Origin: Collinsella intestinalis DSM 13280
GTDB taxonomy: Bacteria; Actinomycetota; Coriobacteriia; Coriobacteriales; Coriobacteriaceae
Length of the DNA stretch: 64,000 nt
Direction: 5' to 3'
Assembly (NCBI RefSeq): GCF_000156175.1
Contig: NZ_GG692710.1
Coordinates: 651,961-715,960 of the forward strand
Below the pieces are notes generated by a model, which saw only the letters and a list, made by a program, of their open reading frames with translations, had not been told where the DNA came from and made no database searches. This document shows positions 1-64,000 of the stretch, piece by piece. Within the stretch, counting starts at the first letter, position 1. Each line of letters begins with the position of its first letter. Both the position numbers and the translations under genes were made by a program.

Positions 1-816
1 GAAGACAAGGGTCTGCCCTTTCGCATCTCCCTGGGATAGATCGGGGTCGAATGTATAGCCAACGTCGAAGTGTTTAAGCTCCTCAGCGCGATGCACTCCA
101 CGCTCCGCCATCCAACGAACCATGCTGCCGCGCGCGATCTTGCTCGCGGTCGAACGCTGGATTGGCCTGCCGTTGCGCAAACCCTCACCGAAGATGCACG
201 TGACCTCACGTGCTCCGTCAGGTCGATGCGGAAGCACCGCCTTGGAATACTCCACGCTGGCCAGATTCACAATTTCGACCACATCGTCCGGCCGTGCGTC
301 CAACTCGGCACACACGGCCCGTGCGATCGAATCGCCCCAAAACGCATAGAGATTCTTCTCCCCATCCACGGACAATTTGGCACCCATCTCCAAGCGATAC
401 GGCTGAACAGCATCGAACGGTCGAACGCAGCCATAGAGCGCGGAAAGCACCCACAGATGCCCCTGCAACCACTCGAGCGCGGCGGCGTCGAGCACGTCCG
501 GCGCCATGCTGCGGAATTGAATGCCCACATAAGAGAAGATCGCGGGAGAGACAAGGCGAGACAGTTCCGCATCCCCAAGGAGATTCGCGTCGACAATGTC
601 TCGATAGCTATGCAGGCGGTCCATGTTCTCGGCCAACAACCTGTCGTTGACGCCCCACAGTGCTTGCAACCCCTCGCCCCCCTGCTCACGCTCGATTGTG
701 CGCAGGGCATCCATGACGTGGGCGGTCTTCTCCGAAAGCGGCGGGATGCCACGTGGGGCAAACCCATCACGAGCCACCTGCATCTGCTTTGCGGGAGAGA
801 TGATGACCTGCAACAT
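1..816 (-). CDS. yaaA: YaaA-family peroxide stress protein, 3' end cut by window
   Basis: The minus strand is open from an ATG at 816 to the window edge, giving 272 residues without a stop. The start has a GGAGGC ribosome site about 7 bases upstream. Family hallmarks are the N-terminal VIISPAKQM, the FSYVGIQF and LSALYGCVRPFDAVQPYRLEMG blocks (shown here only as landmarks), then NLYAFWGDSI and, near the edge, GYTFDPDLS. E. coli YaaA is about 258 residues and lowers intracellular free iron during hydrogen peroxide stress, so only a few C-terminal residues should be missing. The next gene upstream, an ABC transporter ATPase, ends 88 bases away on the same strand. I am confident of the family, but the stress role here is inferred. 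Confidence 0.88.
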   Translation of the reverse strand, partial: MLQVIISPAKQMQVARDGFAPRGIPPLSEKTAHVMDALRTIEREQGGEGLQALWGVNDRLLAENMDRLHSYRDIVDANLLGDAELSRLVSPAIFSYVGIQFRSMAPDVLDAAALEWLQGHLWVLSALYGCVRPFDAVQPYRLEMGAKLSVDGEKNLYAFWGDSIARAVCAELDARPDDVVEIVNLASVEYSKAVLPHRPDGAREVTCIFGEGLRNGRPIQRSTASKIARGSMVRWMAERGVHRAEELKHFDVGYTFDPDLSQGDAKGQTLVF

Positions 817-903
817 GAAAAAGCCTCCGAGCGCTCGAGTACCCGACCCATTATGTCAAAGGTACCCGGGCGCTCGGGGCACATGCACGGAATCGATGTT
901 CGC

Positions 904-1740
904 CTACGAGATATGGCCGAGGAAATCCTTGGTTCGTTCCGATTGCGGATGGTCGAACACCTGCTCGGGAGTCCCTTGCTCCACGATAACGCCCCCGTCC
1001 ATGAACACCACGCGATCGGCGACGTCACGGGCGAACTGCATCTCGTGCGTGACGACGATCATGGTCATCCCCTCGCGAGCCAAGTCGCGCATGACGCCCA
1101 ACACGTCGCGCACGAGCTCGGGGTCAAGCGCACTCGTCGCCTCGTCGAAAAGCATGACGTGCGGGTTCATGGCCAGGGCGCGCGCTATGGCGACGCGCTG
1201 CTGCTGACCGCCGGAAAGCTGAGAAGGCATAAAATCCACGCGATCGGCAAGGCCGACCTTCCCCAGCTCCTCGACCGCGATGCGCTCGGCCTCCTCACGG
1301 CTGCGCTTGAGCACCTTTTGCTGCGCGATCATCACGTTCTTTTTCGCCGAGAGATGCGGGAACAGGTTGAACTGCTGAAACACCATGCCCAAGGTTGAGC
1401 GGACCTTGTTGATGTCCACGCCCTTCCCGGTAATGTCTACACCCTCGACCACGATCGAGCCCGCGGTGGGCGTCTCGAGCAGGTTAACGCACCTCAGCAT
1501 CGTCGACTTGCCGGAACCCGACGGCCCCAGCACCACGACGACCTCGCCGCGATGCACGTCCAGGTCGATTCCGCGCAGGACCTCGTTGCCGCCGTACGCC
1601 TTGTGCAGTCCCCGAATCTGCACCACGGGGGCATCGCCAGCAGAGGGCGCCGCTTGAACACCGGCACCGGTGCCCGCATCCGCGCGCCCGTCAACGGGTA
1701 CGCCCTCGACCGCGGCGTCGCGCTTCGTCACATCAGTCAT
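904..1740 (-). CDS. Polar amino-acid ABC transporter ATP-binding protein
   Basis: Cytoplasmic ATPase of a GlnQ/HisP-type importer, 278 residues. The Walker A motif GPSGSGKST is at about residues 72-80, the signature LSGGQQQR follows, and Walker B is [12 protein letters not shown], all intact. An N-terminal extension of about 35 residues, rich in Gly, Ala and Asp, precedes the usual family start. I chose ATG 1740 because GGGAG lies 8 bases upstream; a GTG at 1749 is also in frame. It lies 12 bases after the stop of the permease gene and is the last gene of a three-gene operon with binding protein and permease. Substrate is not decided by sequence; polar amino acids are the family norm. Confidence 0.93.
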
Positions 1741-1752
1741 CTCAAGCACTCC

Positions 1753-3144
1753 CTACAGGTTGGCGATATGGTCGGCAGGCGTGGGCACCATGGTCCCCGC
1801 GCTCTTGGCGGGTTTCTTGCCGAGGGGGCCCGCATTGGTGCCCGCCGTGGCACCGGTGAGGCGCAACTCGAGCAGGCTCACCACGCGAGCGAGCGGCAAT
1901 GTCACCACGAGGTAGAACAGAGCGGCGACCACATAGGGCGTGATGGACCCGGTCGTGGCCACGATGGTCTTCGCGTACATGACGATCTCCATGACACCAA
2001 CCGCCGCGAGTAGGGACGTGTCCTTATAGAGCAAGATGAACTCGCTGGTGAGCGTGGGAATCACGTTGCGGAACGTCTGCGGGATGATAATCGAGACCAT
2101 GGTCTGGGCCGCGCTCATCCCCAGCGAACGAGCGGCCTCCGACTGACCCTTGGGGATGGACTGGATGCCCGCACGGAAGATCTCGCACAGATAGGCGGCG
2201 GAGTTCATCGCCATGACGATGACGCCGAGCGTGTAGTTATCGATGTTGACTCCGGCGAGCGGCAGGCCGAAGAACGCGATGTAGATCTGCAGGAACGCCG
2301 GTGTGCCGCGGATGAGGTTCACGTACACGGCCGCAAGTGCGCGCAAGATGCGCGACTTCGAGATGCGCATGAGCGCGAACAGGAAGCCGAACGGGATCGC
2401 CAGCGGGAACGCAACGAGTACGATGGCGACCGACATCAAAAAGCCGCCGAAGATGATGGGCAGACTGCTTACGATGAGCACGGGGTTGAAGAACAGACGC
2501 AAGAACGTGTTGGAGTTCCATACCTCGACCCAGGGCTGCTCCTCGAGGAAGGCCTTGAACTGGTCGAACGGCGTCACACCCTCGATCTCGACCGCGGGAA
2601 TGCCATCGACGTCATGCTCGTGCCCATCCGCAAGCGTATAGGAGCCCGCGCATTGCATCGCGCCGCCTGTAGCGGGGAAGACGACACCGTAGAGCTCGAC
2701 TCGGAAGAACCGCCCCGCCGGCGCCGCCTCGGGGAACACGAGCTCAAGCGTCTCGCCCTCGACCTTGATCTTGGGTTCGATGAACGCGCGCTCCATGAGG
2801 TCCTCGCCTGAAAGCATGGTGAGGCGGAGGTCTTCGGTTGTGAAGGACGTACCCTCGGGGACGGTGAGCGAGAGCCCCGTGAGCTCCTCATCCGCATCCG
2901 CCTGGACCTCCCAGGTGATGCGCGTCTCGGTCCCGCCGAGGACCTCACTGCCCGCGTCTCCGTTGGGCTGGCAGGTAAGCTTCTCGACCTCGAGTGCGTG
3001 GGCAGGGACGGCGCCCGTGCCGCATGTCACCCCGAACGCCACCCAGACGAGGCACATCGCGACGCACAGGCGCGCCGCGATGCGGAGCGCCGCGCAAGGA
3101 GGCGTGCCCGATGTTCCCCTCGTCAAAGAAATCCCGGTATCCAT
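1753..3144 (-). CDS. Amino-acid ABC permease with secreted N-terminal domain
   Basis: Inner-membrane permease, 463 residues, about twice the normal 220-240 for HisM/GlnP-type permeases. Residues 1 to about 45 look like a signal peptide (hydrophobic stretch AARLCVAMCLVWVAFGV). Residues about 50-205 form a hydrophilic, beta-rich domain with two cysteines and no recognised match to a solute-binding protein. The C-terminal 240 residues are a standard permease with several membrane spans and the ATPase-contact EAA loop near SIPKGQSEAARSLGMS. ATG 3144 is preceded by an AGAGGAAAG ribosome site. The binding protein is a separate upstream gene, so the extra domain is not the usual binding-protein fusion. 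Its role may be docking or sensing, which is a guess. Confidence 0.88.
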   Translation of the reverse strand: MDTGISLTRGTSGTPPCAALRIAARLCVAMCLVWVAFGVTCGTGAVPAHALEVEKLTCQPNGDAGSEVLGGTETRITWEVQADADEELTGLSLTVPEGTSFTTEDLRLTMLSGEDLMERAFIEPKIKVEGETLELVFPEAAPAGRFFRVELYGVVFPATGGAMQCAGSYTLADGHEHDVDGIPAVEIEGVTPFDQFKAFLEEQPWVEVWNSNTFLRLFFNPVLIVSSLPIIFGGFLMSVAIVLVAFPLAIPFGFLFALMRISKSRILRALAAVYVNLIRGTPAFLQIYIAFFGLPLAGVNIDNYTLGVIVMAMNSAAYLCEIFRAGIQSIPKGQSEAARSLGMSAAQTMVSIIIPQTFRNVIPTLTSEFILLYKDTSLLAAVGVMEIVMYAKTIVATTGSITPYVVAALFYLVVTLPLARVVSLLELRLTGATAGTNAGPLGKKPAKSAGTMVPTPADHIANL

Positions 3145-3237
3145 GGCTCTTTCCTCTTTCAATCATGCGGGACACTCTGCCGTAAAGTGCCGTGCCGCCA
3201 ACGGACACGCGACCGGCATCGCACCTCGCCGCAAAGT

Positions 3238-3263
3238 CCCTCCCGCGTTCGCGCACGGGAGGG
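3238..3263 (-). other. Intercistronic hairpin between binding protein and permease genes
   Basis: CCCTCCCG at 3238-3245 pairs with CGGGAGGG at 3256-3263 around a 10-base loop, within the 142-base gap between the binding-protein and permease genes. There is no T-tract. Hairpins in this place often stabilise the upstream message so that binding protein exceeds permease; that role is inferred. Confidence 0.5.
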
Positions 3264-3286
3264 CGGGCCGTCACGATGCGAAGCGG

Positions 3287-4117
3287 CTACTTGATGCTGT
3301 ACTTCTCCATCAGGGCATCGATGGTTCCATCCTCGGAGAACTTGGCGAGCGTCTCGTTGATCGCGTCCTTGAGGCCGGGATTGTCCTTGCTCACGGCGAT
3401 GGCGTATTCCTCGCCGGTGGAGATCAGCTTGATGACCTGCTCGTTATCGAAGCTCGAAGCGGTGAGCTGAGCGGCCACGGAACGGTTGGTCACCAGAGCG
3501 ACGGCCTGGTTGGACTGCAGGGCGGCAAAGCAATCGGTGGCGTTCTTGAACGGCACCGCGGTCGCCTCGGGGAAGTTCTCGTTGACGAACACCTCGGCCG
3601 TGGAACCGGACTGAACGGCGATCTTCACCCCTTCGACATTGAGGGCATCGGCGTAATTGTCTCCCGTGATATCGGCGTTGTCCTTCATGGTGACGATCGC
3701 CTGGTCATCCATGTAATACGAATCCGTGAAATCGACCTGCTTCTCGCGCTTGGGCGTGATGGTGATGGCGCCGAACGCGGCATCCATCTTGGTGCCCGAC
3801 GCGACGGCGGCGCACAGGCCGTCGAAATCCATGTTGACAATCTCGAAGTCCAGGTCCAGGTCATCGGCGATGAGCTCGGCGAGCTCGAGGTCGAAGCCCT
3901 TGTACTCGCCGTCCTCCATATATTCGAAGGGCTCGTACTCGGCGGATGTGCCGATGGTGAACGTGCCGTCCTCGACCAACGTGTAAGCCGCGTCGTCCCC
4001 TGCCTTGCCAGCGGCGCTGCCCGCCGCGGGGTCCTGGGAACCGCCGCAGCCGACGAGCGCGAGCGCACCGGCGATTGCGAGGGTTGCGGCGGTCGCGCCG
4101 AATAGTTTCTTCTTCAT
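3287..4117 (-). CDS. Amino-acid ABC transporter substrate-binding lipoprotein
   Basis: Lipid-anchored extracytoplasmic binding protein, 276 residues, first gene of the importer operon. It begins MKKKLFG with a hydrophobic signal ending in the lipobox LVGC (Cys at residue 24), followed by a short Gly/Ser/Ala linker. The mature part has the family-3 solute-binding pattern, including FTIGTSAEYEPFEYM, YKGFDLELAELIADDL near the N terminus and AFGAITITPKREKQVDF in the middle. The ribosome site is GGAAAGGACA. A small dyad (4149-4165) and a possible -10 (TATACT on the minus strand, 4173-4178) lie upstream. Polar amino acid is the likely ligand; which one cannot be told from sequence. Confidence 0.94.
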   Translation of the reverse strand: MKKKLFGATAATLAIAGALALVGCGGSQDPAAGSAAGKAGDDAAYTLVEDGTFTIGTSAEYEPFEYMEDGEYKGFDLELAELIADDLDLDFEIVNMDFDGLCAAVASGTKMDAAFGAITITPKREKQVDFTDSYYMDDQAIVTMKDNADITGDNYADALNVEGVKIAVQSGSTAEVFVNENFPEATAVPFKNATDCFAALQSNQAVALVTNRSVAAQLTASSFDNEQVIKLISTGEEYAIAVSKDNPGLKDAINETLAKFSEDGTIDALMEKYSIK

Positions 4118-4148
4118 GAGAGTGTCCTTTCCCCTGAGGCGTTGATTT

Positions 4149-4165
4149 CAAGCAAGCTTTGCTTG
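4149..4165 (-). promoter_or_regulatory. Dyad in leader of the amino-acid transporter operon
   Basis: CAAGCAA and TTGCTTG separated by three bases lie between the putative -10 (TATACT, minus strand, 4173-4178) and the start codon at 4117. It may be an operator or a leader hairpin. No regulator can be named. Confidence 0.35.
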
Positions 4166-4361
4166 GCGAACGAGTATACACACTTTCGCATGTTTTGGTA
4201 TGTTTAATACAGTTTGTTTCACCTTCGTTACCGCTATGCTCATTTGCTCGCATCTTTGATGTGTAGTTATGCACATCAGTGAAACAGCGCCATAGCCGCT
4301 CATCCCGCCACATCGCGGCCGCGCGGCCCAAATCGACGCGCCGTACAGGCTAAAGCCCTAC

Positions 4362-4393
4362 AAAAAATGCCAGCCCGATGAAGGCTGGCATTT
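4362..4393 (-). terminator. Intrinsic terminator
   Basis: AAATGCCAGCC (4365-4375) and GGCTGGCATTT (4383-4393) form an 11-bp stem with a 7-base loop, followed on the minus strand by a run of T. It ends the transcript of the large membrane-protein gene that stops at 4552. Confidence 0.8.
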
Positions 4394-4551
4394 CTGTGAC
4401 TATATTCAGGCTTCCGCACGCGGCGACGATCGTCGAGTCCCGCCGACGCCAGGAGGCCAAACCGCCGTCGATGCGCAGTGGCCCCGCAAAACGGACACAG
4501 AGGGCGTGTGGGAACTCCTCGCGGTTACCGCGTCCGTGGGCACCCCAACGC

Positions 4552-6576
4552 CTACGAGGCGGTACCGCCCTCGGCATTGCCCGCAGCTGCGGGCGAGTCG
4601 CCGTCCGCAGCGCCCCCTGTCCTCGTTGGTGCGCTACCGCCCTCATCGGAATCTGCGTTCTTAGAGGCGCGCGATGCGCCGAACTTCGTCACGGAACGAA
4701 CCGCGGCGCCATCCGATCCATCGACCGCCTTGGCGCAATTGAACGTGATGGAATCCCCGACCTTGTGACGGACGATTTCCAACATATCGGGCAAGGCGAA
4801 GTCGTAAATCGCCGAGTCGCCCTCGAGCGTGACGTAAAAGTGCGAATTTCCGTCGATGACCGCCTGGGCAATGGAGGCGATGGTGCCGGAGACCTCGACC
4901 TCCGCACCGCTCGCCGCCGCCTCATCTCCGGAAAGCGCACCGGATGTGGCGAGCATCTGCAGGTAGCTCTCCTGAGTCGACGCAACCGTGGAACCCGTGG
5001 CGACGCTCTGGTAATGCTCCACGTTGATCATGGCGTACATCTTGACCAGGCCGGCATTGTCTTTCAACGCCATGAAATAGGTCGGCTGCCCGGCGACATT
5101 GAGCAGAAGCGGGTAGGTCGCTTCGTACTTGAGGTTCTGCACCTGACCCTCGGCAGACGCCTGGGCCGAATCCTCGGTGGCGCCCGCCACCGGATAGTAA
5201 TGCGACTCTCCCGTGCGCTGATTGACCAGGATGAAGCCAACATTCGAGCTGTCGGCAGTCACGGAGCTCACACCCGTGTACAGGTAGATATCATCGTCCT
5301 GGGCAAGGTAGTTGTAGCCGAGCTCACCGTCGGTGCCGAGCGTGGTGCGGACCACGCCCTGCTGGCCAAGCCAGGAGTTGAGCCAACCGCCCCTGTACGC
5401 GCCGCTCCAGTTGTACTGCTGGATGATGAGGTCGCTCGGATAGGCGCGGTCGACCCATGTGGGGCAGTCTTCAATCGCGTAATCCTCAGTCTCGCCGGTG
5501 CAAGCGTTCACCAGAACAACGCGCTGGATCGTGGTGCCCTCGAACAGGCCGATGGTGCGCTTCTGCACGGGAAAGACCCACCAGGGCGTTCCCTTCTCGT
5601 CGAGCTCGAAACTCTTCTGATCGAACATGTAGGTGGGGTACTTAAGCTGCACGTAGCGGTCGATGTTGCGCGCGAGCGGCTCGCTCTCGGAATAGCGGAT
5701 CGGGTCCTTCAGACGCACAACCTCGGCCTCCTGCGTGACCATGTCCACGAGCACGTACGCGGGGATACCCGTGCCGCGATGACTCAGCCACTTGAAAAGA
5801 TCGGCATAGGTGAGCGGGCTCACACGCACCGGGCGACCCTGATAGTTGATCTGGCTGTAGGCGGGACTGATCTCGAACTGGCTCACGAACTCGGGGATCG
5901 AACCCATGGCGCGGGAGCCGAGCAACTGCGCGGAAGCGCGATCGATCACGGGGACATCCGAATAGTCAACTTCCTCGATATCCTTGGCGAAATCGCCGTC
6001 AGTGGTCTTGAGCACGTTGGCGTAACGCTCGGCGTTGCCGGGGATGAACGGCTCACCCATGATGAGGCCGACGAAGAACGCAAGAATCACCGCAAGCGGC
6101 ACGTACGCGAGCCGGTTGAACAGCGTGGCATGGCGCGCGGAGCGCAGGGCCACGACCTTGAGGGCGACCACGGCGAATATTGCGACGAGGATGATCCAGC
6201 TCCACACGCGCGGGCTGTGGATGTTGAGCGCCGGATGGAACCACCAATACGAGACGAGCGCGGCGATGCCGAGTGCGATCAGCGCCACGATGAGCGCCGT
6301 ACGGCTCCAGTGGGCGAGCTTCTCCATGAACGGGGGGACGGGGCGCCCTTTGTGAACATGTTCCCCACGCGCGGCCTTCTCCTTGGCGCGAGCGGCCTTC
6401 TTGCGCTCGCGGGCGGACTTGGGCGCTTCGCCGCCCGCAGGGTCCTTCGACTCTCTCGCCGGGATGTCCTCCACCTCGACTTCCACATCGATGGGCTCCT
6501 CCGCACTGCGTTCGGAGCCGCCGGGCACCTCCACTCCGGAACGCCTCAGCATCTCCAAAATCTCGTCGTGGTTCAT
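4552..6576 (-). CDS. Predicted membrane protein with large extracytoplasmic domain, function unknown
   Basis: 674 residues, family not recognised. I chose ATG 6576, which follows GGAAGG and begins MNHDEILEMLRR; an open extension to 6678 has no ribosome site. Residues 1-90 are hydrophilic: acidic first, then a Lys/Arg/Ala-rich stretch before the membrane. Three membrane spans follow at roughly 92-112, 122-142 and 156-178. The remaining about 450 residues look folded and extracytoplasmic, with many Tyr, Trp and Asp. A block of about 60 residues near the C terminus, starting AEVEVSGTIASIAQAV and ending near SITFNCAK, resembles a small OB-type beta barrel, and the last 50 residues are Gly/Ala/Asp-rich. 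It stands alone between a terminator and an XRE regulator gene. A cell-envelope role is inferred from topology only. Confidence 0.8.
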   Translation of the reverse strand: MNHDEILEMLRRSGVEVPGGSERSAEEPIDVEVEVEDIPARESKDPAGGEAPKSARERKKAARAKEKAARGEHVHKGRPVPPFMEKLAHWSRTALIVALIALGIAALVSYWWFHPALNIHSPRVWSWIILVAIFAVVALKVVALRSARHATLFNRLAYVPLAVILAFFVGLIMGEPFIPGNAERYANVLKTTDGDFAKDIEEVDYSDVPVIDRASAQLLGSRAMGSIPEFVSQFEISPAYSQINYQGRPVRVSPLTYADLFKWLSHRGTGIPAYVLVDMVTQEAEVVRLKDPIRYSESEPLARNIDRYVQLKYPTYMFDQKSFELDEKGTPWWVFPVQKRTIGLFEGTTIQRVVLVNACTGETEDYAIEDCPTWVDRAYPSDLIIQQYNWSGAYRGGWLNSWLGQQGVVRTTLGTDGELGYNYLAQDDDIYLYTGVSSVTADSSNVGFILVNQRTGESHYYPVAGATEDSAQASAEGQVQNLKYEATYPLLLNVAGQPTYFMALKDNAGLVKMYAMINVEHYQSVATGSTVASTQESYLQMLATSGALSGDEAAASGAEVEVSGTIASIAQAVIDGNSHFYVTLEGDSAIYDFALPDMLEIVRHKVGDSITFNCAKAVDGSDGAAVRSVTKFGASRASKNADSDEGGSAPTRTGGAADGDSPAAAGNAEGGTAS

Positions 6577-6690
6577 CGAGGTATCAATCCTTCCGGGCGG
6601 TCGGCGTGCAATATGGAGGGATGATACCCAGTTCGGCGGCGGGCAACGCGAGCGAGGGCGAAACCCCGCCCGCGCCACCGCAAGGCACCC

Positions 6691-7629
6691 CTAGGACTCG
6701 CGAAACACCGTTAAGAACACCCATCCAACCGCGATGGCGATGGCGCCCCAGATGAGAATCTGGCTCCATGCGGAGAGGACGAAGAAGAGGCTACCGAGCG
6801 CTGCGACAACCGTCACCGCCCCTACCAATAGGGCAAATCGAACGCGCACGTCACATCTCCCATGCAGAAATTCGGCACGTTCGTTATATGCCTCGATATC
6901 AATGCGGCGGGCCATGAGGCGACCGTACATCGCAACAAGTGCCGCTGCCGCGCAGCAGACCACCAACGAACTCAGGCCTCCCGACACATGTTGCAGCGGT
7001 GCGCTCTGAATGACCGCGATCACGGCGCCGAAGCATACGAGCGCACAGGCCGCGATACGCGAAAACCCGCTCAGACGACAGGCACGCTCGTGATCGTCAT
7101 CGGTGTAGAAGTTGCTCACGAACGGATGGGCGCGACAAAACGCGACGTGCCTGATGTGGGCCACCGCAAGGCACGCGAGTGCACCCGCGGCACCCGTAAG
7201 CAGAAAATAGAAAGGATAAGGATTGAGAACCGGCCCCCAACCTCCACCGAGCAGCAAAAGGCCGACGCCGCCGCGCGCGAGCATCGCAACGCTCCCCACA
7301 CCGAACACCAAAAAGGCGGCAGCGCCCGCAATGAACAGGGCCCGAGACCTCATGTGCGGATCGTATCCGGTCACATCGGACACAGGCGCGTCGTCGGGGA
7401 TGGCAAGCGTCTGATTGACAGTCCTAACCGTCACGTCACCGCGAATCAGCTCATCGAGGTCGACTTCGAAGATCTCGCACAAGCGGACCAGCTTGTCCAT
7501 GTCAGGGGTGGAGGCACCAGCCTCCCACTTGCTCACCGCTTGACGGGTCACGCCGAGCAGCATGGCGAGATGTTCCTGGGTCATGTTACGCGAATCACGC
7601 AGATATAGCAGGTTGTCACGGAAACTCAT
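6691..7629 (-). CDS. XRE-family regulator with C-terminal membrane domain
   Basis: 312 residues. Residues 1-60 are a classic helix-turn-helix of the Cro/CI type (NMTQEHLAMLLGVTRQAVSKWEAG), followed by LCEIFEVDLDELIRGD, the usual ending of this domain. The rest carries about six hydrophobic segments, among them FYFLLTGAAGALACLAV and ILIWGAIAIAVGWVFL, so the regulator is probably membrane-anchored and may sense a membrane or envelope signal. The start ATG follows GGGAGCGCATC. It is divergent from the ABC exporter gene at 7916, separated by 286 bases, and could regulate it. That link is positional only. Confidence 0.9.
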   Translation of the reverse strand: MSFRDNLLYLRDSRNMTQEHLAMLLGVTRQAVSKWEAGASTPDMDKLVRLCEIFEVDLDELIRGDVTVRTVNQTLAIPDDAPVSDVTGYDPHMRSRALFIAGAAAFLVFGVGSVAMLARGGVGLLLLGGGWGPVLNPYPFYFLLTGAAGALACLAVAHIRHVAFCRAHPFVSNFYTDDDHERACRLSGFSRIAACALVCFGAVIAVIQSAPLQHVSGGLSSLVVCCAAAALVAMYGRLMARRIDIEAYNERAEFLHGRCDVRVRFALLVGAVTVVAALGSLFFVLSAWSQILIWGAIAIAVGWVFLTVFRES

Positions 7630-7852
7630 GATGCGCTCCCTTTCATCGTGGTCAATCGTATATGCTCGCCGAGGCGTCCGGACCCCTCGCCGACTTCAGC
7701 TTCTGCGAACGATGCCCGTTGCGCAAGGGCGTTGGGGTTGCGTTTTGCCCCTGAGCCGTCAACCGCTGGTTGCGACTCATCTACCCGCAGAAACAGTACG
7801 ATCTGCGCGTCTTTTCACATGACTGGGCGATGCGGCCGAGTTCAATCCGCGC

Positions 7853-7883
7853 TTGACCTGAAGGGCACTTCAAGGGATAACCT
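7853..7883 (+). promoter_or_regulatory. Candidate promoter with dyad in an over-long spacer (MerR-like layout)
   Basis: TTGACC (7853-7858) is followed by TGAAGGGCACTTCA, an imperfect dyad, and then GATAACCT. Taking TAACCT (7878-7883) as the -10 gives a 19-base spacer, the layout twisted open by MerR-family activators; taking GATAAC gives 17. It lies 33 bases before the ABC exporter start. Confidence 0.45.
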
Positions 7884-7915
7884 AGGACAGAGGACGACGC
7901 ATAAGGAGACACACC

Positions 7916-9721
7916 ATGTCACAGAGAAACGTCCAAAAGCTCGAGAAACCAGCCGTGAAACGCACGCTGCGCCGCTTTTGGGAGGTCACGCGCATGGTAC
8001 CCGGCGCGGCATTCCTCGCTGTGTTCACCTCCGTCGCCTACGTGGCACTGCTCATCTTCGTGAACACCTGGGTGATGGGCCTCATCGTGGACCGCGTGCA
8101 GGCGGCGCCCGTGCCCGCCGATAAGGTGTGGGAGGTCTTCGGCCCCTACATCCTGGCGCTGCTGCTGGTGAACCTCGTCGGCCAGATCTGTTCCAAGTTG
8201 CAGGACTACGCCGTCTACAAGTTGCAGATCAACGGCAACTACCATCTCGCGCGCCTGTGCTTCGACACGCTCTCCAACCAGTCGATGACATTCCACACGA
8301 GCCGTTTCGGCGGCGCATTGGTGAGCCAGACGAGCAAGTTCATGAGCGGCTACACCCAGATGGTCGACGTCGTGGTCTACTCGCTCATCCCCACCATCGC
8401 AAGCACCGCCTGCACGTTCATCGCGCTCGCGCCGGCCGTACCCGCCTATGCCGCGGCACTCGCCGTGATGCTCGTGATATACGTGATCGTGGCCACGCGC
8501 ATGTACCAGCGCATCCTGCCGCTCTCCGCCGCCACCGCCAAGGCGCAGAACCGCCTCTCCGGCGTGCTGTCCGACGCGGTAACGAACATCCTGGCCGTCA
8601 AGACCTGCGGACGCGAGGACTTCGAGAAGGAGCTTTTCGACGAAGCGGACCTCGCCGCCATGCGGGCGGAGAGCCGCTCCATGCGCGCCACCATGCAGCG
8701 CGGCTTCACCACGAGCGGCATCATCACCGTGATCATGCTCATCGTGTCTATTTTCGTGGCGGGCGGCAACGCCTGGTTCGGCATCTCGGGCGGCATGCTC
8801 GTCATGATGTTCTCCTACACCTATCAGCTCTCCATGCGCTTCAACTACATCAACTCGATGATGCAACGCATGAACCGCGCCATCGGCGACGCGAGCGAAA
8901 TGGCCCGCATCCTTGACGAACCCCGACTTGTGGAGGATGCGCCCGGCGCCCCGGACCTCGTGGTGACCGAGGGTTCGATCGATTTCGACCACCTCGGCTT
9001 CGCCTACGCCGACGCCGCCGAGGGCGACCGCGTCTTCACCGACCTCAACCTGCATATCCCGGCCGGTCAGCGCGTGGGCCTCGTTGGTCGCTCGGGTTCG
9101 GGTAAAACCACCCTCACCAAGCTGCTGCTGCGCCTTTCCGACGTGCAGGACGGGCATGTGCGCGTGGACGGCCAGGACATCTCCACCTGCACCCAGCAGA
9201 GCCTGCGCCGGCAGATCGCCTACGTTCCGCAGGAAGCGCTGTTGTTCCACCGTTCCATCCGCGAGAACATAGCCTATGGCCGCCCCGGCGCCTCCGAGGA
9301 GGAGATCCGCCGTGCCGCCGAGCTTGCCAACGCGCTCGAGTTCATCGATCGCCTGCCCAGCGGCCTTGATACGCTCGTGGGTGAGCGCGGCGTGAAACTC
9401 TCCGGCGGCCAGCGTCAGCGCGTGGCCATCGCCCGCGCCATCCTCACCGACGCACCGATCCTGGTGCTCGACGAGGCCACAAGCGCATTGGACTCCGAGA
9501 GCGAGGCGCTGGTGCAGGATGCACTCGAGAACCTCATGCGCGGACGCACGTCCATCGTCGTGGCGCACCGCCTGTCCACCGTGGCAGCGCTCGACCGCAT
9601 AGTCGTGCTCGCCGACGGCGAGATTGTCGAGGATGGCACGCACACCGAGCTTGCCGAGGCCGAAGGAGAATACGCCGCCCTCTGGAACCGCCAAACCGGC
9701 GCGTTTTTGGACGGGGAATAA
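7916..9721 (+). CDS. ABC transporter, fused permease and ATPase (exporter type)
   Basis: 601 residues, a complete half-transporter that would work as a dimer in the membrane. Residues about 1-330 contain six membrane segments of the type-1 exporter fold (for example GAAFLAVFTSVAYVALLIFV). The ATPase half has Walker A GRSGSGKTT near residue 390, signature [16 protein letters not shown] near 495 and Walker [13 protein letters not shown], plus the H-loop VAHRLST. Ribosome site AAGGAG precedes the ATG. It is monocistronic and divergent from an XRE regulator, with a MerR-like promoter dyad upstream. Substrate is unknown; drug, peptide or lipid export are all possible. Confidence 0.92.
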   Translation: MSQRNVQKLEKPAVKRTLRRFWEVTRMVPGAAFLAVFTSVAYVALLIFVNTWVMGLIVDRVQAAPVPADKVWEVFGPYILALLLVNLVGQICSKLQDYAVYKLQINGNYHLARLCFDTLSNQSMTFHTSRFGGALVSQTSKFMSGYTQMVDVVVYSLIPTIASTACTFIALAPAVPAYAAALAVMLVIYVIVATRMYQRILPLSAATAKAQNRLSGVLSDAVTNILAVKTCGREDFEKELFDEADLAAMRAESRSMRATMQRGFTTSGIITVIMLIVSIFVAGGNAWFGISGGMLVMMFSYTYQLSMRFNYINSMMQRMNRAIGDASEMARILDEPRLVEDAPGAPDLVVTEGSIDFDHLGFAYADAAEGDRVFTDLNLHIPAGQRVGLVGRSGSGKTTLTKLLLRLSDVQDGHVRVDGQDISTCTQQSLRRQIAYVPQEALLFHRSIRENIAYGRPGASEEEIRRAAELANALEFIDRLPSGLDTLVGERGVKLSGGQRQRVAIARAILTDAPILVLDEATSALDSESEALVQDALENLMRGRTSIVVAHRLSTVAALDRIVVLADGEIVEDGTHTELAEAEGEYAALWNRQTGAFLDGE

Positions 9722-10001
9722 GCCGGACGAAGAAGCTGTGGCAGGGCAAGCCGGGCTGAAAAACGGGGGGGCGCGAAGTCGCAATGAGGCATATCCTGCT
9801 GGAATGTCACTCACCAAGCTGCGACGAACCCCCTCGCCCGAGGAAGAGAGCTTTTTCGTACTCATTTTGAGATTAGTCAGATACACGCGATCGGAGACCA
9901 ACTGCGACCTGCAGTTTTGTTGGACCAAACACCTGCACTACTTCATCCTCTTTAAAAACGATACGAAAAACCTCAACTTCTCAGCGCAAGCGCGACTCGC
10001 G

Positions 10002-10877
10002 TTACCCCGCGAGCCCGCGCAGGTAGGCGATCTCACCCGCATAACCCGCGAGGTCGTCATGCGGGGTTTCCAAAATAAAGGGCAGTTCGCACAGGGCGGG
10101 ATGCGTCACGATGGCGCGCAAAACGTGCTCGCCGCCACCGAGCTCGGGATTGCCCAGGTATCCCCCGCCGATCACCTCATGGCGGTCCTTATGCGAGCCA
10201 CGCGGGTTCTTGGAGTCGTTGATATGGACCGCCTGCAAGCGCTCGAGACCCACAACGCGGTCGAATTCGGCCATAACGCCATCCAGGTCATCCACGATGT
10301 CGTACCCACCGTCGGAGATGTGGCAGGTGTCCAGGCACACACCGAGCATATCGGTGCCGGCAAGCTCGGGACGGCGTGAAGCCACACCCTCGATGATGCG
10401 TGCCAGCTCCTCGAAAGTGCGGCCCACCTCGGTGCCCTTGCCGGCCATCGTCTCGAGCAGCACGCACGTGCGCTGACCCTCAAACATCACCTGGCACAAG
10501 GCATCGACAATGAGCTCGATGCCGGCATCGACCCCCTGACCCACATGTGCGCCAGGATGGAAATTGTAGAGTTGCCCGGGCAGCGCCTCCATGCGCTGCA
10601 GGTCCTCGGCCATGGCCTCGAGCGCGAACTCGCGCGCCCGTTCCTTGGCGGAACAGGGGTTGTACGTATAGGGTGCATGCGCCACTAGGCGTCCAAACCC
10701 ATCTTCGTCCAAGATTCGCCGCAGACCCGCCACGTCATCGAGATCGAGCGGCTTGGCGTTCCCGCCGCGCGGATTGCGTGTGAAGAACGCAAAGGTATTT
10801 GCGCCAATGGAGCGAGCGGTCTCGCCCATAGCGGCATAGCCCTTGGTAGTGGACAGATGACAACCGATGGTCAGCAT
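10002..10877 (-). CDS. nfo: Endonuclease IV (AP endonuclease)
   Basis: 291 residues, the normal size for Nfo. This zinc enzyme cuts DNA 5' of abasic sites in base-excision repair. Visible family blocks are [13 protein letters not shown] at the N terminus, [22 protein letters not shown] (metal His), [14 protein letters not shown] (metal Glu), [14 protein letters not shown] (Asp, His), [18 protein letters not shown] and FILETP near the end. I chose ATG 10877 because a perfect GGAGGT sits just upstream; an in-frame ATG at 10895 lacks one. The gene follows a 280-base gap after the ABC exporter that holds no recognised gene. Confidence 0.96.
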
Positions 10878-10928
10878 GGGACCTCCGAAATACATGGGCC
10901 GCGCGCGGCGCGCAGTCGAAACACCTTG

Positions 10929-11438
10929 CTACTCTACGGCCTCGAGCTCGGCAAGCTCACCGGCGGGAAGCTCGACGGTCTCCTCGCCGCGCACGAGCAC
11001 GACAGCCGCGACCTTGGGGGCGTCGGTCCCGCTGACCATAAACTGATGCAAGACAAAGTCCATCGTCGCCGGCGTGTCCTCATCGGGCTGGGCCATAGTC
11101 AGCGTGAGCACGCCGTCGGCAAATTCGACGCTCTCGACCGCGGGCTCCGGAATCGACGAACCGGCGACCTGGACCTGCACCGTGCCATCCTCATGCTGCA
11201 TCCAGCACTCACCGGGCATTGCCGCGCCATCCTGGCCCGCGACGTTCATGAAGGGGGCTTCGGGGTCGAGCGCAGCCTCCCAAGCAACGGCGGCGACAGG
11301 ATCCGAGTGGGCTGAGCCTGCGCCGGCGGAACCGGAAGGCGCAGAGCCTGCGGGGCCTCCGGCGCCGCAACCGGCGAGCAGAAGCGTCGCCGCAGCGGCG
11401 ATCAGGGAGCGACGGGTGATGCGGGCATCGAATTTCAT
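10929..11438 (-). CDS. Small lipoprotein of unknown function
   Basis: 169 residues. It starts MKFDARITRRSLIAAAATLLLAGC (given here as landmark): twin Arg, a hydrophobic core and the lipobox LLAGC, so it is a lipoprotein, possibly exported by the Tat route because of the RR pair. A Gly/Ser/Ala linker follows, then about 120 residues of mostly beta-type sequence with no recognised motif. I chose ATG 11438, preceded by GAAAGGACACCC, over the longer frame. It lies 51 bases upstream of nfo on the same strand, but nothing suggests a shared function. Confidence 0.78.
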   Translation of the reverse strand: MKFDARITRRSLIAAAATLLLAGCGAGGPAGSAPSGSAGAGSAHSDPVAAVAWEAALDPEAPFMNVAGQDGAAMPGECWMQHEDGTVQVQVAGSSIPEPAVESVEFADGVLTLTMAQPDEDTPATMDFVLHQFMVSGTDAPKVAAVVLVRGEETVELPAGELAELEAVE

Positions 11439-11647
11439 GGGTGTCCTTTCGACGTCGAACAGCCTCCCGATTGTCCTCGATTGCATCCTCGCGGACCGAT
11501 TCTCCTCAATCAACACACCAGCCGCTCATGTAAAACCGAAGCCCATGCCGCTCGTCCGAGATTTTGCCCCGCTCATAGGGTGGACGGGATTCTTCAGGAC
11601 GAGCGACGGCATCGACCCAACGCGGCCGGGCGTCACCATGAAACAGG

Positions 11648-12313
11648 CTACCCCTCGGCAAGACGCACCCCGAGCAACTGAACGAGATCGAGCGCCTGAT
11701 CTGCACCGACCACGAGGCCGCGCAGCTCTCGGTAATCGCTCGACAGGACAGGCGCCGAGAACGTGCAGTCAGACACATCGATGCCGGCAAGTGGGGTGCC
11801 GAACACATCGATCCTCGTGAGATCGCACGCATCCCAGCGCACGTTCTTGAGCTTCGCCCGCTGCAACGCCGCTTCACGCAGCCTGCACCCATCGAGCGAG
11901 AAGTGGTCGATCGACGTCTCAGACAGGTTCGCGTACGAGAGGTCTGTGGAGACGGCGCAAACCCAGGCGATCCTCGCCTGGAGCAGGCTCAAGCCCGGTG
12001 CGGAGCAATCGCGCAGGTCCACACGGTTGAGCCACGCCTTGTCCATCACGCAACCGATGAACCGGCAGTTCTCGAGCACGACGTCGCGAAACGTGCATTC
12101 ACTCAGGTCAACCTGCTCGAAAAGGCAATCGCGAAAGACCGCGTGCTCAAAGGTCGCCGCGTTCGCGCATTCATACGCGAGCTCCACGTCCTCGACCAGC
12201 ACGTGCGAGATATAGCCGTCCCCCTCGGCGAACACCGCGAGCAGTTCATCGCTTCCCACGCGATGAGCTGTCTCCCCAACGCGAGCGCAGTCCGAGCCCA
12301 TCCTCGCCGCCAT
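11648..12313 (-). CDS. Pentapeptide-repeat protein
   Basis: 221 residues made mostly of degenerate A(D/N)LXX-type pentapeptides, for example FRDCLFEQVDLSECTF, NCRFIGCVMDKAWL and DLSYANLSETSIDHF. These form a right-handed quadrilateral beta helix; members include DNA-mimicking gyrase protectors such as Qnr and MfpA, but many have unknown roles. ATG 12313 follows a G-rich ribosome site (GGGGAGGGGGGGG). This start lies inside the 3' end of the oxidoreductase gene, a 68-base overlap in another frame, so translation may be coupled or the true start may be ATG 12301. The function is not decided by sequence. Confidence 0.85.
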   Translation of the reverse strand: MAARMGSDCARVGETAHRVGSDELLAVFAEGDGYISHVLVEDVELAYECANAATFEHAVFRDCLFEQVDLSECTFRDVVLENCRFIGCVMDKAWLNRVDLRDCSAPGLSLLQARIAWVCAVSTDLSYANLSETSIDHFSLDGCRLREAALQRAKLKNVRWDACDLTRIDVFGTPLAGIDVSDCTFSAPVLSSDYRELRGLVVGADQALDLVQLLGVRLAEG

Positions 12314-13367
12314 CGCTACCCCCCCCTCCCCCGACGCGTTCGCGTGGCTCGTGCCACGCCGCCCGCGCCGCATCGATGATGCGGGCAGTGCGAACCGTCG
12401 ACGACAGCGGCATAATCGGGCTCTCGCTCTCGCCCCGGCGGATGAGCTCGCACGTATGGGAGATCTCATCGTAAAAATCATCGACCGCCAGGGGCGCTTC
12501 GATGCACTCCCCTGCGGTACGCGAGGAATCGGGCCCGTCGAAGCGGTGCACCGTGAAGCCCGTCGGGCGATGGAGCATCGGGATGGAAACCTCGCCGCGC
12601 TCGCACGTCACGCGGCACTCGACGCGGTACTCCCCCGCGTCCCCGGCGAAATCGAAATGCACGGGCACGCCTCCGATGCGCAGGTCCGCCTCGTCGGCGA
12701 TGTCGACCGCGGAGCCGTCCGAGGCCACCATCCACCGCGTCCGCACGTCGTCGACCTGTATCGCGCCGCCCAAGAGGTCCTCCGCCCATGCGACGCCATA
12801 GCACCCAAGGTCGTACAGCGTTCCCCCTTGAACAGGGTCGAGCAGGTAACCGCCCTCGAGGTCGCCGTAATCCAATCGATGCACGACTTCAATGCCGCGG
12901 ATCTCGCCGAGTTCGCCGGACGCGAGCAGTTCTCGCACGCGGGCCCTAACGGGCATGAAGCGGGGCTTCATCGCCTCCACAAACAGGGAGCCCGACTCAC
13001 GCGCGGCAGAAACGACCCGACCGGCCTCTTCGGCGGAGAGCACCGCCGGTTTCTCACACAGGACCGCCTTGCCCGCCCTCAGCAGCCGACAGGCCCATCG
13101 TTCGTGCATCCCATGAGGCAGGGAGAGGTAGACCGCATCGACGTCAGGATCGTCCACGAGCATCTGATGGGCGCGTTCGCCGCCATCTTCCGCGCTGACG
13201 TAGCGTCGACGTGCATCGACTGGAAACTCGGCGGCGAAGCTATCGAGGCGCACGGCACTGCGGCCGCTCAGCGCCACGAGCGACGCCCCCTCGACATGCC
13301 CCAAAGACCGCGCAAACCGACGCGCGATGCCGCCGGCGCCCATGATTCCCCAGCGCAATCCAGCCAT
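12246..13367 (-). CDS. Gfo/Idh/MocA-family NAD(P)-dependent oxidoreductase
   Basis: 373 residues. The N terminus RWGIMGAGGIARRFARSL is the Rossmann nucleotide-binding loop, followed by VDAVYLSLPHGMHERW and LCEKPAVLSAEEA, the EKP signature of the family. The C-terminal half is the alpha/beta substrate domain. ATG 13367 has GGGAGGTCCGAT upstream. The last 25 residues are low-complexity (GGGGGSDGGEDG then Ser/Arg/Gly) and extend past the usual end, over the start of the pentapeptide-repeat gene; they may result from loss of an original stop. Substrates in this family are sugars, polyols or amino sugars; none can be named here. Confidence 0.9.
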   Translation of the reverse strand: MAGLRWGIMGAGGIARRFARSLGHVEGASLVALSGRSAVRLDSFAAEFPVDARRRYVSAEDGGERAHQMLVDDPDVDAVYLSLPHGMHERWACRLLRAGKAVLCEKPAVLSAEEAGRVVSAARESGSLFVEAMKPRFMPVRARVRELLASGELGEIRGIEVVHRLDYGDLEGGYLLDPVQGGTLYDLGCYGVAWAEDLLGGAIQVDDVRTRWMVASDGSAVDIADEADLRIGGVPVHFDFAGDAGEYRVECRVTCERGEVSIPMLHRPTGFTVHRFDGPDSSRTAGECIEAPLAVDDFYDEISHTCELIRRGESESPIMPLSSTVRTARIIDAARAAWHEPRERVGGGGGSDGGEDGLGLRSRWGDSSSRGKR

Positions 13368-13497
13368 ATCGGACCTCCCATCCTCACGTTCAACCCGACA
13401 TGATACGCGCTCGTCCCGCCGCAAACGCCCAGACGGGAAAGGCGTACCATGGGATTGCAGCCGCATGCGGCTCGAAGACCATGCGAAAGGGGCAACC

Positions 13498-14451
13498 ATG
13501 ACAGATGCATCGCGCGCGGACACAACGCCATCCCGCCGGCATTCCCCCATACGTCGCGACTCGCCCATCGCCCCGTCATCGACCCTTTTCCCAGCGGCGG
13601 CCCTGTCCCTCGTTATCATCGCACTTGGCGGGTGCGCAGCATCGACCCCCATGATCGGGTCACAGGTCTCGGGCACCGCCGATCATTCGACAATGGTCAT
13701 CGTGCAAGACACCGAGGCCGAAGATGCCCCCGACCCCGAGACCACAACGCTCGAGCAAGCCGACGGGCAGGCGAAGTCCGAGCTCGACGCTGCCGTGGCG
13801 GCCGTCGAGGAAGCGGGAGCCGATATCAGCTACATCGTTCTCAACCTCGAAAACGGCCAGACCATCGAGCACAACGCCGATCGGGCATACTACAGCGCGA
13901 GCACCATCAAGGCACCGTTCTGCATCAGCCTCGTACGCGCCCAAGGCGACGCGGCACGGACGAACTACGGCGGCCTCATCACCTCGACCATCGTCAACTC
14001 GGACAACGAGGCCTATCGGACGCTTCGCGAGCGTCTGTACGGTCAATCGTTCTTTGGCGAACTCTCCGCCCAGGCGGGAGCACCGTGCGATCTTACGCAT
14101 TGGTACTGCGATTACAGCGTTCGCGATCTCGCGAACATCTGGCGCGTCTGCGCCGATTGGCTTGCGACCGACGACCCTTGTGCCCAATGGCTGCGCGACA
14201 TGCTCGGCGACACGCTCAACTCACGCGTCGACGATATCGCGGGCATCGACCAAGCCTCCACATGGTCGAAGGCGGGATGGTTTTCGGGCGAGGCGCGTTA
14301 CAACGTCACGTTCGACGGAGGCGTGGTCAATACGCCGCAGGGAAGCTACGCCATCGCCGTCGCGACCAATCGCGGTTCAGACTTCAAGAGCATCGAGAGC
14401 GTCATGAGGCCGCTCGTCTCCCTCGCCAACGCAAGGCTGTCCGAGGCGTAG
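13498..14451 (+). CDS. Secreted class A beta-lactamase-like serine hydrolase
   Basis: 317 residues with a membrane or lipoprotein-type N terminus ([17 protein letters not shown], lipobox-like LGGC). The hydrolase domain shows the three catalytic motifs of the penicillin-recognising fold: SxxK as STIK within [14 protein letters not shown] within VNSDNEAY, and KAG in place of KTG within WSKAGWFSG. The omega-loop Glu of true class A lactamases is not obvious. The start ATG 13498 follows GAAAGGGGC. Gram-positive anaerobes carry many such proteins of unknown substrate, acting on cell wall or peptide-like molecules; antibiotic resistance should not be assumed. It is divergent from the oxidoreductase gene. 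Confidence 0.87.
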
Positions 14452-14515
14452 GCCGTGCGCCCCGCAGACAGAACGTCAACCCTATAATGGCCCCAGCCAA
14501 ATCGAAAGGAACCAT

Positions 14516-15004
14516 GTGAAGGTCATCGTCTACACCGACGGCTCATCTCGTGGCAACCCGGGACCGGGTGGCTACGGAGCAGTCCTCAGGTACACCGCCC
14601 CCTCGGGCAAGCTGCACACGCTTGAGCTCTCCCGCGGTTACGACCGCACCACCAACAACCGCATGGAGCTGTTAGGGGTCATCTCGGCACTCGAGGCGCT
14701 CAACCGCCCCTGCGAGGTCGAGGTCCACTCGGACTCCCAGTACGTCTGCAACGCATTCAACCAGCACTGGGTCGAGGGCTGGATCCGCCGAGGGTGGAAG
14801 ACCTCGCAGAAGAAGCCCGTCAAGAACGTCGACCTTTGGAAGCGACTGCTCGCCGCCAAGGAACCCCACGACGTGACCTTTCACTGGGTGAAGGGCCACG
14901 CCGGACACGAGTTCAACGAGCGCTGCGACCAGCTCGCCACGGCGGCGGCGGATGGCGAGGGCCGCGCGTGCGACACCGGGTTCATCGAGGGCGAGTCCGA
15001 CTGA
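14516..15004 (+). CDS. rnhA: Ribonuclease HI
   Basis: 162 residues. It cleaves the RNA strand of RNA-DNA hybrids. Catalytic acids are visible in [16 protein letters not shown] (Asp), [13 protein letters not shown] (Glu), VHSDSQYV (Asp) and FNERCDQLA (Asp), with the mobile His in KGHAGHEF. The basic protrusion [16 protein letters not shown] is present. Start is GTG 14516 with AAAGGA upstream; the ATG two bases earlier is out of frame. A TATAAT lies at 14483-14488. An inverted repeat (15035-15054) follows the gene. Confidence 0.97.
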
Positions 15005-15034
15005 CCGGCCGGCACACCACTTGACGAGAAGGAC

Positions 15035-15054
15035 GTCCCCGACAAATCGGGGAC
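15035..15054. repeat. 20-bp perfect inverted repeat, GTCCCCGA/TCGGGGAC
   Basis: Two 8-base arms around CAAA, located between rnhA and the next oxidoreductase gene. The GGGGAC core resembles the centre of the two 33-bp palindromes at 52989 and 53913, so it may be a degenerate member of the same REP-like family or simply a hairpin ending rnhA. Confidence 0.55.
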
Positions 15055-15072
15055 AGATTGAGAGGCAGCGAT

Positions 15073-16185
15073 ATGATTCGCATCGCGACCATCGGAACGA
15101 GCGGCATCACCGCGTCCATGCTCGACGCCCTGGCGAACGTGGAGGGCGCCGTCTTTGTCGGCACCCTCTCGCGCGATCGCGAGAGAGCCGCGGCCTTCAC
15201 ATCCGAGCATGGGGGGACGACCCCCTTCACCTCGCTCGATGAGCTCGCCGCAAGCGATGGGGTCGACGCGGTCTACATCGGCAGCCCCAACGCGCTCCAT
15301 CACGACCAGGCGCTCGCCTGCATCGCGGGTGGCAAGCACGTCCTTGTCGAGAAGCCCTTCTGCGCCAACCGACGAGAGGCCGTCGAGGTATTCGAGGCGG
15401 CTCGCGAGACGGGCGTCGTCGCGCTCGAGGCGATGCGTCCCTTGCACGACCCCGCCTTCCACGCCATCAAGGAGGCCCTGCCCCAAATCGGCGCCATCCG
15501 CCGCGCCACCCTTCGCTTCGGCAAGTACTCCTCCCGCCACGATGAGATTTTGGCGGGACGCCATACCAACATCTTCGACTGTGCCATGGCGTCAGGCTCC
15601 CTCATGGACATCGGCGTCTACTGCGTCGAGCCCCTCGTCGAGCTGTTCGGCGCGCCCGAACGCGTACTCGCCTCCGCCGCGCTGCTCGACGAGGACACCC
15701 GAGAACTCACGCACGGTCCAATCGACGGATCGGGCGTCATCCTCGCCTCCTACCCCGGCATGACCGCCGTCCTCGCACATTCCAAGACCACGAACGACCT
15801 CTCCGACAGCCAGATCGAGGGCGAGCTCGGCACCCTCATCGTGCACGGGATCTCCGCACCTTCCGCCATACGCGTCGAGTTGCGCTCCCATGCCGCGCGG
15901 CAGGCGGATTCCGTCGGCTACTCCTCGGCCCAGACCGTCGGCCGCGACATCGACCTCCCCACGTTCGAAAACACCATGCAACATGAGCTCGCGGACTTCG
16001 TTCAGTCTGTTGAAGAGATACGCATAGGCGGCGACTGCACCCAAGTCCCCTGCGGCACTTTCGGCAATGTCGCCCACTTCCGCGACGTGACCCTCGCCTC
16101 CCTCGACATCATGGACGAGGCGCGTCGCCAGACGGGCGTGAGCTTCCCCGCCGACCGCGAGACCACGGCCGCGTGCGAGAGCTAG
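15073..16185 (+). CDS. Gfo/Idh/MocA-family oxidoreductase
   Basis: 370 residues, a second dehydrogenase of this family. The N terminus RIATIGTSGITASML is a variant of the nucleotide loop (GTSGI rather than GxGxxG), then VDAVYIGSPNALHHDQA and VLVEKPFCANRREA supply the EKP signature. The C-terminal domain contains FDCAMASGSLMDIGVYC, typical of the family. ATG 15073 is preceded by GAGAGG at 15060-15065. The acylphosphatase gene starts 4 bases after the stop, so the two are likely cotranscribed. Substrate unknown. Confidence 0.9.
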   Translation: MIRIATIGTSGITASMLDALANVEGAVFVGTLSRDRERAAAFTSEHGGTTPFTSLDELAASDGVDAVYIGSPNALHHDQALACIAGGKHVLVEKPFCANRREAVEVFEAARETGVVALEAMRPLHDPAFHAIKEALPQIGAIRRATLRFGKYSSRHDEILAGRHTNIFDCAMASGSLMDIGVYCVEPLVELFGAPERVLASAALLDEDTRELTHGPIDGSGVILASYPGMTAVLAHSKTTNDLSDSQIEGELGTLIVHGISAPSAIRVELRSHAARQADSVGYSSAQTVGRDIDLPTFENTMQHELADFVQSVEEIRIGGDCTQVPCGTFGNVAHFRDVTLASLDIMDEARRQTGVSFPADRETTAACES

Positions 16186-16189
16186 CACC

Positions 16190-16609
16190 ATGGGCATTTT
16201 CGAACGCATGATGGAGTACGCCCGTCAGTTCGAGCGGGAATCCGGCATTCCGGAAGAAGATGTCGAACGATCGGGACGCATAAGCCCCTGCGAGGCCGAG
16301 CTCATCTCCAAACTCTCCACGACAGAAGGAGCCGTCCGACTCGCCCTACTGTTCAGCGGTTCGGTCCAAGGGGTCGGGTTCCGCTGGACCAACCAGGAGC
16401 TCGCCCGTGATCGCAACCTCACCGGATGGGTGCGCAACCTGCCCGATGGAACGGTCGATATGGAGATCCAGGGCGCCGCCAAGTCGATTGCCGCGCACCT
16501 CGAGCGCCTGCATGCGTACTACAGGCGCTTCGGAAACCGCATCTGGCTCGAATCCTTCGACGAACTTCCCCGCGTCGAGGGGGAGAACGACTTCGAGGTC
16601 CGCTTCTGA
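16190..16609 (+). CDS. Acylphosphatase with N-terminal extension
   Basis: 139 residues, against about 90 for a typical acylphosphatase. The C-terminal 90 residues contain the active-site signature FSGSVQGVGFRW (substrate-binding Arg) and GWVRNLPDGTVDMEIQG (catalytic Asn). The enzyme hydrolyses acyl phosphates such as carbamoyl and acetyl phosphate in the cytosol. The first 45 residues, MGIFERMMEYARQFERE onward, are acidic and helical with no recognised domain. The gene lies 4 bases after the oxidoreductase gene, implying cotranscription, though no metabolic link between the two is known to me. Confidence 0.92.
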   Translation: MGIFERMMEYARQFERESGIPEEDVERSGRISPCEAELISKLSTTEGAVRLALLFSGSVQGVGFRWTNQELARDRNLTGWVRNLPDGTVDMEIQGAAKSIAAHLERLHAYYRRFGNRIWLESFDELPRVEGENDFEVRF

Positions 16610-16694
16610 CCGTGCGCTGAAACGACCCTCATAAGGAATCATTTACGGAAATTGGCGTGCGCTCCTTGCCATGCTGCTCACCTTCTGCTCAAAT

Positions 16695-16711
16695 GTTACT
16701 TAGTTAGTAAC
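16695..16711. promoter_or_regulatory. Probable Fur-family operator
   Basis: GTTACT-TAGTT-AGTAAC. Read as a 7-1-7 site it is TTACTTA-G-TTAGTAA with one mismatch, the layout of Fur, PerR and Zur boxes. It sits 14 bases before the start of the Fur-family gene, as expected for autoregulation. Confidence 0.55.
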
Positions 16712-16724
16712 GAACGGAGAAACC

Positions 16725-17141
16725 ATGAGCACATCGGCACCCGACCAGCCCGTCACACGCCGCAACACGCGTCAGCGCCAACTCGTGCTCGATGCCGTGC
16801 GTTCGCGCTGCGACCACCCCACGGCGGAGGACATCTACCTGCAAGTCCGCGAGACCGACGAGCGTGTGAGCCGAGGGACCGTCTACCGCAACCTCAACCT
16901 CCTCACCGAGGCGGGCGTCATCACCACGGTGAAGACCCCGGGCACCACCCGCTTCGATTGGCGCTGCGACGGCCACGCCCATGTCGTGTGCCGAGCATGC
17001 GGCGCCGTGGCGGACATCGCCCTGCCCCACGACCAGGCGCTCGACGCACGGGCAGCCGAAGAATCATCCTATGCGCAAGTCTGTCACAGTTTGATTTTCG
17101 AAGGCACCTGCCCGGCCTGCCAGCGCGCAGCCCAAAGCTAG
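16725..17141 (+). CDS. Fur-family metal- or peroxide-responsive repressor
   Basis: 138 residues. The winged helix is TRRNTRQRQLVLDAV through DERVSRGTVYRNLNLLTEAG, the family's DNA-reading segment. The dimer domain has HAHVVCRACGAVADI and TCPACQ, two CxxC pairs that bind structural zinc. The regulatory metal ligands cannot be sorted between Fur, PerR and Zur by eye; length and sequence fit PerR-like proteins of anaerobes. The gene's own promoter holds a 7-1-7 palindrome (16695-16711). Its stop overlaps that of the convergent HAD gene in a shared CTAG. Confidence 0.93.
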   Translation: MSTSAPDQPVTRRNTRQRQLVLDAVRSRCDHPTAEDIYLQVRETDERVSRGTVYRNLNLLTEAGVITTVKTPGTTRFDWRCDGHAHVVCRACGAVADIALPHDQALDARAAEESSYAQVCHSLIFEGTCPACQRAAQS

Positions 17142-17905
17142 ACGAGCCCCAGCTTTCTGCAGGCGTTCCAAATGCCATCGTCGTCCACGTCGGTGGTGAC
17201 GAAGCTGGCACGCTCCTTCACGCCATCCCACGCGTTTCCCATGGCGATGCTCGTGCCCACGACCTCGAACATGCCGAGGTCGTTCTCGCCGTCGCCGAAT
17301 GCGATGGCCTCCTCGGGCGCGATGCCGAAGCGCTCGAGAGCGGCGCGCACGCCGTAGTCCTTACCGCCCTTCGCAGGGACCACATCGCAGAACAGGTCGT
17401 TCCAGCGCGTTGCCACGACATGCTCGGTTTTGGAAAGGAACACCTGCTCGACATCGGGCCCGCCGAACACGTTGAACTGGTAGACCGGAAGCTCGTAGGC
17501 CCAATCGAGGTCGCCGAGCGAATAATCGAGCCCCACCTGGCGACCGAGCTCGATCACGCGGTCGCCGAGATTGTTCACAAACGAGCGGCTCCCCTGCATC
17601 ACATACAGGTCATAGAGCCCTTCGCGGGCCTGTTCGACTATCACGCGCACATCGCGGTCGTCGATGTGGGCATCGCGAAACACCCCTTCATCGTCGAAGC
17701 ACAGTTGGCCGTTCATGGTCACATATGCGTCGAAGCCCGTTTTGAGCTCCTCGTGCATCTCCATGAGCGAACGACCGCTGGCGATGCACACCTTGATGCC
17801 CTTCGCACGCATGAGCTCGATGGCGCGCCATGCGCTCTCGGGCACACGATGCGTCTTGAAGCCGACAAGCGTGCCGTCGATATCGAAAAACGCCGCCTTG
17901 ATCAT
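17138..17905 (-). CDS. Cof-type HAD-superfamily sugar-phosphate phosphatase
   Basis: 255 residues. HAD motif I is AFFDIDGTLVGF, motif II is IASGRS, motif III/IV is KGGKDYGVRAAL and AFGDGENDLGMFE, and a C2-type cap lies between, all as in Cof/YidA phosphatases. These are cytosolic phosphatases with broad activity on sugar phosphates or nucleotides. ATG 17905 follows GGGAGGATCTG. It starts 37 bases after the RNase D gene on the same strand and ends tail-to-tail with the Fur gene, sharing four bases. Confidence 0.92.
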   Translation of the reverse strand: MIKAAFFDIDGTLVGFKTHRVPESAWRAIELMRAKGIKVCIASGRSLMEMHEELKTGFDAYVTMNGQLCFDDEGVFRDAHIDDRDVRVIVEQAREGLYDLYVMQGSRSFVNNLGDRVIELGRQVGLDYSLGDLDWAYELPVYQFNVFGGPDVEQVFLSKTEHVVATRWNDLFCDVVPAKGGKDYGVRAALERFGIAPEEAIAFGDGENDLGMFEVVGTSIAMGNAWDGVKERASFVTTDVDDDGIWNACRKLGLV

Positions 17906-17942
17906 CAGATCCTCCCATGCGGTTCGGGGCGCACGGGCGCCA

Positions 17943-19076
17943 TTACAAGATCTCGAGGGCCCCGTCTTTGACGGTGAGGCCGATATTGCCCTGAAGCAGG
18001 TCGTCCATGAGGGTACCGACCAACTCGAAGCGCCAACCTTCGCGCAGGGGGCTGCGCTCGGGATGCTCGATGTAGTCGAGCAGGCCGTCACGCGAGACAA
18101 TCAGAGAAGTTGCGACGCCGGAGCGCTCGGAAACGAGGCGGATCAGCGCGTACATGAGGTCGATGACGCTCTCGAGCTCGGGCGCCGGCGCGCGATGGGC
18201 GCGACCGATCGAGGGCAGGTTCTCCTGCGGGCAGCGGCGACCGCGAGCGATTGCGTCGAGAGCGACCTCGACATCGCGGGCACTCAGCTGCTCGGTCCCG
18301 CGCACCGCGCGGAAGTCCTCGACGGTCTGCGGCGCGCGTTTGCACAGCGCCAGCAGGACTTCGTCGGACATGACCCACTTGCGCGGGATATCGCGCGTCT
18401 CCGCCCGCTGCTCGCGCCAAGAAGCGAGCTCACGGGCAACAGCGAGCTGACGGCGCGTGCAGGCATTCACGCGCTTCACGCGCTTGAACGCGGCGCGGGG
18501 ATCGCTGCGATAATGGGCGGGGTCGGCAAGGGGGCGAATCTCGTCGCGCACCCAGGCCGTGCGACCGAGCGAATGCAGCTTGGACTCGATGACGCGATAC
18601 GCATCGATGAGATAGCGCACATCGTCAAGGGCGTACTCGATCTGCTTGGGGCTCAGCGGACGCCGCGACCAGTCCGTCAACGATTCGGTCTTGGGCAGGG
18701 AGACGCCGCAGAACGTGCTCACGAGGTTGTGGTAGGAGCACTGCGCACGCTCACCGAGGAACCCCGCCGCCACCTGCGTATCGAAGATCGGCGCAGGCAC
18801 GGAGCCGAGCGCGTGGCAGAGCACCTCCATATCTTGCGAGCAGGCATGGAATACCTTGAGCGTGTCGACGTCGGTCATGAGCTCGGCGAGCGGCCCCAGA
18901 TCGTCGATCGCGAGGGGGTCGATGACCACGCACTCGTCCGGCGTGGCGACCTGCACCAAGCACAGCTTGGCGTGATAGGTCTTCTCCCGCAGGAACTCCG
19001 TGTCGATGGCGATGGCCGAAAAAGCACGGGCGCGATTGCAGAAGGCGGTCAGGTCCTCATTTGTGGAGATGTACAT
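17943..19076 (-). CDS. rnd: Ribonuclease D
   Basis: 377 residues, the usual length. It trims 3' ends of tRNA and other small RNA. The DEDD exonuclease residues are in FSAIAIDTEFLREKTYHAKL (Asp, Glu), VFHACSQDMEVL (Asp) and QIEYALDDVRYL (Tyr, Asp). The HRDC domain follows, with LAVARELASWREQRAETRDI, the standard family block. ATG 19076 has GGGGAGACGA directly upstream; 12 residues of open frame further upstream are not supported. It is divergent from the lipid-kinase gene. Confidence 0.95.
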   Translation of the reverse strand: MYISTNEDLTAFCNRARAFSAIAIDTEFLREKTYHAKLCLVQVATPDECVVIDPLAIDDLGPLAELMTDVDTLKVFHACSQDMEVLCHALGSVPAPIFDTQVAAGFLGERAQCSYHNLVSTFCGVSLPKTESLTDWSRRPLSPKQIEYALDDVRYLIDAYRVIESKLHSLGRTAWVRDEIRPLADPAHYRSDPRAAFKRVKRVNACTRRQLAVARELASWREQRAETRDIPRKWVMSDEVLLALCKRAPQTVEDFRAVRGTEQLSARDVEVALDAIARGRRCPQENLPSIGRAHRAPAPELESVIDLMYALIRLVSERSGVATSLIVSRDGLLDYIEHPERSPLREGWRFELVGTLMDDLLQGNIGLTVKDGALEIL

Positions 19077-19170
19077 TCGTCTCCCCGGTACGGGAAAACC
19101 CGCGTGCGACACGGGTAGGATTACGTCATCTTGTAACTATACCCGCCTTTTCATGAACAGGGAACTCGCC

Positions 19171-20082
19171 ATGCGTTGCCTCATCATCCACAACCCCGCC
19201 TCCGGCCCCCGCTCAGACGAGATTTTCGACTTCGCGCGCGCTCTGTCCGAGGCCGGCGATGAGGTATGCCTGCGCTTCATCGGCGATGGCATGGAGCCTC
19301 ATCAGGCCGCGGAGGACGTAAGCGCGTTCGACCGCGTCGTGGTCTCCGGTGGGGACGGCACCGTGTCCAACGTGCTCGACCATATCCGCGATAGCCACGT
19401 CCCCACGCTCGTCTTTCCCTCCGGAACCGCGAACCTGTTCTTCAACAACATCGGCAACGCGCCCGAACCCGCCGCGCTGGCCAAGGCCTGCCGCGAGGGC
19501 CGTACCAAGACGGCCGACATGGGAGAGCTGTTCTGGAAGGCGGAAGACGGCAGCGTCCAGCGCCACGGTTTCATCATCATCGCGGGCACCGGCTTCGATG
19601 CCGACATCATGCACAAGGCCGAGCCCGCCAAGGGAGACATGGGCGAAATCGCCTACTTCCTCTCGGCGCTCGCCAACCCCGCCCCCACCGTCGCGCACTT
19701 CACCATCGAGCACGACGGGGAGGTCGACGAGCTCGACGGCATCGGCTGCATGGTGGGCAACACCTCACTCATCCAAAACGATATCAACCTGTTCCCCGAT
19801 TGCCGCATGGACGACGGGTTCATCGATATCGCCGTGATCCAGCCCGCCAAAACCGTCGAGCTGCTCCCCACCCTGCTTGCCGGCGTCCTCGATCCCGCAG
19901 GCAAGGGCCTGGGTCGGCCGCAGTTCACCCTCTTCCAAGCCAAGGAGGCGCGCATCACCTGCACGCCCTCCCTCGGCATGGAATTCGACGGGGAGCTCAT
20001 ACACAACAACACCGGCGAGTTCGGCGCCCGCGTCCTTCCCGCCTGCCTCGACCTCATCGTCGACGACTTCGCCAAGCTCTAG
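19171..20082 (+). CDS. Diacylglycerol-kinase-family lipid kinase (YegS/DgkB-like)
   Basis: 303 residues. N-terminal RCLIIHNPASGPRSDEI and VVVSGGDGTVSNVLDHI carry the nucleotide-binding GGDGT motif of the diacylglycerol/sphingoid-base kinase family, followed by VFPSGTANLFFNNIG. C-terminal beta-sandwich with DDGFIDIAVI and MEFDGEL is typical. The enzyme phosphorylates a membrane lipid, feeding phosphatidate or undecaprenyl-like pools. I chose ATG 19171 (AGGGAACTC upstream); ATG 19153 is a possible alternative. It precedes the tryptophan-transporter leader, which has its own promoter. Confidence 0.9.
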   Translation: MRCLIIHNPASGPRSDEIFDFARALSEAGDEVCLRFIGDGMEPHQAAEDVSAFDRVVVSGGDGTVSNVLDHIRDSHVPTLVFPSGTANLFFNNIGNAPEPAALAKACREGRTKTADMGELFWKAEDGSVQRHGFIIIAGTGFDADIMHKAEPAKGDMGEIAYFLSALANPAPTVAHFTIEHDGEVDELDGIGCMVGNTSLIQNDINLFPDCRMDDGFIDIAVIQPAKTVELLPTLLAGVLDPAGKGLGRPQFTLFQAKEARITCTPSLGMEFDGELIHNNTGEFGARVLPACLDLIVDDFAKL

Positions 20083-20128
20083 CGTATCGCGGCGCGCGTA
20101 ACGGCACCGAAACGTATCGCCCGCCCCG

Positions 20129-20156
20129 TTGCACCCGCACTGCACTGTGCTATAGT
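20129..20156 (+). promoter_or_regulatory. Sigma-70-type promoter of the tryptophan transporter operon
   Basis: -35 TTGCAC (20129-20134), 16-base spacer, -10 TATAGT (20151-20156). It places the transcription start near 20163, about 40 bases before the leader peptide. Confidence 0.65.
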
Positions 20157-20203
20157 CCCTAACCAACGTTTCGACCTCCGATAGCGCGAAAGGAGCCATC
20201 ATC

Positions 20204-20275
20204 ATGAAGCAGATCACGTTCGTCTCCCTCAACAACTGGTGGTGGCATGACGCGTCTTCGGCCGGTCGACGGTGA
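20204..20275 (+). CDS. Tryptophan leader peptide (attenuator, three Trp codons)
   Basis: A 23-residue frame reading MKQITFVSLNNWWWHDASS then AGRR and TGA. It has a strong ribosome site (AAAGGAG, 20191-20197) and three consecutive TGG codons at residues 12-14. It lies between a good promoter (20129-20156) and an intrinsic terminator (20310-20338). The next gene, 72 bases past that terminator, is a TrpP-like ECF substrate component. This is the layout of classical trp attenuation: ribosome stalling at Trp codons when charged tRNA-Trp is scarce prevents terminator formation. A CCGGTC at 20262-20267 is complementary to GACCGG in the terminator and could be part of the alternative fold. Confidence 0.85.
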   Translation: MKQITFVSLNNWWWHDASSAGRR

Positions 20276-20309
20276 GTCCTCATACCCATATACCATCCAG
20301 GTAACACGA

Positions 20310-20338
20310 GGCCTCCGGTTTGACCGGGGGCCTTTTTT
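20310..20338 (+). terminator. Attenuator terminator between Trp leader and transporter genes
   Basis: GGCCTCCGGT (20310-20319) pairs with ACCGGGGGCC (20323-20332), 10 bp with one G-U pair and a three-base loop, followed by six T. The position 34 bases after the leader stop fits a regulated terminator. Confidence 0.88.
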
Positions 20339-20409
20339 CATGCCGAGGCCCCGTCCACCGCCTTTGCCCCCCTGAACGCAAGCGCCCCAGTTCGCGAAAG
20401 GAACCTCCC

Positions 20410-20985
20410 ATGACCACCCCGTTCCAACCCAGTGGCCGACCCCGCACCCTCGCCATCGACGAGCGACGCGGCCTCGACATCCAAAGCCTCGTCTTGCTTG
20501 CCGTCCTGCTCGCCGCCGGCTTCATCCTCAACTTCACGGCAGGCAAGGCCATCTCCGCGGTCTCCGGCGGAGCCATCGCCCCCGAATTCATCGTCTCCGC
20601 CTTCTGCCTCGCGATCCTGGTCATTCGCCCCACCATCCCGCAGGCCCTCGTGATCGGACTCATCTCGGCCGCGGTCATCCAAATCACCACCAGCTCCCCC
20701 GGCATCGACTTCGTCGCCGAAGGCATCGCCGCCGTCGCCATGGCGTCGATCGTGAACGTCGGCGCACGCACGCCCGCGCGCAACCTGGTGCCCGTGGTCG
20801 GCACCTTCATCACCACATTCCTCTCCGGAATGATCTTCATGGTGGTCAAGATGGCGCTCATGGGCTTCGCCGGCGAGCTGGCCGCCGTGATGACTCCGGT
20901 CGTAACGGTCACGGCGGTCTTCAACGCGATTCTCGTCGGTGCGCTCTATCAGCCCGTCAAACAATCGCTCGGTCTGAACGAGTGA
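20410..20985 (+). CDS. trpP: ECF transporter S component, tryptophan-specific (TrpP-like)
   Basis: 191 residues with about five or six membrane spans. The order of blocks AISAVSGGAIAPEFIVSAFC, VIRPTIPQALVIGLISA, TTSSPGIDFVAE, VPVVGTFITTFLSGMIF and VVTVTAVFNAILVGALYQPV (each a landmark) matches the TrpP family of tryptophan importers, including the SPG-like loop. ATG 20410 follows GAAAGGAACC. The gene lies directly downstream of a leader peptide with three Trp codons and an attenuator and upstream of ECF ATPase and T-component genes. Specificity for tryptophan is inferred from both the family and the leader; the two lines agree. Confidence 0.88.
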   Translation: MTTPFQPSGRPRTLAIDERRGLDIQSLVLLAVLLAAGFILNFTAGKAISAVSGGAIAPEFIVSAFCLAILVIRPTIPQALVIGLISAAVIQITTSSPGIDFVAEGIAAVAMASIVNVGARTPARNLVPVVGTFITTFLSGMIFMVVKMALMGFAGELAAVMTPVVTVTAVFNAILVGALYQPVKQSLGLNE

Positions 20986-21004
20986 CGCAGCCGCATCCGT
21001 CCCA

Positions 21005-21026
21005 CTCGGCATCTCCAGATGCCGAG
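21005..21026 (+). other. Intercistronic hairpin before the ECF ATPase gene
   Basis: CTCGGCAT (21005-21012) and ATGCCGAG (21019-21026) form a perfect 8-bp stem with a six-base loop, ending 7 bases before the ribosome site of the ATPase gene. It may tune translation or message decay; no T-tract follows. Confidence 0.45.
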
Positions 21027-21044
21027 CACCGAGAAAGGAGCCCT

Positions 21045-22805
21045 ATGAGCGCGATCATCGAAATGGAGTGCGTCTCGTTCTCCTACGGCACCGCCGCTGA
21101 CGGCGCCTACGCCCTCAAAGACATCGACCTCTCCGTCGAAGAGGGCACCTTCGTCGGCCTGATCGGCCCCTCGGGTGCCGGAAAGTCGACGCTGGCGAGC
21201 GCCATCACCGGCGCCATCCCCCACCATTATCGGGGCCGCCTGTTTGGCTCCACACTCGTGGCGGGACTCGACACCTGCGAGGCGTCCCTCACCGATATAG
21301 CCAAGGTCGCCGGCTCGGTCCTCCAAGACATCGACGCTCAGATGGTGGCCTCCGTCGTGGAGGACGAGCTGTTGTTCGGCCTTGAGAACTTCGGCATCGA
21401 CCACCGCGAGATCGAGGGGCGCATCGCATCGGCCCTCGACGCCGTGGGCATCGCCGACCTGCGCCATCGCGAAATCGCGACGCTTTCCGGCGGACAAAAG
21501 CAAAAGGTCGCCATCGCCGCCATCCTCGCCATGACGCCCCGCGTCATCGTCATGGACGAACCCACCTCCGCGCTCGATCCCGCGAGCGCGCGCGATGTGT
21601 TCGAGGTACTCCGACGCGCCAAGGAGCTGACGGGGATGACCGTCATCCTCATCGAGCAGACGGTCGCGCTGCTCGCCGAGTATTGCGACCGCGTCGTCGT
21701 GATCGATCAGGGCCGCATCGCACTCGACGGTACGCCGACCGACGTTTTCTCCCACGGGGAGACCCTGCGAGCCATCGGCGTCGACACCCCGAGAACCGTC
21801 CGCATCTCCAACAGCCTCGCCGAAGCCGGGCTCGCGCCAAACGACTCCCCCGCACTCACGCTCGACGGCGCCGAATCCCTCGTCGCGGGCATCCTCGCCC
21901 CCGGGCTATCCAAGAGTTCGCCCATCGTGCCCTGCGCCCTGGGCGATGGACCGAATGCGCGCAACACGACCGATGAGCGTCCGATCATCGTCGACGTCGC
22001 CGGAGCAGCGTATTCCTACGGAACGGGACAGGCGGGCATCGAGGGAATCGACCTCACCGTGCGCGCCGGCGAGATTCTCGCCGTCGTCGGCCAGAACGGC
22101 GCCGGCAAAACGACCTTTACCAAATTGCTGAACGGCCTGATCAAGCCAAGCGCCGGCGTGGTGCGCATCGCCGGGCTCGACACCCGCACGACACCGGTGA
22201 GCGCGCTCGCATCGCACGCCGCGACCCTCTTCCAAAATCCGGACCGCCAGCTATGCCGCAATACCGTCGTCGAGGAAATCTCCTTCGGCCTCGAGCTCCA
22301 AGGCGCACCCGCCGATGCCGCACGGGAAAGGGCACGTCGCGTCGCCGCCACCTTCGGCCTGCCCGAAAACGCCTCCCCCTTCAACCTCTCCCGCGGCCAA
22401 CGCCAGATGGTCGCGCTCGCAAGCGTCGTGGCCCTCGAACCCGAGCTCATCATCCTTGATGAGCCCACGAGCGGGCTTGACTACCGCGAATGCATGACCG
22501 TCATGGAGACGGTCCGCCAGCGCGCACTCGACGGCGCCGCCGTCGTCATGGTCTGCCACGACATGGAAGTCGTGAGCGATTTCGCCGACACCCTCGCCGT
22601 CATGACGGAGGGCAGGCTGATCGAAGTCGGCCCCTCCCGCGAGGTATTCGCAAACGACGCGCTGCTCGCCCATGCGCGCATCGCAGCGCCGTGCGTGCCC
22701 GCGCTCGGCAAGCGCCTGGCAGCCCGTTTCCACTCCTCGTTCGCCCACATAACCGAAGTCGCCGACCTCGTCGCCCTCGTCAAGGAGCTGAAGGCCCATG
22801 CTTGA
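21045..22805 (+). CDS. ECF transporter double ATPase (EcfA1-EcfA2 fusion)
   Basis: 586 residues with two complete ABC ATPase halves. The first has Walker A GPSGAGKST, signature LSGGQKQKVAIAAIL and Walker B VIVMDEPTSALDPAS. The second has GQNGAGKTT, LSRGQRQMVALASVV and LIILDEPTSGLD. The two halves are joined by a linker of about 90 residues that is Pro/Ser/Asp-rich. It energises the S/T membrane complex. In many bacteria these are two genes; fusion is a known variant. The ribosome site is GAAAGGAG, and the stop overlaps the T-component start by 8 bases, so the stoichiometry is translationally coupled. Confidence 0.95.
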   Translation: MSAIIEMECVSFSYGTAADGAYALKDIDLSVEEGTFVGLIGPSGAGKSTLASAITGAIPHHYRGRLFGSTLVAGLDTCEASLTDIAKVAGSVLQDIDAQMVASVVEDELLFGLENFGIDHREIEGRIASALDAVGIADLRHREIATLSGGQKQKVAIAAILAMTPRVIVMDEPTSALDPASARDVFEVLRRAKELTGMTVILIEQTVALLAEYCDRVVVIDQGRIALDGTPTDVFSHGETLRAIGVDTPRTVRISNSLAEAGLAPNDSPALTLDGAESLVAGILAPGLSKSSPIVPCALGDGPNARNTTDERPIIVDVAGAAYSYGTGQAGIEGIDLTVRAGEILAVVGQNGAGKTTFTKLLNGLIKPSAGVVRIAGLDTRTTPVSALASHAATLFQNPDRQLCRNTVVEEISFGLELQGAPADAARERARRVAATFGLPENASPFNLSRGQRQMVALASVVALEPELIILDEPTSGLDYRECMTVMETVRQRALDGAAVVMVCHDMEVVSDFADTLAVMTEGRLIEVGPSREVFANDALLAHARIAAPCVPALGKRLAARFHSSFAHITEVADLVALVKELKAHA

Positions 22806-23544
22806 TGTCATCGATTACACTCCCGGGAAGAGCCTGCTGCACCGTCTCAACCCCGTGACGAAGCTCGCGATCGCAGCGGCGATCATCACCGCGACCTTTC
22901 TCACGCAAAGCCCCTTCGCCCTCACGGCCCTGCTCGCACTCACCCTGGCAATCGGCGCCTACGCCGGCGTGGCAAGACGCCTGACGGGCCTGCTCAAAGT
23001 GCTCCTGCCCATCGTGGTCGTCATGTTCACCCTACAGGTCGCGTTCACTCCCACGGGCGAGCATATCGTCGTATTCGCGACCGTCGATGGCGTGATCGGC
23101 GGGCTGCGCGCATGCCTTCGCCTGGTCGGCGTCGCCTTGCCGCTCGTGCTCATGCTCAGCGTGACGAGACTCACGGACCTGGCCAATGCCTGCGTGGAGG
23201 TCCTCCACGTCCCCTATCGCTACGCGTTCACGTTCACCACGGCCCTTCGATTCGTCCCGGTGTTCACGCGCGAGATGAACGCCATCATGGAGGCTCAAAC
23301 CGCGCGCGGCGTGCACTTTGACACCGGCAACCCGTTCAAGAAACTCGCCCTCATGATTCCCGTGTGCATCCCGCTGCTCGTAACCTCGGTGCAAAAGACC
23401 GACGCGACGGCGCTCGCGGCCGAGCAGCGCGGGTTTTACCTGCGCACGCGCGCCAGCTCCTATCGCCGCTATCCGATGACCGCCACAGACATCGCCGTCC
23501 TTGGCTGCTGCCTCGCACTCGTGGCGATCGGGTTCACCCTGTAG
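22798..23544 (+). CDS. ecfT: ECF transporter T component
   Basis: 248 residues, integral membrane scaffold of the ECF importer. It starts MLDVIDYTPGKSLLHRLNPVTKLAI, where the segment around LNPVTKL is the family hallmark. About five membrane spans follow, then the two Ala-Arg-Gly-type coupling motifs in TARGVHFD and AEQRGFYLRTRAS (AxxRG), which contact the two ATPase domains. The gene overlaps the ATPase gene by 8 bases. With the S component it completes a dedicated three-gene ECF importer, so this T component probably serves tryptophan and is not necessarily shared by other S components. Confidence 0.95.
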   Translation: MLDVIDYTPGKSLLHRLNPVTKLAIAAAIITATFLTQSPFALTALLALTLAIGAYAGVARRLTGLLKVLLPIVVVMFTLQVAFTPTGEHIVVFATVDGVIGGLRACLRLVGVALPLVLMLSVTRLTDLANACVEVLHVPYRYAFTFTTALRFVPVFTREMNAIMEAQTARGVHFDTGNPFKKLALMIPVCIPLLVTSVQKTDATALAAEQRGFYLRTRASSYRRYPMTATDIAVLGCCLALVAIGFTL

Positions 23545-23633
23545 GCGCACCTGCACCGAGGCGCTAAGATAGCGATGCACGACGAATGAACCCGCCCGCG
23601 ATGGGCGACGACCCGATTTTGCCAGGAGGAACC

Positions 23634-24605
23634 ATGCAGCTGACCGACCGTCTCGACGAGCGCACGCGCGAGCTTCTCGCCGACGGCTTCGATGCCGCGC
23701 GTGCACGCCCCGTGACCCTGCGCGCCAACACGCTCAAGGCAACTTCCGACCAGGTCTCCGCGGCGCTCGACGCTGCCGGCATCGGTTATGCCCGCGTGCC
23801 CTGGTACGAAGACGCCTTCGTACTCGATGGCGCACGAGAGCGCGAGGTGTGGGGCCTCGACATCTACCGCGACGGTCTCGTGTACCTGCAGAGCCTCTCC
23901 TCCATGCTCCCGCCCCTCATCCTCGATCCGCTCACGGGCGCCGACATCCTCGACATGTGTTCGGCCCCTGGCGGCAAAACATCCCAGATCGCCGCCCTCA
24001 CGACCAACGGCGCACACCTCACCGCCTGCGAGATGAGCGCACCGCGCGCCGAAAAACTCGCGTACAACCTCGACAAGCTCGGCGCTCAAAACGTGAACAT
24101 CATGCGCACGGACGCGCGTCGCCTCGACGAGTTCTTCAGCTTCGATCAGATCCTGCTCGACGCGCCCTGCACGGGAACCGGCACATATCGCACGGGTGAC
24201 GAACGAGCGGAAAAGCGCATGACGCCCCAACTGCTCGACAAGGTGGTCAGGTCCCAGCGCGCACTGCTGGACCGAGCGCTCACGGTCTTGAAACCCGGCG
24301 GCACCCTCGCCTACTCCACCTGTTCGGTTCTCCCCGAGGAAAACGACGAGCAGGTGCGTGCGGCCCTCAAGCGCCATCGTGACTGCAAGGTCGTACCGGT
24401 CCTTGCGGGCAACGTCGACGACGGGCAGTCCGATCCGGAAGAGCGCATCATCACGATCGCGCACGCCGACGAGGGCGAGCTCGCATGGCCGATTATGAAT
24501 CTCCCGAACTCGCTCGAGGGAACACTGACTCTCGCCCCGACCAGGCTGTACGAGGGGTTCTACGTCGCCGTCATACAAAAACAGGCCCCTCGCACCAGAC
24601 GATAA
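23634..24605 (+). CDS. RsmB/NOP-family rRNA cytosine-C5 methyltransferase
   Basis: 323 residues. It uses S-adenosylmethionine to methylate cytosine in rRNA. Motif I is ILDMCSAPGGKTSQIA, motif IV contains the conserved Cys in DAPCTGTGTYRTGD, and motif VI contains the catalytic Cys in LAYSTCSVLPEEND. The N-terminal part is short (about 90 residues) and lacks a separate NusB-like RNA-binding domain, so it is closer to the compact Nop2/RsmF-like core than to full RsmB (about 430). ATG 23634 follows CCAGGAGGAACC. It stands alone, followed by a hairpin at 24630-24660. Confidence 0.9.
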   Translation: MQLTDRLDERTRELLADGFDAARARPVTLRANTLKATSDQVSAALDAAGIGYARVPWYEDAFVLDGAREREVWGLDIYRDGLVYLQSLSSMLPPLILDPLTGADILDMCSAPGGKTSQIAALTTNGAHLTACEMSAPRAEKLAYNLDKLGAQNVNIMRTDARRLDEFFSFDQILLDAPCTGTGTYRTGDERAEKRMTPQLLDKVVRSQRALLDRALTVLKPGGTLAYSTCSVLPEENDEQVRAALKRHRDCKVVPVLAGNVDDGQSDPEERIITIAHADEGELAWPIMNLPNSLEGTLTLAPTRLYEGFYVAVIQKQAPRTRR

Positions 24606-24629
24606 GGCCACGTTGGACAAACATGAAAC

Positions 24630-24660
24630 GGGACCCCCGCGTCAATGGCGCGGGGGTCCC
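24630..24660. terminator. Strong hairpin after rRNA methyltransferase gene
   Basis: GGGACCCCCGCG (24630-24641) and CGCGGGGGTCCC (24649-24660), a perfect 12-bp stem with a 7-base loop. No T-tract follows on either strand, so if it terminates transcription it does so without the usual tail. It lies between convergent genes. Confidence 0.6.
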
Positions 24661-24694
24661 GGCGTTCACACGGATGCAAGCGTCCGATCGACGG

Positions 24695-24823
24695 CTATCG
24701 CTCGCGCTCCTCATCGCCCTTGCGGGCGTTGCGGTCCTTAAGGGTGGCGAACAGCAGGTATACCAGGGCCACCACGGCGATGGCGCCGGCGATCATGAGC
24801 ACCGGGGCCAAAATGTCGAACAT
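24695..24823 (-). CDS. Small single-span membrane protein
   Basis: 42 residues: MFDILAPVLMIAGAIAVV begins a single hydrophobic span of about 22 residues, ending in a charged cytoplasmic tail (ATLKDRNARKGDEERER). The bias of hydrophobic and charged ends is typical of a real small protein and not a chance frame. The start may be ATG 24823 or the in-frame GTG at 24829, which has AGAAGGGA upstream at suitable distance. It sits between convergent and divergent larger genes and shares no operon. Function unknown. Confidence 0.55.
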   Translation of the reverse strand: MFDILAPVLMIAGAIAVVALVYLLFATLKDRNARKGDEERER

Positions 24824-25030
24824 CTCCACGGCGGCACCATCCCTTCTCGCGCGCGAATGCGCACTCTCAAATTGCTCTCGCCGCCCCAGCATACCAGATT
24901 CGACCCCGATAGCCGCCATGGCGCAGGAACCACAAAGGCATGGAGACCACGTGAGTGACGCCCCTTGGCCCTCTAAAGCATACGGGCGGGTACAATGAAT
25001 CGACATTCGTCCTTCCCTCAAGGGGGCATC

Positions 25031-26152
25031 ATGACCAACACCACTCCCGACGCCGGGCGCGCCTCTGTACCCGACCCGCGGCCCGATGCCGTTGAACCGC
25101 AAATGGGCACCGGCTCCGCCGCCACGTCCAACCCCATACCGGCCATCGAGCGCAACGTCGACCATGCCGAGCTCGAACCCGGCGACACCGATACCGATCC
25201 CATCTCGGTGAGCGCCGAGGTCCCCGAGTCGATCGAGGCGACCATCGATTTCTCCGAAGTCGAGCTTGCCGACGAATTCGCCGAACCCGAGCTCGCCGTG
25301 ACGCCGGGCGGCCTGCTGCCCATGGAGCCCTCGCCCATCGAGGGCCGTCTGCGCAAGGCCCCGCTCCGCGTCCCCGATGAGCTTGAGGAGTGCGGCGGCT
25401 TCACGCTGTTCGGGCGTCGCATCAAGTCGCTGCTCTACACCACCGACGTCGCCGTCATTCGCAACTCCAACGCCGATGCGATCTTCGCCGTGTATCCCTT
25501 CACCGCGCAGCCCGCCATCACGCAGGCCCTGCTCACCGCCTCCGAGGCCCCCGTCTTCGTGGGCGTTGGCGGCGGCACCACAACCGGCAAGCGCTCCGTG
25601 CAGTTGGCGGCCGTATCCGAGATGCAGGGTGCCGCGGGCGTTGTCGTCAACTCCCCCGCTCCGCCCGAGATGATCGAGCAGATCTGCGCCGTCATCGATA
25701 TCCCCGTCATCGCCACGGTGGTGCGCTGCGATGCGGTCGCGCATGCCAAGGTGAAGGCCGGCGCCAAGATCCTGAACGTCGCCGCCGGCAAGGACACCCC
25801 TGCCGTTCTGCGCGAGCTGCGCGAGATCTACCCGAATCTCCCGCTCATCGCATCTGGCGGTCGCAGCTCGCTGTCCGTTCGCGAGACCGTCCAGGCGGGC
25901 GCCAACGCCGTCATCTGGACGCCGCCCTCGGCGCAGCAGCTCCAGGCCGACATGATGCGCCGCTATCGCGAGGCCGAAGTCAAACCCGAGGTGCCGATCA
26001 TGGACCCGGTCGCCGCAGCAGATGTCAATCCCCTTGAAAGCGCGCGCGCCGACGTGCCCATCCCCGACGAGCTGATCGCCAAGGCAACCACCGGCGGCCC
26101 CAAGCGCCAGCGTCCCTTCCCCCAGCTCTTCTTCAAGGGTAGGCGCCACTGA
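25031..26152 (+). CDS. Predicted TIM-barrel-like protein with disordered N terminus, function unknown
   Basis: 373 residues. Residues 1-110 are Pro/Glu/Asp/Ala-rich and probably unstructured. Residues about 115-340 look like an alpha/beta barrel: repeated strand-like segments end VFVGVGGGTTTGK, GAAGVVVNSPAPPEMI, DIPVIATVVRCD, GAKILNVAAGKDTP, LPLIASGGRSSLSV and AGANAVIWTPPS. The late GGRS segment resembles a phosphate-binding loop of KDPG-aldolase or NMN-type barrels. No family could be assigned with confidence. The last 40 residues are again basic and flexible. ATG 25031 follows CAAGGGGGC. A terminator (26219-26267) follows. Confidence 0.8.
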   Translation: MTNTTPDAGRASVPDPRPDAVEPQMGTGSAATSNPIPAIERNVDHAELEPGDTDTDPISVSAEVPESIEATIDFSEVELADEFAEPELAVTPGGLLPMEPSPIEGRLRKAPLRVPDELEECGGFTLFGRRIKSLLYTTDVAVIRNSNADAIFAVYPFTAQPAITQALLTASEAPVFVGVGGGTTTGKRSVQLAAVSEMQGAAGVVVNSPAPPEMIEQICAVIDIPVIATVVRCDAVAHAKVKAGAKILNVAAGKDTPAVLRELREIYPNLPLIASGGRSSLSVRETVQAGANAVIWTPPSAQQLQADMMRRYREAEVKPEVPIMDPVAAADVNPLESARADVPIPDELIAKATTGGPKRQRPFPQLFFKGRRH

Positions 26153-26218
26153 CGCTTGCCCGGCACCCCGATCTCTTGGGCAGGCCCCACCAGAGCCCGT
26201 CCGATATCCCGATCGCAC

Positions 26219-26267
26219 AAGGCCCCGGCCAGCTCGACCCGCATGGTCGGCAGGTCGGGGCCTTTTT
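26219..26267 (+). terminator. Intrinsic terminator
   Basis: AAGGCCCCG (26219-26227) pairs with CGGGGCCTT (26256-26264), then further T. The 28-base loop can fold again. It ends the TIM-barrel gene; a TATACT at 26281-26286 begins the next transcript. Confidence 0.75.
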
Positions 26268-26332
26268 CATGCCCAGATGCTATACTCCGCACCATGGGCG
26301 CACGCCCGGATAATCTCACGAAAGGACCAGCC

Positions 26333-26788
26333 ATGCTCGTCACCAAACTCGTCAACTCCGCATCTCACGATTACCTGGCAGAACGCTTCCGCGCTGCCTA
26401 CGACTTCCTCACCTCCTCCGATCTCATGTCTCTACCGCTCGGCCGCAATGAGATTCAAGGCGACGACGTCTATGCGAACGTGCTCGAGTACGATACGGTC
26501 CCCGCTTGCGAGAAGGAGCTCGAAGCGCATCGCGACTACTTCGACGTCCAGTTCGTGGCAAGCGGCGAAGAGCTCCTGCAGTTCGCCGACTGCGAGGGCC
26601 TCGAAACTGTTCAGGCCTACGACGAGGCGGACGATTACTGCCTGCTCAAGACCCCCGAACCTGTTACCTCCATCGTGCTGCGCGCAGGCGAGCTCGCCAT
26701 CTTCGCGCCCGAGGACGCCCACAAACCCGGTTGCGCCCTGGGCGAGCCGTGCCATGTCCGCAAGATCGTCGTGAAGGTCCGCGCCTAA
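26333..26788 (+). CDS. YhcH/YjgK/YiaL-family protein
   Basis: 151 residues, a beta-sandwich (cupin-like) family that includes EbgC, YhcH and NanQ-type sugar anomerase or sialic-acid-processing proteins. Family features are the start region YLAERFRAAYDFL, EIQGDDVYANVLEYDT, LEAHRDYFDVQFVASGEE, where the His and Asp belong to the conserved metal/substrate site, and LAIFAPEDAHKPGCA with a conserved His near the end. ATG 26333 has AAAGGACCAGCC upstream and a TATACT at 26281. No sialic-acid genes are nearby, so the sugar it acts on is unknown. Confidence 0.88.
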   Translation: MLVTKLVNSASHDYLAERFRAAYDFLTSSDLMSLPLGRNEIQGDDVYANVLEYDTVPACEKELEAHRDYFDVQFVASGEELLQFADCEGLETVQAYDEADDYCLLKTPEPVTSIVLRAGELAIFAPEDAHKPGCALGEPCHVRKIVVKVRA

Positions 26789-26832
26789 CACCACACGCCA
26801 AAACGACCCATCAACTAGATTCGAATCGAAAC

Positions 26833-27228
26833 ATGAAAACGCTCCTCTCACAACTTGCGAAGTTTGGCGTTGTCGGCATTGTTGCCACCCTCATTGACTT
26901 CGGAATCATGAACCTGCTTCATTACGGAGCCCACCTCGATATCCTTTTCGCCAATACGGCGGGATTCGTCGTCTCGCTCATCTTCAACTATGCAGCGAGC
27001 ATGAAGTTCGTCTTCGAACACAAGGACGGGATGAGCCGGGGCCGCGAGTTCATCATCTTCGTTGTGCTCTCGGTCATCGGCCTCATCCTGAACGATGGCA
27101 TAGTCCTGACCCTCAACAAGGGGCTGTCAGTCGAGGCCAACGTTGCAAAAATTGCCGCCACGGCACTTGTAATGATTTACAACTTCGTGACGCGCAAAAT
27201 CTTCCTCGACGGCACGGGCAACCAATAG
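26833..27228 (+). CDS. GtrA-family membrane protein
   Basis: 131 residues with four membrane spans, starting KFGVVGIVATLIDFGIMNLL. The family signature FNYAASMKFVF is at about residue 55-65. GtrA proteins are thought to flip or pass lipid-linked sugars (for example bactoprenyl-glucose) across the membrane for surface-polysaccharide decoration. The start ATG 26833 has only a weak ribosome site. A second GtrA gene follows 149 bases later after a hairpin. A GT2 glycosyltransferase at 32060 is a possible partner but is not adjacent. Confidence 0.92.
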   Translation: MKTLLSQLAKFGVVGIVATLIDFGIMNLLHYGAHLDILFANTAGFVVSLIFNYAASMKFVFEHKDGMSRGREFIIFVVLSVIGLILNDGIVLTLNKGLSVEANVAKIAATALVMIYNFVTRKIFLDGTGNQ

Positions 27229-27265
27229 CTCACACGCCAGTTGTCCGTTCGCCGGAGTTGAAATG

Positions 27266-27296
27266 CCGCCCGCCGACACGTCATGTCGGCGGGCGG
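27266..27296. terminator. Hairpin between the two GtrA genes
   Basis: CCGCCCGCCGACA (27266-27278) and TGTCGGCGGGCGG (27284-27296) form a perfect 13-bp stem with a five-base loop. Only a weak T-rich tail (ATTCAT) follows. It separates the first GtrA transcript from the second. Confidence 0.65.
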
Positions 27297-27377
27297 ATTC
27301 ATATGCTTCTTGTGCTTGACCTTACAATTCGTTTACCCAAGACGTATAGTTGCCTGCATTGAAGCAGGACGGCCATC

Positions 27378-27812
27378 ATGGCCCTCGTGAGCGGAAGTGA
27401 TGGTTTGCGCAGCGCACTCGCACATCCCAATACTCGTCAGTTTTTGAAATTCGCCGCCGTGGGACTCGCCTCCCTGGCGGTCGAGTACGCATTTCTCGTC
27501 TATCTGCTGCAGTCGCTTAATATGAACTACCTCATGGCGACCACGATCTCCTTCATCATCTCCATCGTGTTCAACTACATCCTGTCCATGAAGTACGTCT
27601 TCGTGCACAAAGAGGACATGAGCCGCCGCCGCGAGTTCGTCATCTTCTCGGTGCTCTCCGCCATCGGCCTGGGCCTGAACGACCTGTACATGTTCATCGG
27701 CGTCGGCCTGCTGAACGTCGGCACCATGTCCATGAAGCTCATCTCCACGTTTTTCGTCACCTGGTACAACTACTTCAGCCGCCGTAAGTTCCTGGACGCC
27801 GGCCACGCGTGA
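27378..27812 (+). CDS. GtrA-family membrane protein
   Basis: 144 residues, four membrane spans. It is related to the gene just upstream: QFLKFAAVGLASLAVEYAF, FNYILSMKYVFVHKEDMSRR and the C-terminal YNYFSRRKFLDA parallel the other copy (FNYAASMKFVFEHKDGMSR, YNFVTRKIFLDG), so the pair looks like a tandem duplication that has diverged. Upstream lies a TATAGT (27345-27350) with TTACAA 16 bases before it. Role presumed in lipid-linked sugar transfer. Confidence 0.92.
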   Translation: MALVSGSDGLRSALAHPNTRQFLKFAAVGLASLAVEYAFLVYLLQSLNMNYLMATTISFIISIVFNYILSMKYVFVHKEDMSRRREFVIFSVLSAIGLGLNDLYMFIGVGLLNVGTMSMKLISTFFVTWYNYFSRRKFLDAGHA

Positions 27813-27866
27813 GAAGCCTCGGGATCCATGCTCGTCGATTGGCTAGAACTTGATAGAAACGCAGCG

Positions 27867-27892
27867 AAAAGGGTCGAATCGCGGCCCTTTTT
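27867..27892 (+). terminator. Intrinsic terminator after second GtrA gene
   Basis: AAAAGGG (27867-27873) pairs with CCCTTTT (27885-27891) and is followed by further T then CAT. The stem is short, so this call is moderate. Confidence 0.55.
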
Positions 27893-27949
27893 CATATGTG
27901 TACCCGAAGATGTCGAGACTCTGGCGGCACCTCGGTTCGTGGCCATCAG

Positions 27950-28192
27950 ACCTTCAAGCTTCAACTCAAAGTTGAAAGTCGTGACGGAGCGCCAAGCGGC
28001 CCAATTTCGTTGACATCTGTACGTCTTACCAGGTAGATGAGGTGTTCTTGGTCAGTTGGTCCTCGGTTAAACCCTCACCTTAAAGGTGAACTTGAAACTA
28101 CAAAACTGCTTCACATTTCATCGTCTCCGCAGGTAGCTGAAGCTTAAACCTTCAACTTGAACCTTAAAGAATGTCTAACGTTCAAGTTGAAC
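27950..28192. promoter_or_regulatory. Array of related dyads upstream of secreted cell-wall protein
   Basis: At least four short palindromes occur: TCAACT-CAA-AGTTGA near 27961-27975, TCACCTT-A-AAGGTGA at 28075-28089, TTCAA-C-TTGAA at 28151-28161 and GTTCAA-G-TTGAAC at 28180-28192. The last two end about 60 bases before the next start codon. A repeated operator for one regulator is the simplest reading. Confidence 0.5.
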
Positions 28193-28249
28193 TCGAAGCC
28201 GATGCTATGATGCTTGCTGTCCTAAGGTAAGCAACAGACGAGGATGTAC

Positions 28250-29305
28250 ATGGACGCAACTCCAAGCATGCACACCACGTGGCGCACCAGCCGCACCCGC
28301 CGCATCATCGCGGGCGCCGGCGTGACGGCAGCGCTGTTCGCGAGCGTGCTCTTCCCCGTCCCGGCACGAGCAATCACCACCGAAACCGCAGCCACGCTCA
28401 CCGAGACCCAGAAAAAAGTAGAGGAGACCGCCGCCGCATTCGATGAGGCGACGAGGAACCTCGACTCCCTGCAGGAGCAGGTTGCCGAGAACGAGGCGCG
28501 CATCGCCGAGCTCGAGGCCAAGCTCCCCGCCGCGCAGGAGCGCGCCAGCCGCGCCATGCGCGAGCTCTACAAGCACCACAAGGGCTCCAATACCCTCATG
28601 AGCTTCGTACTGAACACCAAGAGCATGGATGAGCTCATCTCCGGTATGAAGTATCTTGATCAGGTCAAGGATGCCAACGTCGGTGCCCTCACCGAGCTGA
28701 GCGAGCTCCAAACCGAGCTCGAAGCCAAGAAGACCGAGCTCAAGAGCGCCAAGGTCCAGGCCGAGGCGGAGCGCGACTCCGCCGCCGAGGCCCTCACCCA
28801 GGCCCAGAAGCTTCGCGAGGCCGCGCAAGCTCAGGCCGACGCTGAGGCCGAGGCCGAGCTCGCCGCGCTTCAGCAGGCGTCTCAGAACATGGGCGGCGGC
28901 GCAGTCGCCACGCCCAACAACGGTGTCGTGAACTGGGACGTCGACCAAGCGTCCTTTGTGGCCGAATGGGCCCCGCGCATCGACGCGTACCTCGCCGGCT
29001 CCCCGCTCGAGGGCCAGGGCGCCACGTTCGCCAATGCCGCCTGGAAGTACGGAGTAGACCCTCGCTTCTCCCCCGCCATCTCCAACACGGAGAGCTCCAA
29101 GGGCCGTCATTGCTTCCGCCCCCACAACGCCTGGGGCTGGGGCAATGCAAGCTGGGGCAGCTGGGAGGAGGCCATCGACGCGCATGTCTCCGGCCTCGCC
29201 CGTGGATACGGCTACACCATCAGCGTCGCCGGCGCCAAGAAGTACTGCCCGCCCAACTGGTTCAACTGGTACAACAACACGCTGAGCGAGATGAACCGAA
29301 TTTAG
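28250..29305 (+). CDS. Secreted coiled-coil protein with C-terminal lysozyme-like domain
   Basis: 351 residues. An N-terminal signal peptide (IIAGAGVTAALFASVLFPVPARA) is followed by a long coiled coil, residues about 40-210, rich in Glu, Ala, Gln and Lys, like the PcsB/CwlO-type cell-wall hydrolases. The last about 110 residues, from WAPRIDAYLAG, contain SPAISNTESSKG with a candidate catalytic Glu, then HNAWGWGNASWGSWEEAI and a Trp/Tyr-rich end, like glucosaminidase or transglycosylase domains. It likely cuts or remodels peptidoglycan outside the cell. ATG 28250 has GAGGA upstream. An unusual dyad array precedes it and a strong terminator follows. Confidence 0.88.
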   Translation: MDATPSMHTTWRTSRTRRIIAGAGVTAALFASVLFPVPARAITTETAATLTETQKKVEETAAAFDEATRNLDSLQEQVAENEARIAELEAKLPAAQERASRAMRELYKHHKGSNTLMSFVLNTKSMDELISGMKYLDQVKDANVGALTELSELQTELEAKKTELKSAKVQAEAERDSAAEALTQAQKLREAAQAQADAEAEAELAALQQASQNMGGGAVATPNNGVVNWDVDQASFVAEWAPRIDAYLAGSPLEGQGATFANAAWKYGVDPRFSPAISNTESSKGRHCFRPHNAWGWGNASWGSWEEAIDAHVSGLARGYGYTISVAGAKKYCPPNWFNWYNNTLSEMNRI

Positions 29306-29316
29306 AGCCGCAAATG

Positions 29317-29344
29317 AAAAGGAGCCCGATCGGGCTCCTTTTTT
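29317..29344 (+). terminator. Intrinsic terminator
   Basis: AAGGAGCCCG (29319-29328) and CGGGCTCCTT (29331-29340) with a two-base centre, followed by TTTT. It ends the secreted cell-wall protein transcript. Confidence 0.9.
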
Positions 29345-29444
29345 AATATCTGCTTATACACCCTCCCGCGTGCTGATTCGCCCGCAAACGGGGTACGATG
29401 AAGAACGTGCTAAAAACCCGTTCCAAAACGATAGGAGTCCCATC

Positions 29445-30836
29445 ATGGAGCGACCGAACGCCTGGAAGAAATACGACGACGCCACCCTGGCCGAGCTCGA
29501 CCAGCTCTGCGAAGATTACCGCCGCTATATCAGCGAGAACAAGACCGAGCGCGAGTGCGTGAAGTCCAGCATCAAGCTCGCCGAGGAAGCTGGTTATGTG
29601 AGCCTCGAGACCGCCCTTGCCGAGGGCCGCACGCTCAAGGCCGGCGACAAGGTCTACGCCGCCAGCCACAACAAGACCCTCATGCTCGTCAACCTGGGCC
29701 GCCGCCCGATGGAGCAGGGCATGAACATTCTGGGCGCCCACATCGACTCCCCGCGCCTCGACCTCAAGCAGAATCCGCTGTACGAGGCCGGCGACATGGC
29801 TTACCTCGACACCCACTACTACGGCGGTGTGAAGGCCTACCACTGGGTCGCCACCCCGCTGGCGCTGCACGGCGTGATCTGCAAGAAGGATGGCACCACC
29901 GTGGACATCGCCGTGGGCGAGGACCCGGCCGATCCGGTCTTCTGCATCTCCGACCTGCTGATCCACCTCGCGAGCGATCAGATGGAGAAGCCCGCCGGCA
30001 AGGCGGTCGACCATGAGAACCTCGATGTCATCGTTGCCGGTCGCCCCGTCGTCATCGAAGGCGACGAGGAGGTCAAGGAGCCCGTCAAGCAGATGTTCCT
30101 CGACCTCATCAAGGAAAAGTACGACGTCGAGGAGGAGGACTTCCTCTCCGCCGAGATCGAGGTCGTACCCGCCGGCCCCGCCCGCGACATGGGCCTCGAC
30201 CGCTCCATGATCTTGGGCCACGGCCAGGACGACCGCGTCTGCGCCTACCCGTCCCTGCGCGCCCAGCTCGACACGCCCGAGGTCGAGACCACGAGCGTGA
30301 CTCTGCTCGTCGACAAGGAGGAGATCGGCTCCGTGGGCGCCTCCGGCATGACCAGCCGCTTCTTTGAGAACACCATCGCCGAGATCATGGCGCTCGCCGG
30401 CGAGGACTCCCCGCTCGCCCTGCGCCGCGCGCTCGCCAACTCCCGCATGCTCAGCTCCGACGTCTCGGCCGGTTTCGACCATCTCTACGCCGACCACTTC
30501 GAGAAGAAGAACGCCGCTATCATGAGCCACGGCCTGTGCTTCAACAAGTACACGGGCTCCCGCGGTAAGGGCGGCTCCAACGACGCCGACGCCGAGTACT
30601 TCGCCCAGATCCGCGACATCATGGACGAGGCCGGCGTGGATTACCAGACCTGCGAGCTCGGCCGCATCGGCGCGGGCGGTGGCGGCACCATCGCCTACAT
30701 CCTCGCCGAGTACGGCATGGACGTCATCGACTCCGGCGTAGCCGTCATCTCCATGCACGCGCTGTGGGAGGTTGCCAACAAGGCCGACATCTACGAGGCC
30801 TACAAGGGCTACAAGGCCTTCATCGAGCGCCCGTAG
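29445..30836 (+). CDS. M18-family metalloaminopeptidase
   Basis: 463 residues, normal for bacterial M18 (aspartyl aminopeptidase-like) enzymes. The dinuclear zinc site is visible as LGAHIDSPRLDLKQNP (His, Asp), DKEEIGSVGASGM (catalytic Glu pair) and the late VISMHALWEVANKAD with its His. It removes N-terminal amino acids from peptides in the cytosol. ATG 29445 follows ATAGGAG. Codon use is strongly biased to the frequent G/C-ending codons, suggesting high expression. A terminator (30888-30924) follows. Confidence 0.95.
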   Translation: MERPNAWKKYDDATLAELDQLCEDYRRYISENKTERECVKSSIKLAEEAGYVSLETALAEGRTLKAGDKVYAASHNKTLMLVNLGRRPMEQGMNILGAHIDSPRLDLKQNPLYEAGDMAYLDTHYYGGVKAYHWVATPLALHGVICKKDGTTVDIAVGEDPADPVFCISDLLIHLASDQMEKPAGKAVDHENLDVIVAGRPVVIEGDEEVKEPVKQMFLDLIKEKYDVEEEDFLSAEIEVVPAGPARDMGLDRSMILGHGQDDRVCAYPSLRAQLDTPEVETTSVTLLVDKEEIGSVGASGMTSRFFENTIAEIMALAGEDSPLALRRALANSRMLSSDVSAGFDHLYADHFEKKNAAIMSHGLCFNKYTGSRGKGGSNDADAEYFAQIRDIMDEAGVDYQTCELGRIGAGGGGTIAYILAEYGMDVIDSGVAVISMHALWEVANKADIYEAYKGYKAFIERP

Positions 30837-30887
30837 CGCCCAAGCGCCGCGCAGCGCGTTCGGAACGCGCACAAGCACCGAAACGAA

Positions 30888-30924
30888 AACAGCCGCAGGT
30901 CTCCATCGGCCTGCGGCTGTTCTC
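30888..30924 (+). terminator. Intrinsic terminator
   Basis: AACAGCCGCAGG (30888-30899) and CCTGCGGCTGTT (30910-30921), 12-bp perfect stem, ten-base loop, short tail TTCTCAT. It ends the aminopeptidase gene and faces the convergent kinase gene. Confidence 0.8.
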
Positions 30925-31005
30925 ATGCCCATCGATACGCGAGGGTCACCCCGCCGGCACGGCCGTGCGGGCATTTCGTCCCCTGCGGAAGCGGACCGTC
31001 CGCGC

Positions 31006-31956
31006 CTAGTCCCCCGCAGCGGCGCGAATCACCTCGGGGTCGGCATGCGCGCCGGAAATGCCCACGATAGCGGCGGCCACGCGGTTCGCACGGGCAATCG
31101 CGGACTCGGGCGTCTCGCCCCGGTGCAAACCGACCATAAGCGCACCGATGTGCGAATCCCCGGCGCCGATGGTATCCACCACACGAGCAGGCGAACCGGC
31201 GACGACGTCCGAACGGCCACCGTCGCAATACAGGCAACCGTCTCCGCCCAGCGTGGCGAGCGCGGCGTTGCCGACATAGCGCGCAAGGGCCACGGCGGCG
31301 CGCTCGATATCCGCGCGGCCCCCTTCCGTCTTCGCATCGTCAACGGATTCCCCGTCACACAAACGGCCTGCGAGCACCATCGCCTCATCTCCGTTCATGT
31401 GCAAGATGGGATGAAGCGCGCATACGCGCTCGAGCAAATCGAGGGGCACGGCATCGGGTCTTGGGCCCGGCGTGAAAAAGATCACCTTATCCTGGCACGC
31501 GCGCTCCAAAAACTCAACGACCACCGGCCCCGTGGGGCCTTCGACCTCGAGTCCGCACACGTACACCGCGTCGACTTCGTCCATATCGATCGCATCGAAC
31601 CAAGTGGGCTCGTAGTGATAGTCGGCGCCGTGGTACGCCACGAACGTGCGCTCGCCGCCGGGCTCGACGAAGCAGTAGCAGCAACCGTTCTCCATCGCAT
31701 CGTTCTCAACCAGGACCTCGACGCCCTCGGACCGCAAGCCGCGCCGCACGAAGTCGCCGAACGCGCCCGTACCCACGGGGCTGAACAACATCGCGGGCTC
31801 ACCAAGCGCATGAGCGATGGAGAATGCGTTGAATGCGCACCCGCCGAGCGTCATCTTCTGTCCATACACGACAACGTCCTGCGCCGTTTGCGGCAGCTTA
31901 TCGACATTAATCACCACATCGGCGCATGTCACTCCAACGAACAGCAGCTTTCCCAC
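31006..31956 (-). CDS. PfkB-family carbohydrate kinase
   Basis: 316 residues. N-terminal LLFVGVTCADVVINVDKLP and KMTLGGCAFNAFSIAHALG contain the GG motif of the ribokinase fold, and RVVDTIGAGDSHIGALMVG contains the C-terminal signature with the catalytic Asp. It phosphorylates a sugar or nucleoside with ATP. The mid region GGCAFN in place of the usual GGaaaN, and a cysteine-rich centre (NGCCYCFVEPGG), make substrate transfer from known members unsafe. It stands alone on the minus strand, convergent with the aminopeptidase and divergent from the GT2 gene. Confidence 0.92.
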   Translation of the reverse strand: MGKLLFVGVTCADVVINVDKLPQTAQDVVVYGQKMTLGGCAFNAFSIAHALGEPAMLFSPVGTGAFGDFVRRGLRSEGVEVLVENDAMENGCCYCFVEPGGERTFVAYHGADYHYEPTWFDAIDMDEVDAVYVCGLEVEGPTGPVVVEFLERACQDKVIFFTPGPRPDAVPLDLLERVCALHPILHMNGDEAMVLAGRLCDGESVDDAKTEGGRADIERAAVALARYVGNAALATLGGDGCLYCDGGRSDVVAGSPARVVDTIGAGDSHIGALMVGLHRGETPESAIARANRVAAAIVGISGAHADPEVIRAAAGD

Positions 31957-32059
31957 GGCGGGCCCTCCTCGATACGAACTGGTTCAGGGCCTATAATAGC
32001 CAATATCAGTTTGAACGAAGGGTTTGATCGCCCCATCCGCCCCGCAGAAAGGCGAGCAC

Positions 32060-33109
32060 GTGACCGAGCAACCGCAAACCGGCAACACCATATCGAACGG
32101 CTCCTCAACGGCCCCGAACCGCATCGACAAGCTGGCAATCGTGGTCGTGACCTTCAAACGTCAGGAGCTGCTCGCCAAGCTCTTCGACTCCTTTTGCGGG
32201 CTGACGCGCGCCCCGTGGCGCATCGTCATCGTCGATAACGAGAATTCCGACCAAACCCGCCAGATGGTCGAGGACCTCGACCGCCGCACAGACGAGCTGT
32301 GGGGCGTGGAGGGCGACGCCGCGGATACCGAGGGCGGCACGGCGCGCGTTGTGTACGCCCCGCAAAGCGACAACCTGGGCGGCGCGGGCGGTTTCTCCGC
32401 CGGCGTCAAGCGCGCATACGAGCTGGGCGCCCAGTGGTTCTGGGTCATGGACGACGACGTCATGGTGGTGCCCGAGGCAATCGAGCGCCTCGAGCCCTGG
32501 ACGCACACGCATCGCGTCGTGCAGGGCTCCCGCTACGACTACGACGGCGGCCCGTTCTACTGGCAGTATCACTTCATTGTCCCGCTGGGCATCCCCAACC
32601 CCATCGCGCCGGCGGCGTTCGACGAGTCGGGCTTCCGCGCAATGAACACCATGTGCTTCGAGGGCGGCCTGTTCGCCCGCAGCGTGGTCGACGAAATCGG
32701 CTTCCCCGATCCGCGCTTCTTCATCTACTGGGACGACACGGTCTACGGCTACCTGGCCTCCAAGGTCACCGAGTCGATCGTCGTGTCCGACATCATCCTG
32801 CAGCGCAGCCGCGATATCCCCAATTGGGACATCGCCGGCGTCCGCCAGCTTAACGGAACATCGGACATGAACCGCTACCACATCATGCGCAATCGCGGCT
32901 ACATGATGCAGTACTTCCGCCTGCACGGCGACTACAACCGATTCCTGTTCGGCCTGGGCACCGCCGCGACCTTCGCCAAGGAGGTCATCCGTCTCATCGC
33001 GGTCGACCGCAAGTTCAAGACTGGCATGAGCGCGCTTTTCCGCGGCATGCGCGACGCGCGCAAGATCTATCGCGACAAGACTTGGAAGCCCATGCCCCCG
33101 CTCAAATAG
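32060..33109 (+). CDS. Family 2 glycosyltransferase (galactofuranosyl/rhamnosyl type)
   Basis: 349 residues. The GT-A fold begins LAIVVVTFKRQELLAKLF, continues with IVDNENSDQT, NLGGAGGFSAGVKRAYELG, and the metal-binding WFWVMDDDVMVV; DDTVYGYLASKVT is the acceptor-side block. This pattern (NLGGAGGF, DDD) is that of GlfT-like and rhamnosyltransferase GT2 enzymes that build cell-wall or surface glycans at the membrane. Start is GTG 32060 with AAAGG upstream; a TTG at 32024 is a less likely alternative. A TATAAT lies at 31992-31997. No other glycan genes adjoin it. Confidence 0.92.
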   Translation: MTEQPQTGNTISNGSSTAPNRIDKLAIVVVTFKRQELLAKLFDSFCGLTRAPWRIVIVDNENSDQTRQMVEDLDRRTDELWGVEGDAADTEGGTARVVYAPQSDNLGGAGGFSAGVKRAYELGAQWFWVMDDDVMVVPEAIERLEPWTHTHRVVQGSRYDYDGGPFYWQYHFIVPLGIPNPIAPAAFDESGFRAMNTMCFEGGLFARSVVDEIGFPDPRFFIYWDDTVYGYLASKVTESIVVSDIILQRSRDIPNWDIAGVRQLNGTSDMNRYHIMRNRGYMMQYFRLHGDYNRFLFGLGTAATFAKEVIRLIAVDRKFKTGMSALFRGMRDARKIYRDKTWKPMPPLK

Positions 33110-33146
33110 CAGGCGCGCCGCCATCGCACACACCCATAAGCACTAT

Positions 33147-33187
33147 ATGCGCCCGAAAGCCCACGCGGCCCGGGCGCATCTTTTTTT
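33147..33187 (+). terminator. Intrinsic terminator
   Basis: ATGCGCCCG (33147-33155) and CGGGCGCAT (33171-33179), then C and seven T. It ends the glycosyltransferase transcript. Confidence 0.9.
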
Positions 33188-33307
33188 GGACTCCACAAGA
33201 CCCACGCGTCTGTTGGGACTTTGCGTTCCCGACCGCCAGAGGGTGGAATCCCGCGGCTTCGGGTATCACAATCACGTGAGCGATCACGATATCGAATGAG
33301 GGCGCAT

Positions 33308-34309
33308 ATGGCAGACGACATCCGCATGGACAATGAGAAGCGCACGTACGGGGGGCGTGACGGCGCGGGCTATGAGGGCCGACTCGTTTCCGGCCCCGCA
33401 TACCCCGAGTCCGCATATCCCGGAAGCCACGCAGACAGCCCCTACTCTCCGTACGGGAGCGGCGACTCTCCCGATACGCATATCGGCGGTACGCAACCCA
33501 TCCCCATCAAAAAGGGGCTGTTCGACGGCATCTCCGTGGCCCAGGCCATCGCGGCATCAGCGGCCGCTGCGACTTCCATGCTCCTCGCCTCGCGCATCGG
33601 CATCGCGGGATCGGTCATCGGCGCGGCGGTGAGCTCCATGGTCACGGTGATTTGCTCCCAGCTCTATCGCAATGCCCTCGACGCGAGCGCGCGCAAGCTC
33701 AAGGCCAAGCAGATGAGCCACGCATACGAACAGGATGCATTGAGGGGCTACGCGAGCACCGAAGGCCCGTCTGCGACAGACGAGGCCACCGCGGGGGCGC
33801 CGCGGATCCGCATCGCCCCCACCAAGCTCCAGGCGCGGGCGGCAGCCGAGCGCAGCGCCTCAAAGCGCAAGGTGGCCGTCGTCTCCGCACTCATCGCCAT
33901 CGTTGCGGTGGCGGCAAGCGCCGGCATCATCATGCTGACGACCTCCGGCCAGGGCCTGGGCACCAAAGCGCCGAGCGTCTTCGGAATCCGTCCGGCCGAC
34001 GTCCAGCCCGCGCCGAAAACGGATATGGCCGTCGACGACCCCGCCGAGAACCCGACGACGCAGGCAAATCCCGATACTCCCAGCGCTGAACCCGCAAAAC
34101 CCGAAAATGGCGCAGCCCCCGACGGAGCCGCGGGAACGGGCGCCGAGGGCACCACGGGCGGCACGACGGATGGAGCACCCAGCGAGGGCGGCACTACCCA
34201 GCAAAATGGATCAGACGCCGGCTCGGGCGAATCCGCCCCGGATGAGACCGACGCCGCCGGGGAGGACACAGGCGACACCTCCGCGCCCGCGATTCATCAA
34301 ACCCGCTAG
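33308..34309 (+). CDS. Predicted membrane protein with disordered tails, function unknown
   Basis: 333 residues, family not recognised. The N-terminal 70 residues are Tyr/Gly/Ser/Pro-rich. A first hydrophobic region (SVAQAIAASAAAATSMLLAS and GIAGSVIGAAVSSMVTVICS) could form two spans, followed by a basic amphipathic stretch, then a clear span VVSALIAIVAVAASAGIIML near residue 205-225. The last 100 residues are Gly/Thr/Asp/Pro-rich and probably outside the cell. Start ATG 33308 has no good ribosome site. It resembles actinobacterial envelope proteins of low complexity; no enzymatic motif is visible. Confidence 0.75.
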   Translation: MADDIRMDNEKRTYGGRDGAGYEGRLVSGPAYPESAYPGSHADSPYSPYGSGDSPDTHIGGTQPIPIKKGLFDGISVAQAIAASAAAATSMLLASRIGIAGSVIGAAVSSMVTVICSQLYRNALDASARKLKAKQMSHAYEQDALRGYASTEGPSATDEATAGAPRIRIAPTKLQARAAAERSASKRKVAVVSALIAIVAVAASAGIIMLTTSGQGLGTKAPSVFGIRPADVQPAPKTDMAVDDPAENPTTQANPDTPSAEPAKPENGAAPDGAAGTGAEGTTGGTTDGAPSEGGTTQQNGSDAGSGESAPDETDAAGEDTGDTSAPAIHQTR

Positions 34310-34386
34310 GCATGCTCGTCGTTGGCAGACGAGCCATCCGCGCGGGATGGTACCATGGGTAGCGAACAACTACGAAAGAGACACCC

Positions 34387-35526
34387 ATGGCAACCAAAGT
34401 CCAAGCACCACAGCTCACCCCCAACAACCGCATCTACCTCTACCAGCTGCTTTCACGAGAGCTGGGATGCGGCAAGCAGACCTTCATGCCCGCCGTCGAG
34501 GAAGCGCTCGCGCGCGACCGCATGACCTCCGACGATCTCGGATTCGAATCGACCCGCGCCCTGCTCGAAGCGCTTGAGGAGTTCGTCAAGCTGACCGTCT
34601 TCAAGGGCGGTCGCATCTACGCCACCGTTATGGCCCAGCCCGCCTGGGACGAGGCCCTCGCGGCGCTCGAAACCGGCAAAGCCAAGGACGCGGGTGGCCC
34701 GTCGAACAAGCCCTGGAAACGCAAGAAGGCCGACAAGGCTCTCAAGCCAGTGAGGCCCAAGCGCGTGAAGCGGCCCGAGCCCGCACCGGAGCCGGAGCCG
34801 ATTGCAAAAACTGAGGCAGTCGAGTCACCCGCCCTCCCTGCCGCAGCCGCGCAGACCCGCGCCGAGGAAACAGAGGCCACTTCTGAGAACACGAACGCAG
34901 ATGCTGTGAACATCCCAGAAGACGCTCCGGCAACCGAGACTGCTGAGGCCGTCGAGGCTGTCGAGACTGTCGAGGTTGTCGAAACGACCGGCATACATGA
35001 AAAGGCATCCCTCACGGAGCCCGACGATGCATGCGCCTGCGTTGAGGGAGGCCCCCAGCCCTCCCCCGCCGTCTCTCTCACGGTCACCTACGACCCGTAC
35101 AGCGGCATTGATCGCGAGACGAAGCTCGAGTCCCACCCCATCTCGCCCAAGCCCGATCAGGCGCCTCTGGAGCCCACATGTGCCCCATCGCAGCTCGCCA
35201 CGAACCCGACGTCCCTCTCCGTGGCGCCCGCGTCCCTGTCACCCGCAGTTCTCGCCACGTATCCCACCGACTTCTCAACCGAGGTCTACCTCGCCAGCGA
35301 ACTCATCGCCGACCTGTGCGAGCTGCTCCCCTACGGCACGGACGTCTTCACGCTCCTCGCCGAGGACTACGCACGCGCCCGCACCCTCGAACTTATCTCC
35401 GGCACGCGGGCACGCGCGACCTTCCCCCTGCGCATCCAGCACGCCGACTCAATCGAGCCGATCCGCGTCACCCTCAAGAAGCGCGGGGGCACTGGCCTCC
35501 AATGGGAGCTGTCCGCAGTCGAATAG
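34387..35526 (+). CDS. Hypothetical protein, two small domains joined by a long acidic linker
   Basis: 379 residues, family not recognised. Residues 1-95 are a helical domain: NRIYLYQLLSRELGCGKQ, then ALLEALEEFVKLTVFKGG and IYATVMAQPAWDEALAA, a winged-helix-like pattern. A Lys/Arg-rich patch (KPWKRKKADKALKPVRPKR) and a long Glu/Ala/Pro/Thr/Val-rich linker follow (about 110-290), with a run based on VEAVETVEVVE. The last 85 residues (YPTDFSTEVYLASELIADL to the end) form another compact domain. The basic patch next to a winged helix suggests nucleic-acid binding, which is inference. ATG 34387; a convergent terminator (35575-35617) follows. Confidence 0.78.
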   Translation: MATKVQAPQLTPNNRIYLYQLLSRELGCGKQTFMPAVEEALARDRMTSDDLGFESTRALLEALEEFVKLTVFKGGRIYATVMAQPAWDEALAALETGKAKDAGGPSNKPWKRKKADKALKPVRPKRVKRPEPAPEPEPIAKTEAVESPALPAAAAQTRAEETEATSENTNADAVNIPEDAPATETAEAVEAVETVEVVETTGIHEKASLTEPDDACACVEGGPQPSPAVSLTVTYDPYSGIDRETKLESHPISPKPDQAPLEPTCAPSQLATNPTSLSVAPASLSPAVLATYPTDFSTEVYLASELIADLCELLPYGTDVFTLLAEDYARARTLELISGTRARATFPLRIQHADSIEPIRVTLKKRGGTGLQWELSAVE

Positions 35527-35574
35527 ACGCGTCTTATCCCAGGCGTCCTCATCGAGCCCCGCCCATCCACGCAA

Positions 35575-35617
35575 AAGCGCCCCGCATCCGGACTGACATC
35601 GGATGCGGGGCGCTTCT
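35575..35617. terminator. Bidirectional intrinsic terminator
   Basis: AAGCGCCCCGCATCCG (35575-35590) and CGGATGCGGGGCGCTT (35600-35615), a perfect 16-bp stem with a nine-base loop, between convergent genes. On the minus strand the stem runs into TTTT; on the plus strand into TTCTCAT. Confidence 0.88.
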
Positions 35618-35650
35618 CATGCGGGAACCCAGTGTGCGACAGCGCTTTGA

Positions 35651-37330
<1,680 letters not shown>

Positions 37331-37641
37331 TAACGACTCCATTTCTGGGGGTCTAACTGGTCTAACGTTTCTATTGTCGCATGAATCCAGCCGCTGCAGG
37401 AATTCTCGATGAATTGTCGAGGCGCACGTCCGCTCGGCTATTCGCCACCGGCGCCGAATTCCATCGAAAATTGCATCGCTTCCCAACGAGATGCAACCGA
37501 AGTCACGATCCACATACCAAAATCGTGACTTCGGTTGCATCTCGAATGACGGGCGAAAGAAGCCGTCGCAGGCAGGTCGACGCCGGGCAGGTTGCTACAA
37601 TACCTGCCGAGAACGCACCCAATCACTCACGAGGAGCACCC
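37331..37641. other. Divergent intergenic region containing an inverted repeat
   Basis: 311 bases between ettA and tcdA, transcribed apart from each other. No gene is seen. It contains the 23-bp perfect inverted repeat at 37487-37544 and, at 37590-37620, the likely tcdA promoter region with TACAAT at 37597-37602. Confidence 0.6.
37487..37544. repeat. 23-bp perfect inverted repeat
   Basis: Left arm 37487-37509 begins CGAGATGCAACCGAAGTC, right arm 37522-37544 is its exact complement, with a 12-base loop. It lies between divergent genes, so it is not a simple terminator. A REP-like or miniature mobile element, or a regulator site, is possible. Confidence 0.75.
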
Positions 37642-38460
37642 ATGGAAACGATGAAGGACCGCCTGCGCGTCATGCTCGGCGACGAACGGCTCTCCCGTCT
37701 CGAAGACGCCCGTGTGCTCGTATTCGGCTGCGGCGGCGTAGGCTCGAGCTGCATCGAGGCGCTCGCGCGCGGCGGCATCGGGACGCTCGTCATCGTGGAC
37801 AAGGACGTGGTCGCCCCCTCCAACATCAATCGTCAGGCCATCGCATTCGAGAGCACCGTGGGCAAACGCAAGGTCGACGTCATGGCCGCCATGATCGCCG
37901 ACATCAACCCGAGCTGCCGTGTCTTCGCGCACGACGCCTTCGTGCTCGCCGAGAACCTCGTAGAACTGTACGAGGCCTGTCTCGAGGAGGCGGGTGGCCA
38001 CATCGACTACGTGGTCGATGCCATCGACACCGTTTCCACCAAGCTCGCCCTCGCCGCCCTAGCCCAAGAGCGCGACTTTGAGCTCATCAGCTCCATGGGT
38101 GGCGCCAAGAAGATCCACCCCGAGTGCCTGCGCATCGCCGACGTGCACAAGACGGTCAACTGCTCCCTTGCACGCATCATGCGCAAGGAATGCCGCAAGC
38201 GCGGCATCCGCCATCTGCGTGTCCTCTACTCCTGCGAAGAGCCCGTGCGCATCGCCGCCGCCCCGGGGGCCGCTCGGTCCGAACGCACCGACCTGGGCAC
38301 CGCGAGCTTCATGCCGCCCATCATGGGCCAAATAATCGCAGGCGAGGTCCTGCGCCACATCTCCGGCCTGGGAGAGGGCGACGATGTCTCCGCCGCACTC
38401 GCCATGCACGATGCGGCGCAAAAAGGGCAGCTAGCGGGCAAGCGGGGCGGGCGCGCGTGA
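37642..38460 (+). CDS. tcdA: tRNA threonylcarbamoyladenosine dehydratase (ThiF/E1-like)
   Basis: 272 residues, matching TcdA (CsdL). It uses ATP to cyclise threonylcarbamoyladenosine at position 37 of ANN-decoding tRNAs. The adenylating fold shows VLVFGCGGVGSSCIEAL (nucleotide loop), IVDKDVVAPSNINRQ (conserved Asn and Arg), DAIDTVSTK (Asp) and the C-terminal FMPPIMGQIIAGEVLR. ATG 37642 has GAGGAGCACCC upstream. The TatD-type gene starts in a GTGA overlap with its stop, so the two are translationally coupled. Confidence 0.93.
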   Translation: METMKDRLRVMLGDERLSRLEDARVLVFGCGGVGSSCIEALARGGIGTLVIVDKDVVAPSNINRQAIAFESTVGKRKVDVMAAMIADINPSCRVFAHDAFVLAENLVELYEACLEEAGGHIDYVVDAIDTVSTKLALAALAQERDFELISSMGGAKKIHPECLRIADVHKTVNCSLARIMRKECRKRGIRHLRVLYSCEEPVRIAAAPGAARSERTDLGTASFMPPIMGQIIAGEVLRHISGLGEGDDVSAALAMHDAAQKGQLAGKRGGRA

Positions 38461-39374
38461 ACGGAAACATGGGCGCGGGCGCGTGGCGAAGCGGGCGCGA
38501 GGAAGCGACGCCGCCCGTGAGCCCAAGCGTCGAAACCACCTCGAAAATGGGCATCGAAACGATGGGGCTCGAACACCGTTGGCGCTTGTTCGACATGCAC
38601 TGCCATCTCGACCGCATGACCAACGCAGATGAGGTCGCGCGCGAGGCGGCGGCGGATGGCATAGCCCTGTTCTGCACTACCGTCTCCCCCACCGACACGC
38701 TCGCCGCGCAAGCCCGCTTCGGCACCATGCCCAACATTCGTGTGGGCGTGGGACTCCATCCGTGGTGGATCACAGACGGGAGATGCGGCGAGATCGAGAT
38801 CGAGCAGGCCGCGCAACTCGCAGCCGCCAGCCGCTTCATTGGCGAGATGGGGCTCGATTTCGGTCCCCGCTACGCCGCAAACGCCCAAAGACAACTGGAT
38901 GCCCTTGAAGCCATCGCCCGCGCATGCGCCGGACACCCCGTCGAGGGCCGCGTGCTGTCCATCCACGCCGTCCGGTCAGCGGGCGAGGCGCTCGACGTCT
39001 TCGAACGCCACGGACTCACCGCGATCGCCCATTGCATATTCCATTGGTTTTCGGGCACAAGCGACCAACTTACACGGGCACTCGACGCCGGATGTTTCTT
39101 CTCGGTGAGTGAGCGCATGCTCGCAACCAAACGAGGGCGCGAATACGCACGGCAAATCCCCCTTGATCGACTCCTGCTGGAAACCGACGTCCCCGATCCA
39201 TTGGACACTCCCTACTCTGCAGGCCAAATCGAATCCTCACTCATGCGCGCGCTGCACGAGCTCGCCCGCATACGCGGCACCGACGAGCACGTGCTTTCCG
39301 CTCATATTGCAAAGACGAGTTCGGGGCTTTTCGGGCTACAACCCCGTCCGTCGCATCAGTCCGACAACCAGTGA
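38457..39374 (+). CDS. TatD-family metal-dependent hydrolase
   Basis: 305 residues from GTG 38457, which overlaps the tcdA stop as GTGA. TatD enzymes are metal-dependent nucleases or deaminase-like hydrolases. Metal-site residues are seen in FDMHCHLDRM (HxH), FIGEMGLDFG (Glu), SIHAVRSAGEAL (His), AHCIFHWFSG (His) and LLLETDVPDP (Asp). The first 35 residues of this start are low-complexity, so the functional start may be further in, for example ATG 38548 just before GIETMG. It is followed by a 560-base gap rich in repeats. Confidence 0.87.
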   Translation: MNGNMGAGAWRSGREEATPPVSPSVETTSKMGIETMGLEHRWRLFDMHCHLDRMTNADEVAREAAADGIALFCTTVSPTDTLAAQARFGTMPNIRVGVGLHPWWITDGRCGEIEIEQAAQLAAASRFIGEMGLDFGPRYAANAQRQLDALEAIARACAGHPVEGRVLSIHAVRSAGEALDVFERHGLTAIAHCIFHWFSGTSDQLTRALDAGCFFSVSERMLATKRGREYARQIPLDRLLLETDVPDPLDTPYSAGQIESSLMRALHELARIRGTDEHVLSAHIAKTSSGLFGLQPRPSHQSDNQ

Positions 39375-39417
39375 AGCGAACTGCGGCCTGTCCCTTGACG
39401 GCAGCGCAACATACAAA

Positions 39418-39642
39418 TCTCCGATGTTGGTCAAAATACTCTGATTGTGCGCTGAAATAACAACAAAATACGACATGCATAATTGTTTGCAAGCGCATTT
39501 CCTGCGGTTTTATCATCTGAAATCCCGAGACGCGATCGCCCGTCGCCATTAGCGGATTGGACAGCATCTCCAATCCTGCGGTTTTGCCAAATCATCCTAA
39601 ACCTATCGCCGCACAATCAGGGTATTTTGACCACATCGGAGA
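39418..39642. mobile_element. MITE-like element with ~37-bp terminal inverted repeats
   Basis: The left end reads TCTCCGATGTTGGTCAAAAT then ACTCTGATTGTGCG; the reverse complement of the right end reads TCTCCGATGTGGTCAAAAT then ACCCTGATTGTGCG. The two ends agree except for one indel and about three substitutions. The unit is about 225 bases, too short for a transposase, and has a hairpin in the middle. No clear target-site duplication is visible. Confidence 0.6.
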
Positions 39643-39700
39643 AACCGAATGGGAGAGAAAGCAAAACACGCTTTTACTCATACAAGCGCAGCCGAAAATC

Positions 39701-39732
39701 GCCCGGTTTTATGCAATAGCGCAAAACCGGGC
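39701..39732. repeat. 10-bp inverted repeat
   Basis: GCCCGGTTTT (39701-39710) and AAAACCGGGC (39723-39732) around a 12-base loop. No gene ends here, so it may belong to a repeat element or a small RNA. Confidence 0.5.
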
Positions 39733-39810
39733 ATCGAACACCCACTGAGCGATCTATCGGGACGCCGTTCCAAGCCATACTTTGAAAAGCAACAAGTCTC
39801 AGAGATAAGC

Positions 39811-39880
39811 AGCGGCCAGCTGTCCACATATCAACAGTTCGTGGCAGCGGCCAGCTGGCCGCAAATCGGCAGTTCGCGGC
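39811..39880. repeat. Tandem duplication of a 35-base unit
   Basis: Both units begin AGCGGCCAGCTG and share CAGTTCG near their ends; they differ at about 7 of 35 positions. A third, badly decayed start follows at 39881. There are no spacers, so this is not a CRISPR array. Confidence 0.6.
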
Positions 39881-39937
39881 AGCAGCACGACAAATCACCT
39901 GAAAATGGCAGGTCGACATTCACCCGTAACCAGAATC

Positions 39938-40627
39938 CTATAGATCCAGAACGTCGGAAATCGAATCGATGATCGCGTTAGCGGCATCTTGGGTGAAGCC
40001 GAAGCGCTCCTCGCGTTTGGCGATGACCGTGAGGCCGGCGGCCCTGCCGGCCGCGATGCCGGGAATCGAATCCTCCACGCAGCAGCAATCGCCCGCGGAC
40101 AAGCCCAGGCTCTCCAGCGTGTGCAGGTAGATCTCGGGGTTCGGTTTGCTCTCGTGGAACTGCTCGCCGCTGGTGATCACCTCGAAAAACCCACCCAAGC
40201 CGCAATCCGAGAGCACCTGCGCGATATTACGATGCGAGGAAGATGAGGCGAGTGCCAGGCGCACGCCCCGGCGCTTCAATTCGACGAGCGTCTCCTTGAC
40301 GCCGGGGTTCAGCAGCGTGGCATAGTCGATGTCGCGCCCCTGCCACCAGGCGCCCTCGAGCATCTCGATGCCCTCGGCGTCGATGGATATCCCAGAGCGG
40401 GTGAACCATTTGAGCATGTTCGCCCGATCCTGCTTCACCGAGGCGCCCACGAGTTGGAGCAGCTCCTCATGGGACACCTCCACGCCCGATTCCGCGAGGA
40501 ACTGCCCGCGACAGTCGAGGTAGTACACCTCGGTGTCGACGAGCACCCCATCCATATCAAAGATGACGGCCTTGAAGGGGAACGCCCCGGGCGCCCCGCC
40601 GCCCTTCCAATCCTTGCACATTCCCAT
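39938..40627 (-). CDS. Beta-phosphoglucomutase-like HAD hydrolase
   Basis: 229 residues. HAD motif I is VIFDMDGVLVDTE, motif II LALASSS, motif III ESKPNPEIYL and motif IV CCCVEDSIPGIAAG, with the small helical cap of the beta-phosphoglucomutase/phosphatase subfamily. It is closely similar to the HAD protein at 51403, sharing SGEQFHESKPNPEIYLHTLE and AKREERFGF. It presumably dephosphorylates or isomerises a sugar phosphate made by the nearby PTS/SIS pathway. Start ATG 40627 follows GGGGAGAT; ATG 40621 is equally possible. It follows the MFS gene by 13 bases, on the same strand. Confidence 0.9.
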   Translation of the reverse strand: MGMCKDWKGGGAPGAFPFKAVIFDMDGVLVDTEVYYLDCRGQFLAESGVEVSHEELLQLVGASVKQDRANMLKWFTRSGISIDAEGIEMLEGAWWQGRDIDYATLLNPGVKETLVELKRRGVRLALASSSSHRNIAQVLSDCGLGGFFEVITSGEQFHESKPNPEIYLHTLESLGLSAGDCCCVEDSIPGIAAGRAAGLTVIAKREERFGFTQDAANAIIDSISDVLDL

Positions 40628-40640
40628 ATCTCCCCATCAC

Positions 40641-41870
40641 TCAGACTGCGCCGCCCGCGAGCGGGCACGCTTGACCTGACCAAAAAAGAAACACGGCCCC
40701 TACCAGCGCGATGATGCACGACGCCGCGAAGAGCACCGCCTGCACACCGAACGCCTCGGCAAGCGCGGGCGCTGCGAGCAGCGGCAGCACACCTGCGCTC
40801 ATGAGGCCGAAACGCACGAAACCCATGATGCGGCCCAGATATGCGATGGGGGCCTTCTCCTGCACGAGAATCATCTGCAGGGGCTCCAAAAAACCCCACG
40901 CGAGGCCGTTGATGGACTGGCCGACGATCGCTACCGCGAGGATATCGGTTCCCACGTAGATCATGGACGCCAGGCCCACGCCGAACAGGGAACCCAAAAG
41001 CAGCGTGAGGTTGGCCATGCGGTCGGGCAACTTGGTAAGCAGCCACGCGCCGATCGAGGAGGTGAACCCCACCACCGAGGACAGCCAACCGAGCCACACG
41101 ACATCAACCTCGAGCACGTCGCGGTAGAATAGCGACTCGAGGGAATCGAAGGCGCCGAAGGCGAAGAAGCCGAGGAAGCCGGAGATGAAGATGAGCCTCA
41201 AATCGTGGTTTTGGAGCGTCATGCGCGCGCCGTCGGCCATGCCGGAAAGAATGCCCGTCTTCGCATCCTCCTCCCGCTCGGGCTGCAGCACCTCGTGGCA
41301 ACCGAGGGCCAAGACACCCGCCGCCGCCATCGTCGCCGCCATGAACAGATACACCGACTGCGTGGAGAACGTCGACACCAACGCGCCGCCGAAGATGGGA
41401 CCGAGCGTGAACGCGATATTGCTGTAGAACACCATCAGGCCGTTCAGGCGCTGGCGCCCCGTGAGCGTCGCGATGAGATAGCCCGGGTACGCATGGGTAC
41501 AGGTGTTGATGAAGCCGCCCGATACGCCGAGCGCGGCGGCGGCAATCATGAGAGACGCCTCGGTGATGGGCCCCAAGCCGATCAAGAGACTTGTGACGGC
41601 GGAGAAGGCGCATACCGCCACCGTCGTCTTACGCGGGCCGATCGAGTCGATGACCGAGCCCGCCGCCACGTTGCCGATCGAGGTCGCGAGGTTTCGGACG
41701 AGCGTGATCACCGCCACCAGGAAGGCGGTGCCGGCAAGATCGTAGGTCGCCGCGCCGATCAGTCCGAGGAAGTACACGGCGTTGTTCGCGCACCACTGGA
41801 GAGACTCGATGCCGATCAGGCGCTTCTCCGCGATGCTGAGCTTGTTTTTCTCATGGGTGGTTCCGCCCAT
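40641..41870 (-). CDS. Major facilitator superfamily transporter
   Basis: 409 residues with twelve hydrophobic segments. Between spans 2 and 3 lies GSVIDSIGPRKTT, the cytoplasmic G-D-G-R/K loop of the MFS. No substrate signature is recognisable. I chose ATG 41870 (MGGTTHEKN) over a longer frame with no ribosome site. It precedes the HAD gene by 13 bases, so the two form one transcript at the left end of the sugar-catabolism region. It may move a sugar, amine or product of that pathway; this is context only. Confidence 0.9.
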   Translation of the reverse strand: MGGTTHEKNKLSIAEKRLIGIESLQWCANNAVYFLGLIGAATYDLAGTAFLVAVITLVRNLATSIGNVAAGSVIDSIGPRKTTVAVCAFSAVTSLLIGLGPITEASLMIAAAALGVSGGFINTCTHAYPGYLIATLTGRQRLNGLMVFYSNIAFTLGPIFGGALVSTFSTQSVYLFMAATMAAAGVLALGCHEVLQPEREEDAKTGILSGMADGARMTLQNHDLRLIFISGFLGFFAFGAFDSLESLFYRDVLEVDVVWLGWLSSVVGFTSSIGAWLLTKLPDRMANLTLLLGSLFGVGLASMIYVGTDILAVAIVGQSINGLAWGFLEPLQMILVQEKAPIAYLGRIMGFVRFGLMSAGVLPLLAAPALAEAFGVQAVLFAASCIIALVGAVFLFWSGQACPLAGGAV

Positions 41871-41992
41871 GTTCCCACATCCCAAATGAAATCCGTGCGA
41901 CCGCACGCGAGCGCGGAACGGGGCAAATCGATTCGCGCCTATTCCCGATCGACCGTCCCCGATTGGCCCGCCCCGCGCGACCGCGGTAAACA

Positions 41993-42029
41993 AAACGCGC
42001 AAGCGAGCAAAAACGTCGCCTGCGCGTTT
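41993..42029 (-). terminator. Intrinsic terminator after EIIA gene
   Basis: AAACGCGCA (41993-42001) and TGCGCGTTT (42021-42029), with a further GCGA/TCGC pairing inside. On the minus strand the stem is followed by TTTTGTTT. It ends the SIS-EIIA transcript. Confidence 0.75.
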
Positions 42030-42097
42030 CTCATGACCGATTCGAGCTTCATGGAGCCAACGAGCAGGGACGCTTGCAACGCCTGCCCGACACCATG

Positions 42098-42517
42098 CTA
42101 GAACTCCTCGTCGTCCCCGGTGTCCTCGATCAGGTCGTTGACGAACTTGACACGAGTGTCGTCTGCGGCGCAGATCTCGCGGATGACCTCGGCGGTGTCG
42201 CGCCCCTCCTCGGCGAAGAGCAGCTGGATGAGCAGAGGGAGGTTCATGTTGGTGACCAGATAGGTGTTGGGACGGCGCTGGACGATGGAGGTGAACTCGT
42301 TGTTCACGCTACCGCCGAACAGGTCGGTGCACACAACCAGGTCGTCACCCTCGGGGGTCTCGTCGAGCATCTTGGCCGCAGCGGCGGCAAGGTCGTTGTT
42401 GCCGTCGACGTACATCGAAAGCGTGCGGACGTTGTCGCGCTCCCCGGACAGCAGCGAGACGCTCTCGTTAATGCCGGCTGCGAAATGCGCGTGGGAAGCG
42501 ATGATGAACTGCCTCAT
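42098..42517 (-). CDS. PTS mannose-family EIIA component
   Basis: 139 residues. The phosphorylation site is His9 within FIIASHAHFAAG, matching the EIIA-Man type; DLFGGSVNNEF is the family's second block. It accepts phosphate from HPr and passes it to EIIB. The gene follows the SIS deglycase-like gene by 38 bases and is followed by a terminator. It is the only EIIA in the window, so it probably serves both EIIC/EIID pairs. In this locus EIIA is transcribed apart from EIIB, EIIC and EIID. Confidence 0.94.
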   Translation of the reverse strand: MRQFIIASHAHFAAGINESVSLLSGERDNVRTLSMYVDGNNDLAAAAAKMLDETPEGDDLVVCTDLFGGSVNNEFTSIVQRRPNTYLVTNMNLPLLIQLLFAEEGRDTAEVIREICAADDTRVKFVNDLIEDTGDDEEF

Positions 42518-42555
42518 GATGAGCTGCTCCTTACACGTGGGGCTAAAAAGACTTC

Positions 42556-43617
42556 TTAGTAATCGAACTGGTGATAATAGCGACGGTACTTAAGGTTGTG
42601 CTTGGTCACGGTCTCGTAATACGCCGCCATGCGGTCGGTGACGAGGGAGGACAGGATCCACGGGGAGACGATGACGCGGAAGTCGTCGTCCAGGCCGGGG
42701 ATGGCGTACTCGGCGGTGTCGACGATGAGGTAGTCCTCATCGCCCGTCTTGCCGGAGCGCAGGAAGGCCTCGACGCGGTTGTCGAGCGCGCGGCACTCGT
42801 CCTCGCCCTTGAAGAGCACCACCGGGACGCCGGGCTCGAGGAGCTCGAGCGTGCCGTGGAAGAAGTCGTGGCTGGTGATGTAGCGGGTGCGCTTCCACTG
42901 CATCTCCTCGAGGATGCACATGGAGAACAGGATCGTCTCGCCCCACAGCGCGCCGGAGCCGATGAACATGGTGTAGGGAGCCAGGCCGTACTTGCGGGCG
43001 AACTCCTCGGCCTTGGGCTCGAAGCGCTTGCGCATGTCCAGAAGCTCCGCCCAGACGTTCTCGGTCTGCTCGACGAACAGGTCGAACTTGGGGAAGCAGC
43101 CGCGGCGGTTGAGCAGGCGCAGGCCGAAGCAGTCGGCGAGGTAGTAGCCCATCTCGCAGCCGCCCGCGCCGTGGTTGGACGCCATGCGGATGCAGTTCTC
43201 GGCGCCCACGGCCTGGCCGATCGGGCCCTCGGGCTTGGTCATGGCGAAGGTGCGCACGCCCATCTGCTTGAGCTTCTTCACGGCCTCGAGGACCTCGGGG
43301 GTGGTGCCGGACTCGGAGGCGGTGAGCACGACGGAGCGCTCGGTCATGCGCTTGTGGCCCATCACGTTCCACTCGGCGGCGTGGACCAGATACACTTCCA
43401 GGTCCTTGTCGCCGAACTTGTTCATGAGGTACTCGAGCTGCATGAGCTCGTCCCAGGTGCCGCCGACGCCCATCAGGAACACGGCGTCGTAGCCCTCGTC
43501 GGCCACGCGGTCGGCGATCTGGGCCATCTTCTTGCCCGCCTCTACGGCCGCCTTGCCGTCGGCGAGATAGCCCTCCTGGTCGAAGTTCATGATCTCGATC
43601 TTCTCGGTCTCCTGCAT
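42556..43617 (-). CDS. SIS-domain fructosamine deglycase-like protein (copy 1)
   Basis: 353 residues, two SIS domains. Landmarks are VFLMGVGGTWDELMQLEY, VVLTASESGTTPEVLEAV and TRYITSHDFFHGTLELLE. The family includes FrlB, GfrE and GfrF, which split 6-phosphorylated fructoselysine or glucoselysine into amino acid and glucose 6-phosphate. The gene lies beside a mannose-family PTS, as in the gfr loci of enterobacteria. It is almost identical (roughly nine in ten residues by eye) to the protein at 48368. ATG 43617 follows GGGGAGCGGC. Two TTTAATACCACT motifs (43664-43712) lie upstream. The exact substrate is inferred, not shown. Confidence 0.88.
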   Translation of the reverse strand: MQETEKIEIMNFDQEGYLADGKAAVEAGKKMAQIADRVADEGYDAVFLMGVGGTWDELMQLEYLMNKFGDKDLEVYLVHAAEWNVMGHKRMTERSVVLTASESGTTPEVLEAVKKLKQMGVRTFAMTKPEGPIGQAVGAENCIRMASNHGAGGCEMGYYLADCFGLRLLNRRGCFPKFDLFVEQTENVWAELLDMRKRFEPKAEEFARKYGLAPYTMFIGSGALWGETILFSMCILEEMQWKRTRYITSHDFFHGTLELLEPGVPVVLFKGEDECRALDNRVEAFLRSGKTGDEDYLIVDTAEYAIPGLDDDFRVIVSPWILSSLVTDRMAAYYETVTKHNLKYRRYYHQFDY

Positions 43618-43663
43618 TGCCGCTCCCCTTTCGGATCGGTGGTCTCTCATATCAACTTGAGAG

Positions 43664-43712
43664 TTTTTAATACCACTTACTGCAATACATCTTATCGTTA
43701 TTTAATACCACT
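43664..43712. promoter_or_regulatory. Paired operator motif upstream of SIS copy 1 and EIIA
   Basis: TTTTTAATACCACTT (43664-43678) and TTTAATACCACT (43701-43712), 37 bases apart. The same motif with similar spacing precedes EIIB and SIS copy 2, which suggests binding of a dimeric GntR regulator to spaced half-sites. Confidence 0.6.
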
Positions 43713-43812
43713 ATGAGCGGCATCCTCGTGTTTCCGCCGGCGGTAGGTTTGGCGCCGTGAACGGCGCGAGGGCTCGGGTCCAGCAGAGATCGCGATGTCT
43801 TAACGAATGAGA

Positions 43813-43841
43813 AGGGCGACGACCACGGAGGTCGCCGCCCT
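43813..43841 (-). terminator. Intrinsic terminator after EIID gene
   Basis: AGGGCGACGACC (43813-43824) and GGTCGCCGCCCT (43830-43841), 12 bp with one mismatch, followed on the minus strand by TCTCATT. It ends the EIIB-EIIC-EIID transcript. Confidence 0.7.
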
Positions 43842-43869
43842 GTGCCCACCAAAAGCGTCAGATGCGTTG

Positions 43870-44718
43870 TTAGGCGAGGATGCCCAGATAGACGCCGATC
43901 ACGCCAACGAGCATGGTGCCCAGGATCAGGAAGGACGGATGGATCTTCTTGCCGAGCAGCCAGTAGTAGATGCCCATGCAGCCCAGGCCGAGCATACCGG
44001 GCATGATGCCGTCGAGAACGTCCTGGAGCATGGTGGCCTCTTCGCCGGAGCCGAAGGACACGGCGAGGGTTGCCCAGAACATCGAGCAGGTCATGGAACC
44101 GACGACCATCATACCGACGATGCCGGCGCCCTTGATGAGCTTGTCCATGATGCCGGACTCGGAGGCGGCGTCGAGTAGGCCGACACCCAGCTCATAGCCC
44201 TTCACGATACCCCAGACACGCAGGATGTACTGAGGAACGTTGAAGATCAACAGGAACAGGATCGGGCCGAGCGGGTTGCCCTCGGCGGCCATGGAGACGG
44301 CGATGCCGGCGGCGACCACGCGGATGGTCGTCAGGAAGATAGCGTCGCCGACGCCGGACAGCGGGCCCATGAGGGCTGCCTTGACGTCGTTGACGGACTC
44401 GGGCGGCAGCTCGCCGGCCTTGATGCGCTCCTCCATGGACATCGCGATACCGCCGACGAACGGGGCGAGGGCGACCGTGATGTTGAAGAATGCGGTGTGA
44501 CGCTCGAGGGCAGCGGCGTAACCGGCCGGATCGTCGTGCCAGATCTTCTTGAGCATCTTCTTGACCATGAGGCCGAAGGCGAGGCCCATCTGGTTCACGT
44601 AGGTCCAAGAGAACTCCATGCCCAGGGCGCCGATGTTCAGCGCGGACTTGACGAGGTCGTCTTTGGTGATGGCGTGCTCGCCGGTCTTGTAGACGCTCTT
44701 GCTCTCATTAGAAGTCAT
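43870..44718 (-). CDS. PTS mannose-family EIID component
   Basis: 282 residues, membrane subunit of the mannose-type permease. Landmarks are GALGMEFSWTYVNQMGLAF, ALERHTAFFNITVALAPFVGG and ALMGPLSGVGDAIF, typical of EIID, with hydrophobic spans in the C-terminal half. I chose ATG 44718 (MTSNESKS), which overlaps the EIIC gene by 11 bases. It forms the translocation complex with EIIC. It is paralogous to the EIID at 56110. Together with EIIA and EIIB the permease is complete. Confidence 0.95.
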   Translation of the reverse strand: MTSNESKSVYKTGEHAITKDDLVKSALNIGALGMEFSWTYVNQMGLAFGLMVKKMLKKIWHDDPAGYAAALERHTAFFNITVALAPFVGGIAMSMEERIKAGELPPESVNDVKAALMGPLSGVGDAIFLTTIRVVAAGIAVSMAAEGNPLGPILFLLIFNVPQYILRVWGIVKGYELGVGLLDAASESGIMDKLIKGAGIVGMMVVGSMTCSMFWATLAVSFGSGEEATMLQDVLDGIMPGMLGLGCMGIYYWLLGKKIHPSFLILGTMLVGVIGVYLGILA

Positions 44719-45478
44719 CGTCGTCAGCCCCCTCGATCTGCGCAGCGGCAGGCTTGTTGTCAAAGATACCCAGCATAAGAACAGCGATGATGATAGCGAT
44801 CAGGGAGACGCCGAGCACCGGCACGCCCATGTAGGAGGTCATCAGGAAGCCCAGGAACAGGAAGGGCAGAAGCTCCTTGCGGTAGATGAGGCGCAGCAGC
44901 ATCGCGAAGCCCATGACCGGCAGGATATTGGCAGCGGCGGCAAAACCGTTCAGCACGAACTCGGGAACCGTGTTGGTGATCCAGGCCACGGCGTCGGAAC
45001 CGAGGTAGACGGCGAAGAAGATGACCGCGAAGTAGACGGGCGCCACGTAGAGGGCGATGAAGAAGTGCAGGGCGGTGAGCTTGGCGCCGTTGCCCTCGGC
45101 GGCGAACTTCGGGACGAAGGACAGCAGCCAGTTGGTGATGGGCTGGAACAGGTTGCTGAGGGCGAGGACCAGCGTGCCAATGGGCATGGCCAGGCCGACG
45201 GCGACCTCGGTGTCCAAGCCGAGCAGGATCACGTAGGCGGTGCACAGGACACCGGCGGACGTGGCATCCGGCGGAATATAGGCGCCGATGGAGACGGAGC
45301 CCATGAACAGGGCCTCGATGCTGGCGCCCAGGGCGAGACCGGTCTGCAGGTCACCGAGGATGAGACCAAGCAGCGGGCAGACCACGATGGGGCGGAAGGC
45401 ATACAGCGTGCCGAGCTGGCAATCGAAGAACTTGACGAATACGTAGAATGCGGCACAGATCAATGATTGGACAAGCAT
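44708..45478 (-). CDS. PTS mannose-family EIIC component
   Basis: 256 residues, integral membrane sugar-translocation subunit with about seven or eight spans. Landmarks are AFRPIVVCPLLGLILGDL, GSVSIGAYIPPDATSAGV and VGLAMPIGTLVLALSN, typical of EIIC of the mannose/sorbose family. It ends with the acidic tail ADDDDF, shared with the EIIC at 56936 (GGDDDDF). It overlaps the EIID gene and follows EIIB by 36 bases, forming one operon EIIB-EIIC-EIID. Confidence 0.95.
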   Translation of the reverse strand: MLVQSLICAAFYVFVKFFDCQLGTLYAFRPIVVCPLLGLILGDLQTGLALGASIEALFMGSVSIGAYIPPDATSAGVLCTAYVILLGLDTEVAVGLAMPIGTLVLALSNLFQPITNWLLSFVPKFAAEGNGAKLTALHFFIALYVAPVYFAVIFFAVYLGSDAVAWITNTVPEFVLNGFAAAANILPVMGFAMLLRLIYRKELLPFLFLGFLMTSYMGVPVLGVSLIAIIIAVLMLGIFDNKPAAAQIEGADDDDF

Positions 45479-45514
45479 GTCGTACCTCCTGTCAGGGCAG
45501 ACAATACGGGCTCC

Positions 45515-45985
45515 TTAGAGAAGCGCGAGGGCGTTTTCCTTCTTGTCGTCGGCGAGGGCGCGAATCTCCACCTCGACACCGCGCTCGCCGAGCTCCTTGA
45601 GCATCTCGGCCTCCTCGGGCTCGAGGAAGATCTGACGGGAGATCTGCTTGGTGGTGGGGGACTCGAGCGTGTTGCCGAGGTTCAGGCTCTTGATCTGGGG
45701 GCACCCATCGATGAGCAGCTTGGCGTCCTCGATCGAACGCACGCAGATGATCATGCGGTACTTGTCGGTCACACCGCTGTTTATGGCCTCGATGGCGTGG
45801 GCCATGTCCTTGATCACCAGCTTGCAGCCGGTCGGCTTGCCCATCTTGAGCGTGGTCTTCCACACCGGGTCGTTCGCGACCTTGTCACCGACGCAGAAGA
45901 TGCAATCGGATCCCAGGCCGTTGACCCAAGACGTCGCGACCTGCCCATGCAGCAGTCGGTGATCGACGCGCGTTAGCAGAATCAT
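45515..45985 (-). CDS. PTS mannose-family EIIB component
   Basis: 156 residues. The phosphoryl-accepting His is in the block RVDHRLLHGQVATSW (His13 in HGQV). The rest follows the EIIB-Man fold (PF03830-type), with RMIICVRSIEDAKLL. It carries phosphate from EIIA to the incoming sugar bound by EIIC/EIID. First gene of the EIIB-EIIC-EIID operon; three TTTNATACCA-type motifs lie upstream (46034-46120). No second EIIB exists in the window, so it may serve both permeases. Confidence 0.95.
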   Translation of the reverse strand: MILLTRVDHRLLHGQVATSWVNGLGSDCIFCVGDKVANDPVWKTTLKMGKPTGCKLVIKDMAHAIEAINSGVTDKYRMIICVRSIEDAKLLIDGCPQIKSLNLGNTLESPTTKQISRQIFLEPEEAEMLKELGERGVEVEIRALADDKKENALALL

Positions 45986-46033
45986 GCTCCTCCTCCTTAT
46001 TCAACGTGAACAGAGTTCTATATGTTTTTGGAT

Positions 46034-46120
46034 GTTTTTCATACCAAAAACAATAATAAGATAGCATGTTTTTAATACCAATCGTCCTCGTTCAGAGCGC
46101 ATCGGCCAAGTGGTATGAAT
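46034..46120. promoter_or_regulatory. Operator motif cluster upstream of EIIB-EIIC-EIID
   Basis: GTTTTTCATACCA (46034-46046) and GTTTTTAATACCA (46068-46080), 34 bases apart, plus TGGTATGAAT (46111-46120) on the other strand. They sit just upstream of the PTS operon in an A+T-rich stretch. Confidence 0.6.
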
Positions 46121-46205
46121 ATCTCGCCGAGCGGTGCATATCGGACGCGAATCAGACGACACGAGGTCCGAAACAACGTTTTACCCTGTCATATGCCCAT
46201 ATGGG

Positions 46206-47030
46206 CTATTTGCGCACGAGATAGCTCGCGCTCTCCCCCACCGAGACGGACCTGACGAACTCCAACGGCAGCCCATCGGCGTCGTAGCTCACACATGTCA
46301 GGCCAAGTGCCGGATCGTTGGCATCCACGCGCAACAGACGCGCATCGCGCGCCTTGAGCTCCTGCGCCTCGAGCTCCTCGACCGCCCAGGCCACGGGATG
46401 CCCACGCAGCTCGTACAGGGCGTACAGGCTGAATATCGACACGTCGACGTTTTCGATGCCCGGAAAGAGCTCGCAGGGTATGAGCGTCCGCTCGATGGTG
46501 AAGGGAACGCCGTCGATGCAGTTGAGGCGACGGACGTAGAACAGGTCGCTATCGGGGGCGACGCCGAAGAACCGAGCGTAGAACTCGCCCGCCTCGCGCA
46601 CCGTCGCCTCCAGCACGCGGACACTCGGCGTGCGCTGATAATGGCGATGCGAGTCGCGGAAGCCCCGCGGATTATGCGTGACGGAGCCCTCGAGCCCATG
46701 CGTGGCGAACGTGCCCTTCCCTTGGACGCGGACGATGAGCCCCTCCTCTTCCAGTCCGTCGAGGGCGTTGCGGACCGTGACCTTGGTCGTGCCGTATTGC
46801 TCCGCGAGCTTGGCCTCCGAGGGGATCGCCGCGCCAGTGGTGTACTCCCCCATGGCGAGGCGCATGTGCAGATCGCGGCGAATATCGAGGTACAGGGGCA
46901 GATCAGCCTCATCCGTGACCTCATGCACGGCGTCGGGGCAGACCGTGTCGACATCTTCGATACGGGCCCTCACATCCGGGACCCCCTCGATCGCGCCCCG
47001 GTCGGGGACGTGGTAACGTGCGCCCTTCAT
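46206..47030 (-). CDS. GntR-family regulator with UTRA domain (type a, copy 1)
   Basis: 274 residues. The winged helix is IPSEAKLAEQYGTTKVTVRN, followed by LIVRVQGKGTFA, and the C-terminal ligand-binding UTRA domain contains YVRRLNCIDGVPFTIERT, the pattern of HutC-type regulators that sense sugar phosphates or amino-acid derivatives. ATG 47030 has a strong GAAGAGGAGGCG site. It follows the other GntR gene (47072) by 41 bases. It is similar to the protein at 49780 (shared RRLNSIDGVP block). It probably controls the PTS and SIS operons through the TTTNATACCA motifs. Confidence 0.9.
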   Translation of the reverse strand: MKGARYHVPDRGAIEGVPDVRARIEDVDTVCPDAVHEVTDEADLPLYLDIRRDLHMRLAMGEYTTGAAIPSEAKLAEQYGTTKVTVRNALDGLEEEGLIVRVQGKGTFATHGLEGSVTHNPRGFRDSHRHYQRTPSVRVLEATVREAGEFYARFFGVAPDSDLFYVRRLNCIDGVPFTIERTLIPCELFPGIENVDVSIFSLYALYELRGHPVAWAVEELEAQELKARDARLLRVDANDPALGLTCVSYDADGLPLEFVRSVSVGESASYLVRK

Positions 47031-47071
47031 GCGTCGCCTCCTCTTCGAAACCCTAACTCGCCGCACCCGGT

Positions 47072-47794
47072 TTACATGACCGTCTTGCACGAAATCCTGA
47101 AATGGCTGGGACTATATCGGGTACGGTAGTACTCGATGGGGTTCGTGTCGGACCCCATGCGCGTGCCGAACTCGAGGAAGATCAGGTCACCGGGCTCGAT
47201 ACCCATCAGGCTCGCCTCCCGCTCGGTCGCGCGGGCAACGGTCACGCGAAGCGTCACGTGAACCGCCTCGGCGCCGTACTCGTCCGCAAGCACGCGCGAC
47301 AGCGAGACGTCCTCGAAATCGAACCTGTCGATGCCGGGGAACCTCGCAAGGGAGAGATACGAGGTCTCGAGCATGGCCGGCGTGCCCCCGATCAGGCGCA
47401 GGCGCGCGAGATGGAAGACCGGCCCATCCTCCGGGAGGTACAGATGGCTTGCGACGCGCGCGCCGGCGGGGATGATGTCGCGGGTCAGCACGTGGGAGGA
47501 GGGCTCACCCCCGATCGATCGCACGATCTCGGAAAAGCCGGACAGGTCATCCAGCTGAACCGTCGGACGGCTCTGGCACAGGTAATTGCCCGAACCCTGG
47601 CGCCTCTCGACGACATGGGTCGAGGCAAGGTGCGTGAGAGCGCTGCGCAGCGTCGTGCGCGACACCCCGATCTCGTCGCAAAGCTCCCGCTCGGGCGGGA
47701 AGGCATCCCCCGGCCGCATGTCGCAGGTGACGATATGGTTCAAGATTCCCTCGACGGCCTTGTCGTAAGACGAGACCTCGACGCGCTTAGCCAC
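47072..47794 (-). CDS. GntR-family regulator with UTRA domain (type b, copy 1)
   Basis: 240 residues from GTG 47794, which has GAAGG 7 bases upstream; another GTG at 47803 is in frame. The winged helix is FPPERELCDEIGVSRTTLRS with the wing ERRQGSGNYL, then a UTRA domain ending near IEYYRTRYSPSHFRI. It resembles the protein at 50496 (ESRQGSGTYV and the EYLKAVILPSRYRF end). It overlaps the upstream hypothetical gene by about 8 bases and precedes the type a regulator. Two distinct HutC-type regulators encoded back to back is unusual. Confidence 0.88.
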   Translation of the reverse strand: MAKRVEVSSYDKAVEGILNHIVTCDMRPGDAFPPERELCDEIGVSRTTLRSALTHLASTHVVERRQGSGNYLCQSRPTVQLDDLSGFSEIVRSIGGEPSSHVLTRDIIPAGARVASHLYLPEDGPVFHLARLRLIGGTPAMLETSYLSLARFPGIDRFDFEDVSLSRVLADEYGAEAVHVTLRVTVARATEREASLMGIEPGDLIFLEFGTRMGSDTNPIEYYRTRYSPSHFRISCKTVM

Positions 47795-48263
47795 GCCGAA
47801 CACCTTCGATCATCTCGTCGAATGCCGCCTTAACCGTCCCGGCGCTCTCCATCACCTGCCGATACGCCATCGACCCGCGTTTGAGCTCACGGCCCCATAG
47901 GGGAATAACCAACTTCTCGGCCGCCGGGTCGCGCAGGGTCACTTCGAGGTAAACGCCCGCGCAGTATGCGCCGCTCTTGTACCTGTTCGCTCGAGCGACC
48001 TTGCCCGGGTTCTTGAGGACCTCCCCCAGCATGGCCATACCCTGGGCCTCGCCGACGGCGGGGCCAGCGGTCCCCTCGCACTCGAGCTCCTTAACCGCGC
48101 ATCCCGCCACATCGGCCATGGCGTACACATCCGGCTGGGGATTGCCGAGTTTGCGAAGGGACCACGTGCCGTCGGCATCGTTGGCGGTCACTTCGGGGAT
48201 CCCAAAGGGTGCCGAGGGAAGAAGGATGGTCCTGATGCCGCCATTGTTCGAGATCTCGCTCAT
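47787..48263 (-). CDS. Hypothetical protein, cotranscribed with GntR pair
   Basis: 158 residues, family not recognised. It begins MSEISNNGGIRTILLPSAPF and has no signal peptide or membrane span. A central YAMADVAGCAVKELECEG and the acidic-helical C terminus give no known motif. The ribosome site is weak. It overlaps the type b GntR gene by 8 bases and lies downstream of the terminator of SIS copy 2 (48291-48321), so it opens the transcript hypothetical-GntR b-GntR a. It may modify or bind the same effector as the regulators, which is a guess. Confidence 0.7.
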   Translation of the reverse strand: MSEISNNGGIRTILLPSAPFGIPEVTANDADGTWSLRKLGNPQPDVYAMADVAGCAVKELECEGTAGPAVGEAQGMAMLGEVLKNPGKVARANRYKSGAYCAGVYLEVTLRDPAAEKLVIPLWGRELKRGSMAYRQVMESAGTVKAAFDEMIEGVRRG

Positions 48264-48290
48264 ACGTCGCTCATCTCATACTCGTAAATT

Positions 48291-48321
48291 TGAAAAAGGC
48301 GACCGAGTAGCCTCGGCCGCC
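48291..48321 (-). terminator. Intrinsic terminator after SIS copy 2
   Basis: GGCGACCGAG (48298-48307) and CTCGGCCGCC (48312-48321), one mismatch, four-base loop, followed on the minus strand by TTTTTCA. It separates SIS copy 2 from the regulator operon. Confidence 0.8.
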
Positions 48322-48367
48322 CCCCTATGCCTTATCGCATCGCGCCCACCTGGGCGCATCTCACGCC

Positions 48368-49429
48368 CTAGTAGTCGAACTGATGGTAGTAACGACGGTA
48401 CTTCAGGTTGTGCTTGGTGACGGTCTCGTAGTGACGGGCCATGCGGTCCGTGGCGAGAACCGTGAGGATCCACGGGGAGACGATGACGCGGAAGTCGTCG
48501 TCCAGGCCGGGAATGGCGTACTCGGCGGTGTCGATGATGACGTAGTCCTCGTCACCGGTCACACCGGAGCGCAGGAAGGCCTCGACGCGGTTGTCGAGCG
48601 CGCGGCACTCGTCCTCGCCCTTGAACAGGAACACGGGGACACCGGGCTCGAGGAGCTCGAGCGTGCCGTGGAAGAAGTCATGGGAGGTGATAGAGCGGGT
48701 GCGCTTCCACTGCATCTCCTCGAGGATGCACATGGAGTAGAGGATGGTCTCGCCCCACAGCGCGCCGGAGCCGATGAACATGGTGTAGGGAGCCAGCGCG
48801 TACTTGCGGGCGAGCTCCTCGGCCTTGGGCTCGAAGCGCTTGCGGATGTCGAGCATGTCCTTCCATATGTCCTTGGTCTGCTCGATGAACAGGTCGAACT
48901 TGGGGAAGCAGCCGCGGCGGTTGAGCAGGCGCAGGCCGAAGCAGTCGGCGAGGTAGTAGCCCTTCTCGCAGCCACCGGAGCCGTGGTCGCTGGCCATGGC
49001 GACGCAGTTCTCGGCGCCCACTGCCTGGCCGATGAGGCCCCCGGGCTTGGTCATGGCAAAGACGCGGATGCCCATCTCCTTCATCTTCTTGCAGGCCTCG
49101 AGAACCTCAGAGGTGGTGCCGGACTCGGAGGCGGTGAGCACGACAGACTTCTCGGTCATGCGCTTATGGCCCATCACGTTCCACTCGGCGGCGTGGATGA
49201 GGTAGACCTCGAGGTCCTTGTCACCGAACTTGTTCATGAGGTACTCGAGCTGCATGAGCTCGTCCCAGGTGCCGCCGACGCCCATCAGGAACACGGCGTC
49301 ATAGCCCTCGTCGGCCACGCGGTCGGCCATGGCCGTCATGAGCTTGCCCGTCTCATACAGGGCCTTGCCGTCCTCGAGGTAGCCCTCCTGGTCGAAGTTC
49401 ATGATCTCGATCTTCTCGGTCTCCTTCAT
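48368..49429 (-). CDS. SIS-domain fructosamine deglycase-like protein (copy 2)
   Basis: 353 residues, nearly identical to the protein at 42556, with differences spread over the whole length (for example SESGTTSEVLEACKKMKEMG here against SESGTTPEVLEAVKKLKQMG there). The two SIS domains and the C-terminal HDFFHGTLELLEPGVPVF are intact, so both copies look functional. It is monocistronic, with two TTTTGACACCA/TTTTTGATACCA motifs upstream (49477-49523) and a terminator downstream. It has no PTS genes of its own. ATG 49429 follows GGGAGCATCC. The same deglycase role is inferred. Confidence 0.87.
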   Translation of the reverse strand: MKETEKIEIMNFDQEGYLEDGKALYETGKLMTAMADRVADEGYDAVFLMGVGGTWDELMQLEYLMNKFGDKDLEVYLIHAAEWNVMGHKRMTEKSVVLTASESGTTSEVLEACKKMKEMGIRVFAMTKPGGLIGQAVGAENCVAMASDHGSGGCEKGYYLADCFGLRLLNRRGCFPKFDLFIEQTKDIWKDMLDIRKRFEPKAEELARKYALAPYTMFIGSGALWGETILYSMCILEEMQWKRTRSITSHDFFHGTLELLEPGVPVFLFKGEDECRALDNRVEAFLRSGVTGDEDYVIIDTAEYAIPGLDDDFRVIVSPWILTVLATDRMARHYETVTKHNLKYRRYYHQFDY

Positions 49430-49779
49430 GGATGCTCCCTTCGCCTTGGATCTGAATCCACTTATCAAGTCGCGTCATTTTGACACCACTTGCGTTATCT
49501 CAGTTATACACTTTTTGATACCAATTATGAGGAGCGCGACCTTCCTTCCGCTGAGCGGTCGATTCTGGACGGTAATTGATTTTAAATTCATAGAAACTAA
49601 TATAAGTTGCGAATATTCCGCGAAGACTCCCGCCCACATGGAAGGCCGTATGGCGCCGATACTTCACTTACACCCATATGGAGTCGGGACACAGGTCAAA
49701 ACGGAGCGCCGGTCCGATTGCCGACGCCCCACGAAACCCCCTGGAACAAGCTGCGTAATTTGTACCTGCCCCCAATTGA
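49430..49779. other. Intergenic region upstream of SIS copy 2
   Basis: 350 bases without a gene. Next to the SIS gene it holds the paired operator motif (49477-49523); further away it has a strongly A+T-rich stretch around 49574-49622 with no clear structure. Confidence 0.55.
49477..49523. promoter_or_regulatory. Paired operator motif upstream of SIS copy 2
   Basis: ATTTTGACACCA (49477-49488) and TTTTTGATACCA (49512-49523), 35 bases apart. The motif and spacing match those upstream of SIS copy 1 and of EIIB. Confidence 0.55.
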
Positions 49780-50511
49780 TCAATACTCGTAGGTGTACCC
49801 GCTCCTGCGACCCGTGTTGAGCGCGTAGGCATGCTCGACGGGACGCCCCTGCTCATCGAAGCTCAGGCACTCGAGGGAGAGCGCAAGGCTTCCGGGCTCG
49901 ACCTGCAGCAAGCCCGCATCGCGCATGGACAGCGCGACGACATCGAGCTTTTCCTGCGCGAGCGCCACCTTGCGTCCGCACATCGCGTACGTCTCATACA
50001 GGCTAAACACCGAGACGTCCACGTCCTCGATCCCCGGGAAAAACTTCACAGGGATGAGCGTCTGTTCGAGTGAGACGGGAACGCCGTCGATGCTGTTCAG
50101 GCGGCGGATCGAATAGAGCTCGTCGTCCTCGTCGATGTCGAAGAGGTCGGCGTACCACGGCCCCGCGGCGCGCTTGGTCTTGGAGAGCTGGCGTACGGAC
50201 GGCGCACTCTCATCTGCCTTGACCCACGCGCGAAATCCCGTAGCGTGCGCGTGCTGGCCCTGGCCGACGCGGGACACATAGGCGCCCTTGCCCTGCACGC
50301 GTCTGATCAGCCCCTGGGTGACGAGCCCGTCTATGGCGTTGCGCACCGTCAGACGCGTCGTGTCGAACTCCGTCGAAAGCTCATGCTCGGAGGGGATCGC
50401 GGTGCCAGCGGCGTACGTGCCGTCCACGATGCGGTTCCGGATGATCGACCTGATCGCGAGGTAACGGGGCTCAGAGCCGCCGGAAGCGCAATCTTTTACC
50501 AGGTGAGCCAT
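49780..50511 (-). CDS. GntR-family regulator with UTRA domain (type a, copy 2)
   Basis: 243 residues. The winged helix is IPSEHELSTEFDTTRLTVRN and the wing LIRRVQGKGAYVS; the UTRA domain includes LYSIRRLNSIDGVPVSLEQT and ends SGYTYEY. It is a paralogue of the protein at 46206. Its start overlaps the stop of the type b regulator gene (50496) by 16 bases, so the pair is translationally coupled. Together they repeat the GntR b-GntR a arrangement at 46206-47794. Confidence 0.9.
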   Translation of the reverse strand: MAHLVKDCASGGSEPRYLAIRSIIRNRIVDGTYAAGTAIPSEHELSTEFDTTRLTVRNAIDGLVTQGLIRRVQGKGAYVSRVGQGQHAHATGFRAWVKADESAPSVRQLSKTKRAAGPWYADLFDIDEDDELYSIRRLNSIDGVPVSLEQTLIPVKFFPGIEDVDVSVFSLYETYAMCGRKVALAQEKLDVVALSMRDAGLLQVEPGSLALSLECLSFDEQGRPVEHAYALNTGRRSGYTYEY

Positions 50512-51266
50512 GAACTCTTCACCCCCTTGGGCCTGGAGCCGTTCTCGCAGCCGTTGCTGGCGAAGCGATAGCGGCTCGGAAGGATGACTGCCTTTAGGTA
50601 CTCGACGGGCACGCCGTCCGCCTGACGTTCGAGAGCGCGCTCGAAAAAGACAGGAGAACCTTCCTCAACCTGCAAGAGCAGGGCCTCCTCAGCGGTGGCG
50701 CGGGCGATGCTGATGCGCTCCTGCCCATGGCCAACATGGACGTCGTAGCTCTCGCCGAGAACGTCGTAGAGGCTCTCAGTCTCGAAATCATGCGTCTCAA
50801 TACCGGGGCAGATCGAGTAATTGACATAGGCGGTCTCGATCGCGACGGGCTCGTCATCAGCGAAGCGGATGCGGCGCATCTCGAACAGGCGCGCACCCAC
50901 GGGAAGCTGGATTCGCTCGGCGAGGTCCTCATCCGCCTCGATCAGACGGGCGTACACGAGATGCGATCCGGGCTCTCGACCGGCTCGGCGGACGGCATCG
51001 GAGAAGTTGTAAATCTCCTGAAAGATGTTGATGGGCTTAGGAGGGAGCACGTACGTGCCCGACCCCTGTCTGCTCTCCAGCACGTGAGTGGAGACGAGCT
51101 GCGTGATGGCGGCCCGCAAGGCGGTACGGGACACACCGAGCCTCTCGGCGAGCTCGCGCTCGGGCATCAAGCGGTCACCGCCCTTGAGGCCCTCGCTTTT
51201 GATGTGCCACAAGATTCCCTCTTGGGCGCGATCCTTAGGGGGTATCCCCGAACTCGAAACAGACAC
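50496..51266 (-). CDS. GntR-family regulator with UTRA domain (type b, copy 2)
   Basis: 256 residues, start GTG 51266 with AAAGG upstream. The winged helix is MPERELAERLGVSRTALRAA and the wing LESRQGSGTYVLPPK, followed by a UTRA domain with FEMRRIRFADDEPVAIETAY. It is a paralogue of the protein at 47072. The gene lies 136 bases from the HAD gene at 51403, which ends downstream of it on the same strand's left-going transcript order. It probably acts with the type a regulator on the sugar-catabolism operons. Confidence 0.9.
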   Translation of the reverse strand: MSVSSSGIPPKDRAQEGILWHIKSEGLKGGDRLMPERELAERLGVSRTALRAAITQLVSTHVLESRQGSGTYVLPPKPINIFQEIYNFSDAVRRAGREPGSHLVYARLIEADEDLAERIQLPVGARLFEMRRIRFADDEPVAIETAYVNYSICPGIETHDFETESLYDVLGESYDVHVGHGQERISIARATAEEALLLQVEEGSPVFFERALERQADGVPVEYLKAVILPSRYRFASNGCENGSRPKGVKSSWLTW

Positions 51267-51402
51267 GCCGCCCGCCTTTCGCTCATCGGCCGATGCGCAC
51301 GGAAAACCAACCGATACTAGAGGTTAATGGAGGACCGAGTTCCGGCCAAGGGCCCCGGTTTCAGCCGAGGGGTCCTCGCCCCGGTCCACCCCGATCGAGG
51401 CG

Positions 51403-52062
51403 TCACAGCCCCAGGATATCGGGGATTGAGTCGATAATCACATCAGCTGCATCCTGAGAGAAGCCGAAGCGCTCCTCGCGCTTGGCAACCACCGTAAGGC
51501 CGGCGGCTTTGCCCGCGGTGATGCCAGGCACGGAGTCCTCGATGCAGCAGCACGCCGATGCGGGAAGCCCCAGCGCCTCGAGCGTGTGCAGGTAGATCTC
51601 GGGATTGGGCTTGCTTTCGTGGAACTGCTCGCCGCTGGTCACGAGCTCGAATGCGCCGGAGAGGCCGCACACGTCGAGCACGTGCAGGATATTGTCCATC
51701 GGCGAGGATGAGGCGAGAGCCACGCGGACGCCACGGTCCTTGAGCGCGGCGACGGTCTCGACCACACCGGGGTTGAGCAGGGAGGCGTAATCCGCCGGAT
51801 GGTCCTTCGCCCACTCGTCGTAACGGGCCTCCGCCTCCTCGATGCTCAGCTCCACCCCGCCCATGGCGAACCACCGATCCAGGTTCTTCTGAAAGTCCTT
51901 GTACGACGCCCCCACGGCGCGGCTCAACTCCTCGTGCGAGACGGGCATCCCCGCCGCCGTGTACATCTCATCGAGCTGATCGAAGTAGAAGCGCTCGGTG
52001 TCCACGATGACGCCATCCATATCAAAGATGACGGCCTGATACGGAAAACGATCCTGAGCCAT
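51403..52062 (-). CDS. Beta-phosphoglucomutase-like HAD hydrolase (paralogue)
   Basis: 219 residues. HAD motif I is VIFDMDGVIVDTE, motif II VALASSS, motif III ESKPNPEIYL and motif IV CCCIEDSVPGITAG. It is a paralogue of the protein at 39938, with long shared runs in the C-terminal half. ATG 52062 follows GAAAGGGGGCC. It starts 33 bases after the Cof phosphatase gene ends. Both HAD copies flank SIS genes, which suggests dephosphorylation of a sugar phosphate or side product of the pathway. Confidence 0.9.
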   Translation of the reverse strand: MAQDRFPYQAVIFDMDGVIVDTERFYFDQLDEMYTAAGMPVSHEELSRAVGASYKDFQKNLDRWFAMGGVELSIEEAEARYDEWAKDHPADYASLLNPGVVETVAALKDRGVRVALASSSPMDNILHVLDVCGLSGAFELVTSGEQFHESKPNPEIYLHTLEALGLPASACCCIEDSVPGITAGKAAGLTVVAKREERFGFSQDAADVIIDSIPDILGL

Positions 52063-52095
52063 GCGGCCCCCTTTCACTTCCCCGCACGCGGGGGT

Positions 52096-52932
52096 CTATC
52101 CCAAAATTTCATCAAGCGCCAGCACGATACCGTCCTCGTTGTTGGAGGCCGTCACCATATCCGCTGCCGCCTTGGCCTCGTCAATCGCATTGCCCATGGC
52201 AACGCCCACACCCACCCACTTGATCATGGACACGTCGTTTTGCCCGTCACCGAACGCGACGACCTCCGAGGCGTCGATGCCGAGCTTGGGCAGAGCGCCC
52301 GCGAGTGCGCGGCCCTTGTCGACGCCGGGCGCCATGAACTCGAAATAGAAGTCGGCCGTGAACATGGCGGAGAGGCGGCCGTCGAACGGCTCGGCCATCG
52401 ACCGCCAACGCTCTTGCAGGTACTCGGGCTCGGCGGCGCACAGAAGCTTGTCCTGCGGGGTCGCGCAGGCCTCGAGCAGGTCGTCGACCTCGCACGGCAC
52501 GAGGTCGCACATGCGGCACTCGTGTTCGACGATATCGAGGTCCTCATCGCGGTAACGGATGACATGGCGCGATGAGCGCTCGACGAACAGCTCCCCGCCC
52601 CGAGTGATCCAGGGAATGACATCGAAGTCCCGCACGTGCTCTATGAGCTCGCGCATTGTGTCAGAGTCGATGGGTTGGTCGTAAAGGACCTCATCGGTCT
52701 GGGCGTCGACGACATGCGCGCCGTTGAACGCGACGAGGAGGCCCCCGTGCTCGCTCAGCGCCAGCTCTGAGGCGATGGCGCGCAACCCCTGGACGGGCCT
52801 GCCCGAGGCGAGAATCAGCTTGACGCCCGCATCCTGAGCGGCGAGCAGGGCCATCTTCGTGCGGGGCGTGACGACTTTACGGTCGTTCGTGAGCGTGCCG
52901 TCGATATCCAGCGCGATCGCCTTAATTGCCAT
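52096..52932 (-). CDS. Cof-type HAD-superfamily phosphatase
   Basis: 278 residues. Motif I is ALDIDGTLTND, motif II ILASGRPVQGL, motif III DKGRALAGALP and motif IV AFGDGQNDVSMIKW, with a C2 cap in between, as in Cof/YidA and YwpJ proteins. Sugar-phosphate phosphatase activity is usual. ATG 52932 has GGAAAGG upstream. It precedes the second beta-phosphoglucomutase-like gene by 33 bases, and the 33-bp palindrome at 52989-53021 lies just upstream, separating it from the DMT transporter gene. Confidence 0.92.
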   Translation of the reverse strand: MAIKAIALDIDGTLTNDRKVVTPRTKMALLAAQDAGVKLILASGRPVQGLRAIASELALSEHGGLLVAFNGAHVVDAQTDEVLYDQPIDSDTMRELIEHVRDFDVIPWITRGGELFVERSSRHVIRYRDEDLDIVEHECRMCDLVPCEVDDLLEACATPQDKLLCAAEPEYLQERWRSMAEPFDGRLSAMFTADFYFEFMAPGVDKGRALAGALPKLGIDASEVVAFGDGQNDVSMIKWVGVGVAMGNAIDEAKAAADMVTASNNEDGIVLALDEILG

Positions 52933-52988
52933 ACGCGAAAACCTTTCCGGAAGATACATTCTGCTGGAATATCATACCGCTTTACCGA

Positions 52989-53021
52989 ACCTCGATTTGG
53001 GGACAGTCCCTAAATCGAGGT
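52989..53021. repeat. 33-bp palindrome (REP-like), left of DMT gene
   Basis: Arms ACCTCGATTT (52989-52998) and AAATCGAGGT (53012-53021) enclose GGGAC-A-GTCCC. It is symmetric over its whole length except the centre and one G-T pair. It contains the stop codon and last codons of the DMT transporter gene, and could also terminate transcription. A partner of the same design lies at 53913-53945. Confidence 0.8.
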
Positions 53022-53885
53022 TTCCGCAGCACGGGAACGCGCGCGGGCGTCGAGGGCAAGATTGACCACGATGCTCGCCACGATGAGCGCCGCACCGGCG
53101 AGCGCTGTCTCGCTGAACGTCTCCCCGAAGATGAAGAACGACCACGTGGGAGCCATGATGACCTCGCTCATGCAGATGAGGTTCGCCGTGAACGCGGGGA
53201 CCTTGCCGATGCCCTTGGAAAACAGGATGTTCGCGAAGCTGCTGCAAAACACGCCGCTCGCAGCCATGTAGCCCCACTCCGCCGGGCTCACCTGCGGCAG
53301 GCGGTCGAACATGAACAGCAGCGGCACCATCGAGCAGACGCTCGCCACCAAAGAGGACACGAGAGGAGCGGCGCCGGGGCGCGAGTTGAGGTAAAACTGC
53401 AAGCCGAACGACGCCCCCGACGCGATAGCCAGGAGATTTCCGAGCATGCCCTCTGCCGAGAGCGACCCCATAAAGAACAGAGCCATCCCCGCGAACGCGC
53501 CCAGTACGACCAGCACGTGACGTAGCGCGGGCATGCGCCTCTCAGCCAAGCTCTGGTACACGATGACGAAGATCATGGACGTGTACTGGAGTACTATCGC
53601 GTTTCCCACGGTGGTGAGTTGGTTGGCATAGCGAAAGGTCAGGCCGGTGAAAAACGACGCAAGCCCGACGCCCACGATGAGCGGGCTGAACCTCAATTGC
53701 GGACGCGCCACCACGAGCGTGAACACGAGCACAATCGTGGAGGTCACCCCGCCGATGAGAAACGGAGACTGCGTATTCCATTTGGTGAGGATCCCCATGA
53801 AACTCCAGCACACCGCAGTGCCGAACAGGCAGAACACACCGCGCAACGCGCGACGGTCATCGTGGGTCGTGCTCACGCCCTCCAT
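53010..53885 (-). CDS. DMT-superfamily transporter (EamA)
   Basis: 291 residues with ten hydrophobic spans arranged as two EamA repeats, for example LFGTAVCWSFMGILTKW in the first and GASFGLQFYLNSRPG at the start of the second. Substrates of this family range from amino acids to nucleotides and drugs; none can be named. The stop codon lies inside one 33-bp palindrome (52989-53021) and the start is 28 bases from another (53913-53945), so the gene is bracketed by repeats. In context it may export an amino acid released from glycated compounds, which is speculative. Confidence 0.9.
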   Translation of the reverse strand: MEGVSTTHDDRRALRGVFCLFGTAVCWSFMGILTKWNTQSPFLIGGVTSTIVLVFTLVVARPQLRFSPLIVGVGLASFFTGLTFRYANQLTTVGNAIVLQYTSMIFVIVYQSLAERRMPALRHVLVVLGAFAGMALFFMGSLSAEGMLGNLLAIASGASFGLQFYLNSRPGAAPLVSSLVASVCSMVPLLFMFDRLPQVSPAEWGYMAASGVFCSSFANILFSKGIGKVPAFTANLICMSEVIMAPTWSFFIFGETFSETALAGAALIVASIVVNLALDARARSRAAETSI

Positions 53886-53912
53886 CGGCGCACCCCTCCT
53901 TCGATTCCAAGA

Positions 53913-53945
53913 ACCTCAATTTAGGGACTGTCCCTCAATTGAGGT
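53913..53945. repeat. 33-bp palindrome (REP-like), right of DMT gene
   Basis: Arms ACCTCAATTT (53913-53922) and CAATTGAGGT (53936-53945, one mismatch) enclose GGGAC-T-GTCCC. Same length and layout as the palindrome at 52989, with independent arm substitutions on both sides. It also lies 3 bases past the stop of the SIS gene at 53949 and may terminate that transcript. Confidence 0.8.
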
Positions 53946-53948
53946 CCG

Positions 53949-55091
53949 CTACTCGGCAAAGCCGGCCTGGGCGAGCTTTTCCTTGCAGATTTCCTCATAG
54001 TCGGCGGTCTTACAGCTTACGACCTGTTCGAAGCGGTCGAACAGCGGATGGCAGGGCTCGCAGCCCAGCTCGCGCATGGCGCGGCCGGCGAACACCTGGA
54101 CGGCGGGCAGCAGGACGAACGGGGCCACCTCGGGCTCCACATCCCGCTCGAGGCATATCGCGTTCGCATCGCCATCCTCGATGCCGTAGCAGGCCAAAAG
54201 ATAAGCGTGGTCCGTCACCGCGCGGGTCGCTCGGTAAATCTCATGTGTACGGCCGGGCGCGAGGCACGGATCGAGGAAGAACGCCGTCGAGCGCGGGGTC
54301 AGCTGCATATTGGGACCGTGGATGTACTCCTCGGGCTCCAACGCGATGGCGGGAGCCTTGAGCGTCTCCTGCCATTTGAGCGCGCCCTCCAACGCGATGC
54401 CGTAGGCGGCGCCCGCACCGCACATGAACGCATGTCCGGGGGTCAAAAACACCTCACGATCCGCGTCCATGAGGGCATGCGCCCGCCGCTGCATCTCGCG
54501 GTGCATGTCGGGAACCTCGGAAAGGCGCCCCATCCACGCCGACCGCCCATCACCGTCGATCGCCCCCAGGGCCTCGGCTGTCGCGAGGCTGAACAGCGCG
54601 ATGAACTCCATGAGCGTGAGCACGCCCATGGTCACGAACCCGACCGTTTCGTTTCCCACGCCGTATTCGAAGATCGCGTCGACCTCGTCGCGCAGGTCGG
54701 CCTCGACGTTGCCCGTGAGGGCCACCGTCTCGTGCCCCCGTGAGCGCGCGGCGCACACCGCCTCGATGATGTTCGTGCTGCAACCGCTCTGCGAGACAAA
54801 GACCTCGAACGCATCGGACGCCGTGACATCCAGGCGCTCGAGTTCATCGAGATAGCGCGACGGGGTGAAGACGTCCACCCGAACGCCCAGGACGCGCTCG
54901 GCGAAGGGGCGCGCGGCCACACAGGAGTTGTACGAGGATCCAGACGCGACGAAGCGCAGGTCGCGCAAACCACGGCGCGCATAGCGCTCGACCAGGCCGC
55001 CCACAAGGGCATCTACGCGGGTGAGGTTCTCCTCGAACACCCGAGGCGACATCTCGATATAGGTTTCCATAGTCGGCTTGGCGTTGCTCAT
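53949..55091 (-). CDS. SIS-domain sugar isomerase/deglycase-like protein (copy 3, GlmS-like)
   Basis: 380 residues, two SIS domains. Landmarks are LRFVASGSSYNSCVAARPF, FVSQSGCSTNIIEAV and CGAGAAYGIALEGALKWQET, the last being close to the GlmS isomerase-domain signature. It lacks the glutaminase domain of GlmS, so it belongs with AgaS/FrlB/GfrF-type proteins acting on ketosamine phosphates. It is clearly more distant from copies 1, 2 and 4. ATG 55091 follows AAGGGGG. A GTGGTATTAAA motif lies upstream at 55193-55203. Confidence 0.86.
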   Translation of the reverse strand: MSNAKPTMETYIEMSPRVFEENLTRVDALVGGLVERYARRGLRDLRFVASGSSYNSCVAARPFAERVLGVRVDVFTPSRYLDELERLDVTASDAFEVFVSQSGCSTNIIEAVCAARSRGHETVALTGNVEADLRDEVDAIFEYGVGNETVGFVTMGVLTLMEFIALFSLATAEALGAIDGDGRSAWMGRLSEVPDMHREMQRRAHALMDADREVFLTPGHAFMCGAGAAYGIALEGALKWQETLKAPAIALEPEEYIHGPNMQLTPRSTAFFLDPCLAPGRTHEIYRATRAVTDHAYLLACYGIEDGDANAICLERDVEPEVAPFVLLPAVQVFAGRAMRELGCEPCHPLFDRFEQVVSCKTADYEEICKEKLAQAGFAE

Positions 55092-55136
55092 GGGACGCAG
55101 CCCCCTTATATCCGGCACGCGTGGCGCGCATAAATG

Positions 55137-55170
55137 AACCCGCATGCTCGACTATACGGCCATGCGGGTT
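55137..55170 (-). terminator. Hairpin upstream of SIS copy 3
   Basis: AACCCGCATG (55137-55146) and CATGCGGGTT (55161-55170), perfect 10-bp stem with a 14-base loop; on the minus strand the tail is CATTTATG. It may end the GntR transcript from 55239, or sit as a leader hairpin in the SIS copy 3 message if that starts near 55190. Confidence 0.55.
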
Positions 55171-55192
55171 CTCTCAGCTGAATAATCCTTGA

Positions 55193-55222
55193 GTGGTATT
55201 AAATTATCCGTAGACGTATACT
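55193..55222. promoter_or_regulatory. Operator motifs between GntR and SIS copy 3
   Basis: GTGGTATTAAA (55193-55203) is the same motif as upstream of the other SIS and PTS units. TAGACGTATACT (55211-55222) matches a second motif seen near the GntR gene at 55239 and near SIS copy 4. Both lie upstream of SIS copy 3, suggesting double control. Confidence 0.5.
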
Positions 55223-55238
55223 GAAGTCCGGCTGCGCA

Positions 55239-55979
55239 TCACATGGAGAACGTGTAGCGTGAGCCGATGATAAGCTGCTTGCCCGCGTACAACGGATTCC
55301 CGTCCTGATCGCGATACAGGCCCTCCAGGCTGAAGAGCGGCTCCCCCACCGGGACGGAGAGCGCATGGGCGACCTGCTCGTCGGCGAGCTGGATACTGAG
55401 CATCTGGGCGCTGTCGCGATGGGGGCACTGACCAGTCGCATTGCGAATGAGATCGAAGATCGAGGCGTTCTCAAGTTCGGCGGTCTCGAGGAACTCGTGC
55501 CCCTCCCGTGCGAACAGGCAGTGGTCGACCATGATGGGAGTGCCGTCCGCCATGCAAACGCGGTCGATGGCGATCAGGCGCGCGCCCTCGCCGAAGAACT
55601 CGCGCGCAACGGGTGGAACGTCCACCACCTCGCAGCGAAGCAGCGTCGAACCGGGCTCCAAACCGTTTTGACGACATGAGGCCGAGAAACCGTTGAGCGC
55701 GGCGCGACGGTCTTCATGGACCATCGGGGCGCGATGGGCCTCCTGGACGAACGTGCCCTTCCCCTGGCGTTTGGCAAGGAGACCCTCATCGACCAGAATC
55801 TCGATGGCCTTGCGGACGGTGATGCGGCTCACACCGTACAGGTGGCTCAACTCGGGCTCCGTGGGAATGCGGGCACCCACGTGGTACACGTCGTTCACGA
55901 TCGCCTCGCGCAGGTCGTTTGCGACCTGCTGGTACAACGGCGTCGCGGAATCACCCGCCAGTTTTCCGGCCATCTTCAT
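55239..55979 (-). CDS. GntR-family regulator with UTRA domain (fifth)
   Basis: 246 residues. The winged helix is IPTEPELSHLYGVSRITVRK with the wing LAKRQGKGTFVQE; the UTRA domain contains FGEGARLIAIDRVCMADGTP and ends near LIIGSRYTFSM. It differs from the two GntR pairs and lies beside the second EIIC/EIID pair, so it probably controls that operon and SIS copy 4 or 3. The ribosome site is GGAGGAGGG; ATG 55979 or 55973 are both usable. A TAAGACGTATT motif precedes it (56013-56024), as expected for autoregulation. Confidence 0.92.
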   Translation of the reverse strand: MKMAGKLAGDSATPLYQQVANDLREAIVNDVYHVGARIPTEPELSHLYGVSRITVRKAIEILVDEGLLAKRQGKGTFVQEAHRAPMVHEDRRAALNGFSASCRQNGLEPGSTLLRCEVVDVPPVAREFFGEGARLIAIDRVCMADGTPIMVDHCLFAREGHEFLETAELENASIFDLIRNATGQCPHRDSAQMLSIQLADEQVAHALSVPVGEPLFSLEGLYRDQDGNPLYAGKQLIIGSRYTFSM

Positions 55980-56012
55980 CCCTCCTCCGGCGATAGGCGC
56001 CTCTCCTCAGTA

Positions 56013-56040
56013 AAATACGTCTTATTACCTTATATACCAT
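56013..56040. promoter_or_regulatory. Candidate operator of the fifth GntR regulator
   Basis: On the minus strand this reads ATGGTATATAAGGTAATAAG then ACGTATTT. TATATAAGGT and AGACGT recur at 59008-59033, upstream of SIS copy 4, and AGACGTAT recurs at 55211-55222. Confidence 0.45.
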
Positions 56041-56046
56041 ATCAAG

Positions 56047-56082
56047 TAAAGGGCGCGGTCGACCTCGCGATCGACCGCGCCC
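56047..56082 (-). terminator. Intrinsic terminator after second EIID gene
   Basis: GGGCGCGGTCGA (56051-56062) and TCGACCGCGCCC (56071-56082), perfect 12-bp stem, eight-base loop, followed on the minus strand by TTTACTT. It ends the SIS4-EIIC-EIID transcript before the GntR gene. Confidence 0.82.
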
Positions 56083-56109
56083 AGGGCAACGACACAGGTT
56101 TTGCCAAGA

Positions 56110-56946
56110 TTATGCCAAAACGCCCGTGAAAGCGCCGAGGATGCCCACGATCATAGTGATGACGATGAGCAGCATGGGGTTCGCCTTCTTGGCGAGGGCG
56201 GCATAGTAGAGCACAAGCGCAACCAGGGCGAGCGTGCCGGGCATAATGCCGTCGAGCACGGACTGAATGGTCTGGACGCTGTCGCCCGAGCCGAACTCTA
56301 TGGGAATCGACACCGACGTCATGGACACGGTCATGGCGCCGAGGACCATGATACCCACGATACCCGCCGCGTAGATGACCTTGTTCATGAGGCCACTCTC
56401 CTGCGCCGCCGTGAGGAACGACACACCGAGCTCGTAGCCCTTCTGCGCGCCGATGATGCGCGTGAGGAAGCACGGGATGTTGTAAATCGCGAGGAAGGCG
56501 ATGGGGCCGAACGGGTTGCCCGCGAGAGACAGGCCGATGCCGACGGCGGCGGCGATCACACGCAGCGTACCCAGGAACAGGGAGTCTCCGATGCCGGATA
56601 GCGGGCCCATGAGCGCCGCCTTCACGGAGCTGATGGTCTCGGGCTCCATCTCGCCCTTCGCGACGCGCTCCTCCATCGAGGCCACCACACCACCCACGAA
56701 CGGGGCGAAATACATCGTGATGTTGAAGAACTCGAGATGGCGGGTGAGCGCGGCGGCATAGCCCTCGGGATCGTCACGGTAGATCTTCTTGAGCAGCGGC
56801 GTGAGCATCATGCAAAACGGAATGCTCATCTGCTTGGGATAATTCCAGGAGTACTCCATGCCGAGCGCGCCCGGATTCACGGCCATGCGCGTAAGGTCGC
56901 TCTTGGTGATAGTGGCACCCTGCGTGGATTCGGGCTTAGAAGTCAT
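56110..56946 (-). CDS. PTS mannose-family EIID component (second system)
   Basis: 278 residues, paralogue of the EIID at 43870: GALGMEYSWNYPKQMSIPF, LTRHLEFFNITMYFAPFVGG and ALMGPLSGIGDSLFLGTL are the corresponding blocks. I chose ATG 56946 because GGAGG lies 8 bases upstream; ATG 56952 is too close to it. It overlaps the EIIC gene by 11 bases. No EIIA or EIIB gene accompanies this pair, so phosphate must come from components encoded elsewhere, most simply those at 42098 and 45515. Confidence 0.94.
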   Translation of the reverse strand: MTSKPESTQGATITKSDLTRMAVNPGALGMEYSWNYPKQMSIPFCMMLTPLLKKIYRDDPEGYAAALTRHLEFFNITMYFAPFVGGVVASMEERVAKGEMEPETISSVKAALMGPLSGIGDSLFLGTLRVIAAAVGIGLSLAGNPFGPIAFLAIYNIPCFLTRIIGAQKGYELGVSFLTAAQESGLMNKVIYAAGIVGIMVLGAMTVSMTSVSIPIEFGSGDSVQTIQSVLDGIMPGTLALVALVLYYAALAKKANPMLLIVITMIVGILGAFTGVLA

Positions 56947-57712
56947 CGTCATCGCCTCCAGCGATACCGGCGGTCGCGGCGGCGGGAGCGTCACCGAAGA
57001 GGTCGATCTTCTCGATGGCGATCACCACGGCCAGGATAGCGACGGCCAGGACGGACAGATTCAGATAAGCGGCGAGAGCGAAGCCCAGCACGAAGAACGG
57101 GACGAGCTTCTTGTTCACGATCATGCGCATGAGCATGGCGAAGCCCATGGCGGGAAGGATGCCGGCGGCGATGCCCATGCCGTCGAAGACGAAATCGGGC
57201 ACGGCGTCGAGCACCGCGGTCACGGCGTCCGAGCCGAAATAGAAGGCCAGCGCGGTCAGCGTGAACGTCCAGATGGTCTTGCCGACCATACCGATGAGCA
57301 CGTACGTGAGCTTGATCTTTCCATCGTCGCCGACCTCGGCGCCCCTATCTGCGATCTGCAGGAACATCGGGGTGATGGCGTAGAAGAAGTTCTTGACTCC
57401 GAGTGCGGCGAGACCGATGGGCATGGCGAGGGCGTACGCGGTCTCGAGACCAGAGCCCGTGGTGATGGCGAATGCGGTCGCCAGTGTGCCAGCGGTGTTG
57501 ACATCCGGCGGGATGTAGGCACCGACCGAGATGGCGCCCATAAAGAGGAGCTCCAGGTTGGCGCCGATGACCAAGCCGGTGTGGAGGTCGCCCAACACGA
57601 GTCCGACTATCGGGCCGATGACGATGGGGCGGTTGATGTGGCTGGTGCCCAAAGCCGTGTCGAACGTCGCGAACGCCGCGACCAGACCGACGAGCAATGC
57701 CTGCACGAGCAT
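56936..57712 (-). CDS. PTS mannose-family EIIC component (second system)
   Basis: 258 residues, about eight membrane spans, paralogue of the EIIC at 44708: NRPIVIGPIVGLVLGDLH and GAISVGAYIPPDVNTAGT match the first copy. The C-terminal GGDDDDF tail is kept. It overlaps the second EIID gene and follows SIS copy 4 by 145 bases; that gap contains a long G+C-rich hairpin (57782-57819). It forms an EIIC/EIID translocation pair that recognises its own sugar. Confidence 0.94.
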   Translation of the reverse strand: MLVQALLVGLVAAFATFDTALGTSHINRPIVIGPIVGLVLGDLHTGLVIGANLELLFMGAISVGAYIPPDVNTAGTLATAFAITTGSGLETAYALAMPIGLAALGVKNFFYAITPMFLQIADRGAEVGDDGKIKLTYVLIGMVGKTIWTFTLTALAFYFGSDAVTAVLDAVPDFVFDGMGIAAGILPAMGFAMLMRMIVNKKLVPFFVLGFALAAYLNLSVLAVAILAVVIAIEKIDLFGDAPAAATAGIAGGDDDDF

Positions 57713-57781
57713 GACCGTCTCCTTTCCTTATAGATGGGTCCCACCGAGCAAGCGGTCACACGATGGGAAGCGGTCGAGAAA

Positions 57782-57819
57782 CCGGCGGGCGCGCGGGCCT
57801 AAACCCGTGCACCCGCCGG
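57782..57819 (-). other. G+C-rich hairpin between SIS copy 4 and EIIC
   Basis: Arms 57782-57797 and 57804-57819 pair over 16 bases with one mismatch and one G-U pair, loop of six. No T-tract follows. It could lower PTS expression relative to SIS copy 4 or protect the upstream message from decay. Confidence 0.55.
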
Positions 57820-57857
57820 GTCGATCCCGCAAGATAGCTCACGGGACGTGGGGGCGC

Positions 57858-58892
57858 TTAGTACGCGAACTGACGGTAGTAGCGACGATAGGCCAGGTTG
57901 TGCTTCGTGATGCGCTCGTAGTGCTTGGAGAGGCGCTCGTGCAGCGTCGCGGCGGCGATCATCGGGGAGACCAGCGGGCGGAACTCGTCGTCCAGGCCGG
58001 AGACGGCATACTCGGCGGTGTCGATGACCGCGAGCTTATCGGTGTACTGCTTGCAGAAGACCTCGGCACGGTTGTCGAGCTCGCGGCACTCATCCTCGCC
58101 CTTGGTGATGATCACGGGCACGCCGGGCTCGACGAGCTCGAGGGTGCCGTGGAAGAACTCGGCGGACGTGACGGCACGGGTGCGGATCCACTGCATCTCC
58201 TCGAGAACGCACATGGAGAACAGAACGTTCTCGCCCCACAGGGCACCGGACGCGATGAAAATCGTGTAGGGCTCCTCGGCGAACTGCTTCGCGATCTGCT
58301 CGGCCTTGGGCTCGAACTTGATGCGGATGTCGACCAGGTCCTGGAAGAGATTCTTGGTCTGGGCCATGTAGTCGTCATAGCGGTCGAAGTCACCGCGCAG
58401 GTTGAGCAGGCGCAGGGCGAAGGCCTGGAAGAGCAGATAGGTGAAATCGCAGCGACCGGTGGCCACGGGAGCCGAGATCACCGTGGTCGCGAGCTTGCCG
58501 AGCGGTGTGTCCTCGCGGGTGAAGGCGACGACGCGGATGCCCTGGGCGGTAATGTTCTCGACCGCCTTGACGATCTCCTTGGTGTCGCCGGAAGCGGAGG
58601 CGGTGACCACGACGGAGTCCTTCTTGAGGCGGTTGTCGCCCATCACGTTGAGCTCGGCGGCGTTGACCAGGTGAACCTCGACCTCGGAGTACTTCTTCAT
58701 GAAGTAGCGGACCATGTCGAGCTCGTCATAGGTGCCGCCGATGCCCAGCAGGAAGATGTTCTCATACCCCTGCTCGTGAATCTCGTCGGCGACCGCCTTG
58801 GCCTGGGCGCAGGCCGCCACGGTGGCGTCGCCGTCCTTCAGGTACTGGTCGATATCGAAGTTAAGAAGCTGGACCTTCTCGAGTTCCGCCAT
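57858..58892 (-). CDS. SIS-domain fructosamine deglycase-like protein (copy 4)
   Basis: 344 residues, same family as copies 1 and 2 but diverged: IFLLGIGGTYDELDMVRYF, VVVTASASGDTKEIVKAV and AEFFHGTLELVEPGVPVI correspond to their blocks, and the shared end KHNLAYRRYYRQFAY matches theirs. It heads the second PTS operon (SIS4-EIIC-EIID). ATG 58892 follows GAGGGG. Upstream lie a 49-base palindromic region (58912-58960) and GACGT-type motifs. Its substrate is probably related to, but distinct from, that of copies 1 and 2. Confidence 0.87.
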   Translation of the reverse strand: MAELEKVQLLNFDIDQYLKDGDATVAACAQAKAVADEIHEQGYENIFLLGIGGTYDELDMVRYFMKKYSEVEVHLVNAAELNVMGDNRLKKDSVVVTASASGDTKEIVKAVENITAQGIRVVAFTREDTPLGKLATTVISAPVATGRCDFTYLLFQAFALRLLNLRGDFDRYDDYMAQTKNLFQDLVDIRIKFEPKAEQIAKQFAEEPYTIFIASGALWGENVLFSMCVLEEMQWIRTRAVTSAEFFHGTLELVEPGVPVIITKGEDECRELDNRAEVFCKQYTDKLAVIDTAEYAVSGLDDEFRPLVSPMIAAATLHERLSKHYERITKHNLAYRRYYRQFAY

Positions 58893-58911
58893 GGTGTTAC
58901 CCCTCTCGTAA

Positions 58912-58960
58912 GCAGAACGTTACATGACGTTATGCACTATAACATCATGTAACGTTCTGC
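58912..58960. promoter_or_regulatory. 49-base palindromic region upstream of SIS copy 4
   Basis: GCAGAACGTTACATGA (58912-58927) and TCATGTAACGTTCTGC (58945-58960) are perfect 16-base arms; inside them GTTAT and ATAAC pair as well. It lies 20 bases before the SIS copy 4 start, so it would be in the leader or overlap the promoter. An operator or leader hairpin is likely. Confidence 0.65.
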
Positions 58961-59007
58961 TCTCAAAGAAGGGCGTAGCTTACCTGTGAACGGTCGAAAT
59001 ACATCGG

Positions 59008-59033
59008 TAGACGTTATATAAGGTCATATATAC
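59008..59033. promoter_or_regulatory. Candidate GntR operator upstream of SIS copy 4
   Basis: TAGACGTTATATAAGGTCAT followed by ATATAC. It shares AGACGT and TATATAAGGT with the site before the fifth GntR gene (56013-56040), in a different order. Confidence 0.4.
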
Positions 59034-59352
59034 GCTGGCCAGTCGCCTCATGTTCCATCTGAAAAAGTGCCTTGCGCTTCCGGCGGGGAGCAAGTACAGT
59101 GGGCTTGCACCCGAAGTGGCACCGCCACTGTTTTAGCGTAAGAGATGTTTGAGCCTGACAGTCACGAGTAGCACGAGAGCAGTTTGAGCGTATGAGTCGT
59201 TTCACTAACACCATCACAATCAAATTGGGAGATCTGCTATAGGCCATCGGCATTGCCATGTCGATTTTGCCTACCTGTCGCTCGCCGCACGACGGCCCAC
59301 CGCCGTGCGCAACGTTGACCTGGCGCCTGCCCGGCGCTGGAAAGGAAGCAGC

Positions 59353-60273
59353 ATGTTCAGCCCGACCGATCGCGAGTTCCACGAGTGGACGCTCGCAGAT
59401 TTCCTGCAAGAGAATTGCGAACTGCCCCTCGATGGGCGCCTCGCCGCCATCGCCGACCATCGATGCAGCCCCACCCTCGCCAAGCGCGCCGTCCTCGATT
59501 TCTGCCGCCTCGAAATCGGCTTTTTCCTCCAAAACGATCCGCTCGCTGCAGAGGCGATGCGGCGCGTCGCGACTCTCGACAACGGCCGGACCCCCAGCTC
59601 CCCTGGCACAGAGGGAGTGCGCGGACCCGGTATCGCGTCGGTCTGCTGGAGGCTCGAACGGGCCTGGCGGCTGATAGAGACGGATGAAGACGACTGTGCG
59701 GAGCTCCACCGTGCGCTCAGGCAAACGACCGAGCAGTTGTACGCCCCGATCGAGCAAATCGGGGAGTCCGCACGTCGAAGTGCGGAGGGACAATTCCCCT
59801 TCTCGTGGATCCCCCGCTACTCGACGAACGCCTGCGCATTCAAGCACTTCGACTCCGCGCGGCTCAATGCCAGCAGCCTGCGCTATTCGGGTCCGAGAGC
59901 AGCCGTGGACGCGCTCTTCCGATTCGCCACACTCGACGCCGACGATTTCTACACCGTTTGCGCAGCGCTGATCATGGAAAACGGCGGAAAGGCGGCGGCG
60001 ATGCAAGATGCCTATGCGGCCGCCTACAACAGGCGATGCGGCGACGCTTTCCTGTTCATCTACGAATGCCTTCCTGAGCTTGTGGACACGGCATCGTATG
60101 ACCGCGGGGCCCGAAACCCCGCACATCGCGCCCAGGCCATTCGGAGCCTCTTCATCAGGCCCCTCGCAGCGCTCTCCGAATGCGGGGCGCTCGACATCGA
60201 GGAAGCGCCACGACGGGCGCCGAGCGTCCTCGAACAGCGGCTGCGCGACAAGCCGAGGACCACGTCCAGCTAG
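59353..60273 (+). CDS. Hypothetical protein heading the ClpP-VirD4-helicase operon
   Basis: 306 residues, family not recognised. ATG 59353 follows GGAAAGGAAGC. The sequence is soluble and mostly helical, with paired aromatic and charged residues (HEWTLADFLQENCELP near the start, FPFSWIPRYSTNACAF mid-length and DALFRFATLDADDFYT after it). The C-terminal 30 residues are Arg/Pro/Ser-rich. The ClpP-like gene starts 57 bases after its stop. It shows no link to the sugar genes on its left, from which it is divergent. It could be a specific partner or substrate adaptor of the protease, which is a guess. Confidence 0.75.
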   Translation: MFSPTDREFHEWTLADFLQENCELPLDGRLAAIADHRCSPTLAKRAVLDFCRLEIGFFLQNDPLAAEAMRRVATLDNGRTPSSPGTEGVRGPGIASVCWRLERAWRLIETDEDDCAELHRALRQTTEQLYAPIEQIGESARRSAEGQFPFSWIPRYSTNACAFKHFDSARLNASSLRYSGPRAAVDALFRFATLDADDFYTVCAALIMENGGKAAAMQDAYAAAYNRRCGDAFLFIYECLPELVDTASYDRGARNPAHRAQAIRSLFIRPLAALSECGALDIEEAPRRAPSVLEQRLRDKPRTTSS

Positions 60274-60330
60274 ATGGCGGTCTCGAGCACCGCCACACGA
60301 ACCGATTACCCCCCATCGAAAGGAAAACCC

Positions 60331-60930
60331 ATGACCGTCTTCGACACCGCCCCCTCCATCCTCCGCGAGACGAGCCGCGGACTCGAGCGCACGAGTATCT
60401 ACGATGAGCTACTGCGCGAACGCACCCTCGTCATCTCCGGCGAGATCGAGCCCCTGATGGCGAGCGCTCTGTGCCAACACGTGCTGTTCCTCGAACGAGA
60501 GGACCCCTCCTCCCCCATCACCCTCTTCGTCAGCAGCCCCGGCGGGCAGGTGGGTCCGGGACTCGCCATCTACGACGTGCTGCGCTCGGTGTCCTGCCCC
60601 ATCCGCACGGTTTGCGGCGACCTCGCCGCATCCATGGGCTCGATCATCTTCATGGCAGGAGACGAGCGCGAGATGTATCCGCACGCATCCCTCATGATCC
60701 ACGACCCCCTCATCCCGCAGGGCGCCGGTGGCTCCGCGCTCGCCCTTCAGGAGACGAGCAAACGCCTCATGGAACGGCGCCGGACGCTCAACACCATCCT
60801 CGCCGAGCGCTCGGGGCTCGCGCTCAAGCGCATTCAATCCCTCACCTGCAAGGACACCTACCTGGAAGCTGAGCGCGCACTCGACCTCGGCTTCGCCACC
60901 CGCATCATCGAATCCCGAAAGGAGCTCTAA
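60331..60930 (+). CDS. ClpP-like serine protease
   Basis: 199 residues, the size of a mature ClpP. The fold signature TLFVSSPGGQVGPGLAIYD and the catalytic triad are seen: Ser in LAASMGSIIFMAG, His in SLMIHDPLIPQG, and Asp in LTCKDTYLEAERAL. The processing-chamber positions therefore look active. Unlike housekeeping ClpP it is not next to clpX and its surface helix region LQETSKRLMERRRTLN is divergent. It lies 2 bases before the VirD4-like ATPase gene and is presumably coupled to it. ATG 60331 follows GAAAGGAAAACC. ClpP relatives occur on phages and integrative elements. Confidence 0.88.
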   Translation: MTVFDTAPSILRETSRGLERTSIYDELLRERTLVISGEIEPLMASALCQHVLFLEREDPSSPITLFVSSPGGQVGPGLAIYDVLRSVSCPIRTVCGDLAASMGSIIFMAGDEREMYPHASLMIHDPLIPQGAGGSALALQETSKRLMERRRTLNTILAERSGLALKRIQSLTCKDTYLEAERALDLGFATRIIESRKEL

Positions 60931-60932
60931 CC

Positions 60933-62279
60933 ATGAGCCGAACCACACTCCCCACCTCCAATCCCACGATCCTCGCCTCGGGCCGTACCCTGGACACCGA
61001 CACCTGGACCACCCGCATCAACAACAACATGCTCGTCATCGGGCCATCCGGCGCAGGCAAGACGCGCCACGTGCTCAAGCCCAACCTGATGCAGATGAAC
61101 GCGAGCTTCATCGTGCTCGACACCAAGGGGCAGCTTTGTCGCGAAATGGGCCCCTTGCTGCGCTCCCATGGCTACGTCGTGCAGAACATCAACTTCTCGA
61201 ACATGGATGCGGCCTGTCCTCGATGTGCCTCGCCCGTCGGCTACGACCCACTCGCCTTCATCCGCCGCGACCCCGCGAACGGCAGGCCGTCACAGCAGGA
61301 CATCCTCTCGGTCGCAACGGCGATCTGCCCCGCGGAGGACCTTACCCAGCCCTTCTGGGACCGAGCGGCGGCCAACCTGCTGTCTTGCCTTGTCGCCTAC
61401 GCCGTCGAACAGCTGCCCGCCGCCGAGCAGACCTTCGAATCGGTTGTTCGGCTGGTGGATTCCCTGGGAGACGGCGGCACCTTCGCCCTGCTCGACGAGG
61501 TAATCGCCTGCGACCCAACGAGCTTCTGCGCCTCGGCGTACCTGCGCTACCGCGCCACGATGGGCGCGGAAAAGATGAACGCCAGCATCATCGGCATCAT
61601 CGCGGAGAAGGTCATGTGTCTCAGTTTCGATACCGCTCGCGCCCTGTACACGCATAACCCCCAGGTCGATTTCGCCCGCATGGGCCACGAGCCTACGGCG
61701 CTCTTCGTGACCCTCAGCGACATGGACCGTTCGCTCGACCCGCTCACCAACCTCTTCCTGACCCAAGCGCTCATCTCGCTCGGTAGGGAGGCCGATGCCA
61801 TGCCCAGCGGCTCGCTGCCCGTTCCCGTCCGCATGTTCCTCGACGACTTTGGCAACTTCCGCATCCCCAACTTCGAGCAGGCGATCTCGGTGGTGCGCAG
61901 CAAGAACATCTGGTGCACCATGTTGTGCCAGACCACAAGCCAGCTCGCAGCCCGATATGGCGAGGAGGGCGCCAACACGATCATCGGCAACTGCGACACG
62001 CAGCTCGTCCTGGCGTTCCAGGACACCGCCAGCGCACGATACTTCTCCGATCGCGCGAACAAGCCGGTCAGCGCGCTGCTCGCCACCCCACTCGACCGTT
62101 CCTGGCTGTTTTTGCGCGGCAAGCCCGGTGAGCTCGTCCGCCGCTACGAGGTGGCCGACCATCCCCTGCACGACACGGCCGTCACGCTGGAGCACGGCGC
62201 GAACGCATTGGAAATCGACGCCGCGCCGTTCGACTACACGCCGAGTTCGTCCCTGCAAGACACTACAATTGAGTTCTGA
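60933..62279 (+). CDS. Soluble VirD4/TraG-like ATPase (coupling-protein family)
   Basis: 448 residues. Walker A is VIGPSGAGKTRHVLKPNLMQ near residue 35, followed by IVLDTKGQL, and Walker B is VRMFLDDFGNFRIPNFEQ, then SKNIWCTMLCQTTSQLAARY and the NCDTQLVLAFQD block, all as in type IV coupling proteins. It lacks the usual N-terminal membrane spans, so it is predicted to be cytosolic. An inserted CPRC pair (AACPRCASPVGY) may bind zinc. The start lies 2 bases after the ClpP-like stop. Coupling proteins bring DNA to a conjugation pore; no other conjugation gene is visible in the window. Confidence 0.88.
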   Translation: MSRTTLPTSNPTILASGRTLDTDTWTTRINNNMLVIGPSGAGKTRHVLKPNLMQMNASFIVLDTKGQLCREMGPLLRSHGYVVQNINFSNMDAACPRCASPVGYDPLAFIRRDPANGRPSQQDILSVATAICPAEDLTQPFWDRAAANLLSCLVAYAVEQLPAAEQTFESVVRLVDSLGDGGTFALLDEVIACDPTSFCASAYLRYRATMGAEKMNASIIGIIAEKVMCLSFDTARALYTHNPQVDFARMGHEPTALFVTLSDMDRSLDPLTNLFLTQALISLGREADAMPSGSLPVPVRMFLDDFGNFRIPNFEQAISVVRSKNIWCTMLCQTTSQLAARYGEEGANTIIGNCDTQLVLAFQDTASARYFSDRANKPVSALLATPLDRSWLFLRGKPGELVRRYEVADHPLHDTAVTLEHGANALEIDAAPFDYTPSSSLQDTTIEF

Positions 62280-62324
62280 TCGACCCGAGCCTGCCACGGC
62301 ACCCAAATTCACATGGGGGCGACC

Positions 62325-64000
62325 ATGTCCGATTTCTCGAACAACCTCTCCTACCTCCGCGTTGCCGCGCACGCGTCGAGCTTCCCCAACGGCGAGGGAG
62401 GAAAGACCCCTCCATGGGAGATCGATTGGTTCTATCGCGACCCGGCGGCTGATGGATCGCCCGGTCTCGCATCCGCGGAAAACCTGAACACCGTCTGCCG
62501 TGCGTATCTGGGGGACCGAGCGGCACAAGACCGGCTGATCTTCGGCGAGGCGACCGACGCCGAGATTGACGCGGCGCTTATCGAGGGCCCCTATGGGATG
62601 AACGATCGCCAAAGACTCGCCGTCCGCCGCGCACTCGAATCCGACATCTCGCTCGTCCAGGGTCCTCCTGGAACCGGCAAGACCGAGACCATCCTCAACA
62701 TGGTTTCCTGCATAATCGCACGCGGCGCGACTGTAGCCGTCGTGTCCACCAACGGCGAGGCCATCGCAAACATCTCCAAGAAAATCGCCGGATATGCGGC
62801 GGCAGATGAGGGCCGGGAGCCCAACCGCCGTCGCATCTTCAACTCCTACGCCGCCTTGGGCAAGCTCGAGAACCGCCGGTCCTGGAACGAGGATCATCCA
62901 CAGGGACCGCAGTTCGACGTCAAAGACGATTCGGAGGCTCGCCGTAACGAGCACTACGACACCGGGGGCTGGGAACCCGCCCTCACCGCTTCTGAATTCC
63001 TTCGCGAACGCCCATTCATCACAAGCACCATCCACTCCCTCAAGAAATGCTTCAACGACGGCGACGTGTTCCGCTATGACTATCTGATCATGGATGAAGC
63101 GTCTCAGTGTGCGCCCGCGCTTGCCCTGCTCGCGATGAGCAGCGCCCGGCGCGTGGTGCTCGTCGGCGATATCGAGCAGCTTCCACCCGTCTACCACGCG
63201 AACGCCGCAGAAGCCGCCGTGCGCAGCGCCGAGGAAACCGGCATTCCCGTTCCGGGTCGCAAATCGCCCTATGCCCTGCAGGATGTGACGACCGGTGACG
63301 GAATGAGCATCTTGGCGTCCGCGCAGGCCGTCTTCGAACCGATCGGCGCACCGCATACCTTTCTCAACGAGCATTTCAGGTGCCATCCCGGCATCATCGG
63401 CTTTTGCAGCGATGAGATTTACGCGCCCCGTGGGGAGGGTCTCGTCGTGCGCACCCCGGCCTATGATCGGTCCGTGCAAACACCCATCCGCATCCGCTGG
63501 TTCGAGGGCGATTATTGGGAGCCGCATCGACACAACCGCCGAAACGCAGAAGAAGCTTCGGAACGGAAGGCCCAGCGCGGCACCCCGCAATCGAGCAAGG
63601 AGAACCGCAAGCAGATTGAGATCTTCATGCACGAAGAGTGGCCGGGCCTGCGCGCCCGACTCGAGGCGGACCCGAGCTTCTCCGTGCGCATCGTATCCCC
63701 GTTCCGCGGCCAACTCGAAGCTCTCTACGACCGCCTCATCGACACGGAGGGAGCGGCCGCAATCGAGAGCCTCTTCCACGCCGACGAGGCCGAGGCCGTT
63801 GATTCATGGGAAAAGACCGGCCTGACGATCCACAAGACGCAGGGACAGGAATACAACGCCGTGTATCTTCTCCCCGTGGAGGACGGGGACTGGGATTGGC
63901 CCTGGTCGCAAGGGCGGTCGATCATCAACGTGGCGGTCTCACGAGCCAAAGACGAACTCGTGGTCATCTGTTCGACCGACCTCATGTCCAAAGAAACACA
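62325..64000 (+). CDS. UPF1-like superfamily 1 helicase, 3' end cut by window
   Basis: At least 558 residues; open to the right edge. The helicase core shows Walker A ISLVQGPPGTGKTETIL, motif II YLIMDEASQCAPALAL, then VVLVGDIEQLPPVYH, motif IV region FLNEHFRCHPGIIGF, motif V LTIHKTQGQEYNAVYLLP and motif VI VAVSRAKDELVVIC. These are the AAA_11/AAA_12 blocks of UPF1/DNA2-like helicases that unwind RNA or DNA. About 95 N-terminal residues precede the core. ATG 62325 is 45 bases after the VirD4-like gene (ATG 62313 is also in frame). The downstream end, and any added nuclease domain, lie outside the window. Confidence 0.9.
   Translation, partial: MSDFSNNLSYLRVAAHASSFPNGEGGKTPPWEIDWFYRDPAADGSPGLASAENLNTVCRAYLGDRAAQDRLIFGEATDAEIDAALIEGPYGMNDRQRLAVRRALESDISLVQGPPGTGKTETILNMVSCIIARGATVAVVSTNGEAIANISKKIAGYAAADEGREPNRRRIFNSYAALGKLENRRSWNEDHPQGPQFDVKDDSEARRNEHYDTGGWEPALTASEFLRERPFITSTIHSLKKCFNDGDVFRYDYLIMDEASQCAPALALLAMSSARRVVLVGDIEQLPPVYHANAAEAAVRSAEETGIPVPGRKSPYALQDVTTGDGMSILASAQAVFEPIGAPHTFLNEHFRCHPGIIGFCSDEIYAPRGEGLVVRTPAYDRSVQTPIRIRWFEGDYWEPHRHNRRNAEEASERKAQRGTPQSSKENRKQIEIFMHEEWPGLRARLEADPSFSVRIVSPFRGQLEALYDRLIDTEGAAAIESLFHADEAEAVDSWEKTGLTIHKTQGQEYNAVYLLPVEDGDWDWPWSQGRSIINVAVSRAKDELVVICSTDLMSKET

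Follow-up and report, generated by a model that had tools for sequence, protein, structure and literature searches.

A predicted leader-peptide attenuator in front of a probable ECF-type tryptophan importer operon in Collinsella

In Bacillus subtilis, trpP (yhaG) is regulated by TRAP, a tryptophan-binding protein that acts on the mRNA, which makes it a case of RNA-level tryptophan control of a TrpP-family transporter. The group I ECF transporters of vitamins (ThiT, RibU and others) combine ATPases and EcfT with an S component that has a six-helix fold and an AxxxA motif in helix 1. Among Actinobacteria, Trp attenuators precede the trp operons of Corynebacterium and Streptomyces and the trpS gene of Streptomyces (PMC1262725); they consist of a short leader ORF in which UGG occurs two or three times, a GC-rich terminator followed by a U-tract, and a competing antiterminator. 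T-box control has been described for trpX of Streptococcus suis (PMC9382623) and for Trp transporters of the NSS and ABC types (PMC2494555); in these systems a tRNA-binding RNA uses the charging of tRNA-Trp as the signal, and the target is tryptophan uptake.

The locus analyzed here lies in a stretch of 64,000 nucleotides from Collinsella intestinalis DSM 13280 (the window) and can be compared with each of these systems. It has the same three elements that characterize the Actinobacterial trp attenuators, i.e. a leader ORF with adjacent Trp codons, an intrinsic terminator and an alternative antiterminator, but the latter control genes of biosynthesis or of a tRNA ligase, whereas the leader in the window precedes an ECF importer in a genome without trpA or trpB. 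With the T-box transporters it appears to share the signal and the target, but it has a presumably translated leader instead of a tRNA-binding RNA, and the transporter is of another type. Unlike TRAP-controlled trpP, it would rely on a leader peptide and a terminator, and its S component remains below the threshold for TrpP; unlike the vitamin transporters, it is predicted to carry an amino acid, and its EcfA and EcfA' are fused. We propose, with a probability of roughly 85%, that the locus is a classical ribosome-mediated transcription attenuator acting on a complete ECF importer dedicated to tryptophan, in an organism of the Collinsella type that is auxotrophic for this amino acid. Attenuation of such an importer had been put forward in a preliminary description of this DNA, and it is now supported by a conserved leader, a covarying terminator and an antiterminator. 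Rfam returned no match to the window at the gathering score, and only chance-level matches at a permissive threshold.

The leader ORF is situated between a lipid-kinase-like gene, which ends at 20082, and the gene of the S component (Table 1). The 23 codons with three adjacent TGG that had been described at this position are indeed present, and are preceded by a Shine-Dalgarno sequence. In the neighbouring genes Trp accounts for 0.25% of codons, and from this usage the chance of WWW in a random ORF of the leader's length is p ~3e-7. Given this low expectation and the conservation of the Trp codons in orthologs, the arrangement is, as judged from sequence, not due to chance. Of the promoter postulated ahead of the leader, the extended -10 element stands, and 28 of the 45 aligned orthologs have TATAGT ahead of their leader, but the -35 element is poor, and a sigma-70 consensus scan scored 0 promoters. 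An ordinary gene for a small protein, with a terminator of its own, would look much the same, and the lack of a scored promoter consensus agrees with this reading; the transporter would then be expressed by leakage or from another promoter. We find this scarcely credible, because conservation tracks the RNA pairing rather than the protein: the N-terminus of the leader is variable, the antiterminator is maintained, and 44 of the 45 species use GGT for the Gly of the leader, although in the neighbouring genes only 8% of Gly codons are GGT, a contrast that suggests selection acting on the RNA. Moreover, the Trp codons are kept across families only ahead of Trp genes.

Table 1. Features of the putative attenuator and of the importer genes (coordinates of the window)
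Feature	Position	Strand	Details	Basis
Candidate promoter	20129-20156	+	-35 TTGCAC 20129-20134 (poor); 16-nt spacer; extended -10 TGCTATAGT 20148-20156	
Shine-Dalgarno of leader ORF	20190-20195	+	AAGGAG	Sequence
Leader ORF	20204-20275	+	MKQITFVSLNNWWWHDASSAGRR; ATG 20204, TGA 20273-20275, 23 codons	Conserved ortholog leader peptides
Three adjacent Trp codons	20237-20245	+	UGG x3; proposed stall site; start of protector hairpin left arm	
Segment 2, antiterminator left arm	20262-20279	+	CCGGTCGACGGTGAGTCC; last leader codons, stop and 4 nt	
Protector hairpin right arm	20280-20288	+	Post-stop bases; would pair with last Trp/His/Asp codons; weak in this species	
Intrinsic terminator	20308-20338	+	Stem 20308-20334, 12 bp (8 G-C), 3-nt loop; T6 20333-20338	
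Antiterminator right partner of segment 2	20310-20327	+	Terminator 5' arm, loop and start of 3' arm	
ECF S component	20410-20985	+	TrpP-like, predicted tryptophan-specific	Pfam, conservation, structure model
Fused double ECF ATPase (EcfA-EcfA')	21045-22805	+	Two ABC_tran stretches	
EcfT	22798-23544	+	Transmembrane coupling protein, CbiQ family	

The terminator on which attenuation would depend had been given as a 10-bp hairpin at 20310-20338, which is right in substance, the stem being longer by two base pairs. It is the sole terminator-like site on the plus strand of a 701-base region, which on both strands has 3 such sites, compared to 0.3 expected in shuffles. In the alignment of 45 species it shows 33 double-change cells, a value equalled in none of 500 shuffles. 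The leader codons GRR and the stop codon are able to pair with this terminator as an antiterminator, in which CCGGUCRACGGUGAGUCC (the last leader codons and the stop) is matched by GGCCUCCGGUUUGACCGG. When the RNA is folded as if a ribosome covered the Trp codons and the 3' arm of the terminator were only partly transcribed, the predicted fold is the long antiterminator in nearly all species, including the window. In the 45 species 87.6% of its cells are paired, compared to at most 64% when the register is slid by 1-3 columns, and its energy is -21.6 kcal/mol, compared to -13.4 kcal/mol for shuffled segments; it is conserved but exhibits little further covariation. The last codons for Trp, Arg and Asp may in turn form a protector hairpin with the bases that follow the stop, which is weak in the window (-6.1 kcal/mol) and well matched in most relatives. 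In permutations between species, made without correction for shared ancestry, the antiterminator's own pairs were bettered in just 11 of 2000 cases, and no permutation of 5000 was as good as the within-species match of the protector hairpin. Another candidate, the hairpin of segments 1 and 2 suggested by RNAalifold, was rejected, as its own pairing was no better than the cross-species one and weaker than that of shuffles.

The terminator and the antiterminator are mutually exclusive pairings. According to the proposed mechanism, when charged tRNA-Trp is ample, the ribosome would pass UGG-UGG-UGG, arrive at the stop codon and cover segment 2, whereupon the terminator would form and the S-AA'-T genes would remain off. 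If charged tRNA-Trp ran short, the ribosome would stall on the Trp codons and leave segment 2 free to pair with its right partner, and transcription would continue into the importer genes. The geometry is compatible with the usual ribosome footprints, by which a ribosome at 20237-20245 should free 20262-20279 and a ribosome at the stop should cover the same bases. Once transcribed in full, the terminator is in most species more stable than the alternative fold, so that switching would have to be kinetic.

At least two adjacent Trp codons were found in the leader at all 37 readable loci of the first set, i.e. the closest orthologs, with WW at a single locus. The peptides in this set, which includes Atopobium minutum, mostly read ..NNWWWRDA..GRR or GQR. 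A covariance model, built from the leader of the window and those of 17 relatives, matched 173 of 297 Coriobacteriales genomes at E<=0.01, which represent 48 of 107 genera. In all, 121 matches have E<1e-7, while some of the weak ones are look-alike terminators. At the other loci read that have an S-A-T operon behind the hit, WWW leaders occur in several families with two exceptions, one with WW and another, read by eye, with W-A-W. The RNA folding and the comparison of orthologs that had been proposed as checks on the preliminary description have therefore both come out in its favour: the Trp codons and the terminator are kept in orthologous leaders, the terminator covaries, and the antiterminator is conserved. 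The second, weaker hits of the model at a number of loci were discarded as look-alike terminators without a Trp leader.

The recurrence of NNWWWRDA around the Trp codons in Collinsella could also be expected of an arrest peptide, similar to TnaC, that senses free tryptophan rather than the charging of tRNA-Trp. We consider this very improbable. Such a sensor would have the wrong sign, as import would be switched on when tryptophan is plentiful, and between families the peptide varies except for the Trp codons and the codons inside the RNA pairings. In addition, the leader is followed by a conserved and covarying intrinsic terminator, unlike the tna operon of E. coli, which uses Rho.

The gene order of S component, double ATPase and EcfT, as previously described, is confirmed, and the joint encoding of S, EcfA/EcfA' and EcfT at 20410-23544 is that of a group I ECF transporter. 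The S component scores 24.6 bits against Pfam TrpP (PF17099), just under the gathering score of 27.2, a search of NCBIfam gave no match, and the TrpP model reaches E<=1e-3 with 25 of its 37 relatives. The label "TrpP-like" is therefore justified, while membership in TrpP is not. The AlphaFold model (pLDDT 88) has six helices, and its best neighbours in the PDB are ThiT, 5edl and RibU, with a Foldseek probability of ~1 and weak E-values. Helix 1 contains an AxxxA motif with A31 and A35 invariant; this motif in S components serves to bind EcfT (PMC11109136).

The specificity for tryptophan is backed by observations made outside the leader of the window. In 8 loci, which we assign to Eggerthellaceae on the basis of the T-box-bearing genera, the orthologous S gene lacks a WWW leader and stands behind a T-box instead; the same holds for L184, a locus from a different family. 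In all nine we found the T-box sequence (core GGTGGYACCGC), a stem I and a specifier position that reads UGG (Trp); the window does not belong to this set. A match of RF00230 to one of the Eggerthellaceae loci has an E-value of 1e-11 and 56 bits, the curated cut-off being 93. ATPase and EcfT genes follow the S gene in the T-box loci (for L184 as seen in the longer stretch L138), EcfA and EcfA' being separate genes in the Eggerthellaceae orthologs and fused in the window. As far as can be read from these loci, a UGG-specifier T-box on the orthologous operon is evidence of the substrate that is independent of the leader. Further support comes from WWW leaders that, together with a terminator, precede trpB2 at five loci (L115, L116, L122, L143 and L147), the last of which is from a Collinsella.

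It could be argued that the leader senses Trp-tRNA and the cargo is nonetheless a related compound, such as indole, a Trp-containing peptide or several aromatic amino acids. The sub-threshold match to TrpP would agree with this, as would the tandem of two distinct S genes that follows a single leader in several relatives, so that more than one cargo is possible. We regard a related cargo as unlikely, given that a UGG-specifier T-box also controls the orthologous operon, and that indole could not be converted to Trp in a genome without trpB or trpB2. Tryptophan as the cargo, like the stalling of the ribosome and the read-through, thus belongs to what we infer; it provides a substrate prediction for an ECF importer that is widespread in common gut bacteria and only weakly annotated.

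A search of the genome (1.81 Mb in 3 contigs) revealed no trpA, trpB or trpB2, although ordinary trpB was recovered from relatives in this way, and trpA is absent from 33 of the 35 sampled genomes of the genus. The host therefore appears unable to make tryptophan and presumably depends on its import. A search for SNF symporters, the one alternative type of Trp importer considered, found none in the genome. The preliminary description called the arrangement unusual on the grounds that trp leaders normally control biosynthesis. This is a fair remark, but it is overstated, since biosynthesis is missing here and RNA-controlled Trp transporters are known; in a genome without trpA, trpB and trpB2, the step that visibly remains for control is import. 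A scan for short ORFs in the trp biosynthesis stretches of six trpA-bearing relatives found no WWW leader, though the starts of operons may have been missed. Trp attenuators have been described before, as have Trp transporters under RNA control, but in the papers searched, which include few from subscription journals, we found no published case in which a leader peptide attenuates an ECF importer of tryptophan. The combination appears to be a textbook switch of biosynthesis that serves import in apparent auxotrophs across Coriobacteriales, and it opens the tryptophan supply of gut bacteria of the Collinsella type to direct tests.

We think it likely that the locus belongs to a regulon of Coriobacteriales in which the UGG-leader attenuator and the Trp T-box, unrelated sensors of the charging of tRNA-Trp, interchange before the same ECF importer. 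The attenuator would also serve trpB2 and an NSS symporter, and in the many lineages that lack trp synthesis it would govern import alone. The orthologous operons with the attenuator and with the T-box would then allow two RNA sensors to be compared, in a setting provided by nature, for one signal and one target. In one family (f7) a single WWW leader stands ahead of trpB2-S-A-T, and at another locus (L137) a WWW leader precedes a symporter of the NSS type, identified by eye. Among 396 sampled genomes of the phylum, this family of S genes was confined to Coriobacteriales, and the genome studied here has one such gene and, by the covariance-model search, one leader of this kind.

On the orthologous operon of S component, ECF ATPase and EcfT genes in nine Coriobacteriales loci (L175-L179 and L181-L183, which appear to be Eggerthellaceae, and L184, from another family), a T-box riboswitch with a UGG specifier lies upstream of the S gene and replaces the WWW leader, the short ORF with adjacent Trp codons. 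Judged from sequence, two unrelated sensors of tRNA-Trp, leader and T-box, would have been exchanged on one target. The scores of these T-boxes fall under the Rfam cut-off, and therefore Rfam would overlook most of them. Where a T-box controls the operon (L175-L183), EcfA and EcfA' are each encoded by a gene of their own; in the window (21045-22805) and its relatives a single fused gene encodes both.

Two different S genes stand in tandem behind one leader in loci L080, L082, L084, L088 and L091, and likewise in the Collinsella genomes G012, G015, G016, G021, G022, G024, G029 and G031. The second type shares 47-51% identity with the S component of the window, and operons with a single S gene carry one type or the other.

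WWW leaders with terminators also precede trpB2 (indole to Trp) in L115, L116, L122, L143 and the Collinsella locus L147. In L106 and L120 a single leader stands before trpB2, behind which the genes for S, A and T lie. Finally, L137 has an NSS-type sodium symporter that is possibly another attenuated Trp importer; in front of it lies a leader ORF reading ..SSRAWWWRSF, together with a terminator.
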